This document shows positions 1 through 64,000 of a DNA stretch of 64,000 bases, piece by piece. Under the pieces are notes generated by a model. That model saw only the letters and a list, made by a program, of their open reading frames with translations, made no database searches and was not told the DNA's origin. The stretch is from Prochlorococcus sp. AG-418-M08 (lineage in GTDB: Bacteria > Cyanobacteriota > Cyanobacteriia > PCC-6307 > Cyanobiaceae): contig QCMG01000001.1 in the NCBI GenBank assembly GCA_003213955.1, forward strand, positions 248,001 to 312,000, read 5' to 3'. Within the stretch, counting starts at the first letter, position 1; the number at the start of each line of letters is the position of its first letter. The position numbers and the translations under genes are program-made.

Positions 1-929
1 TCATCAATTGATAAAGATCCGAATGATCCTGAAGAAATTCCCTCATCTATAGCCGTTACGGCTTCGTGAGCAATTTTTTTATTTAATTTATCACTAAAAG
101 GAGTTGTCCCACGTTCAATTTGGGTTGTTTCAAGTAAATGTCCACAAGCTTCATGAAATATAACCCCACCAAATTTATTTGCTAATACTACTGGCATTTG
201 TCCGGCTTGAACATAATCTGCATACAACATATTCATTGAACTTTCATAAACTTCATTTGCTGCTTTTTCATGATCCCATATTCTAAATTCATTAGGCATA
301 CCATGAGATCCAAATCTTCTACTGCCGTTTGATCTATATTGAGCATCATTAGCGATTACGTTAAGACCAACAGTCTGATGCAACCTAATATCAGTTGCGT
401 AAGTCCCGTCACTTGAAGCGATTATTACTTCCTGCCAATTTCGTGAGTAACTTCCTTTTCTGACAACTACTTTATTATCTTTTTTTAAAGACTTAGTGCT
501 AAGTAATAGTTTTTCACTTACTTCGTTTATTGTCGGAACTTCTTTAAGCCAATTATTTTTTGACTTACTGTAATCTTCAAGTTTACTTAGTCCGTTAAAT
601 ATCGAATTATTAGTTTTTTCAGAAATATCTAACATCTCAATTGCTTGAGAAATAGACCTCATTAAGCCATGTTTTGATAAGTCATTAGTGCTCACAAAAC
701 CATCTCTTTTATCTTTAAATATTCTTATCCCAGCTCCTTTTCCAAATGATGGACTTACGCTTGTAATGAAATCTTCTTCTGCGAGTACACTTGAATTGTC
801 TGAGTTTTCAATAAATAATTCTACAAAATCAGCGCCAAGGGAAATACCATAAAATATAACCTCCTCTAGAAGTTGTCTATTACATTCGCCAAATTTAATT
901 TCAGCGGAATTAATGCTGCTCGTAACCAT
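1..929 (-). CDS. tldD: TldD-type metalloprotease (5' part; cut by window edge)
   Basis: Zinc-dependent protease of the TldD/PmbA (U62) family. In other bacteria TldD pairs with TldE to trim unfolded peptides, modified peptides and antitoxins. About 309 N-terminal residues are present; the C-terminus lies beyond the left edge. I start it at the ATG at 927-929. The zinc-site motif HEACGH is readable near position 140-160 on the reverse strand, in the context GGVIFHEACGH, and matches the HExxxH signature of the active TldD subunit rather than TldE. The run GKGAGIRIFKDKRDGF near the N-terminus is also typical. The next gene on the same strand, acsF, ends 41 bp upstream. Confidence 0.9.
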   Translation of the reverse strand, partial: MVTSSINSAEIKFGECNRQLLEEVIFYGISLGADFVELFIENSDNSSVLAEEDFITSVSPSFGKGAGIRIFKDKRDGFVSTNDLSKHGLMRSISQAIEMLDISEKTNNSIFNGLSKLEDYSKSKNNWLKEVPTINEVSEKLLLSTKSLKKDNKVVVRKGSYSRNWQEVIIASSDGTYATDIRLHQTVGLNVIANDAQYRSNGSRRFGSHGMPNEFRIWDHEKAANEVYESSMNMLYADYVQAGQMPVVLANKFGGVIFHEACGHLLETTQIERGTTPFSDKLNKKIAHEAVTAIDEGISSGSFGSLSID

Positions 930-969
930 TTTAGCCTTAATACATTATTCCTTTATGAAAAAGTGTGAT

Positions 970-2157
970 TTATCTTATTGAGGGTTGAAAATCCTCGCTT
1001 TTTAAAGGTTTTAATAAGTATAGTCTCAATAATTCATAACCGTTAGCTAAATAAGTAGGTAATTTTTTTAAAATCTTGGATAACTTATTTCCCTTGCTGT
1101 TCTCAATTTGAGAAAGCACTTTATTATTTTCAACTATTTTATCTAGCCTTTCATAAAAAGATTTATCATATACATTTAATACCACAGGGAAAACCCTCGC
1201 AGAAGTTTCATTTGTTTTATTAATTACATACTGATCGTAATCTTTAGCATCCAAACCTAAAGAACTGTAGAAATCTTTTTTGATTCCAAGATCTCTGGCA
1301 TACATAGTTGCAAAAACAGCTAATAGAAAAAATCTTGACCATAATTTTGAAGTTAATGGAAGATTGTTTAAGAAATATCTAAACCTGTGGAAATAATCAA
1401 ATAGTGGGTGTGTAAAGGTAGATCCACCTATAGTAATTTTTTGACTTAATGATTTAACCGTTCTTGGTTGCGCTTTCATTAATGCATCAAAAAAGTCCCC
1501 GTGTCTATTTTCGTCTTGACACCAATTTTCAAAATAATTAAATAGTGGAAATATTTTGCTATTTGGATTCTTCTCTAGATGTCTATAAATTGCTATGTAT
1601 CTCCAATAACCTATCTTTTCAGATAGATATGTAGCGTAAAAAATACTTCTTGGTGGAAAATAAGTGTAATCTTTATTCGCTGTTAAGAAGCCTAAATCTA
1701 ACTGTAAACCAAAGTCATTCATTGATTTGTTCAAGAATCCAGCATGTCTAGCTTCATCTCTGGCCATATGCGCAAAACATTCGGCAAGAAGGGGGTTTTT
1801 GTCTTTTATTCTTCTACTTAACTCTTTGTATAAAAGGAAACCTGAAAATTCTGATGTACAACTTCCTTCAAGAAAATCAACAAAAAGAGCTCTTGTCTCA
1901 GGATCTATTTTATCTGCAGCTCCTTCAAATTCACTATTTCTTACAAAATGATGCCTGTTATAGTCTTTTCTAAACTCTTCACATATAGCTTCCAATTCTT
2001 CCTCATTAATTGACAAATCCATATTTTCCATTGCCTCAAAATCTGTTGTATAGAATCTTGGAGATAAAATTGTTTCCTTAGCTGGAACTTTCCCATTATT
2101 TACTTCTTTCTTATTTTTAGAATCAATAGTTGTTTGAGACATCTTAATCTTGTTCAT
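970..2157 (-). CDS. acsF: Mg-protoporphyrin IX monomethyl ester oxidative cyclase
   Basis: Aerobic diiron cyclase that closes the isocyclic E ring during chlorophyll synthesis, using O2. At 395 aa it is the usual AcsF/CHL27 length. The ferritin-like four-helix iron site is intact: Glu103 (TSEFSGF), Glu135 and His138 (DEARHAGF), Glu180 (YLSEKIGYW), Glu216 and His219 (DENRHGDFF). A second in-frame ATG at residue 6 (position 2142, MSQTTIDS) is an equally good start. It is the only chlorophyll-synthesis enzyme in this part of the window. DUF2996 lies just upstream on the same strand. The family assignment is very secure. Confidence 0.96.
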
Positions 2158-2226
2158 TAATACTATTATTTACTATTATCTGTATTTTCGAGGAAAAAGT
2201 TAACTTGGTGTTATGCTTTCAATTCT

Positions 2227-2826
2227 TTAGTTAATTCCAATTAATTTTTGCCCATTCAATCTTTGCAGAATTCTAGAAATAATTAATTGGAGGGTAATTT
2301 TTTTTTCATCTATTAAAAAGGATTCAATAACACTTGGTTTTTGAAAAGATTTACTTAGCGAAATGCTTTTTAATGAACTTATATCTTCCTTCTCAAATGA
2401 TAACCAAAAGTTGCAGATGTTTTCTATCTCACAATAGATAACCCAACATTTATCTCCCGCAATAGGTCTAGAGGTGTTTTTAAGATTAATATCATTAACC
2501 ACAAATCCTCTTTTTTTAAATTCAATAATAATGGATGGTAGTAAATGATCGTTAACAAATTCTTTAAAAGGTTTTTTCTCTATAGGAATTTCTTTTTTTG
2601 GCTTAATTTTTATATCGTTTGAGCTTGGTGAGTCAACTTTTTTGTTATTGGCTTCATTAATTATTACTTTATTTATTTTTTGATTATTGGAAACGAGGAC
2701 ATTTTTGTCTGGATTTTTATTAATTAAATTTGATTGATCTTTTTCGTTATTATCAATAGTAATATTTTTTAAAGGTTTTTCTTCATTACTTATATTTTCT
2801 TTTAAAGGATCTAAATTTTCTTCCAT
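2227..2826 (-). CDS. DUF2996 family protein
   Basis: Cyanobacterial and plastid-lineage family of unknown function. The first ~85 residues are low-complexity, rich in Asn, Lys and Glu, and probably disordered. The conserved domain follows: KPFKEFVNDHLLPSI, then GDKCWVIYCEIE, then the diagnostic ending ESFLIDEKKITLQLIISRILQRLNGQKLIGIN, cited here only by its parts. There is no signal peptide or membrane segment, so it is probably cytosolic or stromal-side. It lies 70 bp upstream of acsF on the same strand. Conservation in oxygenic phototrophs suggests a housekeeping role, which is inference. Confidence 0.85.
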   Translation of the reverse strand: MEENLDPLKENISNEEKPLKNITIDNNEKDQSNLINKNPDKNVLVSNNQKINKVIINEANNKKVDSPSSNDIKIKPKKEIPIEKKPFKEFVNDHLLPSIIIEFKKRGFVVNDINLKNTSRPIAGDKCWVIYCEIENICNFWLSFEKEDISSLKSISLSKSFQKPSVIESFLIDEKKITLQLIISRILQRLNGQKLIGIN

Positions 2827-2902
2827 AAGATAAATTGGAGATAATAATTTATTATAAATATAAATTAGCTATTTATATCAATATTTCTATTAAATTAAAT
2901 TT

Positions 2903-3361
2903 TTACCATTCTGCATCATTAGTGTTCCAATCATCTTGGTATGAAGTTTTCTTTGATGGCTGCTTTTTATCATTTAATTCATTTTTAGCATTATCTTTAA
3001 TAACTCTGTAATTTACAGAAATCGTTGGTTGAGTATCTCGTATATCTCTCTCTGGTGGAATTTCATAGTAGTCATTATTATCTTCGTTTTTTAATGAAGA
3101 ATTTTCGTTGTTAGTTGTTTCATCATCTCCTTCATATTTTTTAAAATTTCTAATGTCATTATTTAGTGAAATATTTAAAAAAGAGCTAATTAATAAGCCT
3201 GAAATAAAAGATATAGAGATTAATCTACCTATACTTACCTCTTCGATATTCCAAATGAAGTATCTAAAAGATGTTTTTTGCCTATTATTTAGCAACAATA
3301 GAAATTGAATACTTAAAATAATAAAAATACTTAATATTATAACCTTTTTTTTATAAATCAT
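2903..3361 (-). CDS. small membrane protein with two N-terminal helices, unknown function
   Basis: 152 aa. Two hydrophobic segments (about residues 5-25 and 43-65) are followed by a charged, Asn/Asp/Glu-rich tail that carries a PPERDIRDTQP stretch and ends in DDWNTNDAEW. The layout resembles LapA/DUF1049-like small membrane proteins, but I cannot assign it firmly. The hydrophilic C-terminus probably faces the cytoplasm. It sits between the Zam-like gene and the DUF2996 gene on the same strand, with gaps of about 55-75 bp. Confidence 0.7.
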   Translation of the reverse strand: MIYKKKVIILSIFIILSIQFLLLLNNRQKTSFRYFIWNIEEVSIGRLISISFISGLLISSFLNISLNNDIRNFKKYEGDDETTNNENSSLKNEDNNDYYEIPPERDIRDTQPTISVNYRVIKDNAKNELNDKKQPSKKTSYQDDWNTNDAEW

Positions 3362-3416
3362 TTCATTGAAAATTATATTAAAATTTTTATATTAAAAATT
3401 AATTGTATATTGATCT

Positions 3417-5633
3417 CTATATAAGTTCAAGATCTATTTGATATTTAAGAATGTCAACTTTAATAATTTTGACATCAATTGTATCTCCAAGCTTATAAGA
3501 TTTTTTTGACTTTCTACCAATTAATAAGTTTTGTCTAGATCTGTATTCATACCAATCATTACTTAACGTACTTACATGTACTAAACCTTCTACAAACAAA
3601 TCTTTTATCTCAACAAAAAATCCATAACTTTGTACTGTAGTTATTAGTCCACTGTATGTTTTACCAATAAGTTTTTCTGCTTTTCTTACTTGTTTTATGT
3701 TAATCATATTTATCTTAAACTGCCTTAGTTTATTTTTGTATTCATTAATTTTGTCAATTATACGTTGATTAATTAATAAATTCATATTTTTAGAAATTGA
3801 TAAATTAAATATATCCCAAGTGACTTCTTCCCACGAGTTTTTTTCCATTATATTTATAATATTTCCATTCGTATTTTTAGTTTTTTTACCATTAACTATC
3901 ATAGTATAAATAATATATTGATTTATTAAATTTATAAAATCATATGATGGTATTGTCCAGGGTGAAATAATTTGTTCCGAATCTTCGATGTTATATTCTT
4001 TTGTTATTAATTTTAATTCATTTACTCTTAATACATTAATTAATAGTTTATACAAAATTCTTTTTTTATCTTTACTGCATAATTCAATTAATTGTTTAAA
4101 TGTTAAGGTCCCATTTTCATTGAGTACGATATCACTATTTATTAAGTCTGAGTTTTTAATTATTTCACTAACATTTATATAATCTAATTCCTGGGAAATA
4201 TATGAAAGATTATTTAAGCCATAATTATTTGAATGTATAAACCATATTGAATTTGCCTCGTACAAAAGAGGTGATAAATATGTTTGTATATCGCTATTAT
4301 CTAAAGGTTCTAAATATTCATTTGAATAGTCTACCGGGTTGTGAACTAATAATTCTTTTAATGAATCAATGCTGTTATTTGGTTTAGGTATTTCAATTTT
4401 TCCATTCAATATTTGTTTTGTTCTGAACACCTTAGAAATTTCGATTATTTTATCTAAATCTTCTATGTAGTCCTTAATAGGCTTAAGTATTCTTGATGTA
4501 ATTCTAGTAGTACTTTTCCTTTTTAATAGGGCGTCTATATGTTTATTTTCTACTAAAAGGGAGCATTTGACCTTTGTTAAATGAAATGACCAGTTTGTTA
4601 TTTCATTTTTAGTACTTATATCTATACACAAACTTATAGCTTCATTAATTTCACCTACATTAAATTTTGAGGAGTTGCATATTTCGTCACTTAAGTAGGT
4701 TTGCCATTCTTCTAGTAAAGGAAATGATTCAAAACTATCAAAGAATATTTCTAAGCCTTTTTTACTACTTAGATCTAATCTTTCAGCAATAGCATTTGTA
4801 TGTACCCAAAGTTTATATGAATTATCTTTATTTTTTTCTATATGAAATATCGGCAGAACTGGTGAATTTTCACAATTCCAACTTTTGAACATATATGAAT
4901 TTTTATTAGTTAGATCTAGTCTTGGTTGTTGATCTTTAAAAGTTAGTTTTGGATTTTGAAGTTTATTAATTCTATTAATATTACTTTTAGATAATACGAA
5001 TTCTATATCTTGTTTTTCGTTATTATTTAAGTCTAATTGCTTTATAACATGTCCAATTCCTTCTTGTTGGCCAATTGGAAATAAGTCAATTTCTATTTTT
5101 ACAATATTTTTTTTGTCAGGAATATATTTATATTTTTCATCTTCTTTTGGAAGCTTTATCTTAGATAAAATTCTATCATCAATAGGTATGCCATATACTT
5201 CCTCTTGAATTATTTCGACTTTTGCCAAAAGTATTTGATTTGTGCGTTCAAGAATACAATCTACTATTCCCTCCGGTGATCTTCTTCTAACTCCTTCTTT
5301 AACTATTCTTACAAGAACTTTATCACCATTCCAGGCATGATTTAGTAAATTCTCTTTTATGTATATATCTTCTTTACTGCCTTCTCTAACTGCAAAGCAA
5401 TAACCTTTACTACTGCATCTAATTTTGGCAACTAAATGATTACTTTCCTTAACGTTGAAGTATTCATTATCATTATTTTTTTCTATTATTTCAAGTTTTT
5501 CTAATGCTTGTAATGCGATATTTAATTTATCTTTATCTGATTTTTTTGATAATTTTAGTTGTCTGCATAATTTCTTATATTCTAAACCTTCTTCCTTGTT
5601 TAATTCATCAAGTATTGAAGAAGTTGAAAACAT
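3417..5633 (-). CDS. RNase R/II-superfamily protein with degenerate RNB domain (Zam-like)
   Basis: 738 aa with the architecture of RNase R: an N-terminal winged-helix-like region (1-60), cold-shock/OB segments (65-210), an RNB-like region (about 235-640) and a C-terminal S1 domain (last ~85 aa, GLITTVQSYGFFVEI). The RNB fold is recognisable (PRLDLT, YKLWVHTNAIAERLDL). However, the acidic catalytic cluster that should read like DxxDxDDA is replaced near residues 256-268 by SPVLPIFHIEK, and the later SPLRRYxDL motif is missing. RNA binding is therefore plausible but hydrolysis is doubtful. Cyanobacterial homologues are often annotated Zam (acetazolamide resistance). A second, catalytically complete RNB protein lies at 18199-19386. 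Confidence 0.8.
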   Translation of the reverse strand: MFSTSSILDELNKEEGLEYKKLCRQLKLSKKSDKDKLNIALQALEKLEIIEKNNDNEYFNVKESNHLVAKIRCSSKGYCFAVREGSKEDIYIKENLLNHAWNGDKVLVRIVKEGVRRRSPEGIVDCILERTNQILLAKVEIIQEEVYGIPIDDRILSKIKLPKEDEKYKYIPDKKNIVKIEIDLFPIGQQEGIGHVIKQLDLNNNEKQDIEFVLSKSNINRINKLQNPKLTFKDQQPRLDLTNKNSYMFKSWNCENSPVLPIFHIEKNKDNSYKLWVHTNAIAERLDLSSKKGLEIFFDSFESFPLLEEWQTYLSDEICNSSKFNVGEINEAISLCIDISTKNEITNWSFHLTKVKCSLLVENKHIDALLKRKSTTRITSRILKPIKDYIEDLDKIIEISKVFRTKQILNGKIEIPKPNNSIDSLKELLVHNPVDYSNEYLEPLDNSDIQTYLSPLLYEANSIWFIHSNNYGLNNLSYISQELDYINVSEIIKNSDLINSDIVLNENGTLTFKQLIELCSKDKKRILYKLLINVLRVNELKLITKEYNIEDSEQIISPWTIPSYDFINLINQYIIYTMIVNGKKTKNTNGNIINIMEKNSWEEVTWDIFNLSISKNMNLLINQRIIDKINEYKNKLRQFKINMINIKQVRKAEKLIGKTYSGLITTVQSYGFFVEIKDLFVEGLVHVSTLSNDWYEYRSRQNLLIGRKSKKSYKLGDTIDVKIIKVDILKYQIDLELI

Positions 5634-5708
5634 AATAATTTTGAATCTTTAATTTAATATATGAATATTATATCTTTCTTTTTAATTAAAAAACTATTTG
5701 AGATCTCT

Positions 5709-6005
5709 TTAATTTTTAGTAGTTTCATTTGAAGTTAAAGAATTTATAAAAAGTCTTATCCCAAGTATAAAAAAAGTAAAAGATGCTATGGATTTTAATA
5801 TAACCTCAGGTACAAAATTGGAGATTGACCCACCTGCTAATGCTCCTATTAAACTTGCAAAGACTAATGCGGTTGAAGAACCTAAAAAAACAGCCCAAGG
5901 TTTAGTTGATGTACCACTCATTGTTAATGTGGCTAGCTGAGTTTTGTCACCTAATTCGGCAATAAATATTGTGAGGAATGTTGATAGCAATAAACTTAAT
6001 ATCAT
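5709..6005 (-). CDS. half-size GDT1/UPF0016 cation transporter, second half
   Basis: 98-aa integral membrane protein with the family motif E-x-G-D-K-[ST] (AELGDKTQLATL, about residues 16-27) and three hydrophobic helices. GDT1/TMEM165/Mnx proteins export Mn2+ or Ca2+; full-length members carry two such repeats. Here each repeat is its own gene. The ATG at 6003-6005 directly abuts the stop of the upstream partner (6006-6008), implying coupled translation and probably a heterodimer. In cyanobacteria, family members protect thylakoids from Mn overload, so that is the likely role. Confidence 0.88.
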   Translation of the reverse strand: MILSLLLSTFLTIFIAELGDKTQLATLTMSGTSTKPWAVFLGSSTALVFASLIGALAGGSISNFVPEVILKSIASFTFFILGIRLFINSLTSNETTKN

Positions 6006-6332
6006 TTATATGTAAGGCTTTATAATGTCATATGCCAAAAATATACTAACTATAATCATTAGCAAACCTGTAATAAAGGCAAATTTATCAGGAGATATTT
6101 TATTTGATAACCATTTGCCTATTAGTACACCAACAAGGCTAGAACTTATTAATGCTATTGAACTTCCCATAAAAACTATAATTGGCTTCCCTGATTCTGC
6201 AGATAACATTAGGGTGGCAATTTGAGTTTTATCACCCAATTCAGCAATAAATATAGTTGTAAATGTTGTTATAAAAATAGATGAAAAACTCTTTTCTAAA
6301 TTTTTTTCTTCTTTTGCTAAATCGGTATTCAT
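6006..6332 (-). CDS. half-size GDT1/UPF0016 cation transporter, first half
   Basis: 108 aa. A short charged N-terminus precedes three helices and the conserved motif AELGDKTQIATLMLS at about residues 32-46. It is the partner of the adjacent 98-aa half. The pair corresponds to a split version of the two-repeat Mn2+/Ca2+ transporters. Its start ATG (6330-6332) overlaps the stop of the upstream YkgJ-type gene in an ATGA arrangement, so three genes form one tight operon. Confidence 0.88.
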   Translation of the reverse strand: MNTDLAKEEKNLEKSFSSIFITTFTTIFIAELGDKTQIATLMLSAESGKPIIVFMGSSIALISSSLVGVLIGKWLSNKISPDKFAFITGLLMIIVSIFLAYDIIKPYI

Positions 6333-6676
6333 TTGTTTGAAACAGATTTTTTAAATGTTTTCATTTGTTTACTTTTTCTTCCATAAATAAAAGAGATATG
6401 TTGCGTGCAGCAATCTATTAAAAACTTATCCCCTCTTTTCAAATACCCTTTAAATTCTTTTGAAAATTCATTAACACGACAAAAATGCGGTCTTGATTCA
6501 TAAATCATACACTTTCTATTTGATTTATTAAAATTCTTGCACCATCCATCATTACCTGTCATGGAATTTATTAAAGCTATATCTTTACTACTAAGAACTC
6601 CTGATAAATCTTCTCTATCAGCCAAATCAAAACGACAGCAAGCCCCACAATTTTCAATACAACTCCATGATTTCAT
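6329..6676 (-). CDS. YkgJ/UPF0153 family Cys-rich metal-cluster protein
   Basis: 115 aa. The Cys pattern of the CxxCxxCC family is clear: SCIENCGACCRFD at the N-terminus, then WCKNF, KCMIYESRPHFCR and DCCTQHI. These proteins are predicted to bind zinc or an Fe-S cluster; the function is unsettled. The 4-bp overlap with the downstream GDT1-half gene suggests a shared transcript and possibly a metal-related job, which is inference from context. The divergent neighbour is the psb30-like gene. Confidence 0.85.
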   Translation of the reverse strand: MKSWSCIENCGACCRFDLADREDLSGVLSSKDIALINSMTGNDGWCKNFNKSNRKCMIYESRPHFCRVNEFSKEFKGYLKRGDKFLIDCCTQHISFIYGRKSKQMKTFKKSVSNK

Positions 6677-6757
6677 AATTTAATTCAATCTTGTAACGTA
6701 TTAGTACACTTGAAAGGTTTATTTGTAAAAATAGTATCACATCATATATTTAGTTAC

Positions 6758-6835
6758 ATGGCAACTCTTATTCCTTTAGCTGTAGTCGCGTTGGCTGGAC
6801 CAGCAATAATAGCGCTTGTTTTTTTTCGTAAATAA
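6758..6835 (+). CDS. psb30: photosystem II Psb30 (Ycf12)-like peptide
   Basis: A 25-codon reading frame beginning ATG GCA ACT encodes one hydrophobic helix, MATLIPLAVVALAGPAIIALVFFRK. The LAGPxIIAL core followed by a basic C-terminus matches Psb30/Ycf12, a single-helix PSII subunit normally about 30-35 aa, so this would be a short version. No longer in-frame ATG lies upstream and there is no obvious Shine-Dalgarno sequence, as is common in this genus. It is 25 bp ahead of the HAD gene on the same strand. The length makes this a moderate call. Confidence 0.6.
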   Translation: MATLIPLAVVALAGPAIIALVFFRK

Positions 6836-6859
6836 TAAATCTTTTTTTTTAAACTCTTA

Positions 6860-7609
6860 GTGACTTACCTTGAAGGTGTTTATTGGGACTTAGATGGGAC
6901 AATTGCTAACACTGAATTAGAAGCTCATTTACCAGCTTTTAATTACGCTTTTAATGATTTTAATCTTAATTGGAATTGGGACATAGCTACTTATGTAGAT
7001 CTATTAAAAGTCAATGGAGGTAAAAATAGAATTTTATATTATTCAAAATTAATAAATAATTCTTTGAATAAAGAAGAAGTCATAAAGATACATGAAAGAA
7101 AACAACATCATTATATAAATCAGGTAAGAAAGAATAATGTTATATCACTTAAAACAGGTGTTTATAGATTAATAAAGGAATTACAAGAAAATAAAGTAAG
7201 ACAATTTATTGTAACTTCAAGTTCTAAGAAACAAGCAAAATTAATAACTAATCAATTATTTCAAGAATTTAATCCATTTGAGTTTATTATTTCGAGTGAT
7301 GATGTTCAATTTCCTAAACCTAATCCTTTTCCTTACCTAAAAGCAATGGAAATAAGTGGTATAAAATTTAATAAATCTATAGTTTTTGAAGATTCTAGTT
7401 CAGGACTTAGATCGTCTTTAGCTGCTAATCTTCCAACTATTTATGTTCCCTCAAATATACCAGCGATTATAGACAAGGACATAGATTTAAATTGTTTTAT
7501 AGATACTCTGGGTAATGAAAATTGCAATGCTAACGTGATTAAGGGACCTAGACTAGAAAATAATTATGTTGATTTTGCTTATCTCGAAAAATATTTATTG
7601 AATATTTAA
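6860..7609 (+). CDS. HAD-superfamily phosphatase (CbbY/CbbZ-like)
   Basis: 249 aa starting at a GTG. HAD motif I is YWDLDGTIANTE (nucleophile Asp in DLDGT), motif II is VTSSSKKQ, and motifs III/IV appear as FPKPNPFPY and VFEDSSSGLRS. A helical cap domain lies between motifs I and II, as in the CbbY/phosphoglucomutase-like group. Chloroplast and cyanobacterial CbbY proteins dephosphorylate misfire products of Rubisco such as xylulose-1,5-bisphosphate, but the substrate here cannot be read from sequence. ycf20 follows after 1 bp. Confidence 0.85.
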   Translation: MTYLEGVYWDLDGTIANTELEAHLPAFNYAFNDFNLNWNWDIATYVDLLKVNGGKNRILYYSKLINNSLNKEEVIKIHERKQHHYINQVRKNNVISLKTGVYRLIKELQENKVRQFIVTSSSKKQAKLITNQLFQEFNPFEFIISSDDVQFPKPNPFPYLKAMEISGIKFNKSIVFEDSSSGLRSSLAANLPTIYVPSNIPAIIDKDIDLNCFIDTLGNENCNANVIKGPRLENNYVDFAYLEKYLLNI

Positions 7610-7610
7610 G

Positions 7611-7937
7611 ATGCAAAAAACAAAATTTTCAAGAATTAATGATCAACTTTATAATTTATTATTTAGTTTTTTAAGTTCTTCCTGGAAATCAAAATCTATT
7701 AATATCATTTCTGTTTTGATAGGTTATTTTTTATTTGCAAATTTTGTTACTAAATTCATCTCTGAAGGGAAAAATGAATTAATCATGGTTCCTATAATAA
7801 TGTTAATTATTGAACTAATAATTAGAAGTAGACCAACTGCAAATTCTAGTTTATTTAAACTGTGGTTGATAGTTGATAAAGTTCGAATTGGAGCTACTTA
7901 CGCAGTGATACTTGAAGCCTTTAAATTAGGTTCTTAA
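7611..7937 (+). CDS. ycf20: Ycf20 (DUF565) membrane protein
   Basis: 108 aa. It matches the Ycf20/DUF565 family of cyanobacteria and plastids: an N-terminal soluble stretch, two hydrophobic helices (about 32-50 and 55-72), and the diagnostic ending IGATYAVILEAFKLGS. In algae and plants the family is linked to thermal dissipation or photoprotection, with no known biochemistry. It starts 1 bp after the HAD phosphatase stop, so the two are co-transcribed. It converges with rpmF. Confidence 0.88.
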   Translation: MQKTKFSRINDQLYNLLFSFLSSSWKSKSINIISVLIGYFLFANFVTKFISEGKNELIMVPIIMLIIELIIRSRPTANSSLFKLWLIVDKVRIGATYAVILEAFKLGS

Positions 7938-7943
7938 TAGCTT

Positions 7944-8120
7944 TTATTCTTCACCTTCTTCTTCATCATCAATAGGATATACAAATCCTTGTGCTTTACC
8001 CGTTAAAACAGATTTCCCTAGTGACATTGCTTTTTGTGCAGCTAATGCTGCTTTACCTTTCCATACAGCATGTCTGTGATTTCTCTTGCTTTTTGATTTT
8101 TTCTTCTTAGGAACAGCCAT
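7944..8120 (-). CDS. rpmF: 50S ribosomal protein L32
   Basis: 58 aa if translation begins at the ATG at 8118-8120, giving [20 protein letters not shown], the canonical bacterial L32 N-terminus. An upstream in-frame ATG would add six residues and is unlikely. The acidic C-terminal tail (DDEEEGEE) is typical of cyanobacterial L32. The 5' leader contains a 6-bp stem (ATAACC/GGTTAT, 8147-8165) of unknown meaning. It is divergent from the FtsH-like gene. Confidence 0.95.
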
Positions 8121-8253
8121 ACTAATTTTAATTTCCACTTATTAATATAACCTTTTAATGGTTATCTCCCAAATATTTGAGTATATTTGTTTTAGATAAT
8201 GCAATTCTTAAACTGAGCTTTTAAGATTTATTTATAATGTTTATTGTAAATTA

Positions 8254-10008
8254 GTGTTCTTTAAATCAAATTTTTCTTATTCAAATTCTTATAAAAGCTA
8301 CTCTAATTTATTATTAGAACTAGATTCGGGAAACGTCCAATCAATATATTTCTATCCCAGAAAAAGGGAAATAGACGTTTTGTACAAAAATGGGAAAAGG
8401 GAAAAAGTTCCAATCCTATACAATGATCAACTTGTAATTGAAAAAGCATCACAAAATAATGTTGAATTAACCATTAATAATAGTCGTAAAGAATCTTCAG
8501 CAGCCAATTCGTTCGCATCATTTGGTCTTTTTTTGATTTTTGTAATAGCTTTAGTTTTAATATTGAGAAGCACCTCTAAACTGGCTTCTAGAGCATTAGG
8601 ATTTGGAAAAAATAAATCAAAATTTATCACAATAGATGATGTAGATACAAGATTTGATGATGTTGCTGGAGTTCCTGAAGCTGCGGAAGAATTAAAAGAA
8701 GTAATTAAATTTCTTAATGAACCTAAAAAATTTACAGATCTTGGGGCAAAAGTACCTAAGGGAGTTCTATTAATTGGTCCTCCAGGAACAGGTAAAACAT
8801 TATTAGCAAAGGCTATTGCTGGCGAGTCGGGAGTCCCTTTTCTTTCTATAGCTGCTTCAGAATTTGTTGAATTATTTGTAGGAGTTGGTGCTAGTAGAGT
8901 AAGAGACCTATTTATAAAAGCAAAAGAAAAGTCTCCTTGCATAATATTTATTGATGAAATTGATTCTATAGGTAGACAAAGGGGCTCTGGTATTGGAGGT
9001 GGTAATGATGAAAGAGAGCAAACTCTTAATCAGCTATTAACAGAACTAGATGGTTTTACAGATAATTCAGGAATTATTGTTATTGCGGCAACAAATAGGC
9101 CAGATGTATTAGATTCAGCACTTTTAAGGCCAGGACGATTCGATAGAAAAATTGAAGTCATGTTGCCGGATTTAGATGGGAGAAAAAAAATACTTTCAGT
9201 TCATTCTTTATCAAAGCCCCTATCGCAAAAGGTAGATTTAGGATACTGGGCTACAAGAACCATTGGTTTTTCTGGAGCAGACTTGGCAAATTTAATGAAT
9301 GAAAGCGCTATTCATTGTGCTAGAGAAGGATCTAAATTAATTAAAGATATTCATATAGAAAATGCTTTAGATAAAGTTACTCTTGGTCTTCGTACTTCAA
9401 ATATTTCATCTCCTAATATGAAAAAAATCATTGCCTATAATGAAGTTGGACGAGCAATTGTATCCGCAGTTAGAAACGGTATTGAATCAGTAGATAAAAT
9501 AACAATTATTCCTAGAACAGGCTATCTAGGTGGATATACAAAAATTAATCCAGACGAAGATATCGTATCAAGTGGATTAATTTCAAAAAAATTATTGTTA
9601 TCTAAAATTGAAATAGCTTTGGCAGGGAGAGCTGCAGAAATAATAGTATTTGGTAAAAATGAAATAACTCAATGTTCAATAAATGATATATCTTATGCAA
9701 CAAATATTATTAGAGAAATGGTAACTAAGTATGGATTTTCTATAATAGGACCTCTTTCACTCGAAAATAGCAGCGATATATCAATAGGAGATGGTTTTAT
9801 TAGTAGTAAATCAATAATAGCTGATAACACTTATTCTAAAATAGATAATGAAATTATTAATATTTCTAAGATTTCTCTAAATAACTCCATAAATATTATT
9901 CGTAGTAACAGATTATTATTAGAAAAGTTAGTAGATATTTTGATTATCAAAGAAACTATAGAAAATAATATTTTTAGGAAAATATCCTATGATTTATTAA
10001 AAGTGTGA
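8254..10008 (+). CDS. FtsH-like AAA+ membrane protein with inactivated protease site
   Basis: 584 aa from a GTG start. The AAA+ module is complete: Walker A GPPGTGKT (175-182), Walker B IIFIDEID (230-237), and the second region of homology ATNRPDVLDSALLRPGRFDR (279-298). The protease zinc motif HEVGHA is instead NEVGRA (Asn396, Glu397, Arg400), so both zinc-binding histidines are lost while the downstream ND acid is kept. The usual first membrane helix is missing: the sequence opens directly in the YSxLL...G.V periplasmic segment, and only one helix (about 88-105) remains. It resembles the FtsHi pseudoproteases of plants and probably acts as an ATP-driven unfoldase or partner of active FtsH. 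An orphan membrane protein follows. Confidence 0.9.
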   Translation: MFFKSNFSYSNSYKSYSNLLLELDSGNVQSIYFYPRKREIDVLYKNGKREKVPILYNDQLVIEKASQNNVELTINNSRKESSAANSFASFGLFLIFVIALVLILRSTSKLASRALGFGKNKSKFITIDDVDTRFDDVAGVPEAAEELKEVIKFLNEPKKFTDLGAKVPKGVLLIGPPGTGKTLLAKAIAGESGVPFLSIAASEFVELFVGVGASRVRDLFIKAKEKSPCIIFIDEIDSIGRQRGSGIGGGNDEREQTLNQLLTELDGFTDNSGIIVIAATNRPDVLDSALLRPGRFDRKIEVMLPDLDGRKKILSVHSLSKPLSQKVDLGYWATRTIGFSGADLANLMNESAIHCAREGSKLIKDIHIENALDKVTLGLRTSNISSPNMKKIIAYNEVGRAIVSAVRNGIESVDKITIIPRTGYLGGYTKINPDEDIVSSGLISKKLLLSKIEIALAGRAAEIIVFGKNEITQCSINDISYATNIIREMVTKYGFSIIGPLSLENSSDISIGDGFISSKSIIADNTYSKIDNEIINISKISLNNSINIIRSNRLLLEKLVDILIIKETIENNIFRKISYDLLKV

Positions 10009-10037
10009 TTTAATACATTTAATTAAAATATTTTATT

Positions 10038-10790
10038 TTGATAATTAAATATAATTTGGTAAGGCTGTTAATAATTTTAATATTAGTTATAATATTTCCT
10101 TTAGTTCAAAAACAATGGCTTAATTTATATTTGTTTGATATCAATAATTTTACTATTTATAAACTTTTATATTATCTAAGCGGTTTAATTTGTCCACTTC
10201 TTGTAATTAGAAACTCTTTAAATCATTTTACATTTTATAAATTTAATAAAAAAAAATTTAATATCAATATTGATATAAATGGAAAATTATTACTTATCAT
10301 CACTTTAAGTATTTTAATAATTTTATCATTACTTTTTTCCAGTTATGTTTTTATAAATTTAAGAATAATTTTTAATTTATTTATTAGTGATAATACATTT
10401 TTACTTGATTTTGAAATTGATAAACAAATTTTATTTGTAGTAATTATGTCGATATTATTACTTTTTAATAAAATAAAAGTATTTATTAAAAAAGTTTCAT
10501 TACTAAACTTTTTTATTATGTCAATTATAATTTGGTATTTAGAAATTAATAACATAAAGTTAAATGATGAGTTTTTTATTGATTTTATAAAATTCGAAAA
10601 TATATACTTTGTTAATATAATTTTTGTTCTTTCTATTGAAATATTTTATTATTTGTTGTCATATATTTCTTATGGATCCTATTTAAGTGACTGGAATCTT
10701 CCAAGACCTGAAAAAAAAGAATTTTCAACTATTTTGTATATTGTAATATTTTATTTTTTAATTATTATTTATTACACATTACTATTCTAA
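10038..10790 (+). CDS. polytopic membrane protein, unknown
   Basis: 250 aa, extremely rich in Ile, Leu, Phe, Asn and Lys, with about seven hydrophobic segments and short polar loops. The start is uncertain: the frame opens with TTG at 10038, and the next plausible start is a TTG at residue 7. The only notable soluble motif is SDWNLPRPEKKEF near the C-terminus. I recognise no family. It follows the FtsH-like gene by 29 bp on the same strand, so it is probably in the same operon; a link to that protein is inference. Confidence 0.7.
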   Translation: MIIKYNLVRLLIILILVIIFPLVQKQWLNLYLFDINNFTIYKLLYYLSGLICPLLVIRNSLNHFTFYKFNKKKFNINIDINGKLLLIITLSILIILSLLFSSYVFINLRIIFNLFISDNTFLLDFEIDKQILFVVIMSILLLFNKIKVFIKKVSLLNFFIMSIIIWYLEINNIKLNDEFFIDFIKFENIYFVNIIFVLSIEIFYYLLSYISYGSYLSDWNLPRPEKKEFSTILYIVIFYFLIIIYYTLLF

Positions 10791-10825
10791 GTAAATATAT
10801 TTTTTGGATAGTTTAACTATTCAAA

Positions 10826-11410
10826 TTAAAGGGCAGAAAAATACTCTTTACTTCCTTTTGGATCTTCTAGCATGGTTTTCTCTCCGGGAGTCCAGTTAGC
10901 AGGACAGACTTCATCAGGGTTAGCTGCAACATATTGATAGCCCTGAAGTATTCTTAGTGTTTCATCTACATTTCTTCCAACAGGAGCTTTGTTAACTGTT
11001 GTGTGCATTACAATTCCCTCTGGATTTATAAGGAACAAGCCTCTATCAGCTTCACCATCGTCATTAAGAACATTATAAGCTTGGCAGATTTCTCTTTTCA
11101 AGTCAGATACCAAAGGATAATTAATATCCCCTATTCCACCCTCATTTCTTGGTGTTTGAATCCACGCTAAATGGCAATGCTTACTATCTACAGATACTCC
11201 TAGAATTTCAGTATTCAATGCAGAGAATTTATCAAATTCATCACTAAATGCTGTAATTTCAGTCGGACATACAAAAGTAAAATCTAATGGATAGAAAAAT
11301 AAAACGACCCATTTTCCTCTATAACTTGAAAGGGTAATCTCTTTAAATTCTTGATCGTATACCGCTGTTGCGGTAAAGTCCGGTGCTTCTTGGCCAACTC
11401 TTAAACTCAT
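10826..11410 (-). CDS. typical 2-Cys peroxiredoxin
   Basis: 194 aa AhpC/TSA-family thioredoxin-dependent peroxidase that reduces H2O2 and alkyl hydroperoxides. The peroxidatic Cys lies in [10 protein letters not shown] and the resolving Cys in [13 protein letters not shown] near the C-terminus. Other family marks are [23 protein letters not shown] and the GG...YF region. It is the cyanobacterial and chloroplast 2-Cys Prx type, cytosolic, with no signal peptide. It converges with the orphan membrane gene. A second peroxiredoxin (PrxQ type) lies at 59638-60171. Confidence 0.95.
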
Positions 11411-11511
11411 GGAATTTTTAATCCTTTTTTTTAATTATCAGGCTTTTAAACCTATAATCTATTATAATTTTAACGACTATAATATAGCAAGTAATTTTTT
11501 AATTTGGATTT

Positions 11512-11637
11512 ATGAAATGGCATCATTCTCTAACAAAGAAATTTACTATCATGAATTATTCTAAATTAATAAAAAATCTTAAAAAAGAATTGATTAAATA
11601 TCCAATTAATAGGAATATTGACAATCAAGCTAATTAA
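11512..11637 (+). CDS. possible 41-aa basic protein
   Basis: A 42-codon frame starting ATG AAA TGG CAT CAT. The product is strongly basic (many Lys), has no hydrophobic segment and matches nothing I know. It sits alone in the AT-rich gap after the peroxiredoxin gene, at the left end of a patch of very small genes. Support is only an ATG start, length and context, so it may be spurious. Confidence 0.35.
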   Translation: MKWHHSLTKKFTIMNYSKLIKNLKKELIKYPINRNIDNQAN

Positions 11638-11729
11638 TTATGAAGAAATATTTTTAAAATATCAAAAAAATTTCATCTTCATTGTTAAATAATTAAGGAA
11701 GGATTATTTTTTAGATATTAGTTTTAAAT

Positions 11730-11888
11730 ATGCCAAATTACATTGAAAGGCTAAAAACAAAACTCAAAATTAAAAAATTAGATCCTGATCAACCAATTAA
11801 TGCGTGGTTATTTGTCTTAATTTTAAATGTTGTGGGTTTTGCTGGATATTTTTATTTAAAAGTTAATAACATTCACTTAGGAGACTGA
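11730..11888 (+). CDS. 52-aa single-helix membrane protein, unknown
   Basis: Opens ATG CCA AAT TAC. A basic amphipathic N-terminus (residues 1-22, ending LDPDQPIN) is followed by one clear transmembrane helix, AWLFVLILNVVGFAGYFYL (25-43), and a short polar tail. The DPDQPINAW lead-in followed by a helix suggests a real translated protein. The function is unknown. The stop is 6 bp from the convergent 72-aa gene. Confidence 0.6.
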   Translation: MPNYIERLKTKLKIKKLDPDQPINAWLFVLILNVVGFAGYFYLKVNNIHLGD

Positions 11889-11893
11889 TATCT

Positions 11894-12112
11894 TTAGCTG
11901 ATCTTTTTTTTAATTGATCTATAAAAATTTTTATATCTTTCAATCTCTGTTAGATCTGGTAAAGTCCAAATTAATTCCTTATTAGATAATGGTTCGTTCC
12001 ATTCCTTAAATTCTTCTTTTACTGAATTACAATTTAATTTAGATAGCTTTTTTGTTCTCTTATTGAAATGTTTTTTTATTTCTCTTAAATTTGTATTAAT
12101 ATATTCTCTCAT
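11894..12112 (-). CDS. 72-aa basic hypothetical protein
   Basis: ATG at 12110-12112. The product is highly charged (Lys/Glu/Arg-rich) with an N-terminal amphipathic region, MREYINTNLREIKKHF, and a more structured end containing NKELIWTLPDLTEIERYKNF. There is no signal peptide or membrane helix. I recognise no family. It belongs to the small-gene patch between the peroxiredoxin and tRNA-Met genes. Confidence 0.55.
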   Translation of the reverse strand: MREYINTNLREIKKHFNKRTKKLSKLNCNSVKEEFKEWNEPLSNKELIWTLPDLTEIERYKNFYRSIKKKIS

Positions 12113-12167
12113 ATTAGTTATGTGGTTATATTTAATTTAACATTTTGTATGCCAGAGTATATATTAA

Positions 12168-12338
12168 TTAAACGTTTTGTACCGCCTGAAATAATCCAAA
12201 TGAATATCCACCAATTAATATCCAACCTAATACGCTTGATATAATAGTTGATCTCCTGTTGTGCCTTCTTATGGCATCTTCGATCATTTCTTTTGCTTCT
12301 TCTCTACTAATGTAGTTTGATGTTGAGTTTTTATTCAT
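12168..12338 (-). CDS. 56-aa single-helix membrane protein, unknown
   Basis: ATG at 12336-12338. Residues 1-30 are charged (SREEAKEMIEDAIRRHNRRS) and predicted helical; residues 31-50 form a membrane helix with GWxLxGGYSFG small-residue packing. The result looks like a small thylakoid or plasma-membrane protein, but lacks the ExxNGRxAMxG signature of high-light-inducible proteins, so I do not call it Hli. It lies about 55 bp upstream of the 72-aa gene on the same strand. Confidence 0.6.
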   Translation of the reverse strand: MNKNSTSNYISREEAKEMIEDAIRRHNRRSTIISSVLGWILIGGYSFGLFQAVQNV

Positions 12339-12563
12339 CAAAAGTTTCTTTTACATTAAACGAAATTAATTAAAAATGGGTTTTAATTTTTTAAATATTT
12401 TTTGTAGGATTCATAGTATTTAATATTTATTGTATTAAAGATGCATTAGTATAAAAAAATAAAAAAGAAGGTAACTACTACTTATAAAAATCAAATATTT
12501 AATATCAAAAAGTTAAATTCATGATTACCATGATTATATATTAATTAAATTTAGGTAATTTGT
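12339..12563. other. AT-rich gap without a supported gene
   Basis: Both flanking small genes are transcribed away from this 225-bp region, so it must hold two divergent promoters. I see no dyad or RNA structure that stands out from the base composition, and only a trivial 7-codon frame near its right end. Confidence 0.5.
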
Positions 12564-12731
12564 ATGAATGTAAATGATGCTTCAGTTCTTGAGATGATAA
12601 ATAACCTTATTGCTTCAGATAGATTAAATAAAAATCAAATTCTTCAAGTAGTTAATTTAGCTTCAATATCTAGTAGTATTAAAGAACTTAAAGATAATAT
12701 TAAATGGGAAACGTTTAGATCTAAATATTAA
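12564..12731 (+). CDS. 55-aa hypothetical protein
   Basis: Starts ATG AAT GTA AAT GAT. The product is soluble and probably all-helical: VLEMINNLIASDRLNKNQIL, then QVVNLASISSSIKELKD, ending KWETFRSKY. No family recognised. The amphipathic spacing and balanced composition, unlike the surrounding poly-A/T, support it as a real gene. Confidence 0.5.
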   Translation: MNVNDASVLEMINNLIASDRLNKNQILQVVNLASISSSIKELKDNIKWETFRSKY

Positions 12732-12804
12732 ATAAAAATAAAATAAAAAGAACTCTTGAAAAAAAATAAATATTATAAATTATAAATTATAAATTAAATA
12801 TTAA

Positions 12805-12960
12805 ATGCTTTACACATCTTTTAAAATTAAAGAAATAAAGGAAGAATCCCTAAAAAATTTTAAGCGTTCAGAATATTGCAAGGTAAGTAATGCTAGTGAG
12901 GAAATAATGCTCGACAGATTTTATAATGGTAAAGAGATTGAATTCCCTTTCGCACCATAA
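12805..12960 (+). CDS. 51-aa hypothetical protein
   Basis: Starts ATG CTT TAC. A charged soluble peptide with one Cys (SEYCKVSN) and an aromatic/proline end, EFPFAP. A short three-copy ATAAATT tandem (12775-12795) lies just upstream. It ends exactly one base before the stop of the convergent 52-aa gene, a tight packing that argues that both are real. The function is unknown. Confidence 0.5.
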   Translation: MLYTSFKIKEIKEESLKNFKRSEYCKVSNASEEIMLDRFYNGKEIEFPFAP

Positions 12961-13119
12961 TTAAGTACTCAAAGTGCCATAAATAGCTCCAGAATCAATG
13001 TATATTTGAGACTGCTTATCACTATCTTTGGCTTTATTAATAATAAAAATTGTTGAAATTATAATAATTGAAGTAATTAATAAATCTCCAACTGTAACTC
13101 CTCTTTCTTTTAAATTCAT
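12961..13119 (-). CDS. 52-aa single-helix membrane protein, unknown
   Basis: ATG at 13117-13119 with MNLKERGVTVGDLL leading into a membrane helix (about 13-28, ITSIIIISTIFII), then a polar tail KAKDSDKQSQIYIDSGAIYG. N-in topology is likely from the charge bias. It converges with the 51-aa gene with no gap. No family recognised. Confidence 0.55.
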   Translation of the reverse strand: MNLKERGVTVGDLLITSIIIISTIFIINKAKDSDKQSQIYIDSGAIYGTLST

Positions 13120-13156
13120 AGTTTAGATTAAATTATGCCGATTATAGCTGAATCTT

Positions 13157-13309
13157 TCAAAAACTATCTTTAAGTATATTTTGAAGCCTTGCCCTTTTGA
13201 CAAAATTTTCTTCTTCCCAAATACTAGTGGCTTCATCATTGTTTATTGGCTTCGCTTCGTAAGCTAAATACCAGAGCAGTAATCCAATTGGAATTATTAA
13301 AATAGGCAT
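13157..13309 (-). CDS. 50-aa single-helix membrane protein, unknown
   Basis: ATG at 13307-13309. An N-terminal hydrophobic helix (MPILIIPIGLLLWYLAYEAK) with almost no preceding residues is followed by an acidic then basic soluble tail (NNDEATSIWEEENFVKRARLQ). It could be a signal anchor. It lies 37 bp upstream of the 52-aa gene on the same strand and 29 bp left of the palindromic sites in front of the RHH regulator gene. Confidence 0.55.
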   Translation of the reverse strand: MPILIIPIGLLLWYLAYEAKPINNDEATSIWEEENFVKRARLQNILKDSF

Positions 13310-13337
13310 TAAAATTTTGTTGACTTAAATTTAATAT

Positions 13338-13369
13338 AGTGCAACACTATTATTATGCAAGTGTCACAA
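13338..13369. promoter_or_regulatory. candidate double operator upstream of the RHH gene
   Basis: Two dyad sites lie just before the RHH gene: AGTGCAACACT (13338-13348) and GTGTCACAA (13361-13369, 12 bp before the ATG). The first is immediately followed by TATTAT, a possible -10 box. A third copy, AGTGTCACACT, is found just after the gene. RHH regulators commonly bind tandem short palindromes to control their own promoter. This is inference from position and symmetry. Confidence 0.45.
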
Positions 13370-13381
13370 TAATTCTTACTT

Positions 13382-13762
13382 ATGCCCTCTCAAAGAAAAA
13401 GAATTGGGTTTTTGCCACGCTCAGAAGTACAGCTTATAATAGATGAAATTTGCAAGAATAATAAATTAAGTCAATCAAAAGTTACTGGTATCTTAGTAGA
13501 GGAAGCACTTACCTTTAGAGGAATTTTGAATAGTTCTATTGATTATAAATCTCTAAAAATAGATTGTAATTATGGCAAATCATCTTCAATTGATGAAGCT
13601 AGAATTAATATTGTAGAACATAAAGTGGATGATAATTTTAATTTAGATGAAGATGGTATAAAAGATGAGGTTCAAATGATAAATAACTTTATTGAGTTTA
13701 AATTCTTTAAGAAAATAATGAACCAAAGTAAAAATAAAAATAAAAATATGAATAATAATTAA
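13382..13762 (+). CDS. ribbon-helix-helix-type DNA-binding protein
   Basis: 126 aa. The first ~45 residues fit an RHH (CopG/MetJ-like) fold: a basic strand RKRIGFLPRSEV, then two helices around IIDEICKNNKLSQSKVTGILVEEAL. The rest is a poorly conserved acidic region ending in a Lys/Asn repeat tail. No toxin-like partner gene is adjacent, so it is not an obvious toxin-antitoxin antitoxin. Palindromic repeats with a common AGTGNNNCACT core sit on both sides, consistent with autoregulation. It sits next to tRNA-Met. Confidence 0.6.
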   Translation: MPSQRKRIGFLPRSEVQLIIDEICKNNKLSQSKVTGILVEEALTFRGILNSSIDYKSLKIDCNYGKSSSIDEARINIVEHKVDDNFNLDEDGIKDEVQMINNFIEFKFFKKIMNQSKNKNKNMNNN

Positions 13763-13767
13763 ACTAA

Positions 13768-13786
13768 AGTGTCACACTATTATAAT
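13768..13786. repeat. downstream copy of the AGTGNNNCACT palindrome
   Basis: AGTGTCACACTATTATAAT matches the upstream site AGTGCAACACTATTATTAT (13338-13356) at 16 of 19 positions in the same orientation. It lies between the RHH gene stop and the 3' end of tRNA-Met, 2 bp from the tRNA. No gene starts from it, so it is not a simple promoter operator; it could be a second binding site or a relic of a tRNA-linked insertion. Confidence 0.5.
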
Positions 13787-13788
13787 AA

Positions 13789-13862
13789 TGTCTCGAGCGT
13801 GACTTGAACACGCGACCTGCGGGCTATGAATCCGCCGCTCTGACCAGCTGAGCTACCGAGAC
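13789..13862 (-). tRNA. tRNA-Met (CAU), probably elongator
   Basis: Reverse strand folds as a full cloverleaf: acceptor GTCTCGG/TCGAGAC with discriminator A, D arm GCTC...GAGC, anticodon loop TTCATAG giving anticodon CAT, T arm GCGTG/CACGC with TTCAAGT loop. The anticodon stem has an A-C mismatch next to the loop. The loop TTCATAG resembles chloroplast elongator trnM (TTCATAC) rather than initiator or Ile-CAU tRNAs (CTCATAA), so elongator Met is preferred. CCA is not encoded. Confidence 0.93.
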
Positions 13863-13881
13863 GTAAATTTATTTTAAATCA

Positions 13882-14373
13882 TTAATAGTCTTTATTACCA
13901 CTTTTAAAATTTATTTGTTTATTAGCCTCATATATTGCTATTCCACACGCAACAGATAAATTAAGACTCCTAACACCTTTTTTATCATTTTCTGATAAAG
14001 CTACATTGGGCATGAAAATTGATATTAATGAATCACTACTCTCAATAACGTCATCAGGTAATCCTGTATCTTCTCTTCCGAATAATAGTATATCTTCTTC
14101 AATGAATTTAAAGTTGTTCAAATATACCCCATTTTTTTTGCTAAAAGCAATAATTCTCCTATTATTTTTTGATTCTTTAAATTTACTAAAATTAGGATAT
14201 TTTTTTAATTTAACTAAAGGCCAATAATCTAGACCAGCTCTTTTTAAATATTTATCTTCTAATTTAAAACCTAAAGGTTCGATCAAATTTAATGTGATAT
14301 TAAAAGCCGCACAGGTCCTTGCGATGCTTCCAGTATTTTGAGGAATTCTAGGTTCAAAAAGTGAAATTTCCAA
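13882..14373 (-). CDS. trmL: tRNA (cytidine/uridine-34-2'-O)-methyltransferase TrmL
   Basis: 163-aa SPOUT methyltransferase that methylates the wobble ribose of certain tRNA-Leu species using SAM. Family marks: EPRIPQNTGSIARTCAAF at the N-terminus, GREDTGLPDDV, then the knot region RSLNLSVACGIAIYEA at the C-terminus. The length is typical. It sits directly between tRNA-Met and cobU on the same strand; the stop of cobU is 3 bp from the TrmL start, so the two are likely co-transcribed. Confidence 0.92.
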   Translation of the reverse strand: MEISLFEPRIPQNTGSIARTCAAFNITLNLIEPLGFKLEDKYLKRAGLDYWPLVKLKKYPNFSKFKESKNNRRIIAFSKKNGVYLNNFKFIEEDILLFGREDTGLPDDVIESSDSLISIFMPNVALSENDKKGVRSLNLSVACGIAIYEANKQINFKSGNKDY

Positions 14374-14376
14374 TTT

Positions 14377-14925
14377 CTAAGAAGGTATTTCAACACTTAT
14401 ATTATCTAGGTTTATTGCTTTACCATTTAATGTCAGCCAATTTTCGTCTGAAATTTTTGTTATTCTTTTTTGAAGATCTCCAAGTCTCTCAATATATTTA
14501 TTACCAATTTCATACTCTGAGACTAAACTCCAACCTACTTGTTCCCCTACTATTAATGTTGTTTTTATTCTCTTTTTTAAAAGATTTAATAGTAAATTAA
14601 TTTTTTTGTACCATTCTTCATCATTTTTGTTTATGTTCTCCATTATAAAACCTCCAATTGAATCAATTAATACAGGACCTTTCTCATTTTTTAATGCACT
14701 AATTATATTATTGGTCTCAATTAATTCCCAATCCTTTGGCCTTCTTTGGCGATGGTGATAGATTTTTTTTTGCCAAACTTTATCATCTTTTCTCTGCTCT
14801 GAAAGTGCTATATATGTTATTTTTTTTAATTTTCTTCCTAAATATTCTGCAAATTCACTTTTACCACTCTTTGTACCACCAGTTATGAATATGATTTTAG
14901 ACAAATTACTTTCACTGCTTACCAT
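14377..14925 (-). CDS. cobU: adenosylcobinamide kinase / guanylyltransferase CobU
   Basis: 182 aa bifunctional enzyme of late B12 assembly: it phosphorylates adenosylcobinamide and then transfers GMP. The P-loop GGTKSGKS (about 15-22), YIALSE, and the HHRQRRPKDW guanylylation segment are all in place, and the C-terminal LxxxIGxxYIERLGDLQKRI is diagnostic. With CobN and B12-dependent MetH elsewhere in the window this indicates B12 synthesis. It is tightly packed between trmL and a small membrane protein gene. Confidence 0.93.
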   Translation of the reverse strand: MVSSESNLSKIIFITGGTKSGKSEFAEYLGRKLKKITYIALSEQRKDDKVWQKKIYHHRQRRPKDWELIETNNIISALKNEKGPVLIDSIGGFIMENINKNDEEWYKKINLLLNLLKKRIKTTLIVGEQVGWSLVSEYEIGNKYIERLGDLQKRITKISDENWLTLNGKAINLDNISVEIPS

Positions 14926-14934
14926 AAATAAATC

Positions 14935-15246
14935 TTATTTAGAGAAATACCACCATGTCGCCAGAGGTATTATTGTAGCAGCGATTAATAAGCCAACAAC
15001 AATATAAGTAGCTGTAGAACTCTCTGCATCCTCAGCTCTCATAGTATTAAAATTCGGATCAACTACTGGATTATCAATTGAAGATGGTTGACTTTTTTCG
15101 TAATTAATTATTGTTTTTTGCTGACTTACTATAAATAGATTACTGATTTTATTAAGACTATCTGCATAAGTTCTTATTGGAAGTGCAATTAAAAGAAAAC
15201 CTATCATTAAAAGTGAAAAGAAGAATTTATAAAAATACTTAGACAT
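14935..15246 (-). CDS. exported or anchored 103-aa protein, unknown
   Basis: An N-terminal signal or anchor segment (about 7-28, ending TYADS) is followed by a polar luminal or periplasmic region (30-77) and a C-terminal membrane helix, TYIVVGLLIAATIIPLATWWYF. A signal-peptidase site after YA is plausible. The motif NTMRAEDAESSTATY before the last helix seems conserved-looking, but I cannot name the family. It is 9 bp upstream of cobU on the same strand. Confidence 0.65.
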   Translation of the reverse strand: MSKYFYKFFFSLLMIGFLLIALPIRTYADSLNKISNLFIVSQQKTIINYEKSQPSSIDNPVVDPNFNTMRAEDAESSTATYIVVGLLIAATIIPLATWWYFSK

Positions 15247-15358
15247 TTTAGTTTTGGATTAATTATATAATAATAAACGATAAATCTATGATTCTTTGAT
15301 ATAAAAATCCAATATAATTATTTAAGGTAATTATTAAGCCTAATCTATTATTTTATGT

Positions 15359-15985
15359 ATGAATTTCAATGGTAAAACGTTAATAATTATTGGCTCTATA
15401 CTTTTTTTCTTTCAATTAGGGAATTTCTTTTCAATAGATTCAATATCTCCAGCTCTTGAAAGAGCACAAGTTTTATCAGCTATATCATCAGTAATTATTG
15501 TTTTAATTGGTTTTTTATTTAAACAATTTAATCAAACCATAGGAAAAAGAGTGGAATTAAAGGGAGATAATAAATTTATATTTGATCCAGATATCCCTGC
15601 GGAAATTTTAGACGAATTGGCGTGGGGTTCAGAGACTATATTAACTTCAACGGCTGCGGCTACAATATTAATTAACAATGAAGGTAAAAATATATTAAGA
15701 AGAGGTATTACTTCGAATAATGGTTTTAAACCTGGCGAAACTTGTTTAAGATCTTTAAAAAATATGAAATTAATATCTTTAGCAAATACTAAATTCTATC
15801 CTGGTAGAGATGAATTTTTTAGCTTTTGTCCAAATGTTCCATCAATAATGATTATCCCAATAAATAATAAATCATTTATTTTGATAGGAGGATGGAGTTA
15901 CAAATGCTTTACGAAGTCAGATGAAAAATGGATTAATAATTGGTCCAAAAAATTAAATAATTTATTTTTAAAAAATAGTTTTTAA
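15359..15985 (+). CDS. CCB2/CCB4-family cytochrome b6f cofactor assembly protein
   Basis: 208 aa. Two N-terminal membrane helices (about 7-25 and 38-56) are followed by a soluble domain with LAWGSETILTSTAAATILI, RRGI, and PSIMIIPINNKSFILIGGWS. This matches the cyanobacterial CCB2/CCB4 (DUF2930) family. In plants and algae, CCB2 and CCB4 help attach haem ci covalently to cytochrome b6. The C-terminus overlaps the convergent lipoprotein gene by 4 bp. Confidence 0.82.
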   Translation: MNFNGKTLIIIGSILFFFQLGNFFSIDSISPALERAQVLSAISSVIIVLIGFLFKQFNQTIGKRVELKGDNKFIFDPDIPAEILDELAWGSETILTSTAAATILINNEGKNILRRGITSNNGFKPGETCLRSLKNMKLISLANTKFYPGRDEFFSFCPNVPSIMIIPINNKSFILIGGWSYKCFTKSDEKWINNWSKKLNNLFLKNSF

Positions 15986-16614
15986 AAATATATTTTAGAA
16001 CGAACTCTTTCTTCTTTTGATCTGAAACTTACAGATTTGGTATCAATATTATAGTAAGCATTTTCCGATTTAACTTCATACCTTTTGTTATTATTACTGT
16101 CATTAACTTTATATTTTACAGGATTAAAAAATTCAATTATATTATTTTTTTTATTTAGTATTGCTTTATTTGAGCTTAAAGTAATTGTATTATTTTCAAA
16201 TTTAACATTACCAACTAATAAGAATTGAGAATTTTCAATATTCCAAATAAAACTATTTGAATATAATTTATCTTCTTGTTTAATAAGTGTTTTTATTAAT
16301 ACATTACCATCTAATTCTATTAATTTATTGTTATTAGATAATTTTGATTTTTCTGAGGTTATTATATATTCACTTTCATTATTTTTGAATAACTTTATTG
16401 TAGTTTCTTTAAGATTAAATGTATTTTTATCTTTATCATATATTGAATAGGGACTATTAATTGATAGCATTTTTTTTCCTTTATTAGAGTAAATATTCAT
16501 ATTTAAACTATTAATACTTTGACTAATTTCTTTTTCATCTCTGCCACCTGTTTTACAACCTCCAATTACTATTAGAAATATTAATAAAAGGAAATAAAAT
16601 CTATTCATATTCAA
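15982..16614 (-). CDS. LptC-like outer-membrane assembly lipoprotein
   Basis: 210 aa. A signal peptide ending in a lipobox (FLIVIGGC, Cys about residue 20) precedes a beta-rich domain: repeated strands such as SINSPYSIYDKDKNTFNLKE, YIITSEKSKLSNNNKLIELDGNV, FENNTITLSSNKAILNKKN. That pattern fits the LptC/OstA beta-jellyroll used to move lipopolysaccharide across the periplasm. Sequence identity is low, so the family call rests on architecture. It overlaps the end of metG by 14 bp, implying translational coupling. Confidence 0.7.
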   Translation of the reverse strand: MNMNRFYFLLLIFLIVIGGCKTGGRDEKEISQSINSLNMNIYSNKGKKMLSINSPYSIYDKDKNTFNLKETTIKLFKNNESEYIITSEKSKLSNNNKLIELDGNVLIKTLIKQEDKLYSNSFIWNIENSQFLLVGNVKFENNTITLSSNKAILNKKNNIIEFFNPVKYKVNDSNNNKRYEVKSENAYYNIDTKSVSFRSKEERVRSKIYF

Positions 16615-18136
16615 GTTTTTCTATAATTGGATTTGGAACTGGTAAGTTAGATTTATGTTTTAATATTCCCCAATTTAATTGATCAGTCCATGATATTTTT
16701 TCATCATATATGGATCCTAATTGAATATCAATTTTTGATGATAGATCAGGCAATAATGGTAATAATAATAAACCAACAATTCTAGTGCTTTCTAATACAT
16801 TATAAATAATATTACCTACAAGAGAGATATTATATTCATCTTTAATTAATATCCAAGGTTGTTTTTCGTTTAGATATAAATTAGTTTTAATTGCAAAATT
16901 AAGTATCACATTTGCTGCTAAATCTAATTCGTAGGAATTAAAATGTTTTATGAAATTATCAACTGCTTTTTTTGAATGTAATTTCAAAGTATTATCAATA
17001 TTAAATTCTTCATTATTTGGAACTTTATTATCAAACCATTTTCTAGACATTGAAGATGTTCTATTTAATAAATTTCCAATTGTGTTTGCTAAATCATTAT
17101 TGATAATATCTACAAATCTTTTATTTTGAAAATCACCATCATTACCCAATGAAATATCTTTTAGTAAATACCATCTAACGGCTTCTTTCCCGTATTTTGA
17201 TAATAATAGATTTGGATCCAATACATTACCTAAGCTTTTACCCATTTTTTGCCCTTCTCTGGTTAAGAAACCATGACCAAAAACTTTTTTAGGTACCTTC
17301 ATACCAGCAGAAATTAGCATTGCAGGCCAATATACAGCATGGAACCTCAGAATATCTTTTCCAATTAAATGAATATCAGCAGGCCATCCATTATTAATTG
17401 AGTATTCCAATGATGGATTATTTATATCTTGGCTTATTGCACTAACATAACCAAGTAGAGCATCAAACCATACATAAAAAGTATGACTTTTTGTATCTGG
17501 CACTGGTATTCCCCACGATACATTTGTTCTGGATATTGAGAAATCTTTTAAACCTTTAGATACAAAATTGATTATTTCATTTCTTCTTTCTTTAGGTTGG
17601 ATAAATGATGGGTCCTTAATAAGATCTTCTATTTGTGATTGGTATTTTGATAACCTAAAAAAAAGATTTTCTTCATTTTTCCATTCCAAAGTTTTCTGGT
17701 GTATTGAACATTTGTGTGTTGGAGAATTATCTGGATTTTCTTTAAATTCTTCACAACCTACGCAATACCATCCTTTTTGGACTCCCATATAAATGTCATT
17801 AGATTTCTTTACTCTGTTGTAAAATTCATCAACGATAGATTCATGTTCTTTAGAGCTTGTTCTTACAAACTTGTTATGTGTTATGTCCCAATCATTCCAG
17901 TTTTGTTTGAAGATATTTGATATTTCATCGCAATGGGTTTGAGGTTTAACTTGTTTACTACTTGCCGTTCTTTGTATTTTTAAACCATGTTCATCCACAC
18001 CAGTAATAAAAATAACTTTTTCTCCAGAGAGTCTCTTATATCTAGCTATTGAATCACAAATGACCGTAGTATATATACTTCCCAAATGTGGTTTATCATT
18101 TACATAATATAATGGCGTAGTAATTACAAAACTCAT
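16601..18136 (-). CDS. metG: methionyl-tRNA synthetase
   Basis: 511 aa class I synthetase charging tRNA-Met. The HIGH-type motif is KPHLGSIY near residue 15, the KMSKS-type motif is KMGKSLGN near residue 300, and the connective peptide has one zinc knuckle (CVGCEEF...KCSIHQ). There is no C-terminal tRNA-binding dimerisation domain, which fits the short bacterial form. The 3' end overlaps the LptC-like gene by 14 bp. Confidence 0.97.
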   Translation of the reverse strand: MSFVITTPLYYVNDKPHLGSIYTTVICDSIARYKRLSGEKVIFITGVDEHGLKIQRTASSKQVKPQTHCDEISNIFKQNWNDWDITHNKFVRTSSKEHESIVDEFYNRVKKSNDIYMGVQKGWYCVGCEEFKENPDNSPTHKCSIHQKTLEWKNEENLFFRLSKYQSQIEDLIKDPSFIQPKERRNEIINFVSKGLKDFSISRTNVSWGIPVPDTKSHTFYVWFDALLGYVSAISQDINNPSLEYSINNGWPADIHLIGKDILRFHAVYWPAMLISAGMKVPKKVFGHGFLTREGQKMGKSLGNVLDPNLLLSKYGKEAVRWYLLKDISLGNDGDFQNKRFVDIINNDLANTIGNLLNRTSSMSRKWFDNKVPNNEEFNIDNTLKLHSKKAVDNFIKHFNSYELDLAANVILNFAIKTNLYLNEKQPWILIKDEYNISLVGNIIYNVLESTRIVGLLLLPLLPDLSSKIDIQLGSIYDEKISWTDQLNWGILKHKSNLPVPNPIIEKLEYE

Positions 18137-18198
18137 AATATGTTTTTTAATATATTAACAAATTTAATTTCTACAATAGGCCAATAATTTTATTTTTT

Positions 18199-19386
18199 TT
18201 AATGAATAAATTCTAGAAGATTATTATCATTAAAATTGAATTTAACTTTATATATTTTATTTGTATATGTTTCAATTGATATATATAGTATTATTAGAAG
18301 CTCTAATGAATATTCAGGGAAATAGACCAAAGCTATATTCTTTTTATTATTAATCCATTTAATAAATATTATTTTATAATAAGATTTATTTTTTTCATTT
18401 TTAAAAAAAATTTTTAAATATTTTAATCTATCATTTTTATAAATAATATTATTTTCTGATTGTTTAATTTTCGTCAAATCTATTATTTCTCTAATTTTAT
18501 TATGATTAAGTAGCTCATTATTAGTTAAACTATTAAATACTTGCCTCTGAACAACTAAATCTAAATATCTTCTCAGTGGTGATGTACATTGTGTATACTT
18601 TAATAGTCCCAATGATTCATGCTTATTAGCCTTGGTAGTAATATAACTTTTACCCATATATTGTTTTAATATTGAATACTTTATTTCACTATCTTTATAT
18701 TTTTCAAGTATCTCTAACGCATTACAATTTAGTTTATGAGTTCTGTAAGGAGTTGCGATATTATTCTCAAATAAATATAAACTAGTCACAAAACCCATTA
18801 ATATCATTGATTCAGAAACAACTTTTTGTGAAATACTTTTCTGTATATTATTTATCTCGACATTACCATTATTAATATTAATCTTATAACTTGGCATTTC
18901 GAATGTAACGGCTCCTTGAGTTTTACGATAATTAAAACTATTAATTAATAAGTTTTTTATCTCAACTATTTCTAATTCTTCCTTTGGCTCTAAATCAATA
19001 ATTTCATCTGCATCTTCATATGTTAATTGATATTTAGGCTTTATTTTTGCCTCTACTATTTCATATTTATTTATTGAACCATCATCATTAAAAATAATTG
19101 AAGCACTTATTGTCTCTGAAAGTTTATTTTGATTTAAATTCGCCTTTTCAATTATTTCAGCTGGTAACATAGGTATATATTGATCTATTAAATACAAACT
19201 GCTACTTTTATTTCTTGCTTCAATATCTACTTTAGAATCTATTAAAAATAATTTACAAGGATTACTAATGTGTATCCATAATTTTTTTATGTTTTCATCA
19301 AGAAATTCCAATGAGAAAGCGTCATCAATCTCTTTTGGATCTTTTGAGTCGATTATAAAAGTTTTTAAATTAGTTAAATCTCTCAA
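18199..19386 (-). CDS. minimal RNase II/R-family ribonuclease (RNB domain only)
   Basis: 395 aa starting at TTG; a stop codon lies five codons upstream, so the protein truly begins at the RNB domain. Catalytic acids are present: IIDSKDPKEIDDAF (Asp13, Asp21, Asp22; the position equivalent to E. coli Asp207 is Glu19). Also canonical are LWIHISNP, SLYLIDQYIPMLP, and TQCTSPLRRYLDLVVQRQ. Cold-shock and S1 domains are absent; the last ~80 residues are divergent. It probably degrades RNA 3'-5', perhaps with RNA-binding help from another protein. It lies 38 bp downstream of rpsR on the same strand. Confidence 0.88.
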   Translation of the reverse strand: MRDLTNLKTFIIDSKDPKEIDDAFSLEFLDENIKKLWIHISNPCKLFLIDSKVDIEARNKSSSLYLIDQYIPMLPAEIIEKANLNQNKLSETISASIIFNDDGSINKYEIVEAKIKPKYQLTYEDADEIIDLEPKEELEIVEIKNLLINSFNYRKTQGAVTFEMPSYKININNGNVEINNIQKSISQKVVSESMILMGFVTSLYLFENNIATPYRTHKLNCNALEILEKYKDSEIKYSILKQYMGKSYITTKANKHESLGLLKYTQCTSPLRRYLDLVVQRQVFNSLTNNELLNHNKIREIIDLTKIKQSENNIIYKNDRLKYLKIFFKNEKNKSYYKIIFIKWINNKKNIALVYFPEYSLELLIILYISIETYTNKIYKVKFNFNDNNLLEFIH

Positions 19387-19424
19387 ATATTTAAATATTA
19401 TTTAAGTAACTCTTACTTTCAGAA

Positions 19425-19646
19425 CTATCCTTCTGGATTAACAAATGGCAATAAAGCTACAATTCTTGCTCTTTTAACAGCCAAAGTAAGATCTCTTTGT
19501 TGTTTAGATGTTAATCCAGTCATTCTTCGAGGTAATATTTTACCTCTTTCAGTTATAAATTTTTTAAGAAGCTCTACGTCCTTATAATCTATTGGGTCAC
19601 CGGGTTTGATTGGTGATAATTGTTTTTTAAAAATTGAATTTGGCAT
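19425..19646 (-). CDS. rpsR: 30S ribosomal protein S18
   Basis: 73 aa. It carries the S18 core [26 protein letters not shown] followed by [25 protein letters not shown], named here by its ends. In E. coli S18 pairs with S6; in cyanobacteria it typically lies beside L33, as here (15 bp gap to rpmG). The RNB ribonuclease gene follows it, the usual cyanobacterial order. Confidence 0.97.
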
Positions 19647-19661
19647 TGTTTTTATTATTAT

Positions 19662-19856
19662 TTATTTAATTTCTTTATGAATTGTCATTTTGTTTAGATG
19701 TGGATTAAATTTTTTAAGTTCTAATCTTTCTGTAGTATTTCTTTTGTTTTTTTCAGTTGTATATCTTGAAATACCATTAGATCTTCTTGGTTCTGAACTT
19801 GTTCTTGCTTCAGTACATTCTATGGTTACTACAACTCTTGAACCTTTTTTAGCCAT
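19662..19856 (-). CDS. rpmG: 50S ribosomal protein L33
   Basis: 64 aa from the ATG at 19854-19856: [18 protein letters not shown], the typical cyanobacterial and plastid L33 start. The upstream in-frame start would add 20 unlikely residues. The body [14 protein letters not shown] and ending [18 protein letters not shown] are canonical. It is divergent from pheT with a 101-bp gap. Confidence 0.96.
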
Positions 19857-19957
19857 TTTAATTAATACGCTGATGTATAATTTTCTATTGTACAACTTCA
19901 AGAAACTATTTTGCATATAATTACTTTTCTTTTAGTATCATTAGACAAAAATGATAA

Positions 19958-22423
19958 ATGAAGGTATCTCAAAACTGGTTGAAATCCCTTGTAGATATAA
20001 ATACTACACCAGATGATCTTTCTGAAAAATTATCGATAGGTGGATTCGAGGTTGAGTCTCTTATTGATTGCTCATCAAATGTTAAGGGTATTGTTCTTGG
20101 AAAAGTTTTATCAGTACTTAAACATGAAAATTCTGATAAATTATCTATATGTAGTGTGGATATCGGAGGTCCTAAATCTCTGCAAATAATATGTGGAGCT
20201 AATAATGTAAAACCAAATATATATGTTTATGTAGCAACTATTGGTGCCCACCTTTCCGCTATTAATTTAACAATTAAAAAAAGTGAAATAAGAGGAGTTA
20301 TGAGCGAAGGAATGATATGTTCATTAGAAGAATTAGGCATGGAAGACAAAAGTGAGGGTATTGCCATTATTAATGAGGAGATAGCTTTAAAACATAAATT
20401 AGGCACATCAGGAGCCTTATTACTTGATCTCAATGACTACATCTTTGATTTAGCTATTACCGCAAATAGACCTGATGGCATGTCAGTAGTAGGAATCGCA
20501 AGAGAAATATCGGCTCTTTTAGAAACAAAATTAACTTTTCCTAGATTAAAAACTAGATATCAAATTAATGTTTTTAAAAATTTTGAACTCTGCACTGAAG
20601 CTATTTCAAAAAATTGTCTTTATTCAATTACTCATATTGACTCAGTTAATGGCAAAGAATTATCTCCACAATGGCTTAAAGATCGTTTAGATAAATCAGG
20701 CATAAAATCTCTTAATCTTTTGGTAGACATTACAAACTACATTCTTTTAGAACAAGGCCAACCATTACATGCTTTTGATACAGCAAAACTATCAAATTTA
20801 ATTGGGAGGGATGTTTTACCTAATGATTTCTCGGTTAGAAAGGCAAGGGACAATGAAAATCTTTTATGTTTAAATGGTGAGAATTATGAATTAAATCAAA
20901 ATATAACCATAGTAGCTTGTGATGATAAGCCAGTTGCTATAGCTGGTGTTATTGGAGGTTTAGAAACTTCGGTAAATGAAGATACTTCTTCTATTTATCT
21001 TGAAGGAGCTGTTTTTAATCCTGTTACAATAAGAAAATCATCAAAAGAAATTGGAATCAGAACAGAATCTAGTAGTAGATATGAAAAAGGAATTTCCTAC
21101 AAGAACACATTAGATTCGGTTACTAGAGCAATTAATATTTTAGAAGATTACTTTAATATTTCTAATACGATAATTAATACTTCCATTGAGTTAGATAAAA
21201 CAAAAAAATTAATATCCTTAAGAAGAAAAAGGATTCATGAAATCCTTGGGCCTTTGATAATTAAAAATGAGGATTTTGACGTAAATGACCAAATAAAAAA
21301 GAGAAATTTATCAGATACTGAAATAACAAGTAAATTAAAGTTAATTGGTTGTAACTTAACCAATAAAGAATATGGGTGGGATGTAGAAGTTATTCCTAAT
21401 AGATCTCAAGATTTATTAAGAGAAATTGATTTGATTGAGGAAATTGCAAGATTAGTAGGTTATGACATGTTTGATTTAAATTTGCCTAATCCTATAAAAC
21501 CAGGAAAGCTTTCTTCTTCACAAACTGCCCTAAGGAAGTTAAAAAGTGGTTTTATAGATATTGGATTTAACGAAGTATTATCATATTCTCTTGTATCAGA
21601 AAGTAGTAATAATTTAATTAAGATTTCAAATCCATTATTACTTGAAACAAGCTGCTTAAGAAATAATATTTGGCAAGAACACATAAGAATATGTAATCAA
21701 AATATTAATTCTGGACTTGATTATTGTTGGATATTTGAAGTAGGAAATATATTTCATAACAAGCCTGATTTATCACAAGAGGAATTATTAAATGGTGCAA
21801 TTTATGGAATTAATAAATTTGAAAAATGGTTTGGTTCTAGTAAAGATAATCATTTAAATTATTACGAGGCACGAGGAAAGTTAAGGGAGGCTTTAACACT
21901 CTTGAATTTAAATATTGAAGATAAACCAACTGATTCGATAGATTTTCTTCATCCTGGTAGATCCGCTAGATTATTCACTGAAGGGAATGAAATAGGATAT
22001 TTTGGAGAAATCCATCCAAAGTTAATTACTGAAAAAAAAGCATTAAAAAAAATGTATTTATTTAGCTTAAAAGTGACAAAAATAACAGATGCAGGTACTA
22101 GAAAAAATAAATGGATACCAGTTTATAAACAATATCCAACGGTTCCTAAAATGGAAAGAGATATTAATTTTATATTTAATAAAAAATTCTTAGTAAGTGA
22201 AATAATATCCCAAATAAAAAAATCTGGAAAAAAACTATTGGAAGATATTAATTTAATAGATGTTTATGATGATGATGATTTTGGTGAAGAATACATAAGC
22301 TATACATTTAGATTGTCTTATAGAGACCCTGAAAAAACATTATTAGATTCTGACATAGTTAATATTCATAAAAAAATTATAAAAATGATAGAAGAAAAAT
22401 TTAATACAAATCTAAGAGATTAA
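19958..22423 (+). CDS. pheT: phenylalanyl-tRNA synthetase beta chain
   Basis: 821 aa. Domain order: N-terminal B1 and tRNA-binding OB region (SWLKSLVDI... VGKVL-like, SDKLSICSVDIG, then ANNVKPNIYV), B3/B4 editing domain (ITHIDSVNGKELSPQWLKDRL, then GQPLHAFDTAKL), B5 (RRKRIHEILG), the synthetase-like fold (EVIPNRSQDLLREIDLIEEIAR), and the C-terminal anticodon-binding FDX-ACB domain (QYPTVPKMERDINFIF). The last domain is complete. The repeat-rich island begins 11 bp after the stop. Confidence 0.97.
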   Translation: MKVSQNWLKSLVDINTTPDDLSEKLSIGGFEVESLIDCSSNVKGIVLGKVLSVLKHENSDKLSICSVDIGGPKSLQIICGANNVKPNIYVYVATIGAHLSAINLTIKKSEIRGVMSEGMICSLEELGMEDKSEGIAIINEEIALKHKLGTSGALLLDLNDYIFDLAITANRPDGMSVVGIAREISALLETKLTFPRLKTRYQINVFKNFELCTEAISKNCLYSITHIDSVNGKELSPQWLKDRLDKSGIKSLNLLVDITNYILLEQGQPLHAFDTAKLSNLIGRDVLPNDFSVRKARDNENLLCLNGENYELNQNITIVACDDKPVAIAGVIGGLETSVNEDTSSIYLEGAVFNPVTIRKSSKEIGIRTESSSRYEKGISYKNTLDSVTRAINILEDYFNISNTIINTSIELDKTKKLISLRRKRIHEILGPLIIKNEDFDVNDQIKKRNLSDTEITSKLKLIGCNLTNKEYGWDVEVIPNRSQDLLREIDLIEEIARLVGYDMFDLNLPNPIKPGKLSSSQTALRKLKSGFIDIGFNEVLSYSLVSESSNNLIKISNPLLLETSCLRNNIWQEHIRICNQNINSGLDYCWIFEVGNIFHNKPDLSQEELLNGAIYGINKFEKWFGSSKDNHLNYYEARGKLREALTLLNLNIEDKPTDSIDFLHPGRSARLFTEGNEIGYFGEIHPKLITEKKALKKMYLFSLKVTKITDAGTRKNKWIPVYKQYPTVPKMERDINFIFNKKFLVSEIISQIKKSGKKLLEDINLIDVYDDDDFGEEYISYTFRLSYRDPEKTLLDSDIVNIHKKIIKMIEEKFNTNLRD

Positions 22424-22434
22424 GAGTATCGAAG

Positions 22435-22483
22435 ATCTTATATGAGACATAAAACTAGTCTAATATTAATTATTATTTGAGAA
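22435..22483 (+). repeat. 49-bp composite dyad, copy 1
   Basis: Left arm ATCTTATATGAGAC (22435-22448), centre AGTCT (22457-22461, middle base 22459), right arm TTATTATTTGAGAA (22470-22483). Arm starts are 35 bp apart and the centre is exactly midway. The right arm is the most degenerate of the set (10 of 14 against GTCTTATATGAGAT). Surrounding sequence also matches copy 2 (a 65-bp ungapped stretch, about 80% identical). Confidence 0.8.
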
Positions 22484-22583
22484 AGATAATATTCATACAG
22501 AGCTATTGAATTACACATCTCTATATATTAGTAATAACAAAAGATATACTTATTAAAAAAAAGAAAGATCTGAAGTATTGCTA

Positions 22584-22632
22584 ATCTTATATAAGACTTA
22601 TTATTAGTCTTATAATAATTCTTATATGAGAG
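22584..22632 (+). repeat. 49-bp composite dyad, copy 2
   Basis: Left arm ATCTTATATAAGAC (22584-22597), centre AGTCT (22606-22610), right arm TTCTTATATGAGAG (22619-22632); arms are again 35 bp apart. Internally it can also fold as a 9-bp hairpin (TATAAGACT / AGTCTTATA, 22590-22614). It ends 45 bp before the 82-aa gene, so it may overlap that gene's promoter. Confidence 0.85.
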
Positions 22633-22677
22633 ATATGATATTCATATAAATCTACTTCATCGTTTATAATAATATGC

Positions 22678-22926
22678 ATGATAAACATCTTCGCTTTTTT
22701 AATATCCTCCGTTCTTTGGGTTCAAGTTCCTCAATGGTCTGATGATTGGTCTAAATGCGCAGTTGACGTTCCAGATTCATCATGTCATTGGTACATAACA
22801 TCCCCAGATAATACATTTGGAGAAGGTTTTGATTGGGCAAGCGCTCCATGGTTTGATGCTAATGGTTTAAGTGATGTTCCTAGTATTGAGAGAGAAACAG
22901 CACTACAGAAGCTTCAGAACAGGTAG
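22678..22926 (+). CDS. 82-aa Trp-rich secreted or anchored protein, unknown
   Basis: A short hydrophobic N-terminus (MINIFAFLISSVLWVQV) acts as a signal or anchor. The rest is an acidic, Trp-rich domain: WSDDWSKCAVDVPDSSCHWY with two Cys ten residues apart that could form a disulfide outside the cytoplasm, then GEGFDWASAPWFDANGLSDVP and a helical end. Composition differs from the neighbours (few Lys/Asn/Ile runs). I recognise no domain. Two 49-bp composite repeats lie on each side of it. Confidence 0.75.
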   Translation: MINIFAFLISSVLWVQVPQWSDDWSKCAVDVPDSSCHWYITSPDNTFGEGFDWASAPWFDANGLSDVPSIERETALQKLQNR

Positions 22927-22949
22927 TACTGTCTATAAAGCAGTGCTAC
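22923..22949 (+). terminator. possible hairpin at the 3' end of the 82-aa gene
   Basis: A 9-bp stem with one G-T pair, GTAGTACTG / CAGTGCTAC, encloses a 9-nt loop and overlaps the stop codon. No T-run follows, so it is not a classical intrinsic terminator; it may stabilise the 3' end. A 10-bp direct repeat, TCTATAAAGC, occurs in the loop (22932) and again 21 bp on (22953). Confidence 0.4.
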
Positions 22950-23049
22950 ATATCTATAAAGCCTTTAAAATAATGACTTTATAACTCATTGATTATATTT
23001 GGACATTGGTAGGACATTAAAATTTTTTATTTAAGTATAATTATTGCTC

Positions 23050-23098
23050 CTATTATATAAGAATTAATCCTAGACTACTTATGAGTCTTATATGAGAT
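23050..23098 (-). repeat. 49-bp composite dyad, copy 3 (inverted)
   Basis: Arms CTATTATATAAGAA (23050-23063) and GTCTTATATGAGAT (23085-23098), 35 bp apart, with AGACT (23072-23076) exactly central. On the reverse strand the centre reads AGTCTAGGATTAATT, matching the AGTCTAATATTAATT of copy 1, so this copy points opposite to copies 1 and 2. Confidence 0.8.
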
Positions 23099-23315
23099 AT
23101 CTAAGTCTAATTTTTTTGAGTTTAATAAGAATAATTAGTATATTGTTTATTCTTAGCTAATAAATCTAAAGAGACTTGTATTGATGAATATATAGTAAAT
23201 ATTAATTTAATCTTCATTTCCTCAAGATCATTACAAATATTTTTAATTAATTTTTAATTAGAAGTCTTATTAGCATGAATTTTATCTAATTTATAGATTT
23301 TGATAAATCTCTAAA

Positions 23316-23364
23316 ATCTTATACAAGACTAATTAATAGACTTAGGCTGTGTCTTATATAAGAC
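23316..23364 (-). repeat. 49-bp composite dyad, copy 4 (inverted)
   Basis: Arms ATCTTATACAAGAC (23316-23329) and the perfect palindrome GTCTTATATAAGAC (23351-23364), 35 bp apart, with AGACT (23338-23342) exactly central. It ends 8 bp beyond the stop codon of the RHH/J-domain gene. The AGACT centre gives it the same inverted orientation as copy 3. Confidence 0.85.
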
Positions 23365-23372
23365 TTGTAATA

Positions 23373-24389
23373 CTACTTTCTATATAAGTTTTTAAGTAAT
23401 TGGTAAGCTTCGTTTAATTTCCTCATTTCGTCAGTAGATCCACCTGCATCAGGATGAGTCTCTAAGGCTTTAATTTTATATGCATCTCTAATTTTATTTA
23501 ACGTATGAGCTGAACCCGCTGCTGTAGATAAATTTAATAATTTAAGGGCACCATGAACCGTCATTGTTGAATCCAATGCTTCAAATGAATTACCTTTACT
23601 TTTTCTTTTAAAACTACCTACAAATCTTCTTACTAAGGTTGGTATCCTATTTTTTAAATCAGATGTAGCAAATGGATCTTCTAATACACCAACCATTAAA
23701 ATAACTAACTCTAATGAAGGATTTTGTTTCTTCCAAAAAGAACATAATTCTGTCATTAATTTGTTAGCAGCACTCCATGTGAATGGTAAATGTTCTGTTC
23801 CATCTATATTTGGCCAAATATCTTTGCTAAACCACTCCATGGATGCTTCTACTATATGTTCATTAGGTACATTTCCATATAAGTTTTTCCAATGGCTAAT
23901 TATTTCAATTCTACTTTTGATGATATCGTTCTCATTAATAGAATTAATTTGAATATCGTTAAGTTTTTGATTAGTCTTTTCAATATTCATGCTTCTTCTT
24001 AAATTTTTAACTTTCTTTCCTACAAAATTAGGTAAATTGATGTCCAAGTTTGTTTTTTCAACAACTTCTTCAACATTTTTTGGAATATTTTTTGTAGTTG
24101 TTTCTTTAATCTTTTCTTCTTCTACATCTGTTTTAATAAGTACTAAAGCACTGTTTTCGTGATAATTTGAATAATTATTTATATTTTCCTTTCCGCTAAA
24201 GTCAATAGTTTGTTGTTGATTTTTAGGGATTAAATCTTCTTCTTGAAGAAGTTCAGTTAGCAATTTTTCAATTACGGGACCTCTTGCTCTAAAACCCCAT
24301 TCTTTTCTCAATTGATCAAACCTAGAAATTAATTCTTCCGGTAAATCAATTGAAATCCTTTTAGTATTTGAATTTTCAATAATACTCAA
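23373..24389 (-). CDS. ribbon-helix-helix / J-domain fusion protein
   Basis: 338 aa. Residues 8-50 form a good RHH DNA-binding unit (KRISIDLPEELISRFDQLRK, then RGPVIEKLLTELL). A charged linker follows (50-150), then an uncharacterised helical domain rich in Trp (HWKNLYGNVPNEHIVEASMEW, FTWSAANKLMTELC, DPFATSDLKNRIPTLVRRF). The C-terminus is a J-domain with HPD at 312-314 (LETHPDAGG) and LNEAYQLLKNL. The J-domain implies a DnaK partner; the RHH domain implies DNA binding and dimerisation. Its own promoter region (24390-24537) lacks the 49-bp repeat, but copy 4 ends 8 bp past its stop codon. Confidence 0.8.
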   Translation of the reverse strand: MSIIENSNTKRISIDLPEELISRFDQLRKEWGFRARGPVIEKLLTELLQEEDLIPKNQQQTIDFSGKENINNYSNYHENSALVLIKTDVEEEKIKETTTKNIPKNVEEVVEKTNLDINLPNFVGKKVKNLRRSMNIEKTNQKLNDIQINSINENDIIKSRIEIISHWKNLYGNVPNEHIVEASMEWFSKDIWPNIDGTEHLPFTWSAANKLMTELCSFWKKQNPSLELVILMVGVLEDPFATSDLKNRIPTLVRRFVGSFKRKSKGNSFEALDSTMTVHGALKLLNLSTAAGSAHTLNKIRDAYKIKALETHPDAGGSTDEMRKLNEAYQLLKNLYRK

Positions 24390-24537
24390 TTAATTTTTAT
24401 TTTTAATAATAGAATAGAATTTTTAAATGTATTTGGAATCTTTTGAAATTCTATATACTTATTTTGTCTTTGAATCTATATATTTACGATTAATTATCCA
24501 CAAACTAATAAATTTTGATCTTAAAATTATATAAAAA

Positions 24538-24714
24538 ATGTTTAATTGTTACTTCAAATCTTCTAAAGAAAATAAATCTCATTATCAAAAAATGAAACTG
24601 GAAATGCTTAATTACATTAAAGATTCTCTTGAACGTAAGATTGCCTCAGTAACAGCATCTATTGAAGTACTAGAAAATCAAATTCAACGGGATACTGTTG
24701 AAACTGGCAGTTAA
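24538..24714 (+). CDS. 58-aa coiled-coil hypothetical protein
   Basis: Starts ATG TTT AAT TGT. Residues 18-50 have heptad-like spacing (MKLEMLNYIKDSLERKIASVTASIEVLENQI), cited in parts here as LEMLNYIKDSLERKIA and SIEVLENQIQ, suggesting a short coiled coil. There is no membrane segment. It is divergent from the RHH/J-domain gene and its stop is 3 bp from the convergent Ap4A-type gene. The function is unknown. Confidence 0.6.
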   Translation: MFNCYFKSSKENKSHYQKMKLEMLNYIKDSLERKIASVTASIEVLENQIQRDTVETGS

Positions 24715-24717
24715 TAA

Positions 24718-25548
24718 TTAAACAAAATTTTCAAGAAGTTTTTCAGGTCCAAATTTATTTAAGTAATTAATGTCTGATTTATCAGTTATGAGTAAATATC
24801 CCGCAAATCCCAAGCCATTAATACTATAGCCATGTAGGTGATCAAATTTTCTTCTAATTATTGCTATCCAGTTGTTTGTAATTAAAATATTGTAAGGGTA
24901 TCTTGGTTTCTCATCATTTATTGGATCACCTAACCCAATTTTCTGTGATAATTCTAAGTATAAATTATATATATGTGTTGAATTTTCCAGAAAATTAAAG
25001 TTAGAAACAACGATACTTTTTTTCAGTTTAGTTTTCTTATCGTTGATTGTTTCTAAATCTAAAAACCATTTTTCTCTTGGACAAGTAACTTCACCATATG
25101 ATCTTCTTAAAAGTTGAATGTGTCTATGAGGTTGACTTGCTCCTGCAATCGGTGAGCTATTAAAAAACCATAAACCGCTTGTGTTTTTATTTACCTTTTT
25201 GATAGCAATCCAATCTTTTATATCTAACCAACCATTTTGAGGTTTCCAACTATTTGTTATGAGTAAAAGATGCCCCTTTTGTACAGGATATTTATTTAAT
25301 ATTAATTGATGAAAATTTCCAATTTTCTCAATTTCTAGTATTTTTTCCCATGGATTGAATGGATTTTGTTTTGGACCGTAACAAATCTTTTTCTTGAATT
25401 TAGACGTATCTAATTTTCTGATTATAAAATCATTTTTTTTATAAAAATCTTTTGTGACAACTTCAGTTTCAAGAGGATGTAAACTATTTTTATTAATAGA
25501 TACAGTTGTTTGCTTTAATGCTTTTTCCCAATATGTTTCACTTCTCAT
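24718..25548 (-). CDS. ATP adenylyltransferase (Ap4A phosphorylase) family
   Basis: 276-aa HIT-related protein. The active-site segment is GASQPHRHIQLL (H-x-H-x-Q), with family features CYGPKQNPFNPWE, FHQLILNKYPVQKGHLLLIT, and YNILITNNWIAIIRR. Members split diadenosine tetraphosphate with phosphate to ATP and ADP, clearing a stress nucleotide. It is cytosolic. DUF2237 lies 56 bp upstream on the same strand. Confidence 0.85.
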   Translation of the reverse strand: MRSETYWEKALKQTTVSINKNSLHPLETEVVTKDFYKKNDFIIRKLDTSKFKKKICYGPKQNPFNPWEKILEIEKIGNFHQLILNKYPVQKGHLLLITNSWKPQNGWLDIKDWIAIKKVNKNTSGLWFFNSSPIAGASQPHRHIQLLRRSYGEVTCPREKWFLDLETINDKKTKLKKSIVVSNFNFLENSTHIYNLYLELSQKIGLGDPINDEKPRYPYNILITNNWIAIIRRKFDHLHGYSINGLGFAGYLLITDKSDINYLNKFGPEKLLENFV

Positions 25549-25604
25549 TAAGGCAATAAAAATAAAATCCCATAACTATTTTAAAAAAATTTATTATTTT
25601 AGAA

Positions 25605-25997
25605 TTATATTTTATTAAATTGATATTCTTTTAATTTATCTAATGATACCGATTCTAAAACTACAATATTTGTCGACTCTAATATAACCTTGGGTGCTAA
25701 GCCATCGAGCAATGCTTGTCTCCATCTATCTAAACATATACACCAATAATCACCTTCCTTTAGTCCTGGGAATGAATAAATAGGCATTGGAGTTATTAAA
25801 TCATTTCCCTGAGATTTACTATATTTCAGGAAATTGTCATCCATTACACAACAAATTGAATGATTTCCTCCGTCATTTGAATCGTATTTACAAAATCCAT
25901 CTCGGTACCATCCTGTTATAGGTTTACAACTACAAACCTCGAGTTTATTGCCTAAGACATTTAAATGTTCGTTATTTTTTTTAATTTCTTTATTCAT
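25605..25997 (-). CDS. DUF2237 family protein
   Basis: 130 aa. It has the family's signature order: NVLGNKLEVCSCKPITGWYRDGFC near the N-terminus (given by its ends), then SICCVMDDNFL, FPGLKEGDYWCICLDRWRQALL and APKVILESTNIVVLE. Several conserved Cys (about residues 18, 20, 32, 49, 50, 82) hint at metal or thiol chemistry. No function is established. It is divergent from the 72-aa acidic gene. Confidence 0.85.
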   Translation of the reverse strand: MNKEIKKNNEHLNVLGNKLEVCSCKPITGWYRDGFCKYDSNDGGNHSICCVMDDNFLKYSKSQGNDLITPMPIYSFPGLKEGDYWCICLDRWRQALLDGLAPKVILESTNIVVLESVSLDKLKEYQFNKI

Positions 25998-26103
25998 TTG
26001 TTGTAAGTTAGATTAAATAATTATAAATACTCGTATTTTTTTTAAGAAAGGTTGACGAATATGGGGGGTTAGGAGGTAATAATTTTATAAGGTTTTTTTC
26101 ATT

Positions 26104-26322
26104 ATGGATTGGGACTTTACTGAAAACATAGCATTTAAATCATTAAATGACGCTTTTAAAGAAAGTGATGAAACGTCAGCAATTGAATTTTTATCAAGCG
26201 ATGGTGCATCCTATTATTTGGAATTACTTCAAGATGCTGCTGGTGAAGGAATTGATTTAAGTGATACTGAAATTATGGAAGAATTACAAGAAGAGATAAT
26301 AGAATGTCTTGAAAATAACTAA
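26104..26322 (+). CDS. 72-aa acidic hypothetical protein
   Basis: A highly acidic, helical protein: MDWDFTENIAFKSLNDAF, DGASYYLELLQDAAGEG and IMEELQEEIIECLENN. There is no export signal. A strong GGAGG lies about 30 bp upstream (26072-26076), too far to serve this ATG. The stop is 7 bp from the convergent metH end. It resembles small conserved cyanobacterial proteins, but I cannot name a family. Confidence 0.7.
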   Translation: MDWDFTENIAFKSLNDAFKESDETSAIEFLSSDGASYYLELLQDAAGEGIDLSDTEIMEELQEEIIECLENN

Positions 26323-26329
26323 ATTTTTA

Positions 26330-29300
26330 TTAAGCACTAAAGTACTTAGCCTTTGAATGAAGAGAAATAATGGCAGTAGTACTTTGTTCTGGATGTAATT
26401 GTTCTGATTCATCCATTTTTAAATTAATTCTTTTTGCATCTAATAATGATAGTTGTATGTTTGAATCTGAGACATTAGGACATGCTGGGTAACCAAAAGA
26501 ATATCTGGCTCCCCTATATTTTTGAGCTAATATTTCACGATTATTATTAGGTTCAAATTTTTTAAATCCACATTCAATTCTTACTAAAGAATGAACATAT
26601 TCAGCAAGGGCTTCTGCTAATTGAACTGTTAAACCATGAAATAGTAGATAGTCACTATATTTGTCAGCTTTAAATAATTCTTGCGAATATTCACTAGCAA
26701 TAGCTCCCATTGTTACAGCTTGCATTGGAAATATATCTATAGGTTCATTATTTTGAAGATCACAGTAAAAATCTGCTATGCAAAGATTGTTTCCGGATTT
26801 TTGTCTTGGAAAATTAAATTGGGAAATTTTTTTATTGGATTTGTCGTCAAAAAGGTAAATACTATTTTTCTTTCTTCCACAACTGAAGTATCCATAAACA
26901 GCTTTAGGTGAAATTAGTCTTTTATTTAAAATAATTTCAGTCCATTTTTTAAGTAATGGATTTGCATATGAATCTAAATATTCATTATATTCATCGACAG
27001 ACTGCCCTTTATTTTTTTTAATCTGCCATTGACCACTGAATAATGCTTTTTTATCTAAATAAAAAAATAATTTATCAAAATCTATATCTTTATCATCAAG
27101 AACTCTTGTTCCAAGAAAAGGCGCTTTAATTGGGTCCTCCTCTTCTACATAATTGGATCTAGCAAAATTTTCAACTTGTTTAGTATTTGCAATATTTTTA
27201 ATTTTTTTATTTATATTTTCAACTTTTTCAGAAGATTTTGGAGTCGCTAATTTTACATGAATATCATCGTTATTAATAAAACCATTTTCATTCGACCAGT
27301 TACCCCTTCTTTTGCTGTCCATATATTCATTCATAAATGCTAAATCTGTAAAAGCATCTTTCCCGTAAAGTATTTTTCCTTTATATATCTGACTACAATC
27401 TTCATTAACAAATTTGGGGGTTAATGCTGCTCCTCCAAGAATAACTGGAACATTTATATGGGCATTATTAAATGCTTCTAAATTATCTTTCATAAAAGCT
27501 GTTGATTTTACAAGTAAACCACTCATAGCGATACAGTCTGCTTTATGTTTTTTTTGTGCTTCTATAATTGCTGAAACATCTTGCTTTATACCCAGGTTGA
27601 CTACCTCGAAACCATTATTTGAGAGAATTATGTCAACTAAATTTTTACCAATATCATGGACATCTCCTTTAACAGTAGCTATCAATAATTTTCCATTAGA
27701 AATTGTTTCATCTACAGTTTCCATATGTGGTTCGAGTACTGAAACAGCAAATTTCATAGTTTCAGCTGACTGCAATACAAAAGGCAATTGCATTTGTCCC
27801 GATCCAAATAATTCACCTACTACTTTCATCCCATCTAATAAAAATGTATTAATTATTTCAAGCGGTTTATATTTTTCTAGAGCGTCATTTAATTTCTCTT
27901 CTAAGCCTATTTTTTCACCATCTATTATATGATTTTTTAGTTTCTCTTCTAAACTTAATTTTTTATCTGAAATAGAAGCCTTTTTGAAGTCACTAATTGA
28001 TAAATCTTGAAATGCTTTTGTCAGTTCAACTAATGGATCATATATGCATATATCATTATCAAATACTCTTTTATCATAAATTAAATCCAAACATAATTTC
28101 TTTGTCTTATCTGAGATTTTTGAAAGAGGAAGTATTTTGTTTGGGGCGATAATCGCGGAATCTAATCCTGCCTTAATACATTCGTCGAGAAAAATTGAAT
28201 TGAGATTAATTCTTGATAAAGGCGAAAGTCCAAAGCTTATATTAGATATTCCCAGGATAATGTGAACATCAGGGAAGTTTTTACGAATTTTTTCTATTGC
28301 TTTAATAGTTTCTTTAGCATTTAATCTGTCTTCCTCTATTCCTGTTGATATTGGCAATGCAAGAGGATCAAAAAATACTTCATAATCTGCAAGATTGTTA
28401 GTTCTCGTCTTTTCTATGGCTCTACGTGCAATACTATATTTTTTTTCATATGTTCTTGCCATTCCACTCTCATCAATAGTTCCAATAACTATTCCAGAAC
28501 CGTAATTTAATGCGAGATTCAAGACCTGATTAAATCTGTCTTCGCCGTCTTCGTAATTGGTAGAATTTATTATGCATTTCCCTCCAGCTGTTTTTAAACC
28601 GCTTTCCATTTTATCTGCTTCAGTAGAATCTATCATTAATGGAAGATTTATATTTGTTACTAATCTTGATGTGATCTCTTTCATATCTTTAATTCCATCC
28701 CTTCCAACATAATCCACATTCACATCAAGGATGTGAGCATTTTCCTTTTGTTGTTGCTTAGCAATAGATACCAAACCATCCCAGTCATTTTCATTCAATA
28801 ATTCCCTAACTTTCTTTGACCCACTGGCATTTAAACGCTCTCCAACAATCAATATAGAATTATCTTGTTTGTATGGAACTGAATTATATATAGAAGATGC
28901 TGAGGGAATAAAACTATATTTTTCGGTCGATTTTCTTTTTTTGATTTTTTTATTATCATCTATTTCATCAATTAGTGACGCTAAGTATTTTATATGTTCA
29001 GGAGTAGTGCCGCAGCAACCTCCAATAAGCTGAACATTATAATCATAGATAAAATTCATCAACTGCATTTTTAACTCTAATGGAGTTAATTTGTAATGAG
29101 CTACCCCTCCAATATTTTCTGGTAACCCCGCATTAGGTATGCAACTAATAACGAAGGGTGAGTTTTCAGCTAAATACTTAATATGCTCTTTCATTTGAAT
29201 TGGACCGGTTGCACAATTAAGTCCCAAAATATCAATATTGAATGGCTCTAATATTGTTAATGCTGAAGCTATATCTGATCCAACGAGCATAGTCCCAGTT

Positions 29301-29902
29301 GTTTCCATTGTTATGGATATCATTATTGGCAAATCAATATTCTTATTTTTGATAACTTCTTGTGAGGCAATTAATGCTGATTTAATCTGTAGAACATCTT
29401 GGCAGGTTTCTATTAATAAAAGGTCTATACCTCCATCAATAAGACCATTTATCTGTTCTTTATATGATTCTTTTAAAATATCAAAATCAATATGACCTAA
29501 TGTTGGCAACTTTGTCGTTGGTCCTATTGATCCTGCAACAAATCTAGGGTAGTTAATTGAATTAAATAAATTCGCACTTTTTTTAGCTATCTGAGCAGCT
29601 TTTTTATTAATCTCATATGCTTTCTTAGATATGTTGTATTCATCCAATACAATTGATGATGCTCCAAATGTATTAGTTTCAATTACATGACAACCTGCTT
29701 CAAGAAACGAATTATGTACCTTTTCTACAGCATTAGGAGAAGATAAAACTAAATTTTCATTACAACCTTCTAATTCATTACCTCCAAAGTCTTCTGCCGT
29801 TAGATTTAAATTTTGGAAAGAAGTTCCAGTTCCTCCATCAAATATAATTATAGGTTTTTCTTTTCTATTTAAATATTCTCTAAATGATGTCATGTTGGAC
29901 AA
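26330..29902 (-). CDS. metH: cobalamin-dependent methionine synthase
   Basis: 1190 aa. Transfers a methyl group from methyl-tetrahydrofolate to homocysteine through B12. Domains: homocysteine binding with zinc ligands GLNCATGP (~230) and GGCCGT (~295); folate binding (DVNVDYVGRDG, MIDSTEADKMESGL); B12 module with the cobalt-ligating DVHDIGKN (~750); and reactivation domain ending RYSFGYPACPNVSD. All four are full length. I see no B12 riboswitch upstream: only 9 bp separate it from the ilvE stop. With cobN and cobU it marks a B12-producing, B12-using cell. Confidence 0.97.
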   Translation of the reverse strand: MSNMTSFREYLNRKEKPIIIFDGGTGTSFQNLNLTAEDFGGNELEGCNENLVLSSPNAVEKVHNSFLEAGCHVIETNTFGASSIVLDEYNISKKAYEINKKAAQIAKKSANLFNSINYPRFVAGSIGPTTKLPTLGHIDFDILKESYKEQINGLIDGGIDLLLIETCQDVLQIKSALIASQEVIKNKNIDLPIMISITMETTGTMLVGSDIASALTILEPFNIDILGLNCATGPIQMKEHIKYLAENSPFVISCIPNAGLPENIGGVAHYKLTPLELKMQLMNFIYDYNVQLIGGCCGTTPEHIKYLASLIDEIDDNKKIKKRKSTEKYSFIPSASSIYNSVPYKQDNSILIVGERLNASGSKKVRELLNENDWDGLVSIAKQQQKENAHILDVNVDYVGRDGIKDMKEITSRLVTNINLPLMIDSTEADKMESGLKTAGGKCIINSTNYEDGEDRFNQVLNLALNYGSGIVIGTIDESGMARTYEKKYSIARRAIEKTRTNNLADYEVFFDPLALPISTGIEEDRLNAKETIKAIEKIRKNFPDVHIILGISNISFGLSPLSRINLNSIFLDECIKAGLDSAIIAPNKILPLSKISDKTKKLCLDLIYDKRVFDNDICIYDPLVELTKAFQDLSISDFKKASISDKKLSLEEKLKNHIIDGEKIGLEEKLNDALEKYKPLEIINTFLLDGMKVVGELFGSGQMQLPFVLQSAETMKFAVSVLEPHMETVDETISNGKLLIATVKGDVHDIGKNLVDIILSNNGFEVVNLGIKQDVSAIIEAQKKHKADCIAMSGLLVKSTAFMKDNLEAFNNAHINVPVILGGAALTPKFVNEDCSQIYKGKILYGKDAFTDLAFMNEYMDSKRRGNWSNENGFINNDDIHVKLATPKSSEKVENINKKIKNIANTKQVENFARSNYVEEEDPIKAPFLGTRVLDDKDIDFDKLFFYLDKKALFSGQWQIKKNKGQSVDEYNEYLDSYANPLLKKWTEIILNKRLISPKAVYGYFSCGRKKNSIYLFDDKSNKKISQFNFPRQKSGNNLCIADFYCDLQNNEPIDIFPMQAVTMGAIASEYSQELFKADKYSDYLLFHGLTVQLAEALAEYVHSLVRIECGFKKFEPNNNREILAQKYRGARYSFGYPACPNVSDSNIQLSLLDAKRINLKMDESEQLHPEQSTTAIISLHSKAKYFSA

Positions 29903-29911
29903 TTAATTTAA

Positions 29912-30826
29912 CTAATTAATATGTATTCTTGTTATCCAATCATCATAGTCTCGAGAACGACCTTCTGTTATTTCTATAAGCTTATTTTTCAACTTATTCA
30001 TTATTGGACGCTCAACATTTAGTTGTATTGATTCGATTTGTTTTACTGGGGTGATTTTTGCAGCAGTTCCAGTTAGAAAAACTTCATCTGCTATCAATAA
30101 TTCTGTTTTATCAACAGGCCTTTCAATTACATTAATTCCAAATGATTTTGCTAACTCAATAACGCTAGCTCTAGTTATACCTTCAAGTATATCTTGATCA
30201 ACACCTGGAGTTATTAATTCTTCGTTTCTAACAATAAATAAGTTCATTCCACTAGCTTCACTTACCTTTCCACTTGAATTTAATAGTAAGGCTTCATCAA
30301 ATCCTGATAAACTAGCCTCGGTTTTAGCTAAAGAACTAGTAATGTATGCTCCGCTTATTTTCCCTCTTAATGGGAGTGACCGATCTTCTTGTCTTGTCCA
30401 ACTACTCATCCTGCATGAAACTCCATCTGGCGATAAATAATCGCCAAGTTCAAGGCAATAAATGAAGAAATCAGTTTCTATATTATGAAGTCTTGGTGCT
30501 ATACCTAAATCGCTTGTATAAACAAATGGTCTTATGTAAATTGGTTTTTTTGGCTTATTTATTTTGATAATTTCTACTAAAGCATTATAGATATATTCTT
30601 CAGATATTTCATTTAGAAGTAATTTAGAACTTTGAGACAATCTTTTTATATGTTTATCCGTTCTAAATAAAAGAAACTCATTATTATTAATGGGATTTGG
30701 GATTGCTCGCATTCCTCCAAATGCAGCAGTTCCATAATGCAGTGCATGTGTAGCTATTGATATTTTTGCTTCATTAAATGGAATACATTTACCTTCGAAC
30801 CAGGCATATGGAAGAAATTCATGCAT
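29912..30826 (-). CDS. ilvE: branched-chain amino acid aminotransferase
   Basis: 304-aa fold-type IV PLP enzyme making Val, Leu and Ile from their keto acids. The PLP lysine lies in RGKISGAYITSSLAKTEA (about residue 155); VFLTGTAAKITPV and GTAAFGGMRA complete the site. It lies 9 bp upstream of metH, likely in one operon. The divergent promoter region shared with cobN holds a 17-bp perfect dyad (30846-30862). Confidence 0.95.
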   Translation of the reverse strand: MHEFLPYAWFEGKCIPFNEAKISIATHALHYGTAAFGGMRAIPNPINNNEFLLFRTDKHIKRLSQSSKLLLNEISEEYIYNALVEIIKINKPKKPIYIRPFVYTSDLGIAPRLHNIETDFFIYCLELGDYLSPDGVSCRMSSWTRQEDRSLPLRGKISGAYITSSLAKTEASLSGFDEALLLNSSGKVSEASGMNLFIVRNEELITPGVDQDILEGITRASVIELAKSFGINVIERPVDKTELLIADEVFLTGTAAKITPVKQIESIQLNVERPIMNKLKNKLIEITEGRSRDYDDWITRIHIN

Positions 30827-30845
30827 ATTTAATTAATTTAAATGA

Positions 30846-30862
30846 GTTAAAATTGTTTTAAC
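30846..30862. promoter_or_regulatory. 17-bp perfect dyad between ilvE and cobN
   Basis: GTTAAAA TTG TTTTAAC is a perfect 7-bp inverted repeat around a 3-bp centre, in the 72-bp gap between the two divergent starts (20 bp from ilvE, 36 bp from cobN). The position suits an operator acting on either gene. It does not match the NtcA (GTAN8TAC) or LexA consensus. AT richness makes chance possible. Confidence 0.4.
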
Positions 30863-30898
30863 CTACTTAATTATTGTAAACCTTATTTATATATATAA

Positions 30899-33800
30899 AT
30901 GCATAGGATATTAAATATTGCAGGAAATGAAAAGAATAATGATGATTTCATAGAGCATCCAAAAGCAGATTTTATATTTATTACAAGCGTTAAAGCAGAT
31001 ATAAATATAATTTCAGATATAGTTGAGAATAAGGAATTTGATTCTTTTATAAATAATTTAAGAACATTAGAAATAGGAAATCTAAATACGTTTGCACAAA
31101 TAGATAATTATTTTGAAAAAACAATAAATTATGCAAAGGTTGTAGTCCTAAGATTATTCGGGGATAAAGGTACTTGGAGTTACGGTATTGAAAAATTAAT
31201 TAAATGGCAAGAATTAAAGATTAATAGAACCCTTTTAGTTCTTTCTGGTACGGAAGAGGAAGATTTATCTCTAAACGAATTAAGCAGTATAGATTTGAAT
31301 ACGTCAATTAAAATTACAAAACTTCTTAGATCAGGAGGTTTAGAAAATTATAGAAGATTTCTTTATTGTTTAAATTATCTATTTAATAATGATACTAATA
31401 TTCCCGATAAATATTGCTCAAGTGTTTCATACCCAGATCCCTATTTGTATGAGTGGAAAAATGAAATGGGCTTTAAAGTTGGAATAATTTCTTATAGATC
31501 CTTATTTCTAGCAAATGAAATCGAGTTATCGAATGAATTGATATCTCAATTGAGGTGTATTGGATTATCACCTAAAACAGTTTTTGTATCGACTTTAAAA
31601 GATTTTAAAATTCAAAAAGAATTAATTGATCTCTTTAAAAAAGAAGAAATAAAATTATTAATTACAACCACATCTTTTTCTTCCTCACTTAACAACTCCT
31701 ATGAAAAAGGAGATGAAAGTTTAAATATATTTAAATCATTAAATCTTCCAATATTACAAATACTTTCTTGTAACAAATCAAGAAAGGATTGGTTATTTTC
31801 ATCAACAGGAATGAATCCAACCGATTTATTAATGCAAGTAATAATTCCAGAATTTGATGGACGTATTACCACTAAACCTTCAGCATTTAAGGAAGTTATA
31901 TCTATCAATAAAAGTTTGTGTAGCAATATAACAAATTATAAGGTTGACATTGAAAATATCAAATGGATTACAAAACTTGCTAGTAATTATGTGAAACTAA
32001 ATAATTTATGTAATTTTGATAAAAAGATTTCAATAGTAATTGCCAATTATCCAGTAAAAAATGGAAGAATTGGAAATGGTGTTGGTTTAAATACACCGAA
32101 ATCTTTACTTAATATTCTTCATTGGTTAAAAGATGAGGGATATGATCTTGGACCTGCAGAATTGCCTAAAAATACATCAGAACTAATGTCTTTAATTATA
32201 AAAGCCAGGACAAATGATATTGAGTCACAAAATAATAAACCTCTAGATTTTTTATCATTAAATGATTACTTAAGTTTTTGGAGCCAACTACCAATAAAAG
32301 CTAAAACTCTAATAGTTGAAAGATGGGGGGATCCATCTAAAGCTTATGATTTAGAAGATGATGGTTTTTCAATAAATGGTCTTATTTTTGGAAAATTATG
32401 TGTATTAATTCAACCTCAAAGAGGATATGATACAGAATCTAATAAAGATATACATTCTCCAGATCTTCCCCCTCCCCATAGATACCTAGCTCAGTACTAT
32501 TGGCTTACAAGTAAATTTGATTCTAATGCAATTATTAATGTAGGTAAACATGGAACTGTTGAATGGTTACCTGGCAAATCGATAGGACTTAGCAATGAAT
32601 GCTTCCCGAGTATAGTCTGTCCACCGATACCTAACATATATCCATTTATAGTAAATGATCCGGGAGAAGGATCTCAAGCAAAAAGAAGAACTCATGCGAC
32701 TATAATTGATCATTTAACACCCCCTTTAGATAGATCTGAATTATATGGAAAACTTTCCTGTTTAGAACAAATTTTAGACGAATATTATGATGCAAAGTTA
32801 TTAAATTCTGATCGTATAAGTATTATTGAAAAATCATTATTAGAAATCATAAAAAATGATTTCAAAGACATCATATTTTTTAATGAATCTAAAAAAATTG
32901 AAGAAATAGAATCATACCTATGTGAACTTAAAGAATCACAAATTAGAACGGGTCTTCATACTTTTGGTAGTAGACAAAAATATTTAAATGAAATTAATTT
33001 GATTTTAAGTATTTCAAGAGTACCCAATTCTAATCGCCAAGGATTAATTCAATATATCGCATCTAATTTAAATTTAGATTTAGATCCATGGACAAATAAT
33101 TATGTTCAAATTCTTAGTGATAAAGATAAAATAATCTTTGGTAATTATTCAGAGAACAATATAATTAACTTTAGAAAAGCTTTAGAATTTTTAGAATATC
33201 AAGGAAAATATCTTATTTATTATTATTTTTATAAAGACAATTTAGCAAAAGAAGATTTAGACTTATTAGAAAATAAAAAGATTTTAAAACTATTTACTAA
33301 AAATAAAAAACATAATGATTATTTTTCTATACTCAAAACAGAAATACAACAACCTATTGTTCAATCTTATTTAAATGAGAAACTTTCATTAATAAATTCT
33401 TTAAAAGGACTATATGTAAGTAGCGGACCATCAGGTGCTCCCACAAGAGGCAAGACTGAAGTACTACCTACGGGTAAAAATTTTTATTCTATTGATTCAA
33501 GAGGTTTACCTACTGAATCCGCATGGATCGTTGGAAGTCAATCTGCTTCGCAAATAATTGATTTATATAAACAAGATCATGGAGAAGACCTTAAGAAATT
33601 AGCAATTTCTGTATGGGCTACATCAACCATGAGAAATGGTGGCGAAGATATTTGTCAAATATTATATTTGTTAGGTGTTAAACCGATTTGGGATGGTCCT
33701 TCTAGAAGAGTTATAGATTTGGAAATTATTCCATTATCTATTCTTAACAGGCCAAGAGTTGATGTTACTTTAAGAATTTCCGGTATGTTTAGAGATGCAT

Positions 33801-34636
33801 TTCCTCAATTAATATCCTTAACTCATAAAGCTATTACTTTGGTATCCCACCTTGATGAAGATGTAAATTTTAATCCAATTTTAGATTCTTTTAAAAAAAA
33901 CAATTCTTTAAATCGAATTTTTGGTTCTGCTCCAGGCGCATATGGTGCTGGTCTACAGGAATTAATTTCTAATTCTAGTTGGGATAATAATAATGATTTT
34001 GCTGAATCATATTTAAATTGGAGCAAGTGGATATATTCTGATAATAATGAACCCATAGAAAATAAAAAAGAATTAGAAAATGCACTCAAAAATATTCAAT
34101 TGGTTATTCATAATCAAGATAATAGAGAACACGATATTTTAGATTCAGATGACTATTACCAATTTCAGGGTGGACTATCATCTGCAATAAATAAATTAAG
34201 AGGTAAATTTCCAGAAATTTATCATGGTGATTTATCAAAATTTCGTTTATCAAAAATTAAAAAATTAAACTATGAAATTAATAAGGTTGTTAGGACAAGA
34301 GTTCTTAATCCAAAATGGATTGATGGAATGAAAGAAAACGGTTATAAAGGAGCTTTTGAGTTTTCTGCAACTCTTGATTATTTGTATGCATATGATGCTA
34401 CTACTGAACAGGTATCTGATTGGTGTTATACACAAATATATGATTCATGGATTTGTGACGATGATCTTAAAACGTTTTTTATTGAGAATAATCCATGGGC
34501 TTTAAGAGATTTATCTCAAAGATTTATTGAGATTATTAATAGAAATATGTGGAATGATTACACGCCTGAAATATTAGATAATTTAAAAAATATTGTTAAT
34601 ATGATTGATGCAAAAATAGAAAAAAATGATTTCTAA
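30899..34636 (+). CDS. cobN: cobaltochelatase / Mg-chelatase large subunit CobN
   Basis: 1245 aa, the large subunit that inserts cobalt into hydrogenobyrinate diamide during B12 synthesis, homologous to ChlH. Readable landmarks: GKHGTVEWLPGKSIGLS, PPIPNIYPFIVNDPGEGSQAKRR, SSGPSGAPTRG, WATSTMRNGGEDICQILYLLGV, and FGSAPGAYGAGLQELI. CobN rather than ChlH is favoured by the length and by HGTVEWLPGK. Partner ATPase subunits (CobS/CobT or ChlI/ChlD) are not in the window. Confidence 0.93.
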   Translation: MHRILNIAGNEKNNDDFIEHPKADFIFITSVKADINIISDIVENKEFDSFINNLRTLEIGNLNTFAQIDNYFEKTINYAKVVVLRLFGDKGTWSYGIEKLIKWQELKINRTLLVLSGTEEEDLSLNELSSIDLNTSIKITKLLRSGGLENYRRFLYCLNYLFNNDTNIPDKYCSSVSYPDPYLYEWKNEMGFKVGIISYRSLFLANEIELSNELISQLRCIGLSPKTVFVSTLKDFKIQKELIDLFKKEEIKLLITTTSFSSSLNNSYEKGDESLNIFKSLNLPILQILSCNKSRKDWLFSSTGMNPTDLLMQVIIPEFDGRITTKPSAFKEVISINKSLCSNITNYKVDIENIKWITKLASNYVKLNNLCNFDKKISIVIANYPVKNGRIGNGVGLNTPKSLLNILHWLKDEGYDLGPAELPKNTSELMSLIIKARTNDIESQNNKPLDFLSLNDYLSFWSQLPIKAKTLIVERWGDPSKAYDLEDDGFSINGLIFGKLCVLIQPQRGYDTESNKDIHSPDLPPPHRYLAQYYWLTSKFDSNAIINVGKHGTVEWLPGKSIGLSNECFPSIVCPPIPNIYPFIVNDPGEGSQAKRRTHATIIDHLTPPLDRSELYGKLSCLEQILDEYYDAKLLNSDRISIIEKSLLEIIKNDFKDIIFFNESKKIEEIESYLCELKESQIRTGLHTFGSRQKYLNEINLILSISRVPNSNRQGLIQYIASNLNLDLDPWTNNYVQILSDKDKIIFGNYSENNIINFRKALEFLEYQGKYLIYYYFYKDNLAKEDLDLLENKKILKLFTKNKKHNDYFSILKTEIQQPIVQSYLNEKLSLINSLKGLYVSSGPSGAPTRGKTEVLPTGKNFYSIDSRGLPTESAWIVGSQSASQIIDLYKQDHGEDLKKLAISVWATSTMRNGGEDICQILYLLGVKPIWDGPSRRVIDLEIIPLSILNRPRVDVTLRISGMFRDAFPQLISLTHKAITLVSHLDEDVNFNPILDSFKKNNSLNRIFGSAPGAYGAGLQELISNSSWDNNNDFAESYLNWSKWIYSDNNEPIENKKELENALKNIQLVIHNQDNREHDILDSDDYYQFQGGLSSAINKLRGKFPEIYHGDLSKFRLSKIKKLNYEINKVVRTRVLNPKWIDGMKENGYKGAFEFSATLDYLYAYDATTEQVSDWCYTQIYDSWICDDDLKTFFIENNPWALRDLSQRFIEIINRNMWNDYTPEILDNLKNIVNMIDAKIEKNDF

Positions 34637-34637
34637 T

Positions 34638-35285
34638 TTATCTTCCTAATAATGAATATCCGTGACTGTCTGTGCCACATGATTTAAGCATGTTTAAGCT
34701 TTCCGTTAATTTATTTATTTCTGAACATATAAAATCACTTGCTTGCCACCTTTCCTTTAATTCATAATCATACCAGACTTCAACTCCGTCTACCCCTTGT
34801 TTATTAGCCTCAGTAATTAATTTATAAAAAGGTATCCTATATCTTGCAGGATGAGCTAGAAATGATAATCCGCCTGCTAATCTAATTGCATTTATAACTG
34901 ACTGGATACTTAAATCATTTCCTACTGGAGACTCACCTTGTATATAAGGAGTTAAATGCTTACTTTTAATATTTACTCCTAAACCAACAACATGAACTAA
35001 ACATCCTAAAAGTAAACAGTTAATTTCAATGCCTGGAATTAATTTAAATGAATTATTTGGATACTTTTCAAGAATATTATTTTGTTCAATAAAATCGTGC
35101 GCTTTAATAGTGTGATGATCTGTTATTGATATTAATTTTAGTTTATTAATATAAACCTGGTCTAATAATTGTTCTGGTTCAAAACTGCCGTCACTGTATT
35201 TTGTATGACAATGAAAATTTATGTTATTGGGACAGCTGTTCTTATTGATATTTTTCGTTATTTTTACCAAATCTTCCTTATCCAT
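34638..35285 (-). CDS. PHP-domain phosphoesterase
   Basis: 215 aa. Metal-binding PHP motifs: NFHCHTKYSDGSFEP (HxH), SITDHHTIKAHDF, PGIEINC, FLAHPARYR, and the C-terminal CGTDSHG. This matches the YciV/TrpH-like clade whose members act on nucleotides such as AMP or pAp; the substrate here is unknown. Its start overlaps the end of hemJ by 8 bp. It converges with cobN with a single base between stops. Confidence 0.88.
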   Translation of the reverse strand: MDKEDLVKITKNINKNSCPNNINFHCHTKYSDGSFEPEQLLDQVYINKLKLISITDHHTIKAHDFIEQNNILEKYPNNSFKLIPGIEINCLLLGCLVHVVGLGVNIKSKHLTPYIQGESPVGNDLSIQSVINAIRLAGGLSFLAHPARYRIPFYKLITEANKQGVDGVEVWYDYELKERWQASDFICSEINKLTESLNMLKSCGTDSHGYSLLGR

Positions 35286-35844
35286 TTTTTAAGGCTTCTT
35301 CATTTTTCTTTCTGATTTTTGCATATAACTGAATAGATACAAGCATAAATACTATTAATCCAAACACACTCCATGTTGCAATACTAGTAGGAAAATTATT
35401 TTTAAAAATTACTAAGAGAACAATTATAAATAAAAATAATGTAGGGAGTTCATTTAATAATCTAAGCTTTTGGGCTGATATTTTTGAAGTGCCATTTTGT
35501 AATGAATTCATTATTTTATAACAGTAAAAATGATAGATAACTAAGCCTAAAACTAAGATAATCTTAATTTGTAGCCATTTTTCAATTAGCCATCCAGGAT
35601 TCATAATTATTAAGCATATAGCCATACTTAAGGCCAATATCATTCCTGGCGTAGTAATAATATTTGCTAGTCTTTTTTCCATTAATGAATATTGATCGTT
35701 AAATGCAATTTTCAAATTATCCTGCATTGTCCTTGATTCTTCATGATATATAAAAAGCCTTACTAAATAAAAAAGTCCAGAGAACCATACAATTACTCCA
35801 ATAATATGAAGAGACTTAAACCATAAATAAGCTTCTGATGACAA
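35278..35844 (-). CDS. hemJ: protoporphyrinogen IX oxidase HemJ
   Basis: 188-aa membrane protein with four or five helices. It converts protoporphyrinogen IX to protoporphyrin IX, the branch-point precursor of haem and chlorophyll. Family marks are YLWFKSLHIIGVIVWFSGLFYLVRLF (given by its ends), YSLMEKRLANIITTPGM, WLQIKIILVLGL, and LRLLNELPTLFL. HemJ carries a b-type haem through a conserved His in this first segment. It is the usual form in cyanobacteria lacking HemG and HemY. Confidence 0.92.
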   Translation of the reverse strand: MSSEAYLWFKSLHIIGVIVWFSGLFYLVRLFIYHEESRTMQDNLKIAFNDQYSLMEKRLANIITTPGMILALSMAICLIIMNPGWLIEKWLQIKIILVLGLVIYHFYCYKIMNSLQNGTSKISAQKLRLLNELPTLFLFIIVLLVIFKNNFPTSIATWSVFGLIVFMLVSIQLYAKIRKKNEEALKNG

Positions 35845-35931
35845 GTTAGTAAAATATAATTCTTTATATATTTCTAATATAAAAACTTAATTAAAACCAA
35901 AAATTTTAAATTAATAAATATTAATCAATAT

Positions 35932-37893
35932 TTATAACTCATGGAAGTAATTATAAATATCATTTGCTGAATGTTTACCAAGGCCTTTAACATTTGATAA
36001 CTCCTCTTTGCTAGCTATCCTTATCGCATCTATGGAATTAAAATGCTTAAGTAAATCTTTAATTCTTGAGGGTCCTAATCCTGGTATTTGGGACAATTGA
36101 GATCTATTCATTCGAGTTGACCGTTTATTCCTGTGAAATGATAGTGCAAATCTATGAGCTTCATCTCTTACTCTACGAAGTAATAGAACACCTTTTTGAT
36201 TTTGATCTGTATCTAGTGATTTTGGTAACCCAGGTATAAATATTTCTTCATTTTTTTTAGCTAAGGAACAAATTGTTACTTCTTCTTGTAAATTTAAATC
36301 TTTCAAGGCTTTTAAGGCTGCATTTAATTGTCCTTTACCCCCATCAATCATTATTAAATCTGGCCAATCAGTTAATAGATCATTTTCTAACCTACTATGT
36401 TTTTTTTCACTTAAAGTACTAATGTCTCCGCCTTCAATTTTAAATCTTGACCATTTTTTAAATCTTCTGTATATAACTTCATATATTGAAGCGAAATCAT
36501 CACTATGACCAATAAATATATTAGGATCATTAATTTTATATTTCCTATAATTTTGTTTTGATGGAATACCATCAATAAATACTACTTGTGAAGCTACAGG
36601 GTCTGTACCTTGTATATGACTAATGTCATAACCTTCTATTCTTTTTGGCTGGTTATTTAACTCAAGTATTTGAGTTAAATCTTCAATTGCAGATTCATTA
36701 TCCTGAATACCGTTTATTATCCTGTCTAATTCTAATCTTGCATTTTTTAAAACCATATCAATAGTTTCCAATTTTTTATTTCTTTTTGGGGTAATTAACT
36801 TGACCTTTTTCTTTCTTAGTTCGCTTAACCAGTCTTCAATAGTTTTTTGTTTTGGAAGATTAAATTGCAAAAGGATTTCAGATGGAATTTCAACTCCTTC
36901 AACATTAATGTAGTGTTCTTCTAAAACTCTTTGTAGTATTTCACTTTGATCCTTATGATTTAATTTTTGGGTATATCCAATCCTTCCAATTAATTTTCCA
37001 GCTCTCATTTGAAAAATTTGAATACTAGCTATATTTTTTTCTGAAACGATTCCAAATATATCTCTATTAATTGATGAATCGGGAATCGAAATTTTTTGAG
37101 ATTCTGTAAGTAATTTTAAACCTACTATTTGATCTCTTATTTTGGCAGCGTTTTCAAACTGTAAATCTTCAGAAAGTAGATTCATTTTTCTTTCTAAATA
37201 GTTCTCTAAATCATCATTCCTTCCTTGAAAAATCATAGAAACTTGCTTCATAGTTTTTTTATAATCTTCTGGTGATATTATTTCCTGACATACTCCTGGA
37301 CATCTGCCAATTGAGTAATTTAAACATGTTCTATCTTTATAGACTGGACGAGGTCTTTGTCTTAGTGGAAATATTTTTTTTATTATGAACAACGTTTTTC
37401 TTAATAATCCGACATCAACATATGGGCCATAATATCTATCTAAATTATTTCTATTTCTCCTTTTTCTAGTGATAAATATTCTTGGATATTGTTCACTCCA
37501 TGTAATACAAAGATATGGGTATTTTTTATCATCTTTTAATAAAATATTGAAATATGGCTTATTGGTTTTTATTAAATTAGATTCTAAATTTAGTGCTTCA
37601 TACTCGCTATCCGTAACTATAATTTCTATTTCCGTTATCTGCCTAACCATCAAACTTAATCTTGGAGTTAGATCAGCATAATTATTAAAGTAACTACTTA
37701 CCCTATTTCTTAGTGTTTTTGATTTTCCTATATAGAGTAAGTTATTGTCTATGTCCTTAAATAAATAACAACCAGATGATTTTGGTATTTCAGATAACCT
37801 AGATTTTAATAATGGTTTATTATTTATAAGTTTATATTCAATTTTAAAATTATATTTTTTATCTAATATTTTTTCTGATGGGTTATTCATCAA
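35932..37893 (-). CDS. uvrC: excinuclease ABC subunit C
   Basis: 653-aa nucleotide-excision-repair endonuclease. The GIY-YIG 3'-incision domain is at the N-terminus (SGCYLFKDIDNNLLYIGKS), then the UVR UvrB-binding motif (FENAAKIRDQIVGLK, about 245-260), the RNase H-like 5'-incision domain (GYDISHIQGTDPVAS, MIDGGKGQLNAAL), and C-terminal helix-hairpin-helix pairs (LSQIPGLGPSRI, VKGLGKHSA). Two adjacent Met codons open the frame. The flavin reductase gene ends 6 bp upstream; I see no SOS box. Confidence 0.96.
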   Translation of the reverse strand: MMNNPSEKILDKKYNFKIEYKLINNKPLLKSRLSEIPKSSGCYLFKDIDNNLLYIGKSKTLRNRVSSYFNNYADLTPRLSLMVRQITEIEIIVTDSEYEALNLESNLIKTNKPYFNILLKDDKKYPYLCITWSEQYPRIFITRKRRNRNNLDRYYGPYVDVGLLRKTLFIIKKIFPLRQRPRPVYKDRTCLNYSIGRCPGVCQEIISPEDYKKTMKQVSMIFQGRNDDLENYLERKMNLLSEDLQFENAAKIRDQIVGLKLLTESQKISIPDSSINRDIFGIVSEKNIASIQIFQMRAGKLIGRIGYTQKLNHKDQSEILQRVLEEHYINVEGVEIPSEILLQFNLPKQKTIEDWLSELRKKKVKLITPKRNKKLETIDMVLKNARLELDRIINGIQDNESAIEDLTQILELNNQPKRIEGYDISHIQGTDPVASQVVFIDGIPSKQNYRKYKINDPNIFIGHSDDFASIYEVIYRRFKKWSRFKIEGGDISTLSEKKHSRLENDLLTDWPDLIMIDGGKGQLNAALKALKDLNLQEEVTICSLAKKNEEIFIPGLPKSLDTDQNQKGVLLLRRVRDEAHRFALSFHRNKRSTRMNRSQLSQIPGLGPSRIKDLLKHFNSIDAIRIASKEELSNVKGLGKHSANDIYNYFHEL

Positions 37894-37899
37894 TAGTTT

Positions 37900-38388
37900 T
37901 TAACCTCCGTAATTCCATCCTGTGGTATTTAAATTTAAAGAGTCAACATCATTGTTGAGATATGCAGATAAAACTTCACCTACAAAAACTGTATGATCAC
38001 CGTACATAACATTACCAACAACCTTACATTCCAAACCACCAACACTATCAACTAAAATAGGTAAGCCGAATTCTCCTAAATTAAACTCTACAGATTCGAA
38101 TCTTCCTCCAAGAGCCTTTTGAGGTTTGAAAAAAACTGCTGCTAAATCTTTTTGATCACTTTTTAAAACATTTAATGAAAACTTCCCCGTATTTTTAATT
38201 ATTTCATGACTAGATCCTTCTGCTCTAACTGCCATAACAACTAATGGAGGTATAAAAGATCCTTGTGTAACCCAGCTAGCTGTAAAACCATTAACCTCAT
38301 TTGTATCATTATCTTTTACTCCGCAAATAAACAATCCATGTGGAATTTTTCTTAATAAGATTTTTTTTGCCTCAAGATTTAATGTCAT
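37900..38388 (-). CDS. flavin reductase-like domain protein
   Basis: 162-aa single-domain FMN-binding protein of the flavin-reductase/RutF fold. Typical pieces: GLFICGVKDNDTNEVNGFTASW, PPLVVMAV, FSLNVL, YGDHTVFVGEV. In cyanobacteria this domain also forms the C-terminus of diflavin flavoproteins; here it stands alone. It may supply reduced flavin or act in oxygen handling, but the partner is not known. It is divergent from coaD. Confidence 0.85.
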   Translation of the reverse strand: MTLNLEAKKILLRKIPHGLFICGVKDNDTNEVNGFTASWVTQGSFIPPLVVMAVRAEGSSHEIIKNTGKFSLNVLKSDQKDLAAVFFKPQKALGGRFESVEFNLGEFGLPILVDSVGGLECKVVGNVMYGDHTVFVGEVLSAYLNNDVDSLNLNTTGWNYGG

Positions 38389-38447
38389 AATTAATATAAT
38401 TTATAATTTTATTTTAACTAAATATCCTATTCAATCATAATTAAATT

Positions 38448-38927
38448 ATGAAAATACTTTACCCAGGTACATTTGACCCATTAACAAATGGACATCTAGA
38501 TTTAATAAAAAGAGCTGAAAAAATATTTGGAAATGTAGTGGTTGCAGTTTTAGAAAATACAAGTAAAAATCCAACTTTTGATCTTAAAAGACGTATTATT
38601 CAAATAAATAAATCCATATCTCATCTCTCAAATATTAAGGTTATTTCCTACGAAGGTCTAACAGTTGATTGTGCAAAAGATGTTAATGCTAATCTCATAT
38701 TAAGGGGATTAAGAGCTATGAGTGATTTTGAGTATGAACTTCAAATAGCCCATACAAATAAATCTTTAAACAGTCAAATAGAAACTATTTTTCTTTCTAC
38801 AAATACAAACTTTAGCTTTCTAAGTAGTTCTTTAGTTAAGGAGGTTGCTAAATTTGGAGGAGAAATAAATCATATGGTTCCTAAAGCAGTAGAAAGCGAT
38901 TTAAAAGAATATTTTAAGAATAATTAA
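38448..38927 (+). CDS. coaD: pantetheine-phosphate adenylyltransferase
   Basis: 159 aa. Fourth step of coenzyme A synthesis. The nucleotidyl-transferase site is [16 protein letters not shown] (T/HxGH), with [15 protein letters not shown] and [16 protein letters not shown] downstream. The length is standard. It overlaps the convergent carboxypeptidase gene by 4 bp. Confidence 0.96.
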
Positions 38928-40147
38928 ATACATGCTTTCAATTCATAAATATTTTTTAATAGGTTATATGTCTTTTCTCTATCTATATTTTCAGAATTTT
39001 GTATTACACTTATAACGATAGGTTTTTTATCCTTATATAGATATCCTGATAACGCAAATACATTTGATAAAGTTCCTGTTTTCCCAAAAAATTTACCCTG
39101 TAATTTTGAGTTTTGTAATCTATTAGCCATTGTTCCTCTTACACCAATAATTGATAATGAAGATTGATAAATACTAAAGTCTTTAGAATATTTCATCTTA
39201 TTTAAAAAACTAGATATTAATTTTGTGGTAACTCTATTGTCTCTAGAAAGTCCACTAGCATCTGAAATTATTGAATCATCAACATTTAACCCTCTATTTT
39301 TCAACCAATTTTTTAATTTGAAGTAGTTATTATCATTCCATGTATTTGAAGCATTTTTAAATAGTGATTCAGTAGTAAAATTATGACTTTCAGAATTAGC
39401 TAGAGTGATTAAAGATAATATTGGATTAGATTGAATTGATTCCAATTCATTTGAAGACATAATATAAAATTTTTTAGAATAATCTAAAATTTTTATATTA
39501 ATTATTGAATATGGAAATTTGTCAGTAATATATTTTTCAATACTGCTTTTTAAGGAATGTATATTTTTTTCATTATTCTCATTACTATTTAAAGCCAATG
39601 ATGTAATCGGAGCTCCATAGTCGAATTCCTTATCAAGATTTGTCCAACCATTTGGCCAATAATATTCAGAATCTATTTCAAAGATATTTATATTTATTAT
39701 TTTGTTATCAGTAATGTTAGATAGTAATTTATTTATATCAGAATAATTAAGATCTGGATCTCCTTGACCAACTAAATAATATTCATTTACACCATCAATA
39801 AATAAGGATGTTTTAAAATTCTTTGATAGTTTATATTTGCTTAATACATATGCAGTTGATAATAATTTTAGATTAGAAGCTGGAATTCTTGAAATGTTTT
39901 CATTGTACGAACTTATTACAGAACCATTTTCATTAATTATTGATGCACTAAATGTTTTATCCAATGATTTGTCCAATAGTTCATCATAATCAGAACAATT
40001 TTTGTTGTTACTAATTATTCCAGGAAAGTTAAAATATAAATTATTTATGAATTTGCTTTTTTGAGTAATTATTAAATATTTTATTAAAAATGGAAAAGTT
40101 AATATACCAAAAATAATAAAAAAACTAATATAAATTTTTTTTATCAC
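38924..40147 (-). CDS. dacB: D-alanyl-D-alanine carboxypeptidase (PBP4/S13 family)
   Basis: 407 aa. N-terminal membrane anchor (about 7-25), then SxxK as [10 protein letters not shown] (about 82-91), the SxN region in [13 protein letters not shown], and KTG in [16 protein letters not shown] near the C-terminus. S13 enzymes trim peptidoglycan peptides in the periplasm. It is shorter than E. coli PBP4, consistent with a reduced inserted domain. DUF1995 lies 8 bp upstream. Confidence 0.88.
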
Positions 40148-40155
40148 TTTCTTTA

Positions 40156-40803
40156 CTATAGATTCATAAAGATAGTTTCATTATCTGGTTTATTATCAAA
40201 CTCTTTTATAAATAAATATTTTTTGTTAATTTCTTTATAAAGAAACCAATTATTTGGATAGGCATGCATTAAAGCACCCTTATTTATTGGTTGTAGGAAG
40301 TATATATTTTGCCACGTACTTACAAAATACTTTCTTCTCTCCCTTATAACGCTACCTATACCAATATTCGCATCTTCAAATTTTGGATTTAACGAATAAT
40401 GTAATCCTTTAAATTTATCGCACATAGGTTCAAAGGAATCAAAATCATAAGTTTGAGGAAGTATCGAAATTAAAACAGATTCATTATCTTCTATATATTG
40501 GGATTCATTAAAGCCTTTAAATGTATAAATATTATCTTTAATATTTGAATAATCTCTCTGTGCCAAAGCTACCGCTCCTGGATCAGAATAAGTTATATAA
40601 ATATTTTTATTGATTTTATTGTTATTATAATAATTCGCTAGAATCTTATAAATTGTTATTCCTATTCTATTAAATCTTAGTCCCTCGAAATTGAATTCGA
40701 TTGTAAATCTGTTATTAGAGAGTTGAAAGCTAGAAATTATTGAATTTTCAAGATTTTTTAAGGCTTCATTGAGATCTTTAGGAAGCGCATAATTTTTATT
40801 CAT
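40156..40803 (-). CDS. DUF1995 family protein
   Basis: 215 aa if started at the ATG at 40801-40803, whose A overlaps the TAA of the upstream desulfurase gene (TAATG), which implies translational coupling; an ATG six codons earlier is less likely. The domain is shared by cyanobacteria and plants (LPA3-type proteins are linked to PSII assembly): RFTIEFNFEGLRFNRIGITIYKIL (by its ends), ITYSDPGAVALA, VLISILPQTYDFDSFEP, and FVSTWQNIYFLQP. The molecular role is unknown. Confidence 0.8.
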   Translation of the reverse strand: MNKNYALPKDLNEALKNLENSIISSFQLSNNRFTIEFNFEGLRFNRIGITIYKILANYYNNNKINKNIYITYSDPGAVALAQRDYSNIKDNIYTFKGFNESQYIEDNESVLISILPQTYDFDSFEPMCDKFKGLHYSLNPKFEDANIGIGSVIRERRKYFVSTWQNIYFLQPINKGALMHAYPNNWFLYKEINKKYLFIKEFDNKPDNETIFMNL

Positions 40804-41975
40804 TAGAATTTTGTTATACAATTTTGAACTAGTTTTAATAATCTATCTATATCAGATTTTTTATTGTTTGATCCAAAACTAACACGAATATTTGAATAAA
40901 GTTGATTATTATCATATCCCATATTTTCTAGTATTTGACTTGGTTTTCCTGAAGAGCTTGAACATGCACTACCGCTACTTATTGCCACATCATTATCAGA
41001 CATATAGTTAATAACTTTATATGCATTTATAGGTAAAAATTTCTTGTTTAACAAAATAAATGATACGTGATTTGGAAGCCTATTTGAAAAGCTACCAGTA
41101 ATTTTTATATTTGGATTATTAGTTATTTTATTAATAAAATATTCTTTTAATAGAGAAGTATTGTTTGTTTCAAACTCTGGATTATGATCTTTAAACTTAA
41201 TTCTGCTTTTTATATTTTTTATTGATTCGTACATGCCTGCTATTAATGGGATAGCAGCCGTACCTTGCCTAATTGAATATTCTTGTGAAAGTGAGATATC
41301 ATTATTTTTTAGTAAAAGTCTTGATTTGAAATTAGTCAAGAGTATACCAATTCCTTTAGGTCCTCCAAATTTGTGGGCTGATAAACTTAATAGATCACAC
41401 TTAACATCTTTCCAATTGAAAATTCCATTACTCAGTATCTGAGTCCCATCTATATGAAATAAAATATCCATCTCATTACACTTATTTCCTACAAATTGAA
41501 TTGGCTGTAAGGTTCCTATTTCACTCTGGCCCCAAATAAGAGAAACAAGATTTGTATGTTTTTTTAAAACTTGGTCAATTTCTGAGATGTTTATGATCCC
41601 TTCTTTATTAACTGGCCATTCATAGATTTCCCAGCCTTTTCTTTTGAGCTTATTTGTTGAAATTATTGTTGCTTGATGTTCAACTTTAGAAATAACAACT
41701 CTTCCAGTCTCATACTTGTCTCCTAAACTACTAAAAACAATTGATGTAGATTCGGATGAACCTGACGTAAAAATAATATCTTCTAGTTCAGCATTAAATT
41801 TTTCTGCTATTTTAAGTCTTATTTTTTCCAAATATATTGCACTTTTAATACCGTATTTATAAGTTGATGATGAATTATTCCAATAGTTCTTATATGCTGA
41901 ATTAATTTTTTTTAATACATTTTTAGATAATGGAGTTGTAGAAGCATTATCAAGATAAATAAACTTATTATCCAT
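40803..41975 (-). CDS. cysteine desulfurase (NifS/IscS family)
   Basis: 390-aa PLP enzyme releasing sulfur from cysteine for Fe-S clusters or thio-modification. The PLP lysine is Lys201 (LSAHKFGGPKG); the persulfide Cys is Cys337 in SGSACSSSSGKPS, a long loop typical of group I desulfurases. Opening YLDNASTTPLSKNVL is canonical. Translation appears coupled to DUF1995 downstream and abutted by dapF upstream (41976). Confidence 0.92.
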   Translation of the reverse strand: MDNKFIYLDNASTTPLSKNVLKKINSAYKNYWNNSSSTYKYGIKSAIYLEKIRLKIAEKFNAELEDIIFTSGSSESTSIVFSSLGDKYETGRVVISKVEHQATIISTNKLKRKGWEIYEWPVNKEGIINISEIDQVLKKHTNLVSLIWGQSEIGTLQPIQFVGNKCNEMDILFHIDGTQILSNGIFNWKDVKCDLLSLSAHKFGGPKGIGILLTNFKSRLLLKNNDISLSQEYSIRQGTAAIPLIAGMYESIKNIKSRIKFKDHNPEFETNNTSLLKEYFINKITNNPNIKITGSFSNRLPNHVSFILLNKKFLPINAYKVINYMSDNDVAISSGSACSSSSGKPSQILENMGYDNNQLYSNIRVSFGSNNKKSDIDRLLKLVQNCITKF

Positions 41976-42836
41976 TTATTTTAAAAAATATATTCCTGAA
42001 AAAACCTTTTTTGCATAACCTGTCATCAATACCTCATCTTCTAATTTTGACCAGTTAATTTTTAGATTCCCTCCAGGTAAATTTATCGTAGTCTCTGAAT
42101 TACATAATCCTAGTTTAAATGCTGCTACATGAACGGCACAAGCGCCAGTTCCACAAGCTAGTGTTGGACCTGCCCCTCTTTCCCATACTCTAACTTTAAT
42201 ATTATCCCTATCTATTATTTGTGAAAAGTGTACATTTGTTTTATCAGGAAATAATTTATTATTTTCAAAAATAGGTCCTAATAATGAAAGTGAAATTTTA
42301 TTAATATCTTTAATAAAAAATATTAAATGAGGATTACCCATTCCTACGGCATAACCTTCTTGTTCAAAATTATATTCTTTAAAAAAATGTGAAGGAATAT
42401 TATTATGCTTTGAATATATATTTGTTGGTATTTTATTAGTTTCTAATATAGGTTTACCCATTTTCACTGTGATTTCTCCTGCATTATATTGAGCTATCTT
42501 TAATCCAGCTTTTGTTTCAATCCTGTATTCAGCTGAATCTTTTATACCTCTATTGGATTTATGTATATGTTCAACTAGACATCTTATGCCATTTCCACAC
42601 ATTTGAGCTTCAGAACCATCTGAATTATAAATAATCATTTTTGCAAAATTATTCCCATCAGGCTCCTTGATAAAAATTACACCATCTCCCCCGATACCAA
42701 ATTGTCGATCACACATCTTTTTAATATTAAAATAATTATTTGATTTAATATTGTTGAATATTTCATTATTTCTGGAATCTATTATTATAAAATCATTTCC
42801 ATTACCCTGATACTTTTCAAATACTATATTTTCCAT
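41976..42836 (-). CDS. dapF: diaminopimelate epimerase
   Basis: 286 aa. Converts LL- to meso-diaminopimelate for lysine and peptidoglycan. The two catalytic Cys are in MCGNGIRC (about residue 77) and LACGTGACAV (about 228). FEKYQGNGNDFIIID at the N-terminus is diagnostic. Its stop directly abuts the start of the desulfurase gene. It is divergent from leuS. Confidence 0.95.
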   Translation of the reverse strand: MENIVFEKYQGNGNDFIIIDSRNNEIFNNIKSNNYFNIKKMCDRQFGIGGDGVIFIKEPDGNNFAKMIIYNSDGSEAQMCGNGIRCLVEHIHKSNRGIKDSAEYRIETKAGLKIAQYNAGEITVKMGKPILETNKIPTNIYSKHNNIPSHFFKEYNFEQEGYAVGMGNPHLIFFIKDINKISLSLLGPIFENNKLFPDKTNVHFSQIIDRDNIKVRVWERGAGPTLACGTGACAVHVAAFKLGLCNSETTINLPGGNLKINWSKLEDEVLMTGYAKKVFSGIYFLK

Positions 42837-42943
42837 TAAATTTTTTATATCTAATAAATTCTAATTATAAATTAAAGTTTTTAATAATCGATTTCTTTTT
42901 ATAGAATGAATATTAAAATAATGTTTTACTAAAGAATAAATAA

Positions 42944-45520
42944 GTGATTACTTCTAAAAATACATGTGATAGTTCAAATAACTTATATAATCCATTTGTA
43001 GTAGAAAATAAATGGCAAAAAATATGGGAAAATGAAAATTTATATAGAACAGAAGAATCTCCAAGTAAAAAAGATAAATTTTACGCCTTATCCATGTTTC
43101 CTTACCCTTCAGGTAATCTTCACATGGGTCATGTTCGTAATTATGTAATAACTGATCTAATAGCAAGATTTCAAAAATTTCAAGGTAAAGCAGTATTACA
43201 TCCTATGGGATGGGATGCATTTGGATTACCTGCTGAAAACGCAGCAATAGAGAGAGGTATAAATCCTAGTATTTGGACAAAACAGAATATTACGCATATG
43301 AAATCTCAATTGAAATTGTTAGGTTTATCAATTGATTGGAATAGAGAATTTGCAACTTGCGATGATAATTATTATGTTTGGACACAATATTTATTTTTAG
43401 AGTTACATAAAGCAGGTTTAGTTTATCAAAAGGAGTCTGAGGTTAATTGGGATCCTATTGATAAAACTGTATTAGCTAATGAACAAGTTGATTCTGAAGG
43501 AAAATCATGGAGATCTGGAGCAATAGTTGAAAAGAAACTTCTAAAACAATGGTTTCTAAAAATTACTAATTATGCAGATGAGTTATTAAAAGATTTAGAT
43601 AAATTAAATTATTGGCCTGAAAGAGTAAAAATAATGCAAGAAAATTGGATTGGAAAGTCAACTGGATCAAATATAAACTTCAAAATAGTTCAATATGAAA
43701 ATGAACTAATACAAGTTTTTACTACTAGACCTGATACTTTATTTGGGGTGACCTATTTAGCAATATCAGCAAACCATCCAATAATAAAAAAAATATCTGA
43801 TGAAAATATCTTGAGTAATATTGAAAAATTAAAAATTTATTTAAAAGAAACCAAGGATAAAGATAAAAAAAAGATTGGCTTTCCAACAAATTTAAAGGCT
43901 ATAAATCCTATTAATTCAAAAGAAATACCAATTTGGATTGCCAGTTATGTGCTGGACGAATATGGAACAGGAGCTGTAATGGGTGTTCCAGCTCATGATC
44001 AAAGAGATTTTGAGTTTGCCAAAACAAACTCTATTGATATAAAGAAAGTAATTGTTAAGAATAAGGATGATACCAATAGTAAATTGGAAAGAGCTTTTAC
44101 TGAAGAAGGTTTTATTGTTAATTCTGAAAACTTTAATGGATTAAGTACAAGTGAAGCTAAAAAACTAATTTCAAAATATGGAGAAAAAAATGGATGGGCT
44201 GAAAACAAAATTCAATATCGATTAAGAGATTGGTTAATCTCGAGGCAAAGATATTGGGGATGCCCAATTCCAATTATTAGATGTAATAATTGTGGTTCTG
44301 TTCCTTTAAGTAAAGATGATATTCCTGTCAAACTTCCGAATGAAGTTAATATTTCTTCTAATAAAATTAATTCTCTAGGCAGTAATCAAAGTTGGATAAA
44401 CACCACATGTCCAAAATGTGGTAATTCAGCTAGTAGAGAAACTGATACTATGGACACTTTTATGTGTTCATCATGGTATTTTTTAAGGTATCCATCATCA
44501 AAATGTTTAACAAAACCATTCGAAAAAGAAAAGGTAAATAAATGGTTACCAGTTGATCAATATGTTGGTGGTGTAGAGCATGCAATTCTGCACTTACTAT
44601 ATGCAAGGTTTCTTACTAAAGCTCTTCGGGATAACGAACTATTTGATATTGATGAACCTTTTAAAAAGCTCTTAACACAAGGTATGGTGCAATCAGCAGC
44701 ATATAAAAATGTGACAACTGGAAAATATGTTTCTCCCTCTGACATTAAGGATTTAAAAAATCCAAAAGATCCTTCAGATAATTCAAAACTGGAAGTTCTT
44801 TTTGAAAAAATGTCAAAATCCAAATATAACGGAATTGATCCTGGTTCTGTTATCACAAAATATGGAGCTGATACAGCCAGAATGTTTATATTATTTAAAG
44901 CTCCACCTGAAAAAGACCTTGAATGGGGAGACTCTGATGTAGAAGGACAATATAGATTTTTATGTAGGATTTGGAAACTTTTCATAGATTATACAAATAA
45001 TGAAAATTCTGAAAATAAAGAAAAATATGATCAAGTAAAAGAAAACTTTTTATCAAAATCTTTAAACATTGCAATAAAAGAAATTACTACTGATATTAAA
45101 AATAATCAATTTAATACAGCAATATCTGAGTTAATGAAGTTGTATAATTCATTATCTTCTACGCTTTATCTTGTTAATAGAGAGTTAAGAAAAGATGCGC
45201 TTAAAAATTTTTGTATTTTATTAGCTCCATTTGCTCCTCATATTGCAGATGAAATTTGGCATTTAATCGGCAATTCAAAATCTGTTCATTTAGAAAAATG
45301 GCCATCATTCAACGCTGAAGCTTTAAAAGAAGATAGTTATGAATTAGTAATACAAGTTAACGGAAAAGTACGAGATAAAATAAATATTGGAATGGATAGT
45401 ACTGATGATGAAATTAAAAAGCAATCATTAATAAGACCAAATATAAAAAAATGGATTGATCAAAAATCCATAAAAAAAATAATAATTGTAAAAGGAAAAA
45501 TAATAAATATTGTTATCTAA
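42944..45520 (+). CDS. leuS: leucyl-tRNA synthetase
   Basis: 858 aa class I synthetase from a GTG start (no ATG lies before the conserved [14 protein letters not shown]). The HIGH motif is [12 protein letters not shown], the editing site includes [16 protein letters not shown] and [19 protein letters not shown], zinc Cys are in CNNCGS and CPKCGN, and KMSKS is [10 protein letters not shown]. The C-terminal anticodon and leucine-specific domains are complete. It converges with pgi with a 4-bp overlap. Confidence 0.97.
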
Positions 45521-47103
45521 ACTTTATCTAATTTTTTTATGAGTATTGTACTGGGGTTAGACCAGTCTCCTTTAATAAGATAGTCATTATTACCAAAACA
45601 CATTTGACGAATTATGAAGAATATCGGTTCAGATGAGGAGTTTCCGACAAGAGAAGTTATTTCATTTATAGATAATTCTTCACCAGTATTCAATATATCA
45701 GTAACTTTTTTTTGATGGTCAATTATTTCTGCTGCTGCTTTTTTACCTGCTTCTACTCCTGGTTGATCATAAGCATTTATATCAACTAACTCTGCGTAAA
45801 AAGATACAGCTCTCTCAAATAAAGCAATTAATGCTCCAAGAGTTAAACAATTTAATTTATCTAAGGTAATTGTTATACTTTGCCTATTTTCATTTGATAG
45901 TGCAGATCTTGTACCTTGTAAAAAGCCTGATAGAAATTCTTTAGGATTTTCAGAGTCATAATAATTATTGTTTTCAGGAGTATCTAATAATTCGATAAAA
46001 ATACAAAAGAAATTATCAATACCATCTCTTAACTGTTGGACATATGCATGTTGATCAGTTGAACCTTTATTACCAAAAACACTTATACCTTGATGAACGA
46101 TTTCTCCCTTCCTATTAAATTTCTTTCCTAGTGACTCCATAACTAGTTGTTGAAGATATTTACTAAATACTTGTAATCTGTCTCTGTAAGGTAATACGAC
46201 CATATCTCTCTTACCTACTCCATCTCCTGAAAAAAACCAAGCAGATGATAATAAAGCGGCAGGATTATCTTTAAGATTTGTTTTTCTTGTTAGCTCATCC
46301 ATTATTGCTGCACCACTAATAAACTCTGAAATATCTTGATTAATAAGGGATAAAGGTAGCAAGCCCACTGAGCTAGTAATACTTGTTCTTCCTCCAACCC
46401 AGTCGGGAAGATTAAATATTTTTAACCATTTCTCCAGTTGTGCTTTTTTATATAATTTACTATCTTTCATTGTTATGGCAACAGCATTTGAGTTCCATTC
46501 AAGATTATTATTTACAACATAATTCTTAATTATATTCATTGCTATCTTCGGTTCAGGTGTCCCCCCAGATTTGCTTACAACAACAAATAGTGTTGTAGAT
46601 AATTTATCTGATAATTCATCTAATTTCTCGGTAATAAGAAAAGGATCAATATTATCTATGTATGAAAAATGTAATCCTACAGAATTCTTTTGTAATGCTT
46701 CAGTTATTAATAATGGTCCTAAACCACTTCCTCCAATTCCTATCCAAAGAACATCGGTATAAATTTGATTTTTATTATTCCTAATTTTACCGTTTAATAT
46801 ATTTTCTCCAAATTCTGATATATCTTTAATATCATTATTAATTTCATCCTTAATAAGATTATTAGGAGCGACAGATGGATTTCTTAACCAATAATGTCCT
46901 ACTTGTCTTCCCTCATCAATATTTGAAATAGAGCCAGCTTCTAATTCTTTTATAGCGGAAAAAACATCAATAAATTTGTTTTCTAAATTTGTAATTTGAT
47001 CACAAGTAAAATTTATTTTGCTGATATCTAACCATATATTTATTTTTTTATCAAACCAAAGATAATTACAAAATTTATCCCATGTATCAGAGTCATTATT
47101 CAT
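45517..47103 (-). CDS. pgi: glucose-6-phosphate isomerase
   Basis: 528 aa from the ATG at 47101-47103 (MNNDSDTW); an upstream TTG would add 11 residues. Interconverts glucose-6-phosphate and fructose-6-phosphate in glycogen and Calvin-cycle carbon flow. Landmarks: [67 protein letters not shown] (by its ends), and [15 protein letters not shown]. Confidence 0.95.
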
Positions 47104-47286
47104 TTTATATTTTTGTTTATTTCTTAATTCATTCAATTATATCTAGTTTGATGTTTGTAAATAGTAATCATTTCAATTTATTTAGTTATATTTTTTTTGG
47201 ATAATAATGTATGTGAATTTAAATATTGACTCTTAAGGGTTTTATTTATTTGTTTCTCAATTATTATTCATCTAAAATGTAGAATT

Positions 47287-47943
47287 TTGAACAAATCATT
47301 CAATTATTTAATTTCACCTGAAATTTCAAAACTTAGACATTTTTCACCAAAATTGAGAATTGCAATTTTAGCCTCTGGTGATGGTTCAAATTTTCAAGAG
47401 TTGATTGATCTATCTAACTCTAATAAATTCGATATTGATATTAGAATTTTAATTACAAACAATTCAAATGCTGGTTGTTTGTTGAGAGCTAAGAAATCTA
47501 ATATCCCATACAAGATTATTAATAATTCGAATTATAAAAATAAAGAAGATTTTGAGGATGAAATTATGAGAATAATAATTGAATACGATACAGAATTAAT
47601 AGTTATGGCAGGTTGGATGAAAATAATGTCATCAAATTTTGTTAATTCATTTAGGAATAAAATAATAAATATTCATCCTTCATTGCTTCCATCTTTTAAA
47701 GGAAATAATGCAATTAAGGAAGCTATAGCAAATGGTTCAAAGATAACTGGCTGTTCGGTTCATTTTGTAGAACCAGAAGTTGATAGCGGTTCGTTAATCA
47801 TGCAAGCAGCATTATCTATTTCTAATAAAGAAAATATCGAGTCGATTACAAATAAAATTCATTTACTAGAACATAAGATTCTTCCACTCTCTATTTCTCA
47901 AGCTGGCTATTTGATAAGAACAAGTTTCAAGGGTAATGATTAA
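47287..47943 (+). CDS. purN: phosphoribosylglycinamide formyltransferase
   Basis: 218 aa. Adds the formyl group to GAR in purine synthesis using 10-formyl-THF. The core starts at LRIAILASGDGSNFQELI; catalytic Asn-His-Asp lie in IINIHPSLLPSFKG and VEPEVDSGSLI. The frame opens with TTG and has ~22 residues before the core, so the start is uncertain; no ATG is available. The C-terminus overlaps argC by 17 bp, convergent. Confidence 0.92.
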   Translation: MNKSFNYLISPEISKLRHFSPKLRIAILASGDGSNFQELIDLSNSNKFDIDIRILITNNSNAGCLLRAKKSNIPYKIINNSNYKNKEDFEDEIMRIIIEYDTELIVMAGWMKIMSSNFVNSFRNKIINIHPSLLPSFKGNNAIKEAIANGSKITGCSVHFVEPEVDSGSLIMQAALSISNKENIESITNKIHLLEHKILPLSISQAGYLIRTSFKGND

Positions 47944-48982
47944 CAATTTGAAGTCCATCATTCATTGATAAGCCAGATAATAGATTAAGATTTTGTATGG
48001 CCTGACCTGTTTGACCTTTTACTAAATTATCAATAACAGATAGTAAAATGATTCTTCCATTTCTACTATCAACCTTGACAGAAATATGAATTTCATTTGT
48101 ATTTCTGACCCACTTGGTGGATGGATAAATATCAACTGGCAGGACCCTAACATTAGAATAATTTCTATAGAAATTTTCTAAAATAATCCTACAATCAGAT
48201 GAAGTTAAACCTGGATCTCTCAACCGTCCATATATTGTAGAATGCATTCCTCTTGTCATAGGAATTAAATGTGGAGTAAATAATAATTCAATATCATTAC
48301 CTGAAATTAAAGCTGCTATTTGTTCGATTTCAGAAGTATGTCTATGATTTATCAATCCATATGCAGAAAGACCATCTCCACATTCTGAAAATAGTAGTTT
48401 TTGATTTGGTTCTCTTCCTCCACCAGATGTACCACTTTTAGCATCTATAATTATACCTTCATTATCAATAATTCCTTGAGATAGGAAAGGGATTAAAGGA
48501 ATTAGTGATGAAGTAGGATAACAACCTGGACAAGCTATTAACCTAGATTTAGAAATATCGTTTTGGTTAATTTCAGGAAGACCATAAACTGCCTCCTTAC
48601 ATAAATCATCATCATCTCTTTTATATTTTGCGGCTTCACTAGAGTAAACTCTTTTCCATTGATCAAGAGACTTATATCTATAGTCTGCTGATAAATCTAT
48701 TACTTTTAATCCTTTCTCTAATAAACCTCTTGTTAATGTAGAAGAAATTCCATTTGGTAAACAAAGCAAAGCTATATCAGCTTTTTCTGCTATATTATCA
48801 ACTGATATTTCCTCTATTAAGTTATCTGATTTTATATTTATAAATGGAAAATTATCACTCCATTTGGATCCTGAAGATTTATAACCGCCTAGATACGTAA
48901 TTTGATAATTATTATTATCCTTTAATAAATTAACTGCTTGAATTCCTCCGTAACCAGTAGCACCCACTATTGCAACATTCAT
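47927..48982 (-). CDS. argC: N-acetyl-gamma-glutamyl-phosphate reductase
   Basis: 351-aa NADPH-dependent step of arginine synthesis. Nucleotide motif VGATGYGGIQAVNLL at the N-terminus; catalytic Cys in IACPGCYPTSSLIPL; LTPHLIPMTRGMHST is conserved. It overlaps the 3' end of purN and is divergent from ribBA. A 10-bp perfect stem lies in the shared upstream region. Confidence 0.96.
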   Translation of the reverse strand: MNVAIVGATGYGGIQAVNLLKDNNNYQITYLGGYKSSGSKWSDNFPFINIKSDNLIEEISVDNIAEKADIALLCLPNGISSTLTRGLLEKGLKVIDLSADYRYKSLDQWKRVYSSEAAKYKRDDDDLCKEAVYGLPEINQNDISKSRLIACPGCYPTSSLIPLIPFLSQGIIDNEGIIIDAKSGTSGGGREPNQKLLFSECGDGLSAYGLINHRHTSEIEQIAALISGNDIELLFTPHLIPMTRGMHSTIYGRLRDPGLTSSDCRIILENFYRNYSNVRVLPVDIYPSTKWVRNTNEIHISVKVDSRNGRIILLSVIDNLVKGQTGQAIQNLNLLSGLSMNDGLQIVNHYP

Positions 48983-49014
48983 TTCTCTTTATTGGCAGAC
49001 TTTAAGTTAGGATT

Positions 49015-49050
49015 AAAAGTGTTTAGATAAATAGCAATTAAAACACTTTT
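49015..49050 (+). promoter_or_regulatory. 10-bp perfect stem-loop upstream of ribBA
   Basis: AAAAGTGTTT (49015-49024) and AAACACTTTT (49041-49050) are perfect inverted repeats around a 16-nt loop; two more T follow, giving a six-T tract from 49047. It ends 20 bp before the ribBA ATG and lies 32 bp from the divergent argC start. It could be an attenuator-like leader hairpin or a protein-binding dyad. The sequence bears no resemblance to an FMN riboswitch. Confidence 0.45.
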
Positions 49051-49070
49051 TTCTATATTGAATACTAATA

Positions 49071-50798
49071 ATGAAAGAGACAAGCCCTAAATCAAATAAT
49101 GGAACAATTTTGGATAATAACGAAGATTTTAAAATTCAGTTTGATCCCATAAGTGATGCATTAGCTGCTATTAGGAATGGAGAATGCATAATTGTTGTTG
49201 ATGATGAGAGAAGAGAAAATGAAGGAGATTTAATTTGTGCTGCCCAATTTGCCACTCCACAACAGATAAATTTTATGGCTACTGAGGGAAGAGGACTTAT
49301 ATGTTTAGCTATGCAAGGAGAAAAATTAGATTCCTTAGATCTCCCATTAATGGTTGATAGAAATACTGATGAAAATCAAACTGCTTTTACTATCTCAATA
49401 GATGCAGGGCCTGAAAATAATGTTACTACTGGGATATCAGCAGAAGATAGAGCTAAAACTATACAAGTAGCAATCAATCCTTCAACTAAACCTGAAGATT
49501 TACGAAGACCTGGACACATATTTCCATTAAGAGCAAAAAAAGGAGGAGTTTTAAAAAGAGCAGGCCATACAGAAGCTGCAGTTGACATTGCCGAAATGTC
49601 TGGACTTTATCCTGCTGGTGTTATTTGCGAAATTCAAAATCCAGATGGCTCTATGTCAAGACTCCCTCAACTTAAGGAATATGCAAAACAATGGGGGATG
49701 AAATTAATATCTATTGCTGATCTTATTAGTTACAGATTTCAGAATGAACGATTTGTTTTTAGAAAATCTGATGCAGTTCTTCCAAGCATTTTTGGTAATT
49801 TTAAAGCTTATGGATACGTAAATGATCTTGACGGTTCTGAACATATAGCCTTAGTCAAACAAAAGTCTAACAAGTTAAGTGAGCCAGTTTTAGTAAGGAT
49901 GCATTCAGAATGTTTAACAGGTGATGCTTTTGGATCATTAAGATGTGATTGTAGACCGCAACTTGAAGCTGCATTATCAAGGATAGAAAAAGAAGAAGAG
50001 GGAGTAGTAGTTTATTTAAGACAGGAAGGAAGAGGCATTGGTTTGATAAATAAATTAAGAGCTTACAGCCTACAAGATGGTGGATTAGATACAGTAGAAG
50101 CAAATGAAAAATTAGGTTTTCCTGCAGATCTAAGGAACTATGGTGTTGGAGCTCAAATACTAACTGATCTTGGCATTAAAAAGCTAAAACTGCTGACAAA
50201 TAATCCAAGGAAAATTGCAGGATTAGGTGGATATGGAATAGAAGTAACTGAGAGAGTTCCATTAGTAATTTGTCCCAGTGATCATAATGCTGAATATTTA
50301 AATGTAAAAAGGCAAAAATTAGGCCACATGTTATCCGAAGAAAAATTAAACGCTAAAAATATTGACCCTTACATAGCAATTTTCCTTGATGGTGACTTTA
50401 AATCAATTGATTTGGTTCCTATTAAAAATAAAACTTCTGAATTTTGTGAAAAAAACAATATACATATTATTTTAGAAAGCACCCCTAGGCTATTAGCTTT
50501 TTGGAATAGACCAAAAATTGTATGGAGAATATTGCATGATAACAAAAGGGAACATTCAACAATAAATGATAATGAAATTAATAAAATTGAAATGTTTATT
50601 CAGTCACTTTCTGTAAATAGTAAATGTTCAAAGATTGGAATAATAGTCTCTAAAAATATTGAGCAGGCATTACATCCAAAAAACAATATAAAATTAATTA
50701 ATACTAAATATTCAATAAAAAATGAAATTTTATATTCATCTGCTAGGAAATATAATTTAGATAAAGAAACTTTCAGTATTATATTTGATAGAAATTAA
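49071..50798 (+). CDS. ribBA: bifunctional riboflavin synthesis protein RibBA
   Basis: 575 aa. N-terminal DHBP synthase ([45 protein letters not shown], by its ends) makes the four-carbon unit from ribulose-5-phosphate; the C-terminal GTP cyclohydrolase II has zinc Cys in [17 protein letters not shown] and [12 protein letters not shown]. After residue ~420 (KRQKLGHML) there is an extra ~150-residue domain ([41 protein letters not shown]) beyond the standard RibBA fold, seen in cyanobacteria. Confidence 0.95.
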
Positions 50799-50800
50799 TC

Positions 50801-51238
50801 TTAAATTAAACTGGCTTTTATAATTTTAGAGCCATTAGAAAGTTTTAGAACAATATCCATATCGTCTGTTTTCCCAAAAACAGTATGGACTCCATCTAAA
50901 TGTGGTTGTGATTCATAAACTATAAAAAATTGGCTACCTCCCGTGTCTTTACCTGCATGAGCCATAGAAAGAGAGCCTTTTAGATGTTTATTAGAATTAA
51001 TTTCACATTTAATATTGTATCCAGGTCCACCTGTTCCTGGCATACCAGAGGCTCCGGCTCGAGTATTAGGACAACCACCCTGAGCCATAAATCCTGGAAT
51101 TACACGGTGAAACGATAATCCATCATAAAAGCCTTCACTAATGAGTTTTGTGAAATTATTTACAGTGTTAGGTGCGTCATTAGAAAACAAATCTATGTTT
51201 ATTTTCCCTTCGTCAGTTTCTAGTAGAACTCTTGTCAT
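50801..51238 (-). CDS. cyclophilin-type peptidyl-prolyl isomerase
   Basis: 145-aa cytosolic cyclophilin. Active-site pieces: [13 protein letters not shown] (Arg and Phe), [29 protein letters not shown] (by its ends). It catalyses proline isomerisation and helps protein folding. The short bacterial form has no export signal. It converges with ribBA after 2 bp. Confidence 0.93.
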
Positions 51239-51274
51239 TTTAACTTTTATTATTATTCTTTTTAATATTAGCTG

Positions 51275-51655
51275 TTATAGAAGCTTTTCAAGATTAGCCT
51301 TAATGGAATTTAAATCTAAATCTTCCTTGTTAGTTTCTACCATATTCCATTTGTCTACTTCTAAATTTTTCTGAGGAGGGGAGATTAATAATCTATCTTC
51401 AGGTGTTTTTGGAGTAAAATTTTTCTCAACTAGTTTGCATTCATAATCTAATTTAGTACAAAAATTTCTTATGTCATCGATATTAATCATCTCTACAGAA
51501 GGGGATGGGAAATCCTGAGCTTCTAAAAGTCCGCAATAGCGTTCAGCATCATCTTTATCTTCAAACATTAAAACTATTGTTCTACCTTTGAGTTCTATTG
51601 AATGTATACCTTCCTTTTCAGTGCCCGAGTTATAAAGTAAAACAAAAATATTCAT
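51275..51655 (-). CDS. DUF3110 family protein
   Basis: 126 aa. N-terminal domain FVLLYNSGTEKEGIHSIEL and MFEDKDDAERYCGLLEAQDFP is characteristic of the cyanobacterial DUF3110 family. The second half (about 70-126) is a charged tail with PPQKNLEVDKW. The function is unknown. It sits between the cyclophilin and dnaJ genes on the same strand, with gaps of ~35 bp, so it may share the chaperone operon. Confidence 0.83.
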   Translation of the reverse strand: MNIFVLLYNSGTEKEGIHSIELKGRTIVLMFEDKDDAERYCGLLEAQDFPSPSVEMINIDDIRNFCTKLDYECKLVEKNFTPKTPEDRLLISPPQKNLEVDKWNMVETNKEDLDLNSIKANLEKLL

Positions 51656-51688
51656 AAAATTATTTAGAAATATCTATATTTTATTTAA

Positions 51689-52633
51689 CTATTTATCAGA
51701 TAGTGATAATTCTTGAAGCCTTGTATACAATGCTATTTCTTCATCATTGATATCTGCGGGAATAACGACAAGAATTTCTACGAATTGATCGCCAATGTTA
51801 TCTCCAGATATTAAACCTCGACCTTTAAGTCTTAGCAATCTTCCAGTAGATGATTTTGGAGGCACCTGAAGTGTTACGTTCCCATCAAGAGTAGGGACCT
51901 CAACTGCACAGCCTAGAAGAGCATCAGGTGGAAATAACTCCAATTTATAAAGAACTCGTAAGCCGTCTATACGAAGACCATTTTCAGTTTGTACTCTCAA
52001 TTGTAAGTAATGGTCTTTGCCACCCTTGGCAATATTCTCTAATCTTAATCTCCAACCATCTCCAGCATATGGCGGAGTATCAACTTCAACAACCGTTTCA
52101 TCTTCTAGTTCTATCAATATAGAAGCACCACTTAAAGCCTCTTCAGGGGTTAATTCAATAATAGTTTCAATATCTTGATAAAGTTTTACTGGTGGTGGTT
52201 CATAAGGAGATGTTGTTGGGTAGTCGTAACCCTCAAATTCCTCATCAATTACATTTTCAAAATTCTCTTCATCTTCATATAAATAGTTTGATTCAACATT
52301 ATGATTATTATTTTCTAATTCAGAATCGTATTCAAAACCAAATAAAGTTTTTAAGTAATCTTTATATTCAGGGAAGCCTGTACTGAAATTATTAATGTTT
52401 TCATCATTGGAAGTATTTATTTCTTTAAAATTATTACTTTTTTTAGTATCACGTAAAAATTCGTAAGCTTCATTAATTAGTTTGAATCTTTCTTCAGCAT
52501 TTATATCATTTTTATTTAAATCAGGATGCCATTTTCTTGCTTCTCTTCGAAAAGCCTTTTTAAGTTCTATGTCGTCAAATTCGTAGGATAAACCTAAAAT
52601 CGACAAATAATCCTTTTTAGAGGAAGTAGTCAT
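51689..52633 (-). CDS. dnaJ: DnaJ-type chaperone (no zinc finger)
   Basis: 314 aa from the ATG at 52631-52633 (MTTSSKKDY), which overlaps dnaK by 17 bp; an ATG 11 codons earlier is possible. J-domain with HPD in ARKWHPDLNKND. An acidic, low-complexity linker follows (75-150), then the two C-terminal substrate domains (IELTPEEALSGASILIELED, CAVEVPTLDGNVTLQVPP, GRLLRLKGRGL). The Cys-rich zinc domain is missing, a CbpA-like layout. It partners the adjacent DnaK. Confidence 0.92.
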   Translation of the reverse strand: MTTSSKKDYLSILGLSYEFDDIELKKAFRREARKWHPDLNKNDINAEERFKLINEAYEFLRDTKKSNNFKEINTSNDENINNFSTGFPEYKDYLKTLFGFEYDSELENNNHNVESNYLYEDEENFENVIDEEFEGYDYPTTSPYEPPPVKLYQDIETIIELTPEEALSGASILIELEDETVVEVDTPPYAGDGWRLRLENIAKGGKDHYLQLRVQTENGLRIDGLRVLYKLELFPPDALLGCAVEVPTLDGNVTLQVPPKSSTGRLLRLKGRGLISGDNIGDQFVEILVVIPADINDEEIALYTRLQELSLSDK

Positions 52634-54614
52634 TGTCCCATGGATCGTCGTCCCTAGAATTACCATACCTTGAATTTCTATAATTTCTATTCATTTGATT
52701 TTCCCAGGGATCATCATCCCAATAATCATCAGAAAATAATTCATCTTTAATAGAACCAAATGTATTTTTAATACCTTGTAAAGGATTATTATCTATTTTT
52801 TTTTCAGCTGCGAATCTTTTATTTAAACCAAAAAGAGCTTCTTGTAAAGAACTTACAGATATTTCTAATTCTTGAGGATCTTCATCATCTAAAAATTCTT
52901 CTACATCTTGTATGGCTAATTCAACAGCTCTCTGTTGTCTCTCTGCTCCATATGGACCAAACTCTAATGATGCGTCTCTTAATCTTCGTTCTGCCTGAGC
53001 AATAAGGGTGAGAGCATTATTTTTTCTATCAATAACAGACCTTTTCTTCCTATCTTCAGTTGCTTTTGATTTGGCCTCAGAGATCATCTTATTTATTTCT
53101 TGTTCATTTAAATTTGACCCTCCAGAAATACTAACTGTCTGCTTTCTTCCCGTGGTTCTATCTGTAGCACTAACTTCAAGCAAGCCGTTAGCATCAATAT
53201 CGAAAGCAACTTGAACTTGAGGGATTCCTCTTGGTGCAGGTGGTATTCCTGATAATCTAAAAGTTCCTAATGATTTATTCTCAGAAGCTAGAGGTCTCTC
53301 TCCTTGTCTTACTTGTACAACTACAGATGATTGATTAGATTCAGAAGTGCTAAATACATCTGATTGCCTAACTGGTATTGGTGTATTTCGTGGGATAAGA
53401 ACCTTCATTAGACCACCAATAGTTTCTAAACCAAGAGATAAAGGAGTTACATCATTTAAAAGTAAATCTCTTAAATCTCCACTGATAATTCCAGATTGTA
53501 TTGCAGCACCAATCGCAACAACTTCATCAGGGTTAACAGACTGACAAGGTTCATTAGGCACTAGAGTTTTTACGAGTTGCTGAACCATTGGGATACGCGT
53601 ACTACCGCCAACGAGAACGACTTCATCAATCTCATCAGCATCCCAACCAGAATCTTCTAAAGCAATCTGAACGGGTTCTAGAAGTCTGTCTAAAAGTTCT
53701 TCAGATAATGATTCAAATAATTTTCTATCGATTTCCTCTTCAATATGAAGTGGACCATCATCATTTGTAGTAATAAAAGGTAAGGAGATTCTAGTTTTTT
53801 GTAAACCTGATAATTCACATTTAGCCTTTTCAGCAGCTTCTGTAAGTCTTTGAAGAGCTTGTCTATCTCGTCTTAAATCAATTTTATATTTATCAAGAAA
53901 ACGTTCAGCAAGCCAGTCTACAATTTTAGAGTCAAAATTGTTACCTCCAAGTTGAGTATCTCCACAAGTAGCTTTTACATCAAAAACGCCGTTTGAAATT
54001 CTTAGTAAAGAAACATCAAAAGTACCCCCACCTAAATCAAAAACTAAAACATTATTAGATGAACTTTTTTCAAAACCATATGCTAAAGCGGCAGCAGTTG
54101 GTTCATTTAAAATTCTATCTACTTTTATTCCAGCTAATACTGCTGCATCCTTTGTAGCCTGTCTTTGAGATTCATTAAAATAAGCAGGTACCGTTATTAC
54201 AGCAGAATCAATATTGTCTCCTAAATAAGTTTCAGCATCATTAATTAATTTTCTTATTATGGAGCTAATTAATTCTTCTGGTGCGTATTCTCGTTCAGTA
54301 AAGGGACTTAGTATTCTTACACTACCATTATCATTGGATTTAACATTATAAGGAACAGAAATACTTGTTTCATCAAGTTCGTCCCATTCTCTGCCAATAA
54401 ACCTTTTTAAGTTATAAAAAGTATTTTTAGGATTTAATACAAGCTGTCTGCGAGCTTGATCACCTATAACAATTTCAGAGTTTTTTGTAAATCCAACTAT
54501 TGAAGGGGTAGTTCTTGCACCTTCTGAATTTGCAATTACAACAGGACGACCTGCTTCAATAACTCCTACAACGGAGTTGGTAGTACCCAAATCTATTCCA
54601 ACTATTTGCCCCAT
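52617..54614 (-). CDS. dnaK: Hsp70 chaperone DnaK (one of several paralogues)
   Basis: 665 aa. ATPase motifs GIDLGTTNSVVG, NEPTAAALAYGFE, VFDLGGGTFDVSLL and VVLVGGSTRIPMVQ are intact. The C-terminus is unusual: after the lid it ends in an acidic/aromatic tail with repeated DDPW (DDYWDDDPWENQMNR, RDDDPWDNDYFL) instead of the EEVD-like or DDVIDAEF end of the main DnaK. Cyanobacteria carry several DnaKs; this tail and the linked dnaJ resemble the thylakoid-associated DnaK3 type, which is a tentative assignment. Confidence 0.94.
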   Translation of the reverse strand: MGQIVGIDLGTTNSVVGVIEAGRPVVIANSEGARTTPSIVGFTKNSEIVIGDQARRQLVLNPKNTFYNLKRFIGREWDELDETSISVPYNVKSNDNGSVRILSPFTEREYAPEELISSIIRKLINDAETYLGDNIDSAVITVPAYFNESQRQATKDAAVLAGIKVDRILNEPTAAALAYGFEKSSSNNVLVFDLGGGTFDVSLLRISNGVFDVKATCGDTQLGGNNFDSKIVDWLAERFLDKYKIDLRRDRQALQRLTEAAEKAKCELSGLQKTRISLPFITTNDDGPLHIEEEIDRKLFESLSEELLDRLLEPVQIALEDSGWDADEIDEVVLVGGSTRIPMVQQLVKTLVPNEPCQSVNPDEVVAIGAAIQSGIISGDLRDLLLNDVTPLSLGLETIGGLMKVLIPRNTPIPVRQSDVFSTSESNQSSVVVQVRQGERPLASENKSLGTFRLSGIPPAPRGIPQVQVAFDIDANGLLEVSATDRTTGRKQTVSISGGSNLNEQEINKMISEAKSKATEDRKKRSVIDRKNNALTLIAQAERRLRDASLEFGPYGAERQQRAVELAIQDVEEFLDDEDPQELEISVSSLQEALFGLNKRFAAEKKIDNNPLQGIKNTFGSIKDELFSDDYWDDDPWENQMNRNYRNSRYGNSRDDDPWDNDYFL

Positions 54615-54798
54615 AGTATTATTTGATTATTTAAAAATTATCCTTAACGAATAATTTAATCAATTCAATTAATCTATTATGTCTATATAATAATAAATTT
54701 CTTGGGATTTCAACTTATATTAAATATTTTATTTTTTAATCATATTAACTATAAAAGCATGGAGTTGAAATTTTATATTTTTATATATTAAAATATTA

Positions 54799-54885
54799 CG
54801 GAGAGAGAGGGATTCGAACCCTCGATAAAGTTGCCCCTATACAGCATTTCCAGTGCTGCGCCTTCAACCACTCGGCCACCTCTCC
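54799..54885 (-). tRNA. tRNA-Ser (GGA)
   Basis: Reverse strand gives a class II tRNA of 87 nt: acceptor GGAGAGG/TCTCTCC with discriminator G, D arm, anticodon stem CAGCA/TGCTG around loop CTGGAAA (anticodon GGA), a long variable arm (TATAGGGGCAACTTTATC), and T arm GAGGG/CCCTC with TTCGAAT. CCA is not encoded. It lies between dnaK and the ferredoxin gene. Confidence 0.95.
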
Positions 54886-54922
54886 CAAGATAACCATTTT
54901 AACTCTTTATCATCCCATTTTT

Positions 54923-54928
54923 GAGGAA
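54923..54928 (+). promoter_or_regulatory. Shine-Dalgarno that fixes the TTG start of the ferredoxin gene
   Basis: GAGGAA lies 6 nt before TTG at 54935. Strong ribosome binding sites are rare in this window, and no ATG or GTG exists between it and the conserved FTVTIKN sequence, so it supports the TTG start. Confidence 0.6.
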
Positions 54929-54934
54929 AGTTAT

Positions 54935-55309
54935 TTGAAAAAGACTTTCACAGTCACGATTAAAAATAAGGAAACCGGAAAGGTGTACCAAGAGCAGGTT
55001 AATAGTGATGAGTATATACTTAAGGAATTTGAAAAGAGAGGATTCAAACTTGCATTTTCATGTAGAAATGGTTGCTGTACAAGTTGTGCAGTTAAAATAA
55101 TATCTGGTTCTTTGCAACAACCTGAAGCTATGGGTGTATCTCAAGCCTTAAAAGATAAAGGATATGCTCTGCTTTGCGTCGCTAAAGCATCTTCAGATCT
55201 TGAAGTGGAAACTACATATGAAGATGAAGTTTATGATTTGCAATTTGGACAATATTTTGGGAGGGGAAATACAAGAGTTGCACCTCCGTGGGAATTTGAG
55301 GAAGATTAA
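54935..55309 (+). CDS. plant-type [2Fe-2S] ferredoxin
   Basis: 124 aa from a TTG. The cluster Cys are CRNGCCTSC (C-x4-C-x2-C) and LLCVAKASSD. It differs from the main photosynthetic ferredoxin: it is ~25 residues longer, with a C-terminal tail after ETTYEDEVYDLQF (GQYFGRGNTRVAPPWEFEED), and has an extra Cys in the cluster loop. It is likely an alternative ferredoxin for a dedicated partner. It is 5 bp ahead of the IMPase-family gene, whose Shine-Dalgarno lies inside this coding end. Confidence 0.92.
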   Translation: MKKTFTVTIKNKETGKVYQEQVNSDEYILKEFEKRGFKLAFSCRNGCCTSCAVKIISGSLQQPEAMGVSQALKDKGYALLCVAKASSDLEVETTYEDEVYDLQFGQYFGRGNTRVAPPWEFEED

Positions 55310-55314
55310 TTATC

Positions 55315-56163
55315 ATGTTTGAATTAAATGAGGTAGAGGAACTTGCAAATCAAATAAACTTATCAAGTTTGTATGAAATAGCCAGGAACTCTGCACAAAT
55401 TGGTAATGAAATTCTAAAAATTAATTACAATAAAATTCAGAAAATAACATCAAAGGGTAGAAAAGGTGATCTTGTAACCAATGTAGATTTGGAAGTTGAA
55501 AATAAAATAAAAGAATATTTAATAGAAAAGACACCAAACATATCTATCAATGCAGAGGAATCAGGGAAATTAAACAAATCCTCTGATTTAACTTGGTGTA
55601 TAGACCCATTAGACGGAACAACAAATTATTCCCATGGATATCCTTTTTTTGGCACTTCTATTGGTCTCATATATAAAAATAAGCCAATTATAGGTGCTAT
55701 ATCAGTACCTTATTTAAATGAACTATATTCAGCCTGTATTGGTTTAGGATCATTTTGCAATGATAGTGAACTTAATGTGTCGTCTCCTTCTAATCTTTCT
55801 GATAGTTTACTTGTAACTGGTTTCTCTTATGACAGATTTGAGATAGAGGATAATAATTATGCTGAATTTTGTTATCTAACACATAAAACTAGAGGAGTCA
55901 GAAGAGGAGGGGCAGCAGCAGTTGATCTAGCATTTGTTGCTGCAGGTAAGGTTGATGGATACTGGGAAAGAGGATTGGAGGAATGGGACCTAGCGGCCGG
56001 TGCTATTATTGTTAAAGAGGCTGGTGGTATTATTTCTGATTATCCATCAGGGGAATTTAATTTGAGTTCTGGAAGAATTTTAGCTTGTTCTCCCAGCCTT
56101 GAGAATGAATTAAAAAATGAACTAGATAAAATTTCTCCATTTAAAAAAAATCTCTATACCTAA
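55315..56163 (+). CDS. inositol monophosphatase-family phosphatase
   Basis: 282-aa Mg2+-dependent, Li+-sensitive sugar-phosphatase fold. Metal sites: NAEESGKL, DPLDGTTNYSHGYPFF and EEWDLAAGAIIVKEAGG. In cyanobacteria, family members hydrolyse inositol-1-phosphate, FBP/SBP or PAP; the substrate cannot be read here. The RBS GAGGAAG overlaps the ferredoxin stop, so the two genes are one operon. Confidence 0.92.
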   Translation: MFELNEVEELANQINLSSLYEIARNSAQIGNEILKINYNKIQKITSKGRKGDLVTNVDLEVENKIKEYLIEKTPNISINAEESGKLNKSSDLTWCIDPLDGTTNYSHGYPFFGTSIGLIYKNKPIIGAISVPYLNELYSACIGLGSFCNDSELNVSSPSNLSDSLLVTGFSYDRFEIEDNNYAEFCYLTHKTRGVRRGGAAAVDLAFVAAGKVDGYWERGLEEWDLAAGAIIVKEAGGIISDYPSGEFNLSSGRILACSPSLENELKNELDKISPFKKNLYT

Positions 56164-56181
56164 AATTCGTTAAATATTAAA

Positions 56182-57333
56182 ATGACAGATATAAAGGAAA
56201 TTAAATTAGTCGATGTAAAAAATAACTCTAATATCATAAATAACTTAAATAGTATCTATAAACTATGGGGTTATGAGGAAGTTTCACCCTCTTTTATAAA
56301 TACTTTAGAGACGATAAAAGGACGTGGCGTTATTGAAGAAAATCAGGTTGTGGGAATAGTAAGTAATAATTCACTATGTCTTAGACCAGAAATGACAACA
56401 TCTATTGTTAAATTGTCATCAACCAGATTAATAAATAAGAAAAGACCTATAAGATTATTCACTAATGGAATGGTCTTTGATAAAAAACAAAATAATAAAC
56501 ATTCATTTAAGTTACAAGAAAAACTGCAGAGTGGGATTGAATTAATTGGATATGATACAAAATACCCAGAAATTGAAGTTATTAATATTTTGTTTGATGC
56601 AATCGATAATATTAATTTGAAGGATGGTTGTAATTTATTTCTACTAGTAAGCACCACAAAAATAATGGATTTAATCTTAAATAAATATAAGAATAATAAT
56701 CTTGAGGAAATTAAGAAAAGTCTGGTTAATTTTGATCAAGATAATTTATCTAAATTAGGAATTGATGAAGATGATAAATATATCCTTAAAGATATCTTAT
56801 TCACAAGAGGAGAACCAATTGCAATATTAAAAAAATTGAAAAGTACATATGGCAGTAGTAAAACTTTAGATGATTTAAATTTTTTATTTGAAACGTTGTC
56901 AAAAATATCAAATAAATATGGTGTTAAAATACAACTTGATCCCACGTTTCAACCACACTTGAATTTATATGAAGGAATAGTTTTTCAACTAATAGGGGAT
57001 GATGGTAAAAATAAAAGTGTGATAGCAAAAGGCGGAAGATATGATGAATTAGTAAGATTTTTTAGTCCTAATGAGAAAATAATAAATGGAATTGGATTTA
57101 CAATTTCAATAGACATTTTAAGAAATTTAATTAGAGAAGAAATTACAGATAAAAAAAAGATTTTATTAATGTTTAAAGATTCTTATTTGTTAGAAAAAGG
57201 TATGAATGAACAAAAAGAACAACAGAAGAGAGGAAATATTGCTGTTTTACATTTAAACCCATGTGATGACTTGGCTAAAGCCAACAAAATAATGAAAGAA
57301 AATAATTGTAGTGAGATTTTGTGGGTTAAATAA
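56182..57333 (+). CDS. hisZ: ATP phosphoribosyltransferase regulatory subunit
   Basis: 383-aa HisRS-like paralogue that activates the short-form HisG at the first step of histidine synthesis. Features: LCLRPEMTTSIVKLSSTRL, a HisRS-like motif 2 area (RLFTNGMVFDK), FQLIGDDGKNKSVIAKGGRYDELV (by its ends) and GIGFTISIDILR; the tRNA anticodon-binding domain of true HisRS is lacking. The catalytic HisG gene is not in the window. Confidence 0.88.
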   Translation: MTDIKEIKLVDVKNNSNIINNLNSIYKLWGYEEVSPSFINTLETIKGRGVIEENQVVGIVSNNSLCLRPEMTTSIVKLSSTRLINKKRPIRLFTNGMVFDKKQNNKHSFKLQEKLQSGIELIGYDTKYPEIEVINILFDAIDNINLKDGCNLFLLVSTTKIMDLILNKYKNNNLEEIKKSLVNFDQDNLSKLGIDEDDKYILKDILFTRGEPIAILKKLKSTYGSSKTLDDLNFLFETLSKISNKYGVKIQLDPTFQPHLNLYEGIVFQLIGDDGKNKSVIAKGGRYDELVRFFSPNEKIINGIGFTISIDILRNLIREEITDKKKILLMFKDSYLLEKGMNEQKEQQKRGNIAVLHLNPCDDLAKANKIMKENNCSEILWVK

Positions 57334-57370
57334 CACCTTTAATAAGGGTATTTAAGTTTTTAAATTCATA

Positions 57371-57386
57371 TATTGTTCGGACAATA
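57371..57386. promoter_or_regulatory. 6-bp perfect dyad upstream of htpG
   Basis: TATTGT TCGG ACAATA, a perfect inverted repeat with a 4-nt centre, about 65 bp before the htpG start. It could be a regulator site or an RNA hairpin with a TCGG loop. It is not the CIRCE heat-shock element (TTAGCACTC-N9-GAGTGCTAA). Confidence 0.35.
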
Positions 57387-57451
57387 CTCCTAATAAAACT
57401 TGATTAACTAGTTTTTAAGAAATAGGATTTGTTATGTTTGATTTTTTTTAA

Positions 57452-59356
57452 ATGGAAAAAGGCGAAATTCGTATTAATACCGAAAATATTTTCCCAATTA
57501 TCAAGAAGGCAGTATATTCTGACCATGAAATCTTTTTGAGAGAACTTGTTAGTAACGGTGTTGACGCAATAAGTAAAAGAAGAATGGCCTCTATGGCTGG
57601 CGACTGCGAAAATACTGAAGAAGCTCAAGTAAAAATATCAATTGACCGAGAGAAAAATACACTAACAATTTCTGACAATGGAATTGGAATGAATGATGAA
57701 GAAATTAAAAAGTACATAAATCAAGTAGCATTCTCGAGCGCAGAAGAATTCCTAACAAAATATAAAAAAGATAATGATGAATTTATAGGTCATTTTGGAC
57801 TTGGTTTTTATTCAAGTTTCATGGTGGCAGATAGAGTTGATATATTAACTAAGTCAGCAATTGGAGAATCAAAAGCTTTCAAATGGTCTTGTGATGGATC
57901 ACCAAATTTCACGTTAGAGGAGGCAGAAAGAGAGACAATAGGTACAGATGTGATTCTTCACCTACTTGAAGAAGAAAAAGAGTTTATTGAGCCTGAAAGG
58001 ATTAAATTATTAATCAAAAAATATTGCGATTTTATGCCAATAGATGTCTTATTAGAAGGTGAGACAATTAATAAGAAGAATCCTCCTTGGAGAAAACAAC
58101 CTAGTGAATTAAAAGATGAAGATTATATTGAATTATATAAATATCTTTATCCTTTTCAGGGTGATCCACTGTTATGGATTCATCTAAATACAGATTATCC
58201 ATATGACATACAAGGAATATTATATTTTCCTAAGTTGTCCGGGAGAGCTGATTGGGAAAAGGGAGAAATCAAACTATTCTGTAATCAAGTATTCGTAAGC
58301 GATTCAATTAAAGAGATAGTACCTAAATACCTTTTACCTTTAAGAGGTGTGATTGACTCTACGGATATACCACTAAATGTTAGTAGAAGCGCACTCCAAA
58401 CAGATAGAAAAGTAAGATCTATATCATCATTTATCTCAAAAAAAATCGCTAATAAACTAAAGGATTTGATAAAAAATTCTCCAGAATTTTATTCAGAAAT
58501 ATGGGATTCCATCTCAGCTTTCATTAAAATTGGTGCTATCGAAGATGAAAAATTTGCTGATTTAGTCGATAACAGTATAATTTTCGAAACAATCATAAAT
58601 TCAGAGAAAGACGTAACTAAAGATATAGAAAATCAATCACTTATAAAATCCAATGATAAATATTTCACAACTCTCGCTAATTACAAAGAACGAAATAATT
58701 TAACTGACTCTAAAAAAATTATTTACTGTTCTGATTTGATAGCTCAGTCAAGTGCATTAAATATCTGTTTATCTGATAACAAAGAAGTAATAAAAACAGA
58801 TCCCTTAATTGACGCACAATTTCTTCCATGGTTAGAAAGTAAAAAAGAAGATTATCAATTCCAAAGAGTTGATTCTGAAATAAATGAACTTGAAGATAAA
58901 GAATCTAAAGAAATTGTAGATAAGGATGGCAAATCAAACTCAGAAAATCTTAGAGATACCATAGTTAAAGCACTTAATAATGAGAAAGTAACAGTTAAAG
59001 TACAATCACTTTCAAGTAAAGATGCTCCACCTGCGATGATCTTGCTTCCAGAACAAATGAGAAGAATTAATGATATGGGTGCTTACATGGAACAAAAGAT
59101 GCCTGGCTTACCTGAATATCATGTGCTCTTAATTAACAAAGAACATCCACTTATTGTTGGTCTTAATAAAATTACAGGCAATAAAATAATTATTGATAAA
59201 AAAGATCCTATTGAAAATCCATTAGCATCTAAAATTGCTAATCATGTTTACGACATGGCTAAACTATCCGTTGGAGGATTAGATCAAGGGCAGATTATTA
59301 ATTTACAAAATAATAATGCCGAATTAATTTCAGAATTACTTAATTCGACATCTTAA
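57452..59356 (+). CDS. htpG: Hsp90-family chaperone HtpG
   Basis: 634 aa. The GHKL ATPase domain is intact: ELVSNGVDAISKRR, ISDNGIGMNDEEI, IGHFGLGFYSSFMVA, and FIEPERIKLLIKKY. The middle domain starts around GRADWEKGEIKLFCNQVFVSD and the C-terminal dimer domain includes PPAMILLPEQMRRINDMG. ATP binding should be normal. It is cytosolic, with stress-related and housekeeping folding functions. Confidence 0.96.
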   Translation: MEKGEIRINTENIFPIIKKAVYSDHEIFLRELVSNGVDAISKRRMASMAGDCENTEEAQVKISIDREKNTLTISDNGIGMNDEEIKKYINQVAFSSAEEFLTKYKKDNDEFIGHFGLGFYSSFMVADRVDILTKSAIGESKAFKWSCDGSPNFTLEEAERETIGTDVILHLLEEEKEFIEPERIKLLIKKYCDFMPIDVLLEGETINKKNPPWRKQPSELKDEDYIELYKYLYPFQGDPLLWIHLNTDYPYDIQGILYFPKLSGRADWEKGEIKLFCNQVFVSDSIKEIVPKYLLPLRGVIDSTDIPLNVSRSALQTDRKVRSISSFISKKIANKLKDLIKNSPEFYSEIWDSISAFIKIGAIEDEKFADLVDNSIIFETIINSEKDVTKDIENQSLIKSNDKYFTTLANYKERNNLTDSKKIIYCSDLIAQSSALNICLSDNKEVIKTDPLIDAQFLPWLESKKEDYQFQRVDSEINELEDKESKEIVDKDGKSNSENLRDTIVKALNNEKVTVKVQSLSSKDAPPAMILLPEQMRRINDMGAYMEQKMPGLPEYHVLLINKEHPLIVGLNKITGNKIIIDKKDPIENPLASKIANHVYDMAKLSVGGLDQGQIINLQNNNAELISELLNSTS

Positions 59357-59395
59357 GTAGTGTGATAAAATTTTTATAGATATAACTCAAAAAAT

Positions 59396-59632
59396 ATGTC
59401 AAGAGTTTGCGAACTTACTGGTGCAAAAGCTAATAACGGGATGTCCGTGAGTCACTCACATATTCGTACAAAAAAATTGCAACAAGTTAATCTCCAAAAA
59501 AGGAGACTTTGGTGGGAAGGAGGCAAAAAATGGGTAAATATAAAAATTAGTACCAAAGCACTAAAATCTATACAAAAAGTAGGTTTAGATAAATTTGCTA
59601 AATCAAATGGAGTTGATTTAAAAAAATTCTAA
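59396..59632 (+). CDS. rpmB: 50S ribosomal protein L28
   Basis: 78 aa. The canonical opening [22 protein letters not shown] and [29 protein letters not shown] (each by its ends) identify L28. It precedes the PrxQ gene by 5 bp, an arrangement that suggests one transcript from here to the DUF3593 gene. Confidence 0.97.
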
Positions 59633-59637
59633 ATTTG

Positions 59638-60171
59638 ATGAGAAATTTAGTTGCAAGTATATTAATACCATTTATCATCCTATTTAACTGTAATTCAGCT
59701 TTTGCTTTTGACTTTGCTCCTGAAGTTGGGGATTTTGCTCCAAACTTTCATTTAGAAGGTATTAATAAAAACATAAAAACAAAAACAATTTGGGAATTAA
59801 GTGACTTTCAAGGTAAGTGGCTTATTGTTTATTTTTATCCAAAGGACTTTACAGCGGGTTGTACTCTAGAAGCTAAAGGTTTTTCAGAATTAAAAAAAGA
59901 TTTTTCAAAATATAATGCCGAAATTGTCGGCATTAGTGCTGATAATAATGATTCTCATGAAAGTTTCTGCAGTGAAAAATCTATAAACTACACTTTATTA
60001 TCTGACCCTGGAGGAATTATTAGCGATAAATATGGTTCTTGGATTCCTCCATTTTCAGATAGAAATACTTTTTTGATTTCTCCTGAGGGGAAAATTTCTT
60101 ATAGATGGATAAGTGTTTTACCTATAAATCATGCCAAGGAAGTACTTAACGTACTAAAGAAAAAAATATAA
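59638..60171 (+). CDS. exported peroxiredoxin Q / BCP-type peroxidase
   Basis: 177 aa from the ATG at 59638 (a TTG one codon earlier is not needed). A signal peptide (to about residue 23, NSAFA) sends it to the thylakoid lumen or periplasm. The peroxidatic Cys is in KDFTAGCTLEAKGF; the usual resolving Cys five residues later (GCTxEAC) is Lys here, so the protein is either 1-Cys or uses another Cys such as FCSEK. It is the window's second peroxiredoxin. Confidence 0.88.
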   Translation: MRNLVASILIPFIILFNCNSAFAFDFAPEVGDFAPNFHLEGINKNIKTKTIWELSDFQGKWLIVYFYPKDFTAGCTLEAKGFSELKKDFSKYNAEIVGISADNNDSHESFCSEKSINYTLLSDPGGIISDKYGSWIPPFSDRNTFLISPEGKISYRWISVLPINHAKEVLNVLKKKI

Positions 60172-60174
60172 ATT

Positions 60175-60477
60175 TTGCACGAACTATCATTTGGAACTTG
60201 GTTAATACATATCTCTTCAGTCATTGAATGGATATTTGCTATCTTTGTCATATACAAAATTTCTACATATAAAAAATATAATTTATTTTTTTGGTTAAGC
60301 CTAGCCATGGTACCAAACTTAATAGGAGCTATGTGCGCTATAACATGGCATATCTATGATAATCAAGATGCATTATATGGATTAGTAACACTTCAAGGAA
60401 TATTTACATTTATTGGAAATTCAACACTAGCTCTAGCATCATTTACTATTTTTAAAAAAAAAGAGACTTATGAATGA
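60175..60477 (+). CDS. DUF2499 membrane protein
   Basis: 100 aa from a TTG. Three membrane helices; the motif HELSFGTWLIHISSVIEW at the start and GAMCAITWHIYDN midway are family hallmarks in cyanobacteria and algae. The function is unknown. The 8-bp overlap with DUF3593 and the frequent pairing of these families suggest they act as one membrane complex. Confidence 0.82.
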   Translation: MHELSFGTWLIHISSVIEWIFAIFVIYKISTYKKYNLFFWLSLAMVPNLIGAMCAITWHIYDNQDALYGLVTLQGIFTFIGNSTLALASFTIFKKKETYE

Positions 60478-60805
60478 TTTATTTATAAAATTTATAGAAA
60501 AATTAGGTTTAATTGACAATACAGCTTTATTCGCAGCATCTATATTCCCATATATAATCTTTTTGTTTTTCTTGTATAAAATTAAATCTGTGAATAAATT
60601 TGTAAAAACAGGTTTTTCCTTAACAGTTTTATTTGTCTTTATAACTATAGTCATATCTATCTTCACCTTAAGTTACTACGACAAAACCCTTGTTGAAGTT
60701 GATTTTCTGCATGGTGCAGCAGAATTCTTCTTAACATTGAGCGACTTTGTAATATTATTTGGATTTATAAGGATGTTAAATAAATTAGAAGTAAACAACT
60801 CTTAA
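60470..60805 (+). CDS. DUF3593 membrane protein
   Basis: 111 aa with three helices; AALFAASIFPYIIFLFFL-like first helix and VDFLHGAAEFFLTLSDFVILFGF near the C-terminus match DUF3593. Its start overlaps the end of DUF2499. Both are restricted to oxygenic phototrophs. Followed by psaK after 67 bp. Confidence 0.82.
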   Translation: MNDLFIKFIEKLGLIDNTALFAASIFPYIIFLFFLYKIKSVNKFVKTGFSLTVLFVFITIVISIFTLSYYDKTLVEVDFLHGAAEFFLTLSDFVILFGFIRMLNKLEVNNS

Positions 60806-60872
60806 GACCTTTAACAATTTTGTGTTTTTTAGGTAAAAGTATTAGAGAATATATGAAAATAACAAATTTTTT

Positions 60873-61136
60873 ATGTTTACTACATTATTTGCAGCAGCTT
60901 CTGCTCCGGCAACATTCGAATGGTCACCTAAGTGTGCTGTTGTTATGATTGCATGTAATGTTTTTGCTTATGCAATTGCTAGAGCAACTATTAGAAAACC
61001 TAATGAAGGTTTTGAAATACCAAATTCAAAATTTTATGGTGGGTTAAGTCATGCTTCTGTTGTTGGAGCAAATTGCTTGGGACATATTTTTGGTATCGGT
61101 GCAATACTTGGATTAGCATCTAGAGGTGTTTTATAG
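60873..61136 (+). CDS. psaK: photosystem I subunit PsaK
   Basis: 87 aa with two membrane helices separated by a loop, a PSI peripheral subunit near the antenna edge. Identification rests on ATFEWSPKCAVVMIACNVFAYAIARATI (by its ends), the loop FEIPNSKFYGGLSHASVVGANCLGH and the C-terminal helix FGIGAILGLASRGVL. A short N-terminal presequence (MFTTLFAAASAP) fits known PsaK proteins. It converges with dxs. Confidence 0.95.
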   Translation: MFTTLFAAASAPATFEWSPKCAVVMIACNVFAYAIARATIRKPNEGFEIPNSKFYGGLSHASVVGANCLGHIFGIGAILGLASRGVL

Positions 61137-61149
61137 AATTATTTATTCA

Positions 61150-63039
61150 TTATATTTCTAAATTAAATTTCTTAATAATTTTATCTGTCATTTGATCAGG
61201 TTGAAGACCTAATTTTTCTTTACTCTGATCAGGTGATGCATGATCAACAAGCACATCTGGAATACCAATTCTATAAACTGGGATGTTAATTTCATTATCG
61301 TTTAGCATTTCAACAACAGCCGAGCCAAATCCCCCGATTAAAGTTCCCTCCTCCATCGTCACAACTCTTTTAATCTTACTAACTAGAGGAATTAATAAAT
61401 CTTTATCAAGGGGTCTAACAAATCTAGCATTTACAACACATACACTTAAACCTTTACTCTTTAGCATCCTTGCAGTCACTGTTGCTGATGCAACCATAGA
61501 TCCGTAAGCAATTATTAAAATATCGTCTCCCTCTTCCAATATTTCACCTTTACCAATCTCTAAAGGTTCCCAACCTTCATCCATTACAGCCACACCTAAT
61601 CCTGAGCCTCTAGGTATACGAAGCGCTGTAGGACCTTGATGGTTGATAGATGTAATTAACATTCTTTGTAGTTCAGATTCGTCTTTAGGAGCCATAAGAA
61701 CAAAATTAGGAATTGCTCTCATGTAGCTAATATCATATTGTCCTTGATGTGTTGGTCCATCAGCACCAACAATTCCTGCTCTATCTAAGACAAAAGATAC
61801 AGGTAGTTTCTGAATGCCAACATCGTGTATTAGTTGATCAAAAGCACGTTGTAAAAATGTACTATAAATAGCAACTACAGGTTTAAGTCCATCACAGGAC
61901 ATACCTGCTGCTAGTGTTACTGCATGTTGTTCAGCTATACCAACATCTATATATTGTTCAGGAATGCTTTTTTGCAATAAATCTAGTCCAGTTCCAGTCG
62001 CCATTGCTGCTGTAATTCCAATAACCTTGCTATCCTGCTCGCAGATTTTTAAGAGTGTTTGGCCAAATATTTTGCTATAACTAACTGGCTTTGGTTTGCT
62101 CGATGGAATTGATTTACCAGTAGAAAGATTAAATGCTGACTGGGCGTGATAACCTACTTGATCTGCTTCTGCGTATGGATAACCCTTGCCTTTTGTAGTA
62201 ACAACATGAACAAGCACGGGTTTTTTTAGTTTATGAGCCGCATTAAAAGTATTGATAAGATTAGAAATATCATGTCCATCAATTGGGCCCATATATTTAA
62301 AACCAAGCTCTTCAAAAACTGCACCAACCTTTGGTACTGCTAATCGTCTAACACTTCCTTTAATATTGTTTAATTCTTCTGGTAAATCTTTTCCTATAAT
62401 TGGGATATTTTTAACACTTTCTTGAACACTGTCTGATAAAAACTGTAGTGGAGGACTAAGTCTTACTCTATTTAAATAAGTTGAAAGAGCTCCAACAGGA
62501 GGTGATATGGACATATCATTATCATTAAGGACAACTACAAAAGGAGTATTCGGCATATGACCTGCATGATTTATAGCTTCTAAAGCCATTCCACCTGTTA
62601 ATGCTCCATCGCCTATTACTGCAACACATTTATGTTTTTCGCCTTTTTTATCTCTTGCTATTGCCATTCCCAGTGCTGCTGATATTGATGTACTTGCATG
62701 TCCAGCACCAAAATGATCAAAATCACTCTCACTTCTTTTAAGGTATCCAGCAACACCTTTTTCTTGTCGAAGTGAGTCAAAGTTTTTAAACCGGCCTGTA
62801 ATTAACTTATGAGGATAGGCTTGATGACCTACATCCCATACAACCTTATCGAAATCAAGATCTAGTGTTTGATATAAGGCCAAAGTTAATTCAACAACAC
62901 CTAATCCAGGGCCAAGATGGCCTCCACTATTGGAAACAACCTGCAAATGTCGTTCTCTGATTTGACAAGCAATTTCTTCTAATTGTGATACCGTTAAGCC
63001 ATGGAGCTCGTTAGGGTGACTTAACTCGCTTAAAAGCAT
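61150..63039 (-). CDS. dxs: 1-deoxy-D-xylulose-5-phosphate synthase
   Basis: 629 aa from the ATG at 63037-63039 ([14 protein letters not shown]); a TTG 15 codons earlier overlaps the dyad at 63083 and is rejected as start. TPP-dependent first step of the MEP isoprenoid pathway. TPP site [18 protein letters not shown] and LNDNDMSIS; also [16 protein letters not shown] and [15 protein letters not shown]. It supplies precursors for chlorophyll, carotenoids and quinones. Confidence 0.97.
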
Positions 63040-63082
63040 TATATTAAAATGTTTACTTATACAATCTAAAACGCGAAGGTGC

Positions 63083-63097
63083 AAAATGAGTCATTTT
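63083..63097. promoter_or_regulatory. 15-bp perfect dyad between dxs and ilvA
   Basis: AAAATGA G TCATTTT is a perfect inverted repeat in the 116-bp gap between the divergent dxs and ilvA starts. It may be an operator for one or both promoters. Its function is unproven. Confidence 0.4.
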
Positions 63098-63155
63098 AAA
63101 GAAATAGATTATGTAATGTTTTATTAGATTAATATTTAATGATAAAAATATATAT

Positions 63156-64000
63156 ATGGAAGACTATTTTAAAAAAATACTTCAGGCTCAAGTCTATGAA
63201 GTAGCAAAAAAAACACCTTTAGAAAAAGCAAGTAATTTAAGTAAAACACTTAATAATAATATCTACTTAAAAAGAGAAGATCTTCAAGATGTTTTTTCTT
63301 TTAAAATTAGAGGTGCATTCAATAAAATGAGTAAACTTTCAAAGTCTCAACTTAGAGATGGTGTTATCACATCAAGTGCTGGAAATCATGCACAAGGAGT
63401 TGCACTTAGTGCATTGAAATTAAATTGTAATGCAACTATATTAATGCCAATAACTACCCCTTCAGTAAAAGTAGACGCGGTTAAAAATCTAAAAGCCAAG
63501 GTTATATTATTTGGTGATAATTATGATGAAACTTATAAAGAAGCAATACGTATTAGTAAAGAAAAAAAATTATCTTTTATTCATCCATTCGATGATCCTG
63601 AAGTAATTGCTGGTCAAGGTACTATTGCTCTCGAGATTGAACAACAAATATCTGAACCTCCAGATGCAATTTATGTTGCCGTAGGAGGAGGAGGATTAAT
63701 AGCTGGTATTTCGATTTACATTAAAAAAATTTGGCCTGAAGTCAAAATAATTGGTGTGGAGCCAGAAGATGCAAATGCAATGACTATATCTCTAAAAAAA
63801 TCAAAAATAATAGAATTATCTTCTGTCGGACAGTTTGCTGATGGTGTAGCTGTAAAAAAAGTTGGTGAAGAAACATTTGAAATTGGGAAAAAATATATAG
63901 ACAAAATGATAACTGTAAATACTGATGAGATATGTGCGGCTATAAAGGATGTTTTCGAAGACACTCGATCAATTCTAGAACCAGCTGGTGCCTTATCAAT
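63156..64000 (+). CDS. ilvA: threonine deaminase (N-terminal part; cut by window edge)
   Basis: About 281 residues are present. PLP-dependent first step of isoleucine synthesis. The PLP lysine is in DVFSFKIRGAFNKM; SSAGNHAQGVALSA and VGGGGLIAGISIYIK are the phosphate and glycine loops. The ACT regulatory domain would lie past the right edge. It is divergent from dxs. With ilvE, it places branched-chain amino acid steps at two sites of this window. Confidence 0.95.
   Translation, partial: MEDYFKKILQAQVYEVAKKTPLEKASNLSKTLNNNIYLKREDLQDVFSFKIRGAFNKMSKLSKSQLRDGVITSSAGNHAQGVALSALKLNCNATILMPITTPSVKVDAVKNLKAKVILFGDNYDETYKEAIRISKEKKLSFIHPFDDPEVIAGQGTIALEIEQQISEPPDAIYVAVGGGGLIAGISIYIKKIWPEVKIIGVEPEDANAMTISLKKSKIIELSSVGQFADGVAVKKVGEETFEIGKKYIDKMITVNTDEICAAIKDVFEDTRSILEPAGALS

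Follow-up and report, generated by a model that had tools for sequence, protein, structure and literature searches.

A conserved array of triple palindromes opposite dnaN in Prochlorococcus, a strong candidate for an end-of-replication site in cyanobacteria

The locus and its conservation

Within the stretch of DNA analysed here (64,000 nucleotides from Prochlorococcus sp. AG-418-M08, referred to below as 'the window'), four 49-bp units, each of them a triple palindrome, lie between the 3' ends of two convergent genes, presumably pheT on the left and a gene termed 'RHH-DnaJ' on the right; a small gene (small82) sits among the units (Table 1).

Table 1. Features of the array locus, in positions of the window
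Feature	Start	End	Strand	Description
pheT (presumed)	19958	22423	+	left neighbour; presumably phenylalanyl-tRNA synthetase beta
Unit A	22435	22483		triple palindrome; right arm weak; starts 11 bp past the pheT stop codon
Unit B	22584	22632		triple palindrome; occupies the position of genus unit 3 (small82 start to pheT) and has its AGAAT arm
small82	22678	22926	+	82-aa conserved gene; no Pfam or NCBIfam match; codon-like wobble conservation
Inverted repeat	22923	22949	+	at the stop codon of small82; resembles a terminator or processing site; conserved, as judged by eye in the consensus
Double box	23001	23017	+	GGACAT-N5-GGACAT; flanked by small82 and unit C; conserved in some members of the genus
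Unit C	23050	23098		triple palindrome; one AGAAT arm; occupies the position of genus unit 2
Unit D	23316	23364		triple palindrome; position of genus unit 1; ends 8 bp short of the RHH-DnaJ stop codon
RHH-DnaJ	23373	24389	-	right neighbour, 3' end towards the array; ribbon-helix-helix-like N-terminus, C-terminal J domain with HPDAGG motif

A preliminary description of this DNA had called the four copies strictly spaced, had noticed them nowhere else in the window and had judged their register hard to obtain by chance, and each of these points held. In each of the four units, 35 bp separate the starts of the two arms, and an AGWCT is centred on position 25. A single 14-mer arm is found no more often than chance allows (20 matches in the window versus 17.3 expected), while the two-arm pattern with its 35-bp spacing and up to three mismatches gives seven strand-matches, every one of them at the four units, and none in 100 dinucleotide shuffles of the window. 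A profile based on 39 units taken from other families (19 loci of family f15 and one of family f10) scores the four window units at 41.4, 40.9, 33.2 and 32.6, against 6.0 for the next site in the window and a maximum of 21.7 among 100 simulated 64-kb sequences. This comparison is not fully blind, because f1 copies contributed to the broader profile with which the 39 units had been chosen. Throughout the host genome (1.66 Mb in 29 contigs), the two-arm pattern occurs at the array locus only, and a reversed-pattern control gives no match. The array is thereby confirmed as real.

The arrangement is shared by the genus. RHH-DnaJ, small82 and pheT were found together in 118 of the 150 loci examined, and exactly three units, in the same place and order, are present in 110 of these 118 genus loci, relative to most of which unit A of the window is an additional one. 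Past the point where the RHH-DnaJ match ends, unit 1 mostly follows after 12-15 bp and unit 2 after a median of 177 bp more, and unit 3, whose consensus retains an AGAAT arm, lies a median of 529 bp beyond that. At all eight loci from other genera (L005-L012), the nearest unit begins 12-188 bp past the matched end of RHH-DnaJ. The small gene is present in 22 of 22 own-genus versus none of eight other-genus loci, and its orientation is identical in 118 of 118. The exact GGACAT double box was found at 52 of the 120 genome_contigs loci listed, at none of 21 other-genus loci of the family and at one of 20 loci from other families. (The consensus of the conserved pieces was built from the 106 of 118 segments that measure 700-800 bp.)

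Orthologous units are 79-83% identical between genomes and different units 70-76%, with similarity within a genome no higher than between genomes; no sign of exchange, inversion or homogenisation among the units was seen in the genus loci. Because different units are no more alike within than between genomes, each unit is conserved individually.

Architecture of the unit

A profile of 97 hits (96 of them distinct, from 31 sequences) gives the consensus TCT-N6-AGACT-N7-AGWCT-N7-AGTCT-N6-AGA, that is, three AGWCT motifs at a spacing of 12 bp, with TCT and AGA half-sites 10 bp further out. The spacing of the arms and the centre of the unit had been described correctly at the outset, and the 12-bp spacing of the three motifs, together with the recurrence of the unit across cyanobacteria, had been overlooked. 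An alignment of 54 diverse copies runs ungapped over 49 columns with three dyads, with G12, G24 and C26 invariant, and the spacing within the unit is constant across loci of 32-65% GC, AT-rich Prochlorococcus included.

Variants of the outer part of the unit are seen directly at f15 loci, where in some units the outer palindrome is shifted by 8 bp, to give lengths of 57 and 65, and the 12-bp spacing of the core is unchanged. Hits to 57/58-nt spacing variants in a whole-genome search, together with hits in family f8 (G406, 47-nt units), are mostly weak (E about 0.003-0.5) and are assigned by their clustering. In two f15 genomes the main array is accompanied by near-identical diverged units that recur every 800-920 bp (L309:7042, 7962 and 8767; L315:4898 and 5741) and look like the product of a segmental duplication.

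Full-length pairing involves 65.8% of cells versus 64.0% in shuffles; of 500 shuffles, 5 reach the covariation score of the full palindrome and 2 that of the local arms; and Rfam holds no credible match to the unit (best E 0.46). The covariance model used below (R1) served solely as a profile of dyads. Because compensatory pairing hardly exceeds that of shuffles, the unit is best regarded as a protein site in DNA rather than as an RNA, and each unit is a putative binding site for a multimeric protein. The original suggestion of a protein-binding array thus gains indirect support from the ungapped conservation, the three dyads, the near-shuffle pairing and the individual conservation of the units.

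Distribution across cyanobacteria

The spaced pattern was found in 84 of 400 genomes of the family (65 of 68 sampled from the host's own genus and 19 of 332 others), with five of 400 in the reversed-pattern control. At E<=0.01, the covariance model matched 70 of 388 genomes of the class (43 of the own family, 24 of f15, 2 of f10 and a weak one of f24), in a scan for which about four genomes are expected by chance, the E-values are rough and four f15 units were among those used for training. No hit at that threshold was obtained in at least 20 own-family genomes; in these the array has diverged, has been lost or went undetected.

An exact scan of genome_contigs returned at least 120 stretches, nearly all of them from Prochlorococcus or uncultured Synechococcaceae and two from Synechococcus; exact matches were also found in Myxacorys californica and Phormidesmis priestleyi, with different neighbour genes. 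Filamentous Leptolyngbya-type relatives thus carry the array beside other genes. A scan of viral_contigs gave no exact match. Among the matches listed, the sites of a genome lie together at one locus, within about 1-30 kb, except in fragmented assemblies (such as G637, G485 and G441), in which they lie on two small contigs. In two f15 genomes (G505 and G575), units adjoin transposase-like genes (L274:17819-18961 and L295:2528-3670) that by eye are of one 380-aa kind.

The core pattern of three AGWCT motifs was also searched for across the class. Outside f1, f15 and f10, the places listed are mostly 12-bp tandem repeats, and reversed controls often score equally or higher, so that no claim is made for further families.

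Chromosomal position and vesicle DNA

In 17 of 17 single-contig genomes of the family with an exact length, representing seven genera, the array lies at 0.466-0.500 of the chromosome from dnaN. This set leaves aside five genomes of rounded length, seven without an array place among the matches listed, and G009, in which no unit reaches 12 bits or more; estimates made by hand for the rounded-length genomes are about 0.49 (G374), 0.49 (G368), 0.47 (G359), 0.48 (G058) and 0.44 (G141). The array is a composite, conserved element that occupies one locus in its own genome and genus and stands opposite dnaN in its own family. In the f15 genomes G505 and G575 it is not opposite dnaN, its distance from that gene being 0.40 and 0.22 of the contig, respectively. 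The genes that surround the array keep their order within the own family, and the gene of a tyrosine recombinase discussed below also keeps a steady distance from dnaN (0.28-0.33 in 15 genomes); the antipodal position could thus be carried by synteny.

As an independent test, cumulative skew was followed in four genomes, within 400 kb centred on the array. In G575 the GC-skew maximum (5460501) and the AT-skew minimum (5467001) fall at or near the array (5454000-5462367), and in G249 the GC-skew peak (1171501) and the AT-skew minimum (1132001) lie on either side of it (about 1151400). Agreement is partial in G117 (GC-skew peak 966001, AT-skew minimum 845001, array about 865000), and in G505 no composition switch was found near the array. 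None of the four genomes displays a switch in gene-strand bias there, the window itself has no clear GC-skew flip, and skew sampled over the whole chromosomes of G575 and G505 was too noisy to read.

A separate line of evidence comes from the DNA that Prochlorococcus MED4 packs into vesicles. In the data reported for that strain, 92,377 of 1,368,548 and 186,179 of 2,729,515 vesicle-DNA reads fall within 826-832 kb, the median in random windows is 0, and the highest peak lies at a site that the authors call dif, which is taken from earlier literature and given without a sequence (PMC10913375). In the genome taken here as MED4 (G152), the array units occupy 828863-829611, within that 6-kb stretch of the terminus; 829 kb is also simply the midpoint of the MED4 chromosome. 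Vesicle production in MED4 is described as dependent on cell division (PMC11753881).

Candidate protein partners

The RHH protein encoded next to the array was the partner first proposed for it. The RHH-like start of RHH-DnaJ (with R11 and S13 invariant) has a best NCBIfam match at E 0.0012, far below the cut-off, and the J domain (E 8.1e-06) falls just below that of Pfam. AlphaFold models the protein poorly (mean pLDDT 66.9); against the PDB there is no match at E<=0.001, and J-domain chains lead with a probability of up to 0.99. By its domains, the fusion of an RHH-like and a J domain is of a DNA-binding co-chaperone type. In a search of 194 genomes, the full-length protein is confined to the own family (21 genomes), the J-domain part alone occurs in six more, and no match was found in f15 or f10. 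This distribution rules out RHH-DnaJ as the general binder of the array, since arrays are present in f15 and f10; because full-length matches are restricted to the own family, it is at most a local partner.

A second candidate is a divergent but strongly conserved family of tyrosine recombinases of about 390 aa (L353-L358; G000:C7:63821-64978), which carries the motifs GLRNHE, TTKTG, PYDLRHAWA, GHSV and TYH. Its mean column identity is 66% between picocyanobacteria and filamentous relatives, and its scores with the NCBIfam models that it matches all fall far short of the cut-off (36.2 bits at best, against a cut-off of 220). All 64 own-family genomes listed have a match to the family (with one stop within the match in at least five, namely G058, G089, G141, G147 and G174), as do many other cyanobacteria. 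At E<=1e-20 it is found in 288 of 388 genomes, paralogs included, and is therefore far commoner than detectable arrays, whereas three array-bearing genomes of one genus (G496, G534 and G682) and the draft G441 have weak matches without a strong ortholog. A phylogenetic profile is for these reasons not discriminating, and an obligatory partnership was rejected as a conclusion to be drawn from it.

In G534 the array (302847-302977) lies 476 bp from another recombinase match (303453-303938), as judged by coordinates only; with five recombinase matches in 5.53 Mb and about two dozen array-bearing genomes, roughly 0.05 such cases are expected by chance, and the proximity is suggestive only. Further hints of this kind come from G505, where the array has degenerate recombinase fragments at a distance of about 1.6 kb, and from one contig of G637, where an integrase match lies 1 kb from a weak unit.

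FtsK/SpoIIIE (PF01580) was matched in none of 14 own-family genomes. Among eight array-positive f15 genomes, a long FtsK match was found in G534 only, the others having none or fragments of at most 26.6 bits; FtsK is present in G569 and G522, two f15 genomes with weak arrays.

Interpretation and alternatives

Taken together, these results describe a new, deeply conserved and probably protein-bound element of the chromosome terminus, and the array is a strong candidate for a hitherto unrecognised end-of-replication site of these cyanobacteria. The explanation favoured here, with reasonable though by no means full confidence, is that each 49-bp unit would be occupied by a symmetric, multimeric DNA-binding protein, and that the units of a locus, which number from 2 to about 7, would together form a nucleoprotein complex at the place where replication ends. 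Such a complex might hold or process the two sister termini during the last step of replication and segregation, without FtsK, a tyrosine recombinase being its likeliest catalytic partner; the array would then perform the task that dif/Xer, Ter/Tus or matS/MatP perform elsewhere. Protein binding, a role in termination or segregation and the link to a recombinase are all inferred. Because inversions and deletions between units are missing, the units are better seen as binding sites than as freely active crossover sites, unless their synapsis is topologically gated, as it is in plasmid resolution systems.

A more ambitious version of this explanation is offered tentatively, as a possibility that may well prove wrong. 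It holds that the array could be the missing, FtsK-independent, multi-unit counterpart of dif or ter in cyanobacteria, that it might predate the split between marine picocyanobacteria and Leptolyngbya-type filaments, that it may be served by the cyanobacterial tyrosine recombinase (replaced in G534 by the one adjacent to the array), and that it might be the source of the terminus DNA packed into vesicles at division.

The functions originally proposed for the array were an operator, a partition or nucleoid-organising site, and a mobile palindromic element. Of these, a role in chromosome management (of the partition or nucleoid-organising type) fits best because the array lies at the terminus, and the other two are not sustained by the evidence set out below.

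Among the alternatives, a replication fork trap, in which a terminator protein would bind the units and make them polar or bipolar barriers, survives best and is nevertheless unlikely. The position at the terminus and the presence of several copies would suit such a trap, as would the asymmetry that the AGAAT arm lends to the unit 3 consensus and the DNA-binding-like domain encoded by the neighbouring gene in the own family; however, the units are near-symmetric, and that neighbour, RHH-DnaJ, has no match in f15 or f10.

It is less likely still that the array is an operator, or another regulatory element, of RHH-DnaJ or small82. The short distance from RHH-DnaJ to the nearest unit, at all eight other-genus loci and at nearly all of those in the own genus, is what might be expected of a site that serves this gene, but the array abuts the 3' end of RHH-DnaJ and not its promoter, between genes that converge; moreover, small82 was not found at the eight other-genus loci, and f15 and f10 have arrays while full-length RHH-DnaJ is restricted to the own family.

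The notion of a mobile or selfish palindromic element, or of an attachment site for mobile elements, is very improbable. The few genomes with extra units, the transposase-like genes that adjoin some of the f15 arrays and the integrase match near a weak unit in G637 could be read in its favour; against it stand the single locus in the host genome, the same order of units at 118 own-genus loci, the separate identities that the units keep and the lack of any exact copy in viral_contigs. Least probable of all are RNA or transcription-terminator hairpins between the convergent genes, for which the palindromic, intergenic nature of the units and the small excess of covariation might speak, and against which stand the near-shuffle pairing, the Rfam result and the constant spacing over a wide range of GC content.

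Relation to known terminus systems

A survey that succeeded for 578 of 592 single-chromosome organisms predicted no dif in any of five cyanobacteria (PMC3025954); a genome paper likewise states that none is predicted in cyanobacteria, which leaves it uncertain what their Xer proteins do, for a strain that does have FtsK (PMC6416890), and a further paper states that S. elongatus has no recognizable ter sites (PMC10269773). The array bears on how Prochlorococcus, described as outnumbering every other photosynthetic organism in marine ecosystems (PMC11753881), ends replication and separates its sister chromosomes, apparently without FtsK. No description of the array was found in the open-licence literature. 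The array offers a small, defined DNA target for the study of chromosome termination in Prochlorococcus, as well as a place to ask why so much of the DNA in vesicles comes from the terminus.

Several known systems resemble the array in part. In the MatP system, the matS sites are single palindromes of 13 bp (GTGACRNYGTCAC) that are scattered over the Ter domain, and MatP itself has an RHH-type DNA-binding fold. Short palindromes that mark the terminus region are common to both systems; in contrast to matS, however, the array consists of composite units with a different consensus at one locus of its own genome, and its neighbouring RHH gene is not conserved with it. In B. subtilis and E. coli, Ter sites are bound by RTP dimers and by Tus, respectively. 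These fork traps also place multiple protein sites at the terminus, as the array would, but differ from it in sequence and symmetry.

A dif site measures 28 bp, with two arms of about 11 bp around a centre of 6-8 bp, whereas the array has units of 49-65 bp with three dyads and thus another architecture; dif is a single site per chromosome, at the terminus, and the array has one locus opposite dnaN in the own family, with three units at 110 of 118 genus loci; dif is activated by FtsK, for which 14 own-family genomes gave no match; and the array units bear no traces of recombination with each other. A terminus location, a palindromic form and the presence of a conserved tyrosine recombinase are what the array has in common with dif/XerCD, the single-recombinase systems difSL/XerS and difH/XerH and the archaeal XerA/dif system, and the peak of vesicle DNA at its site in MED4 resembles the peak reported at dif in E. 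coli in the same vesicle study (PMC10913375).
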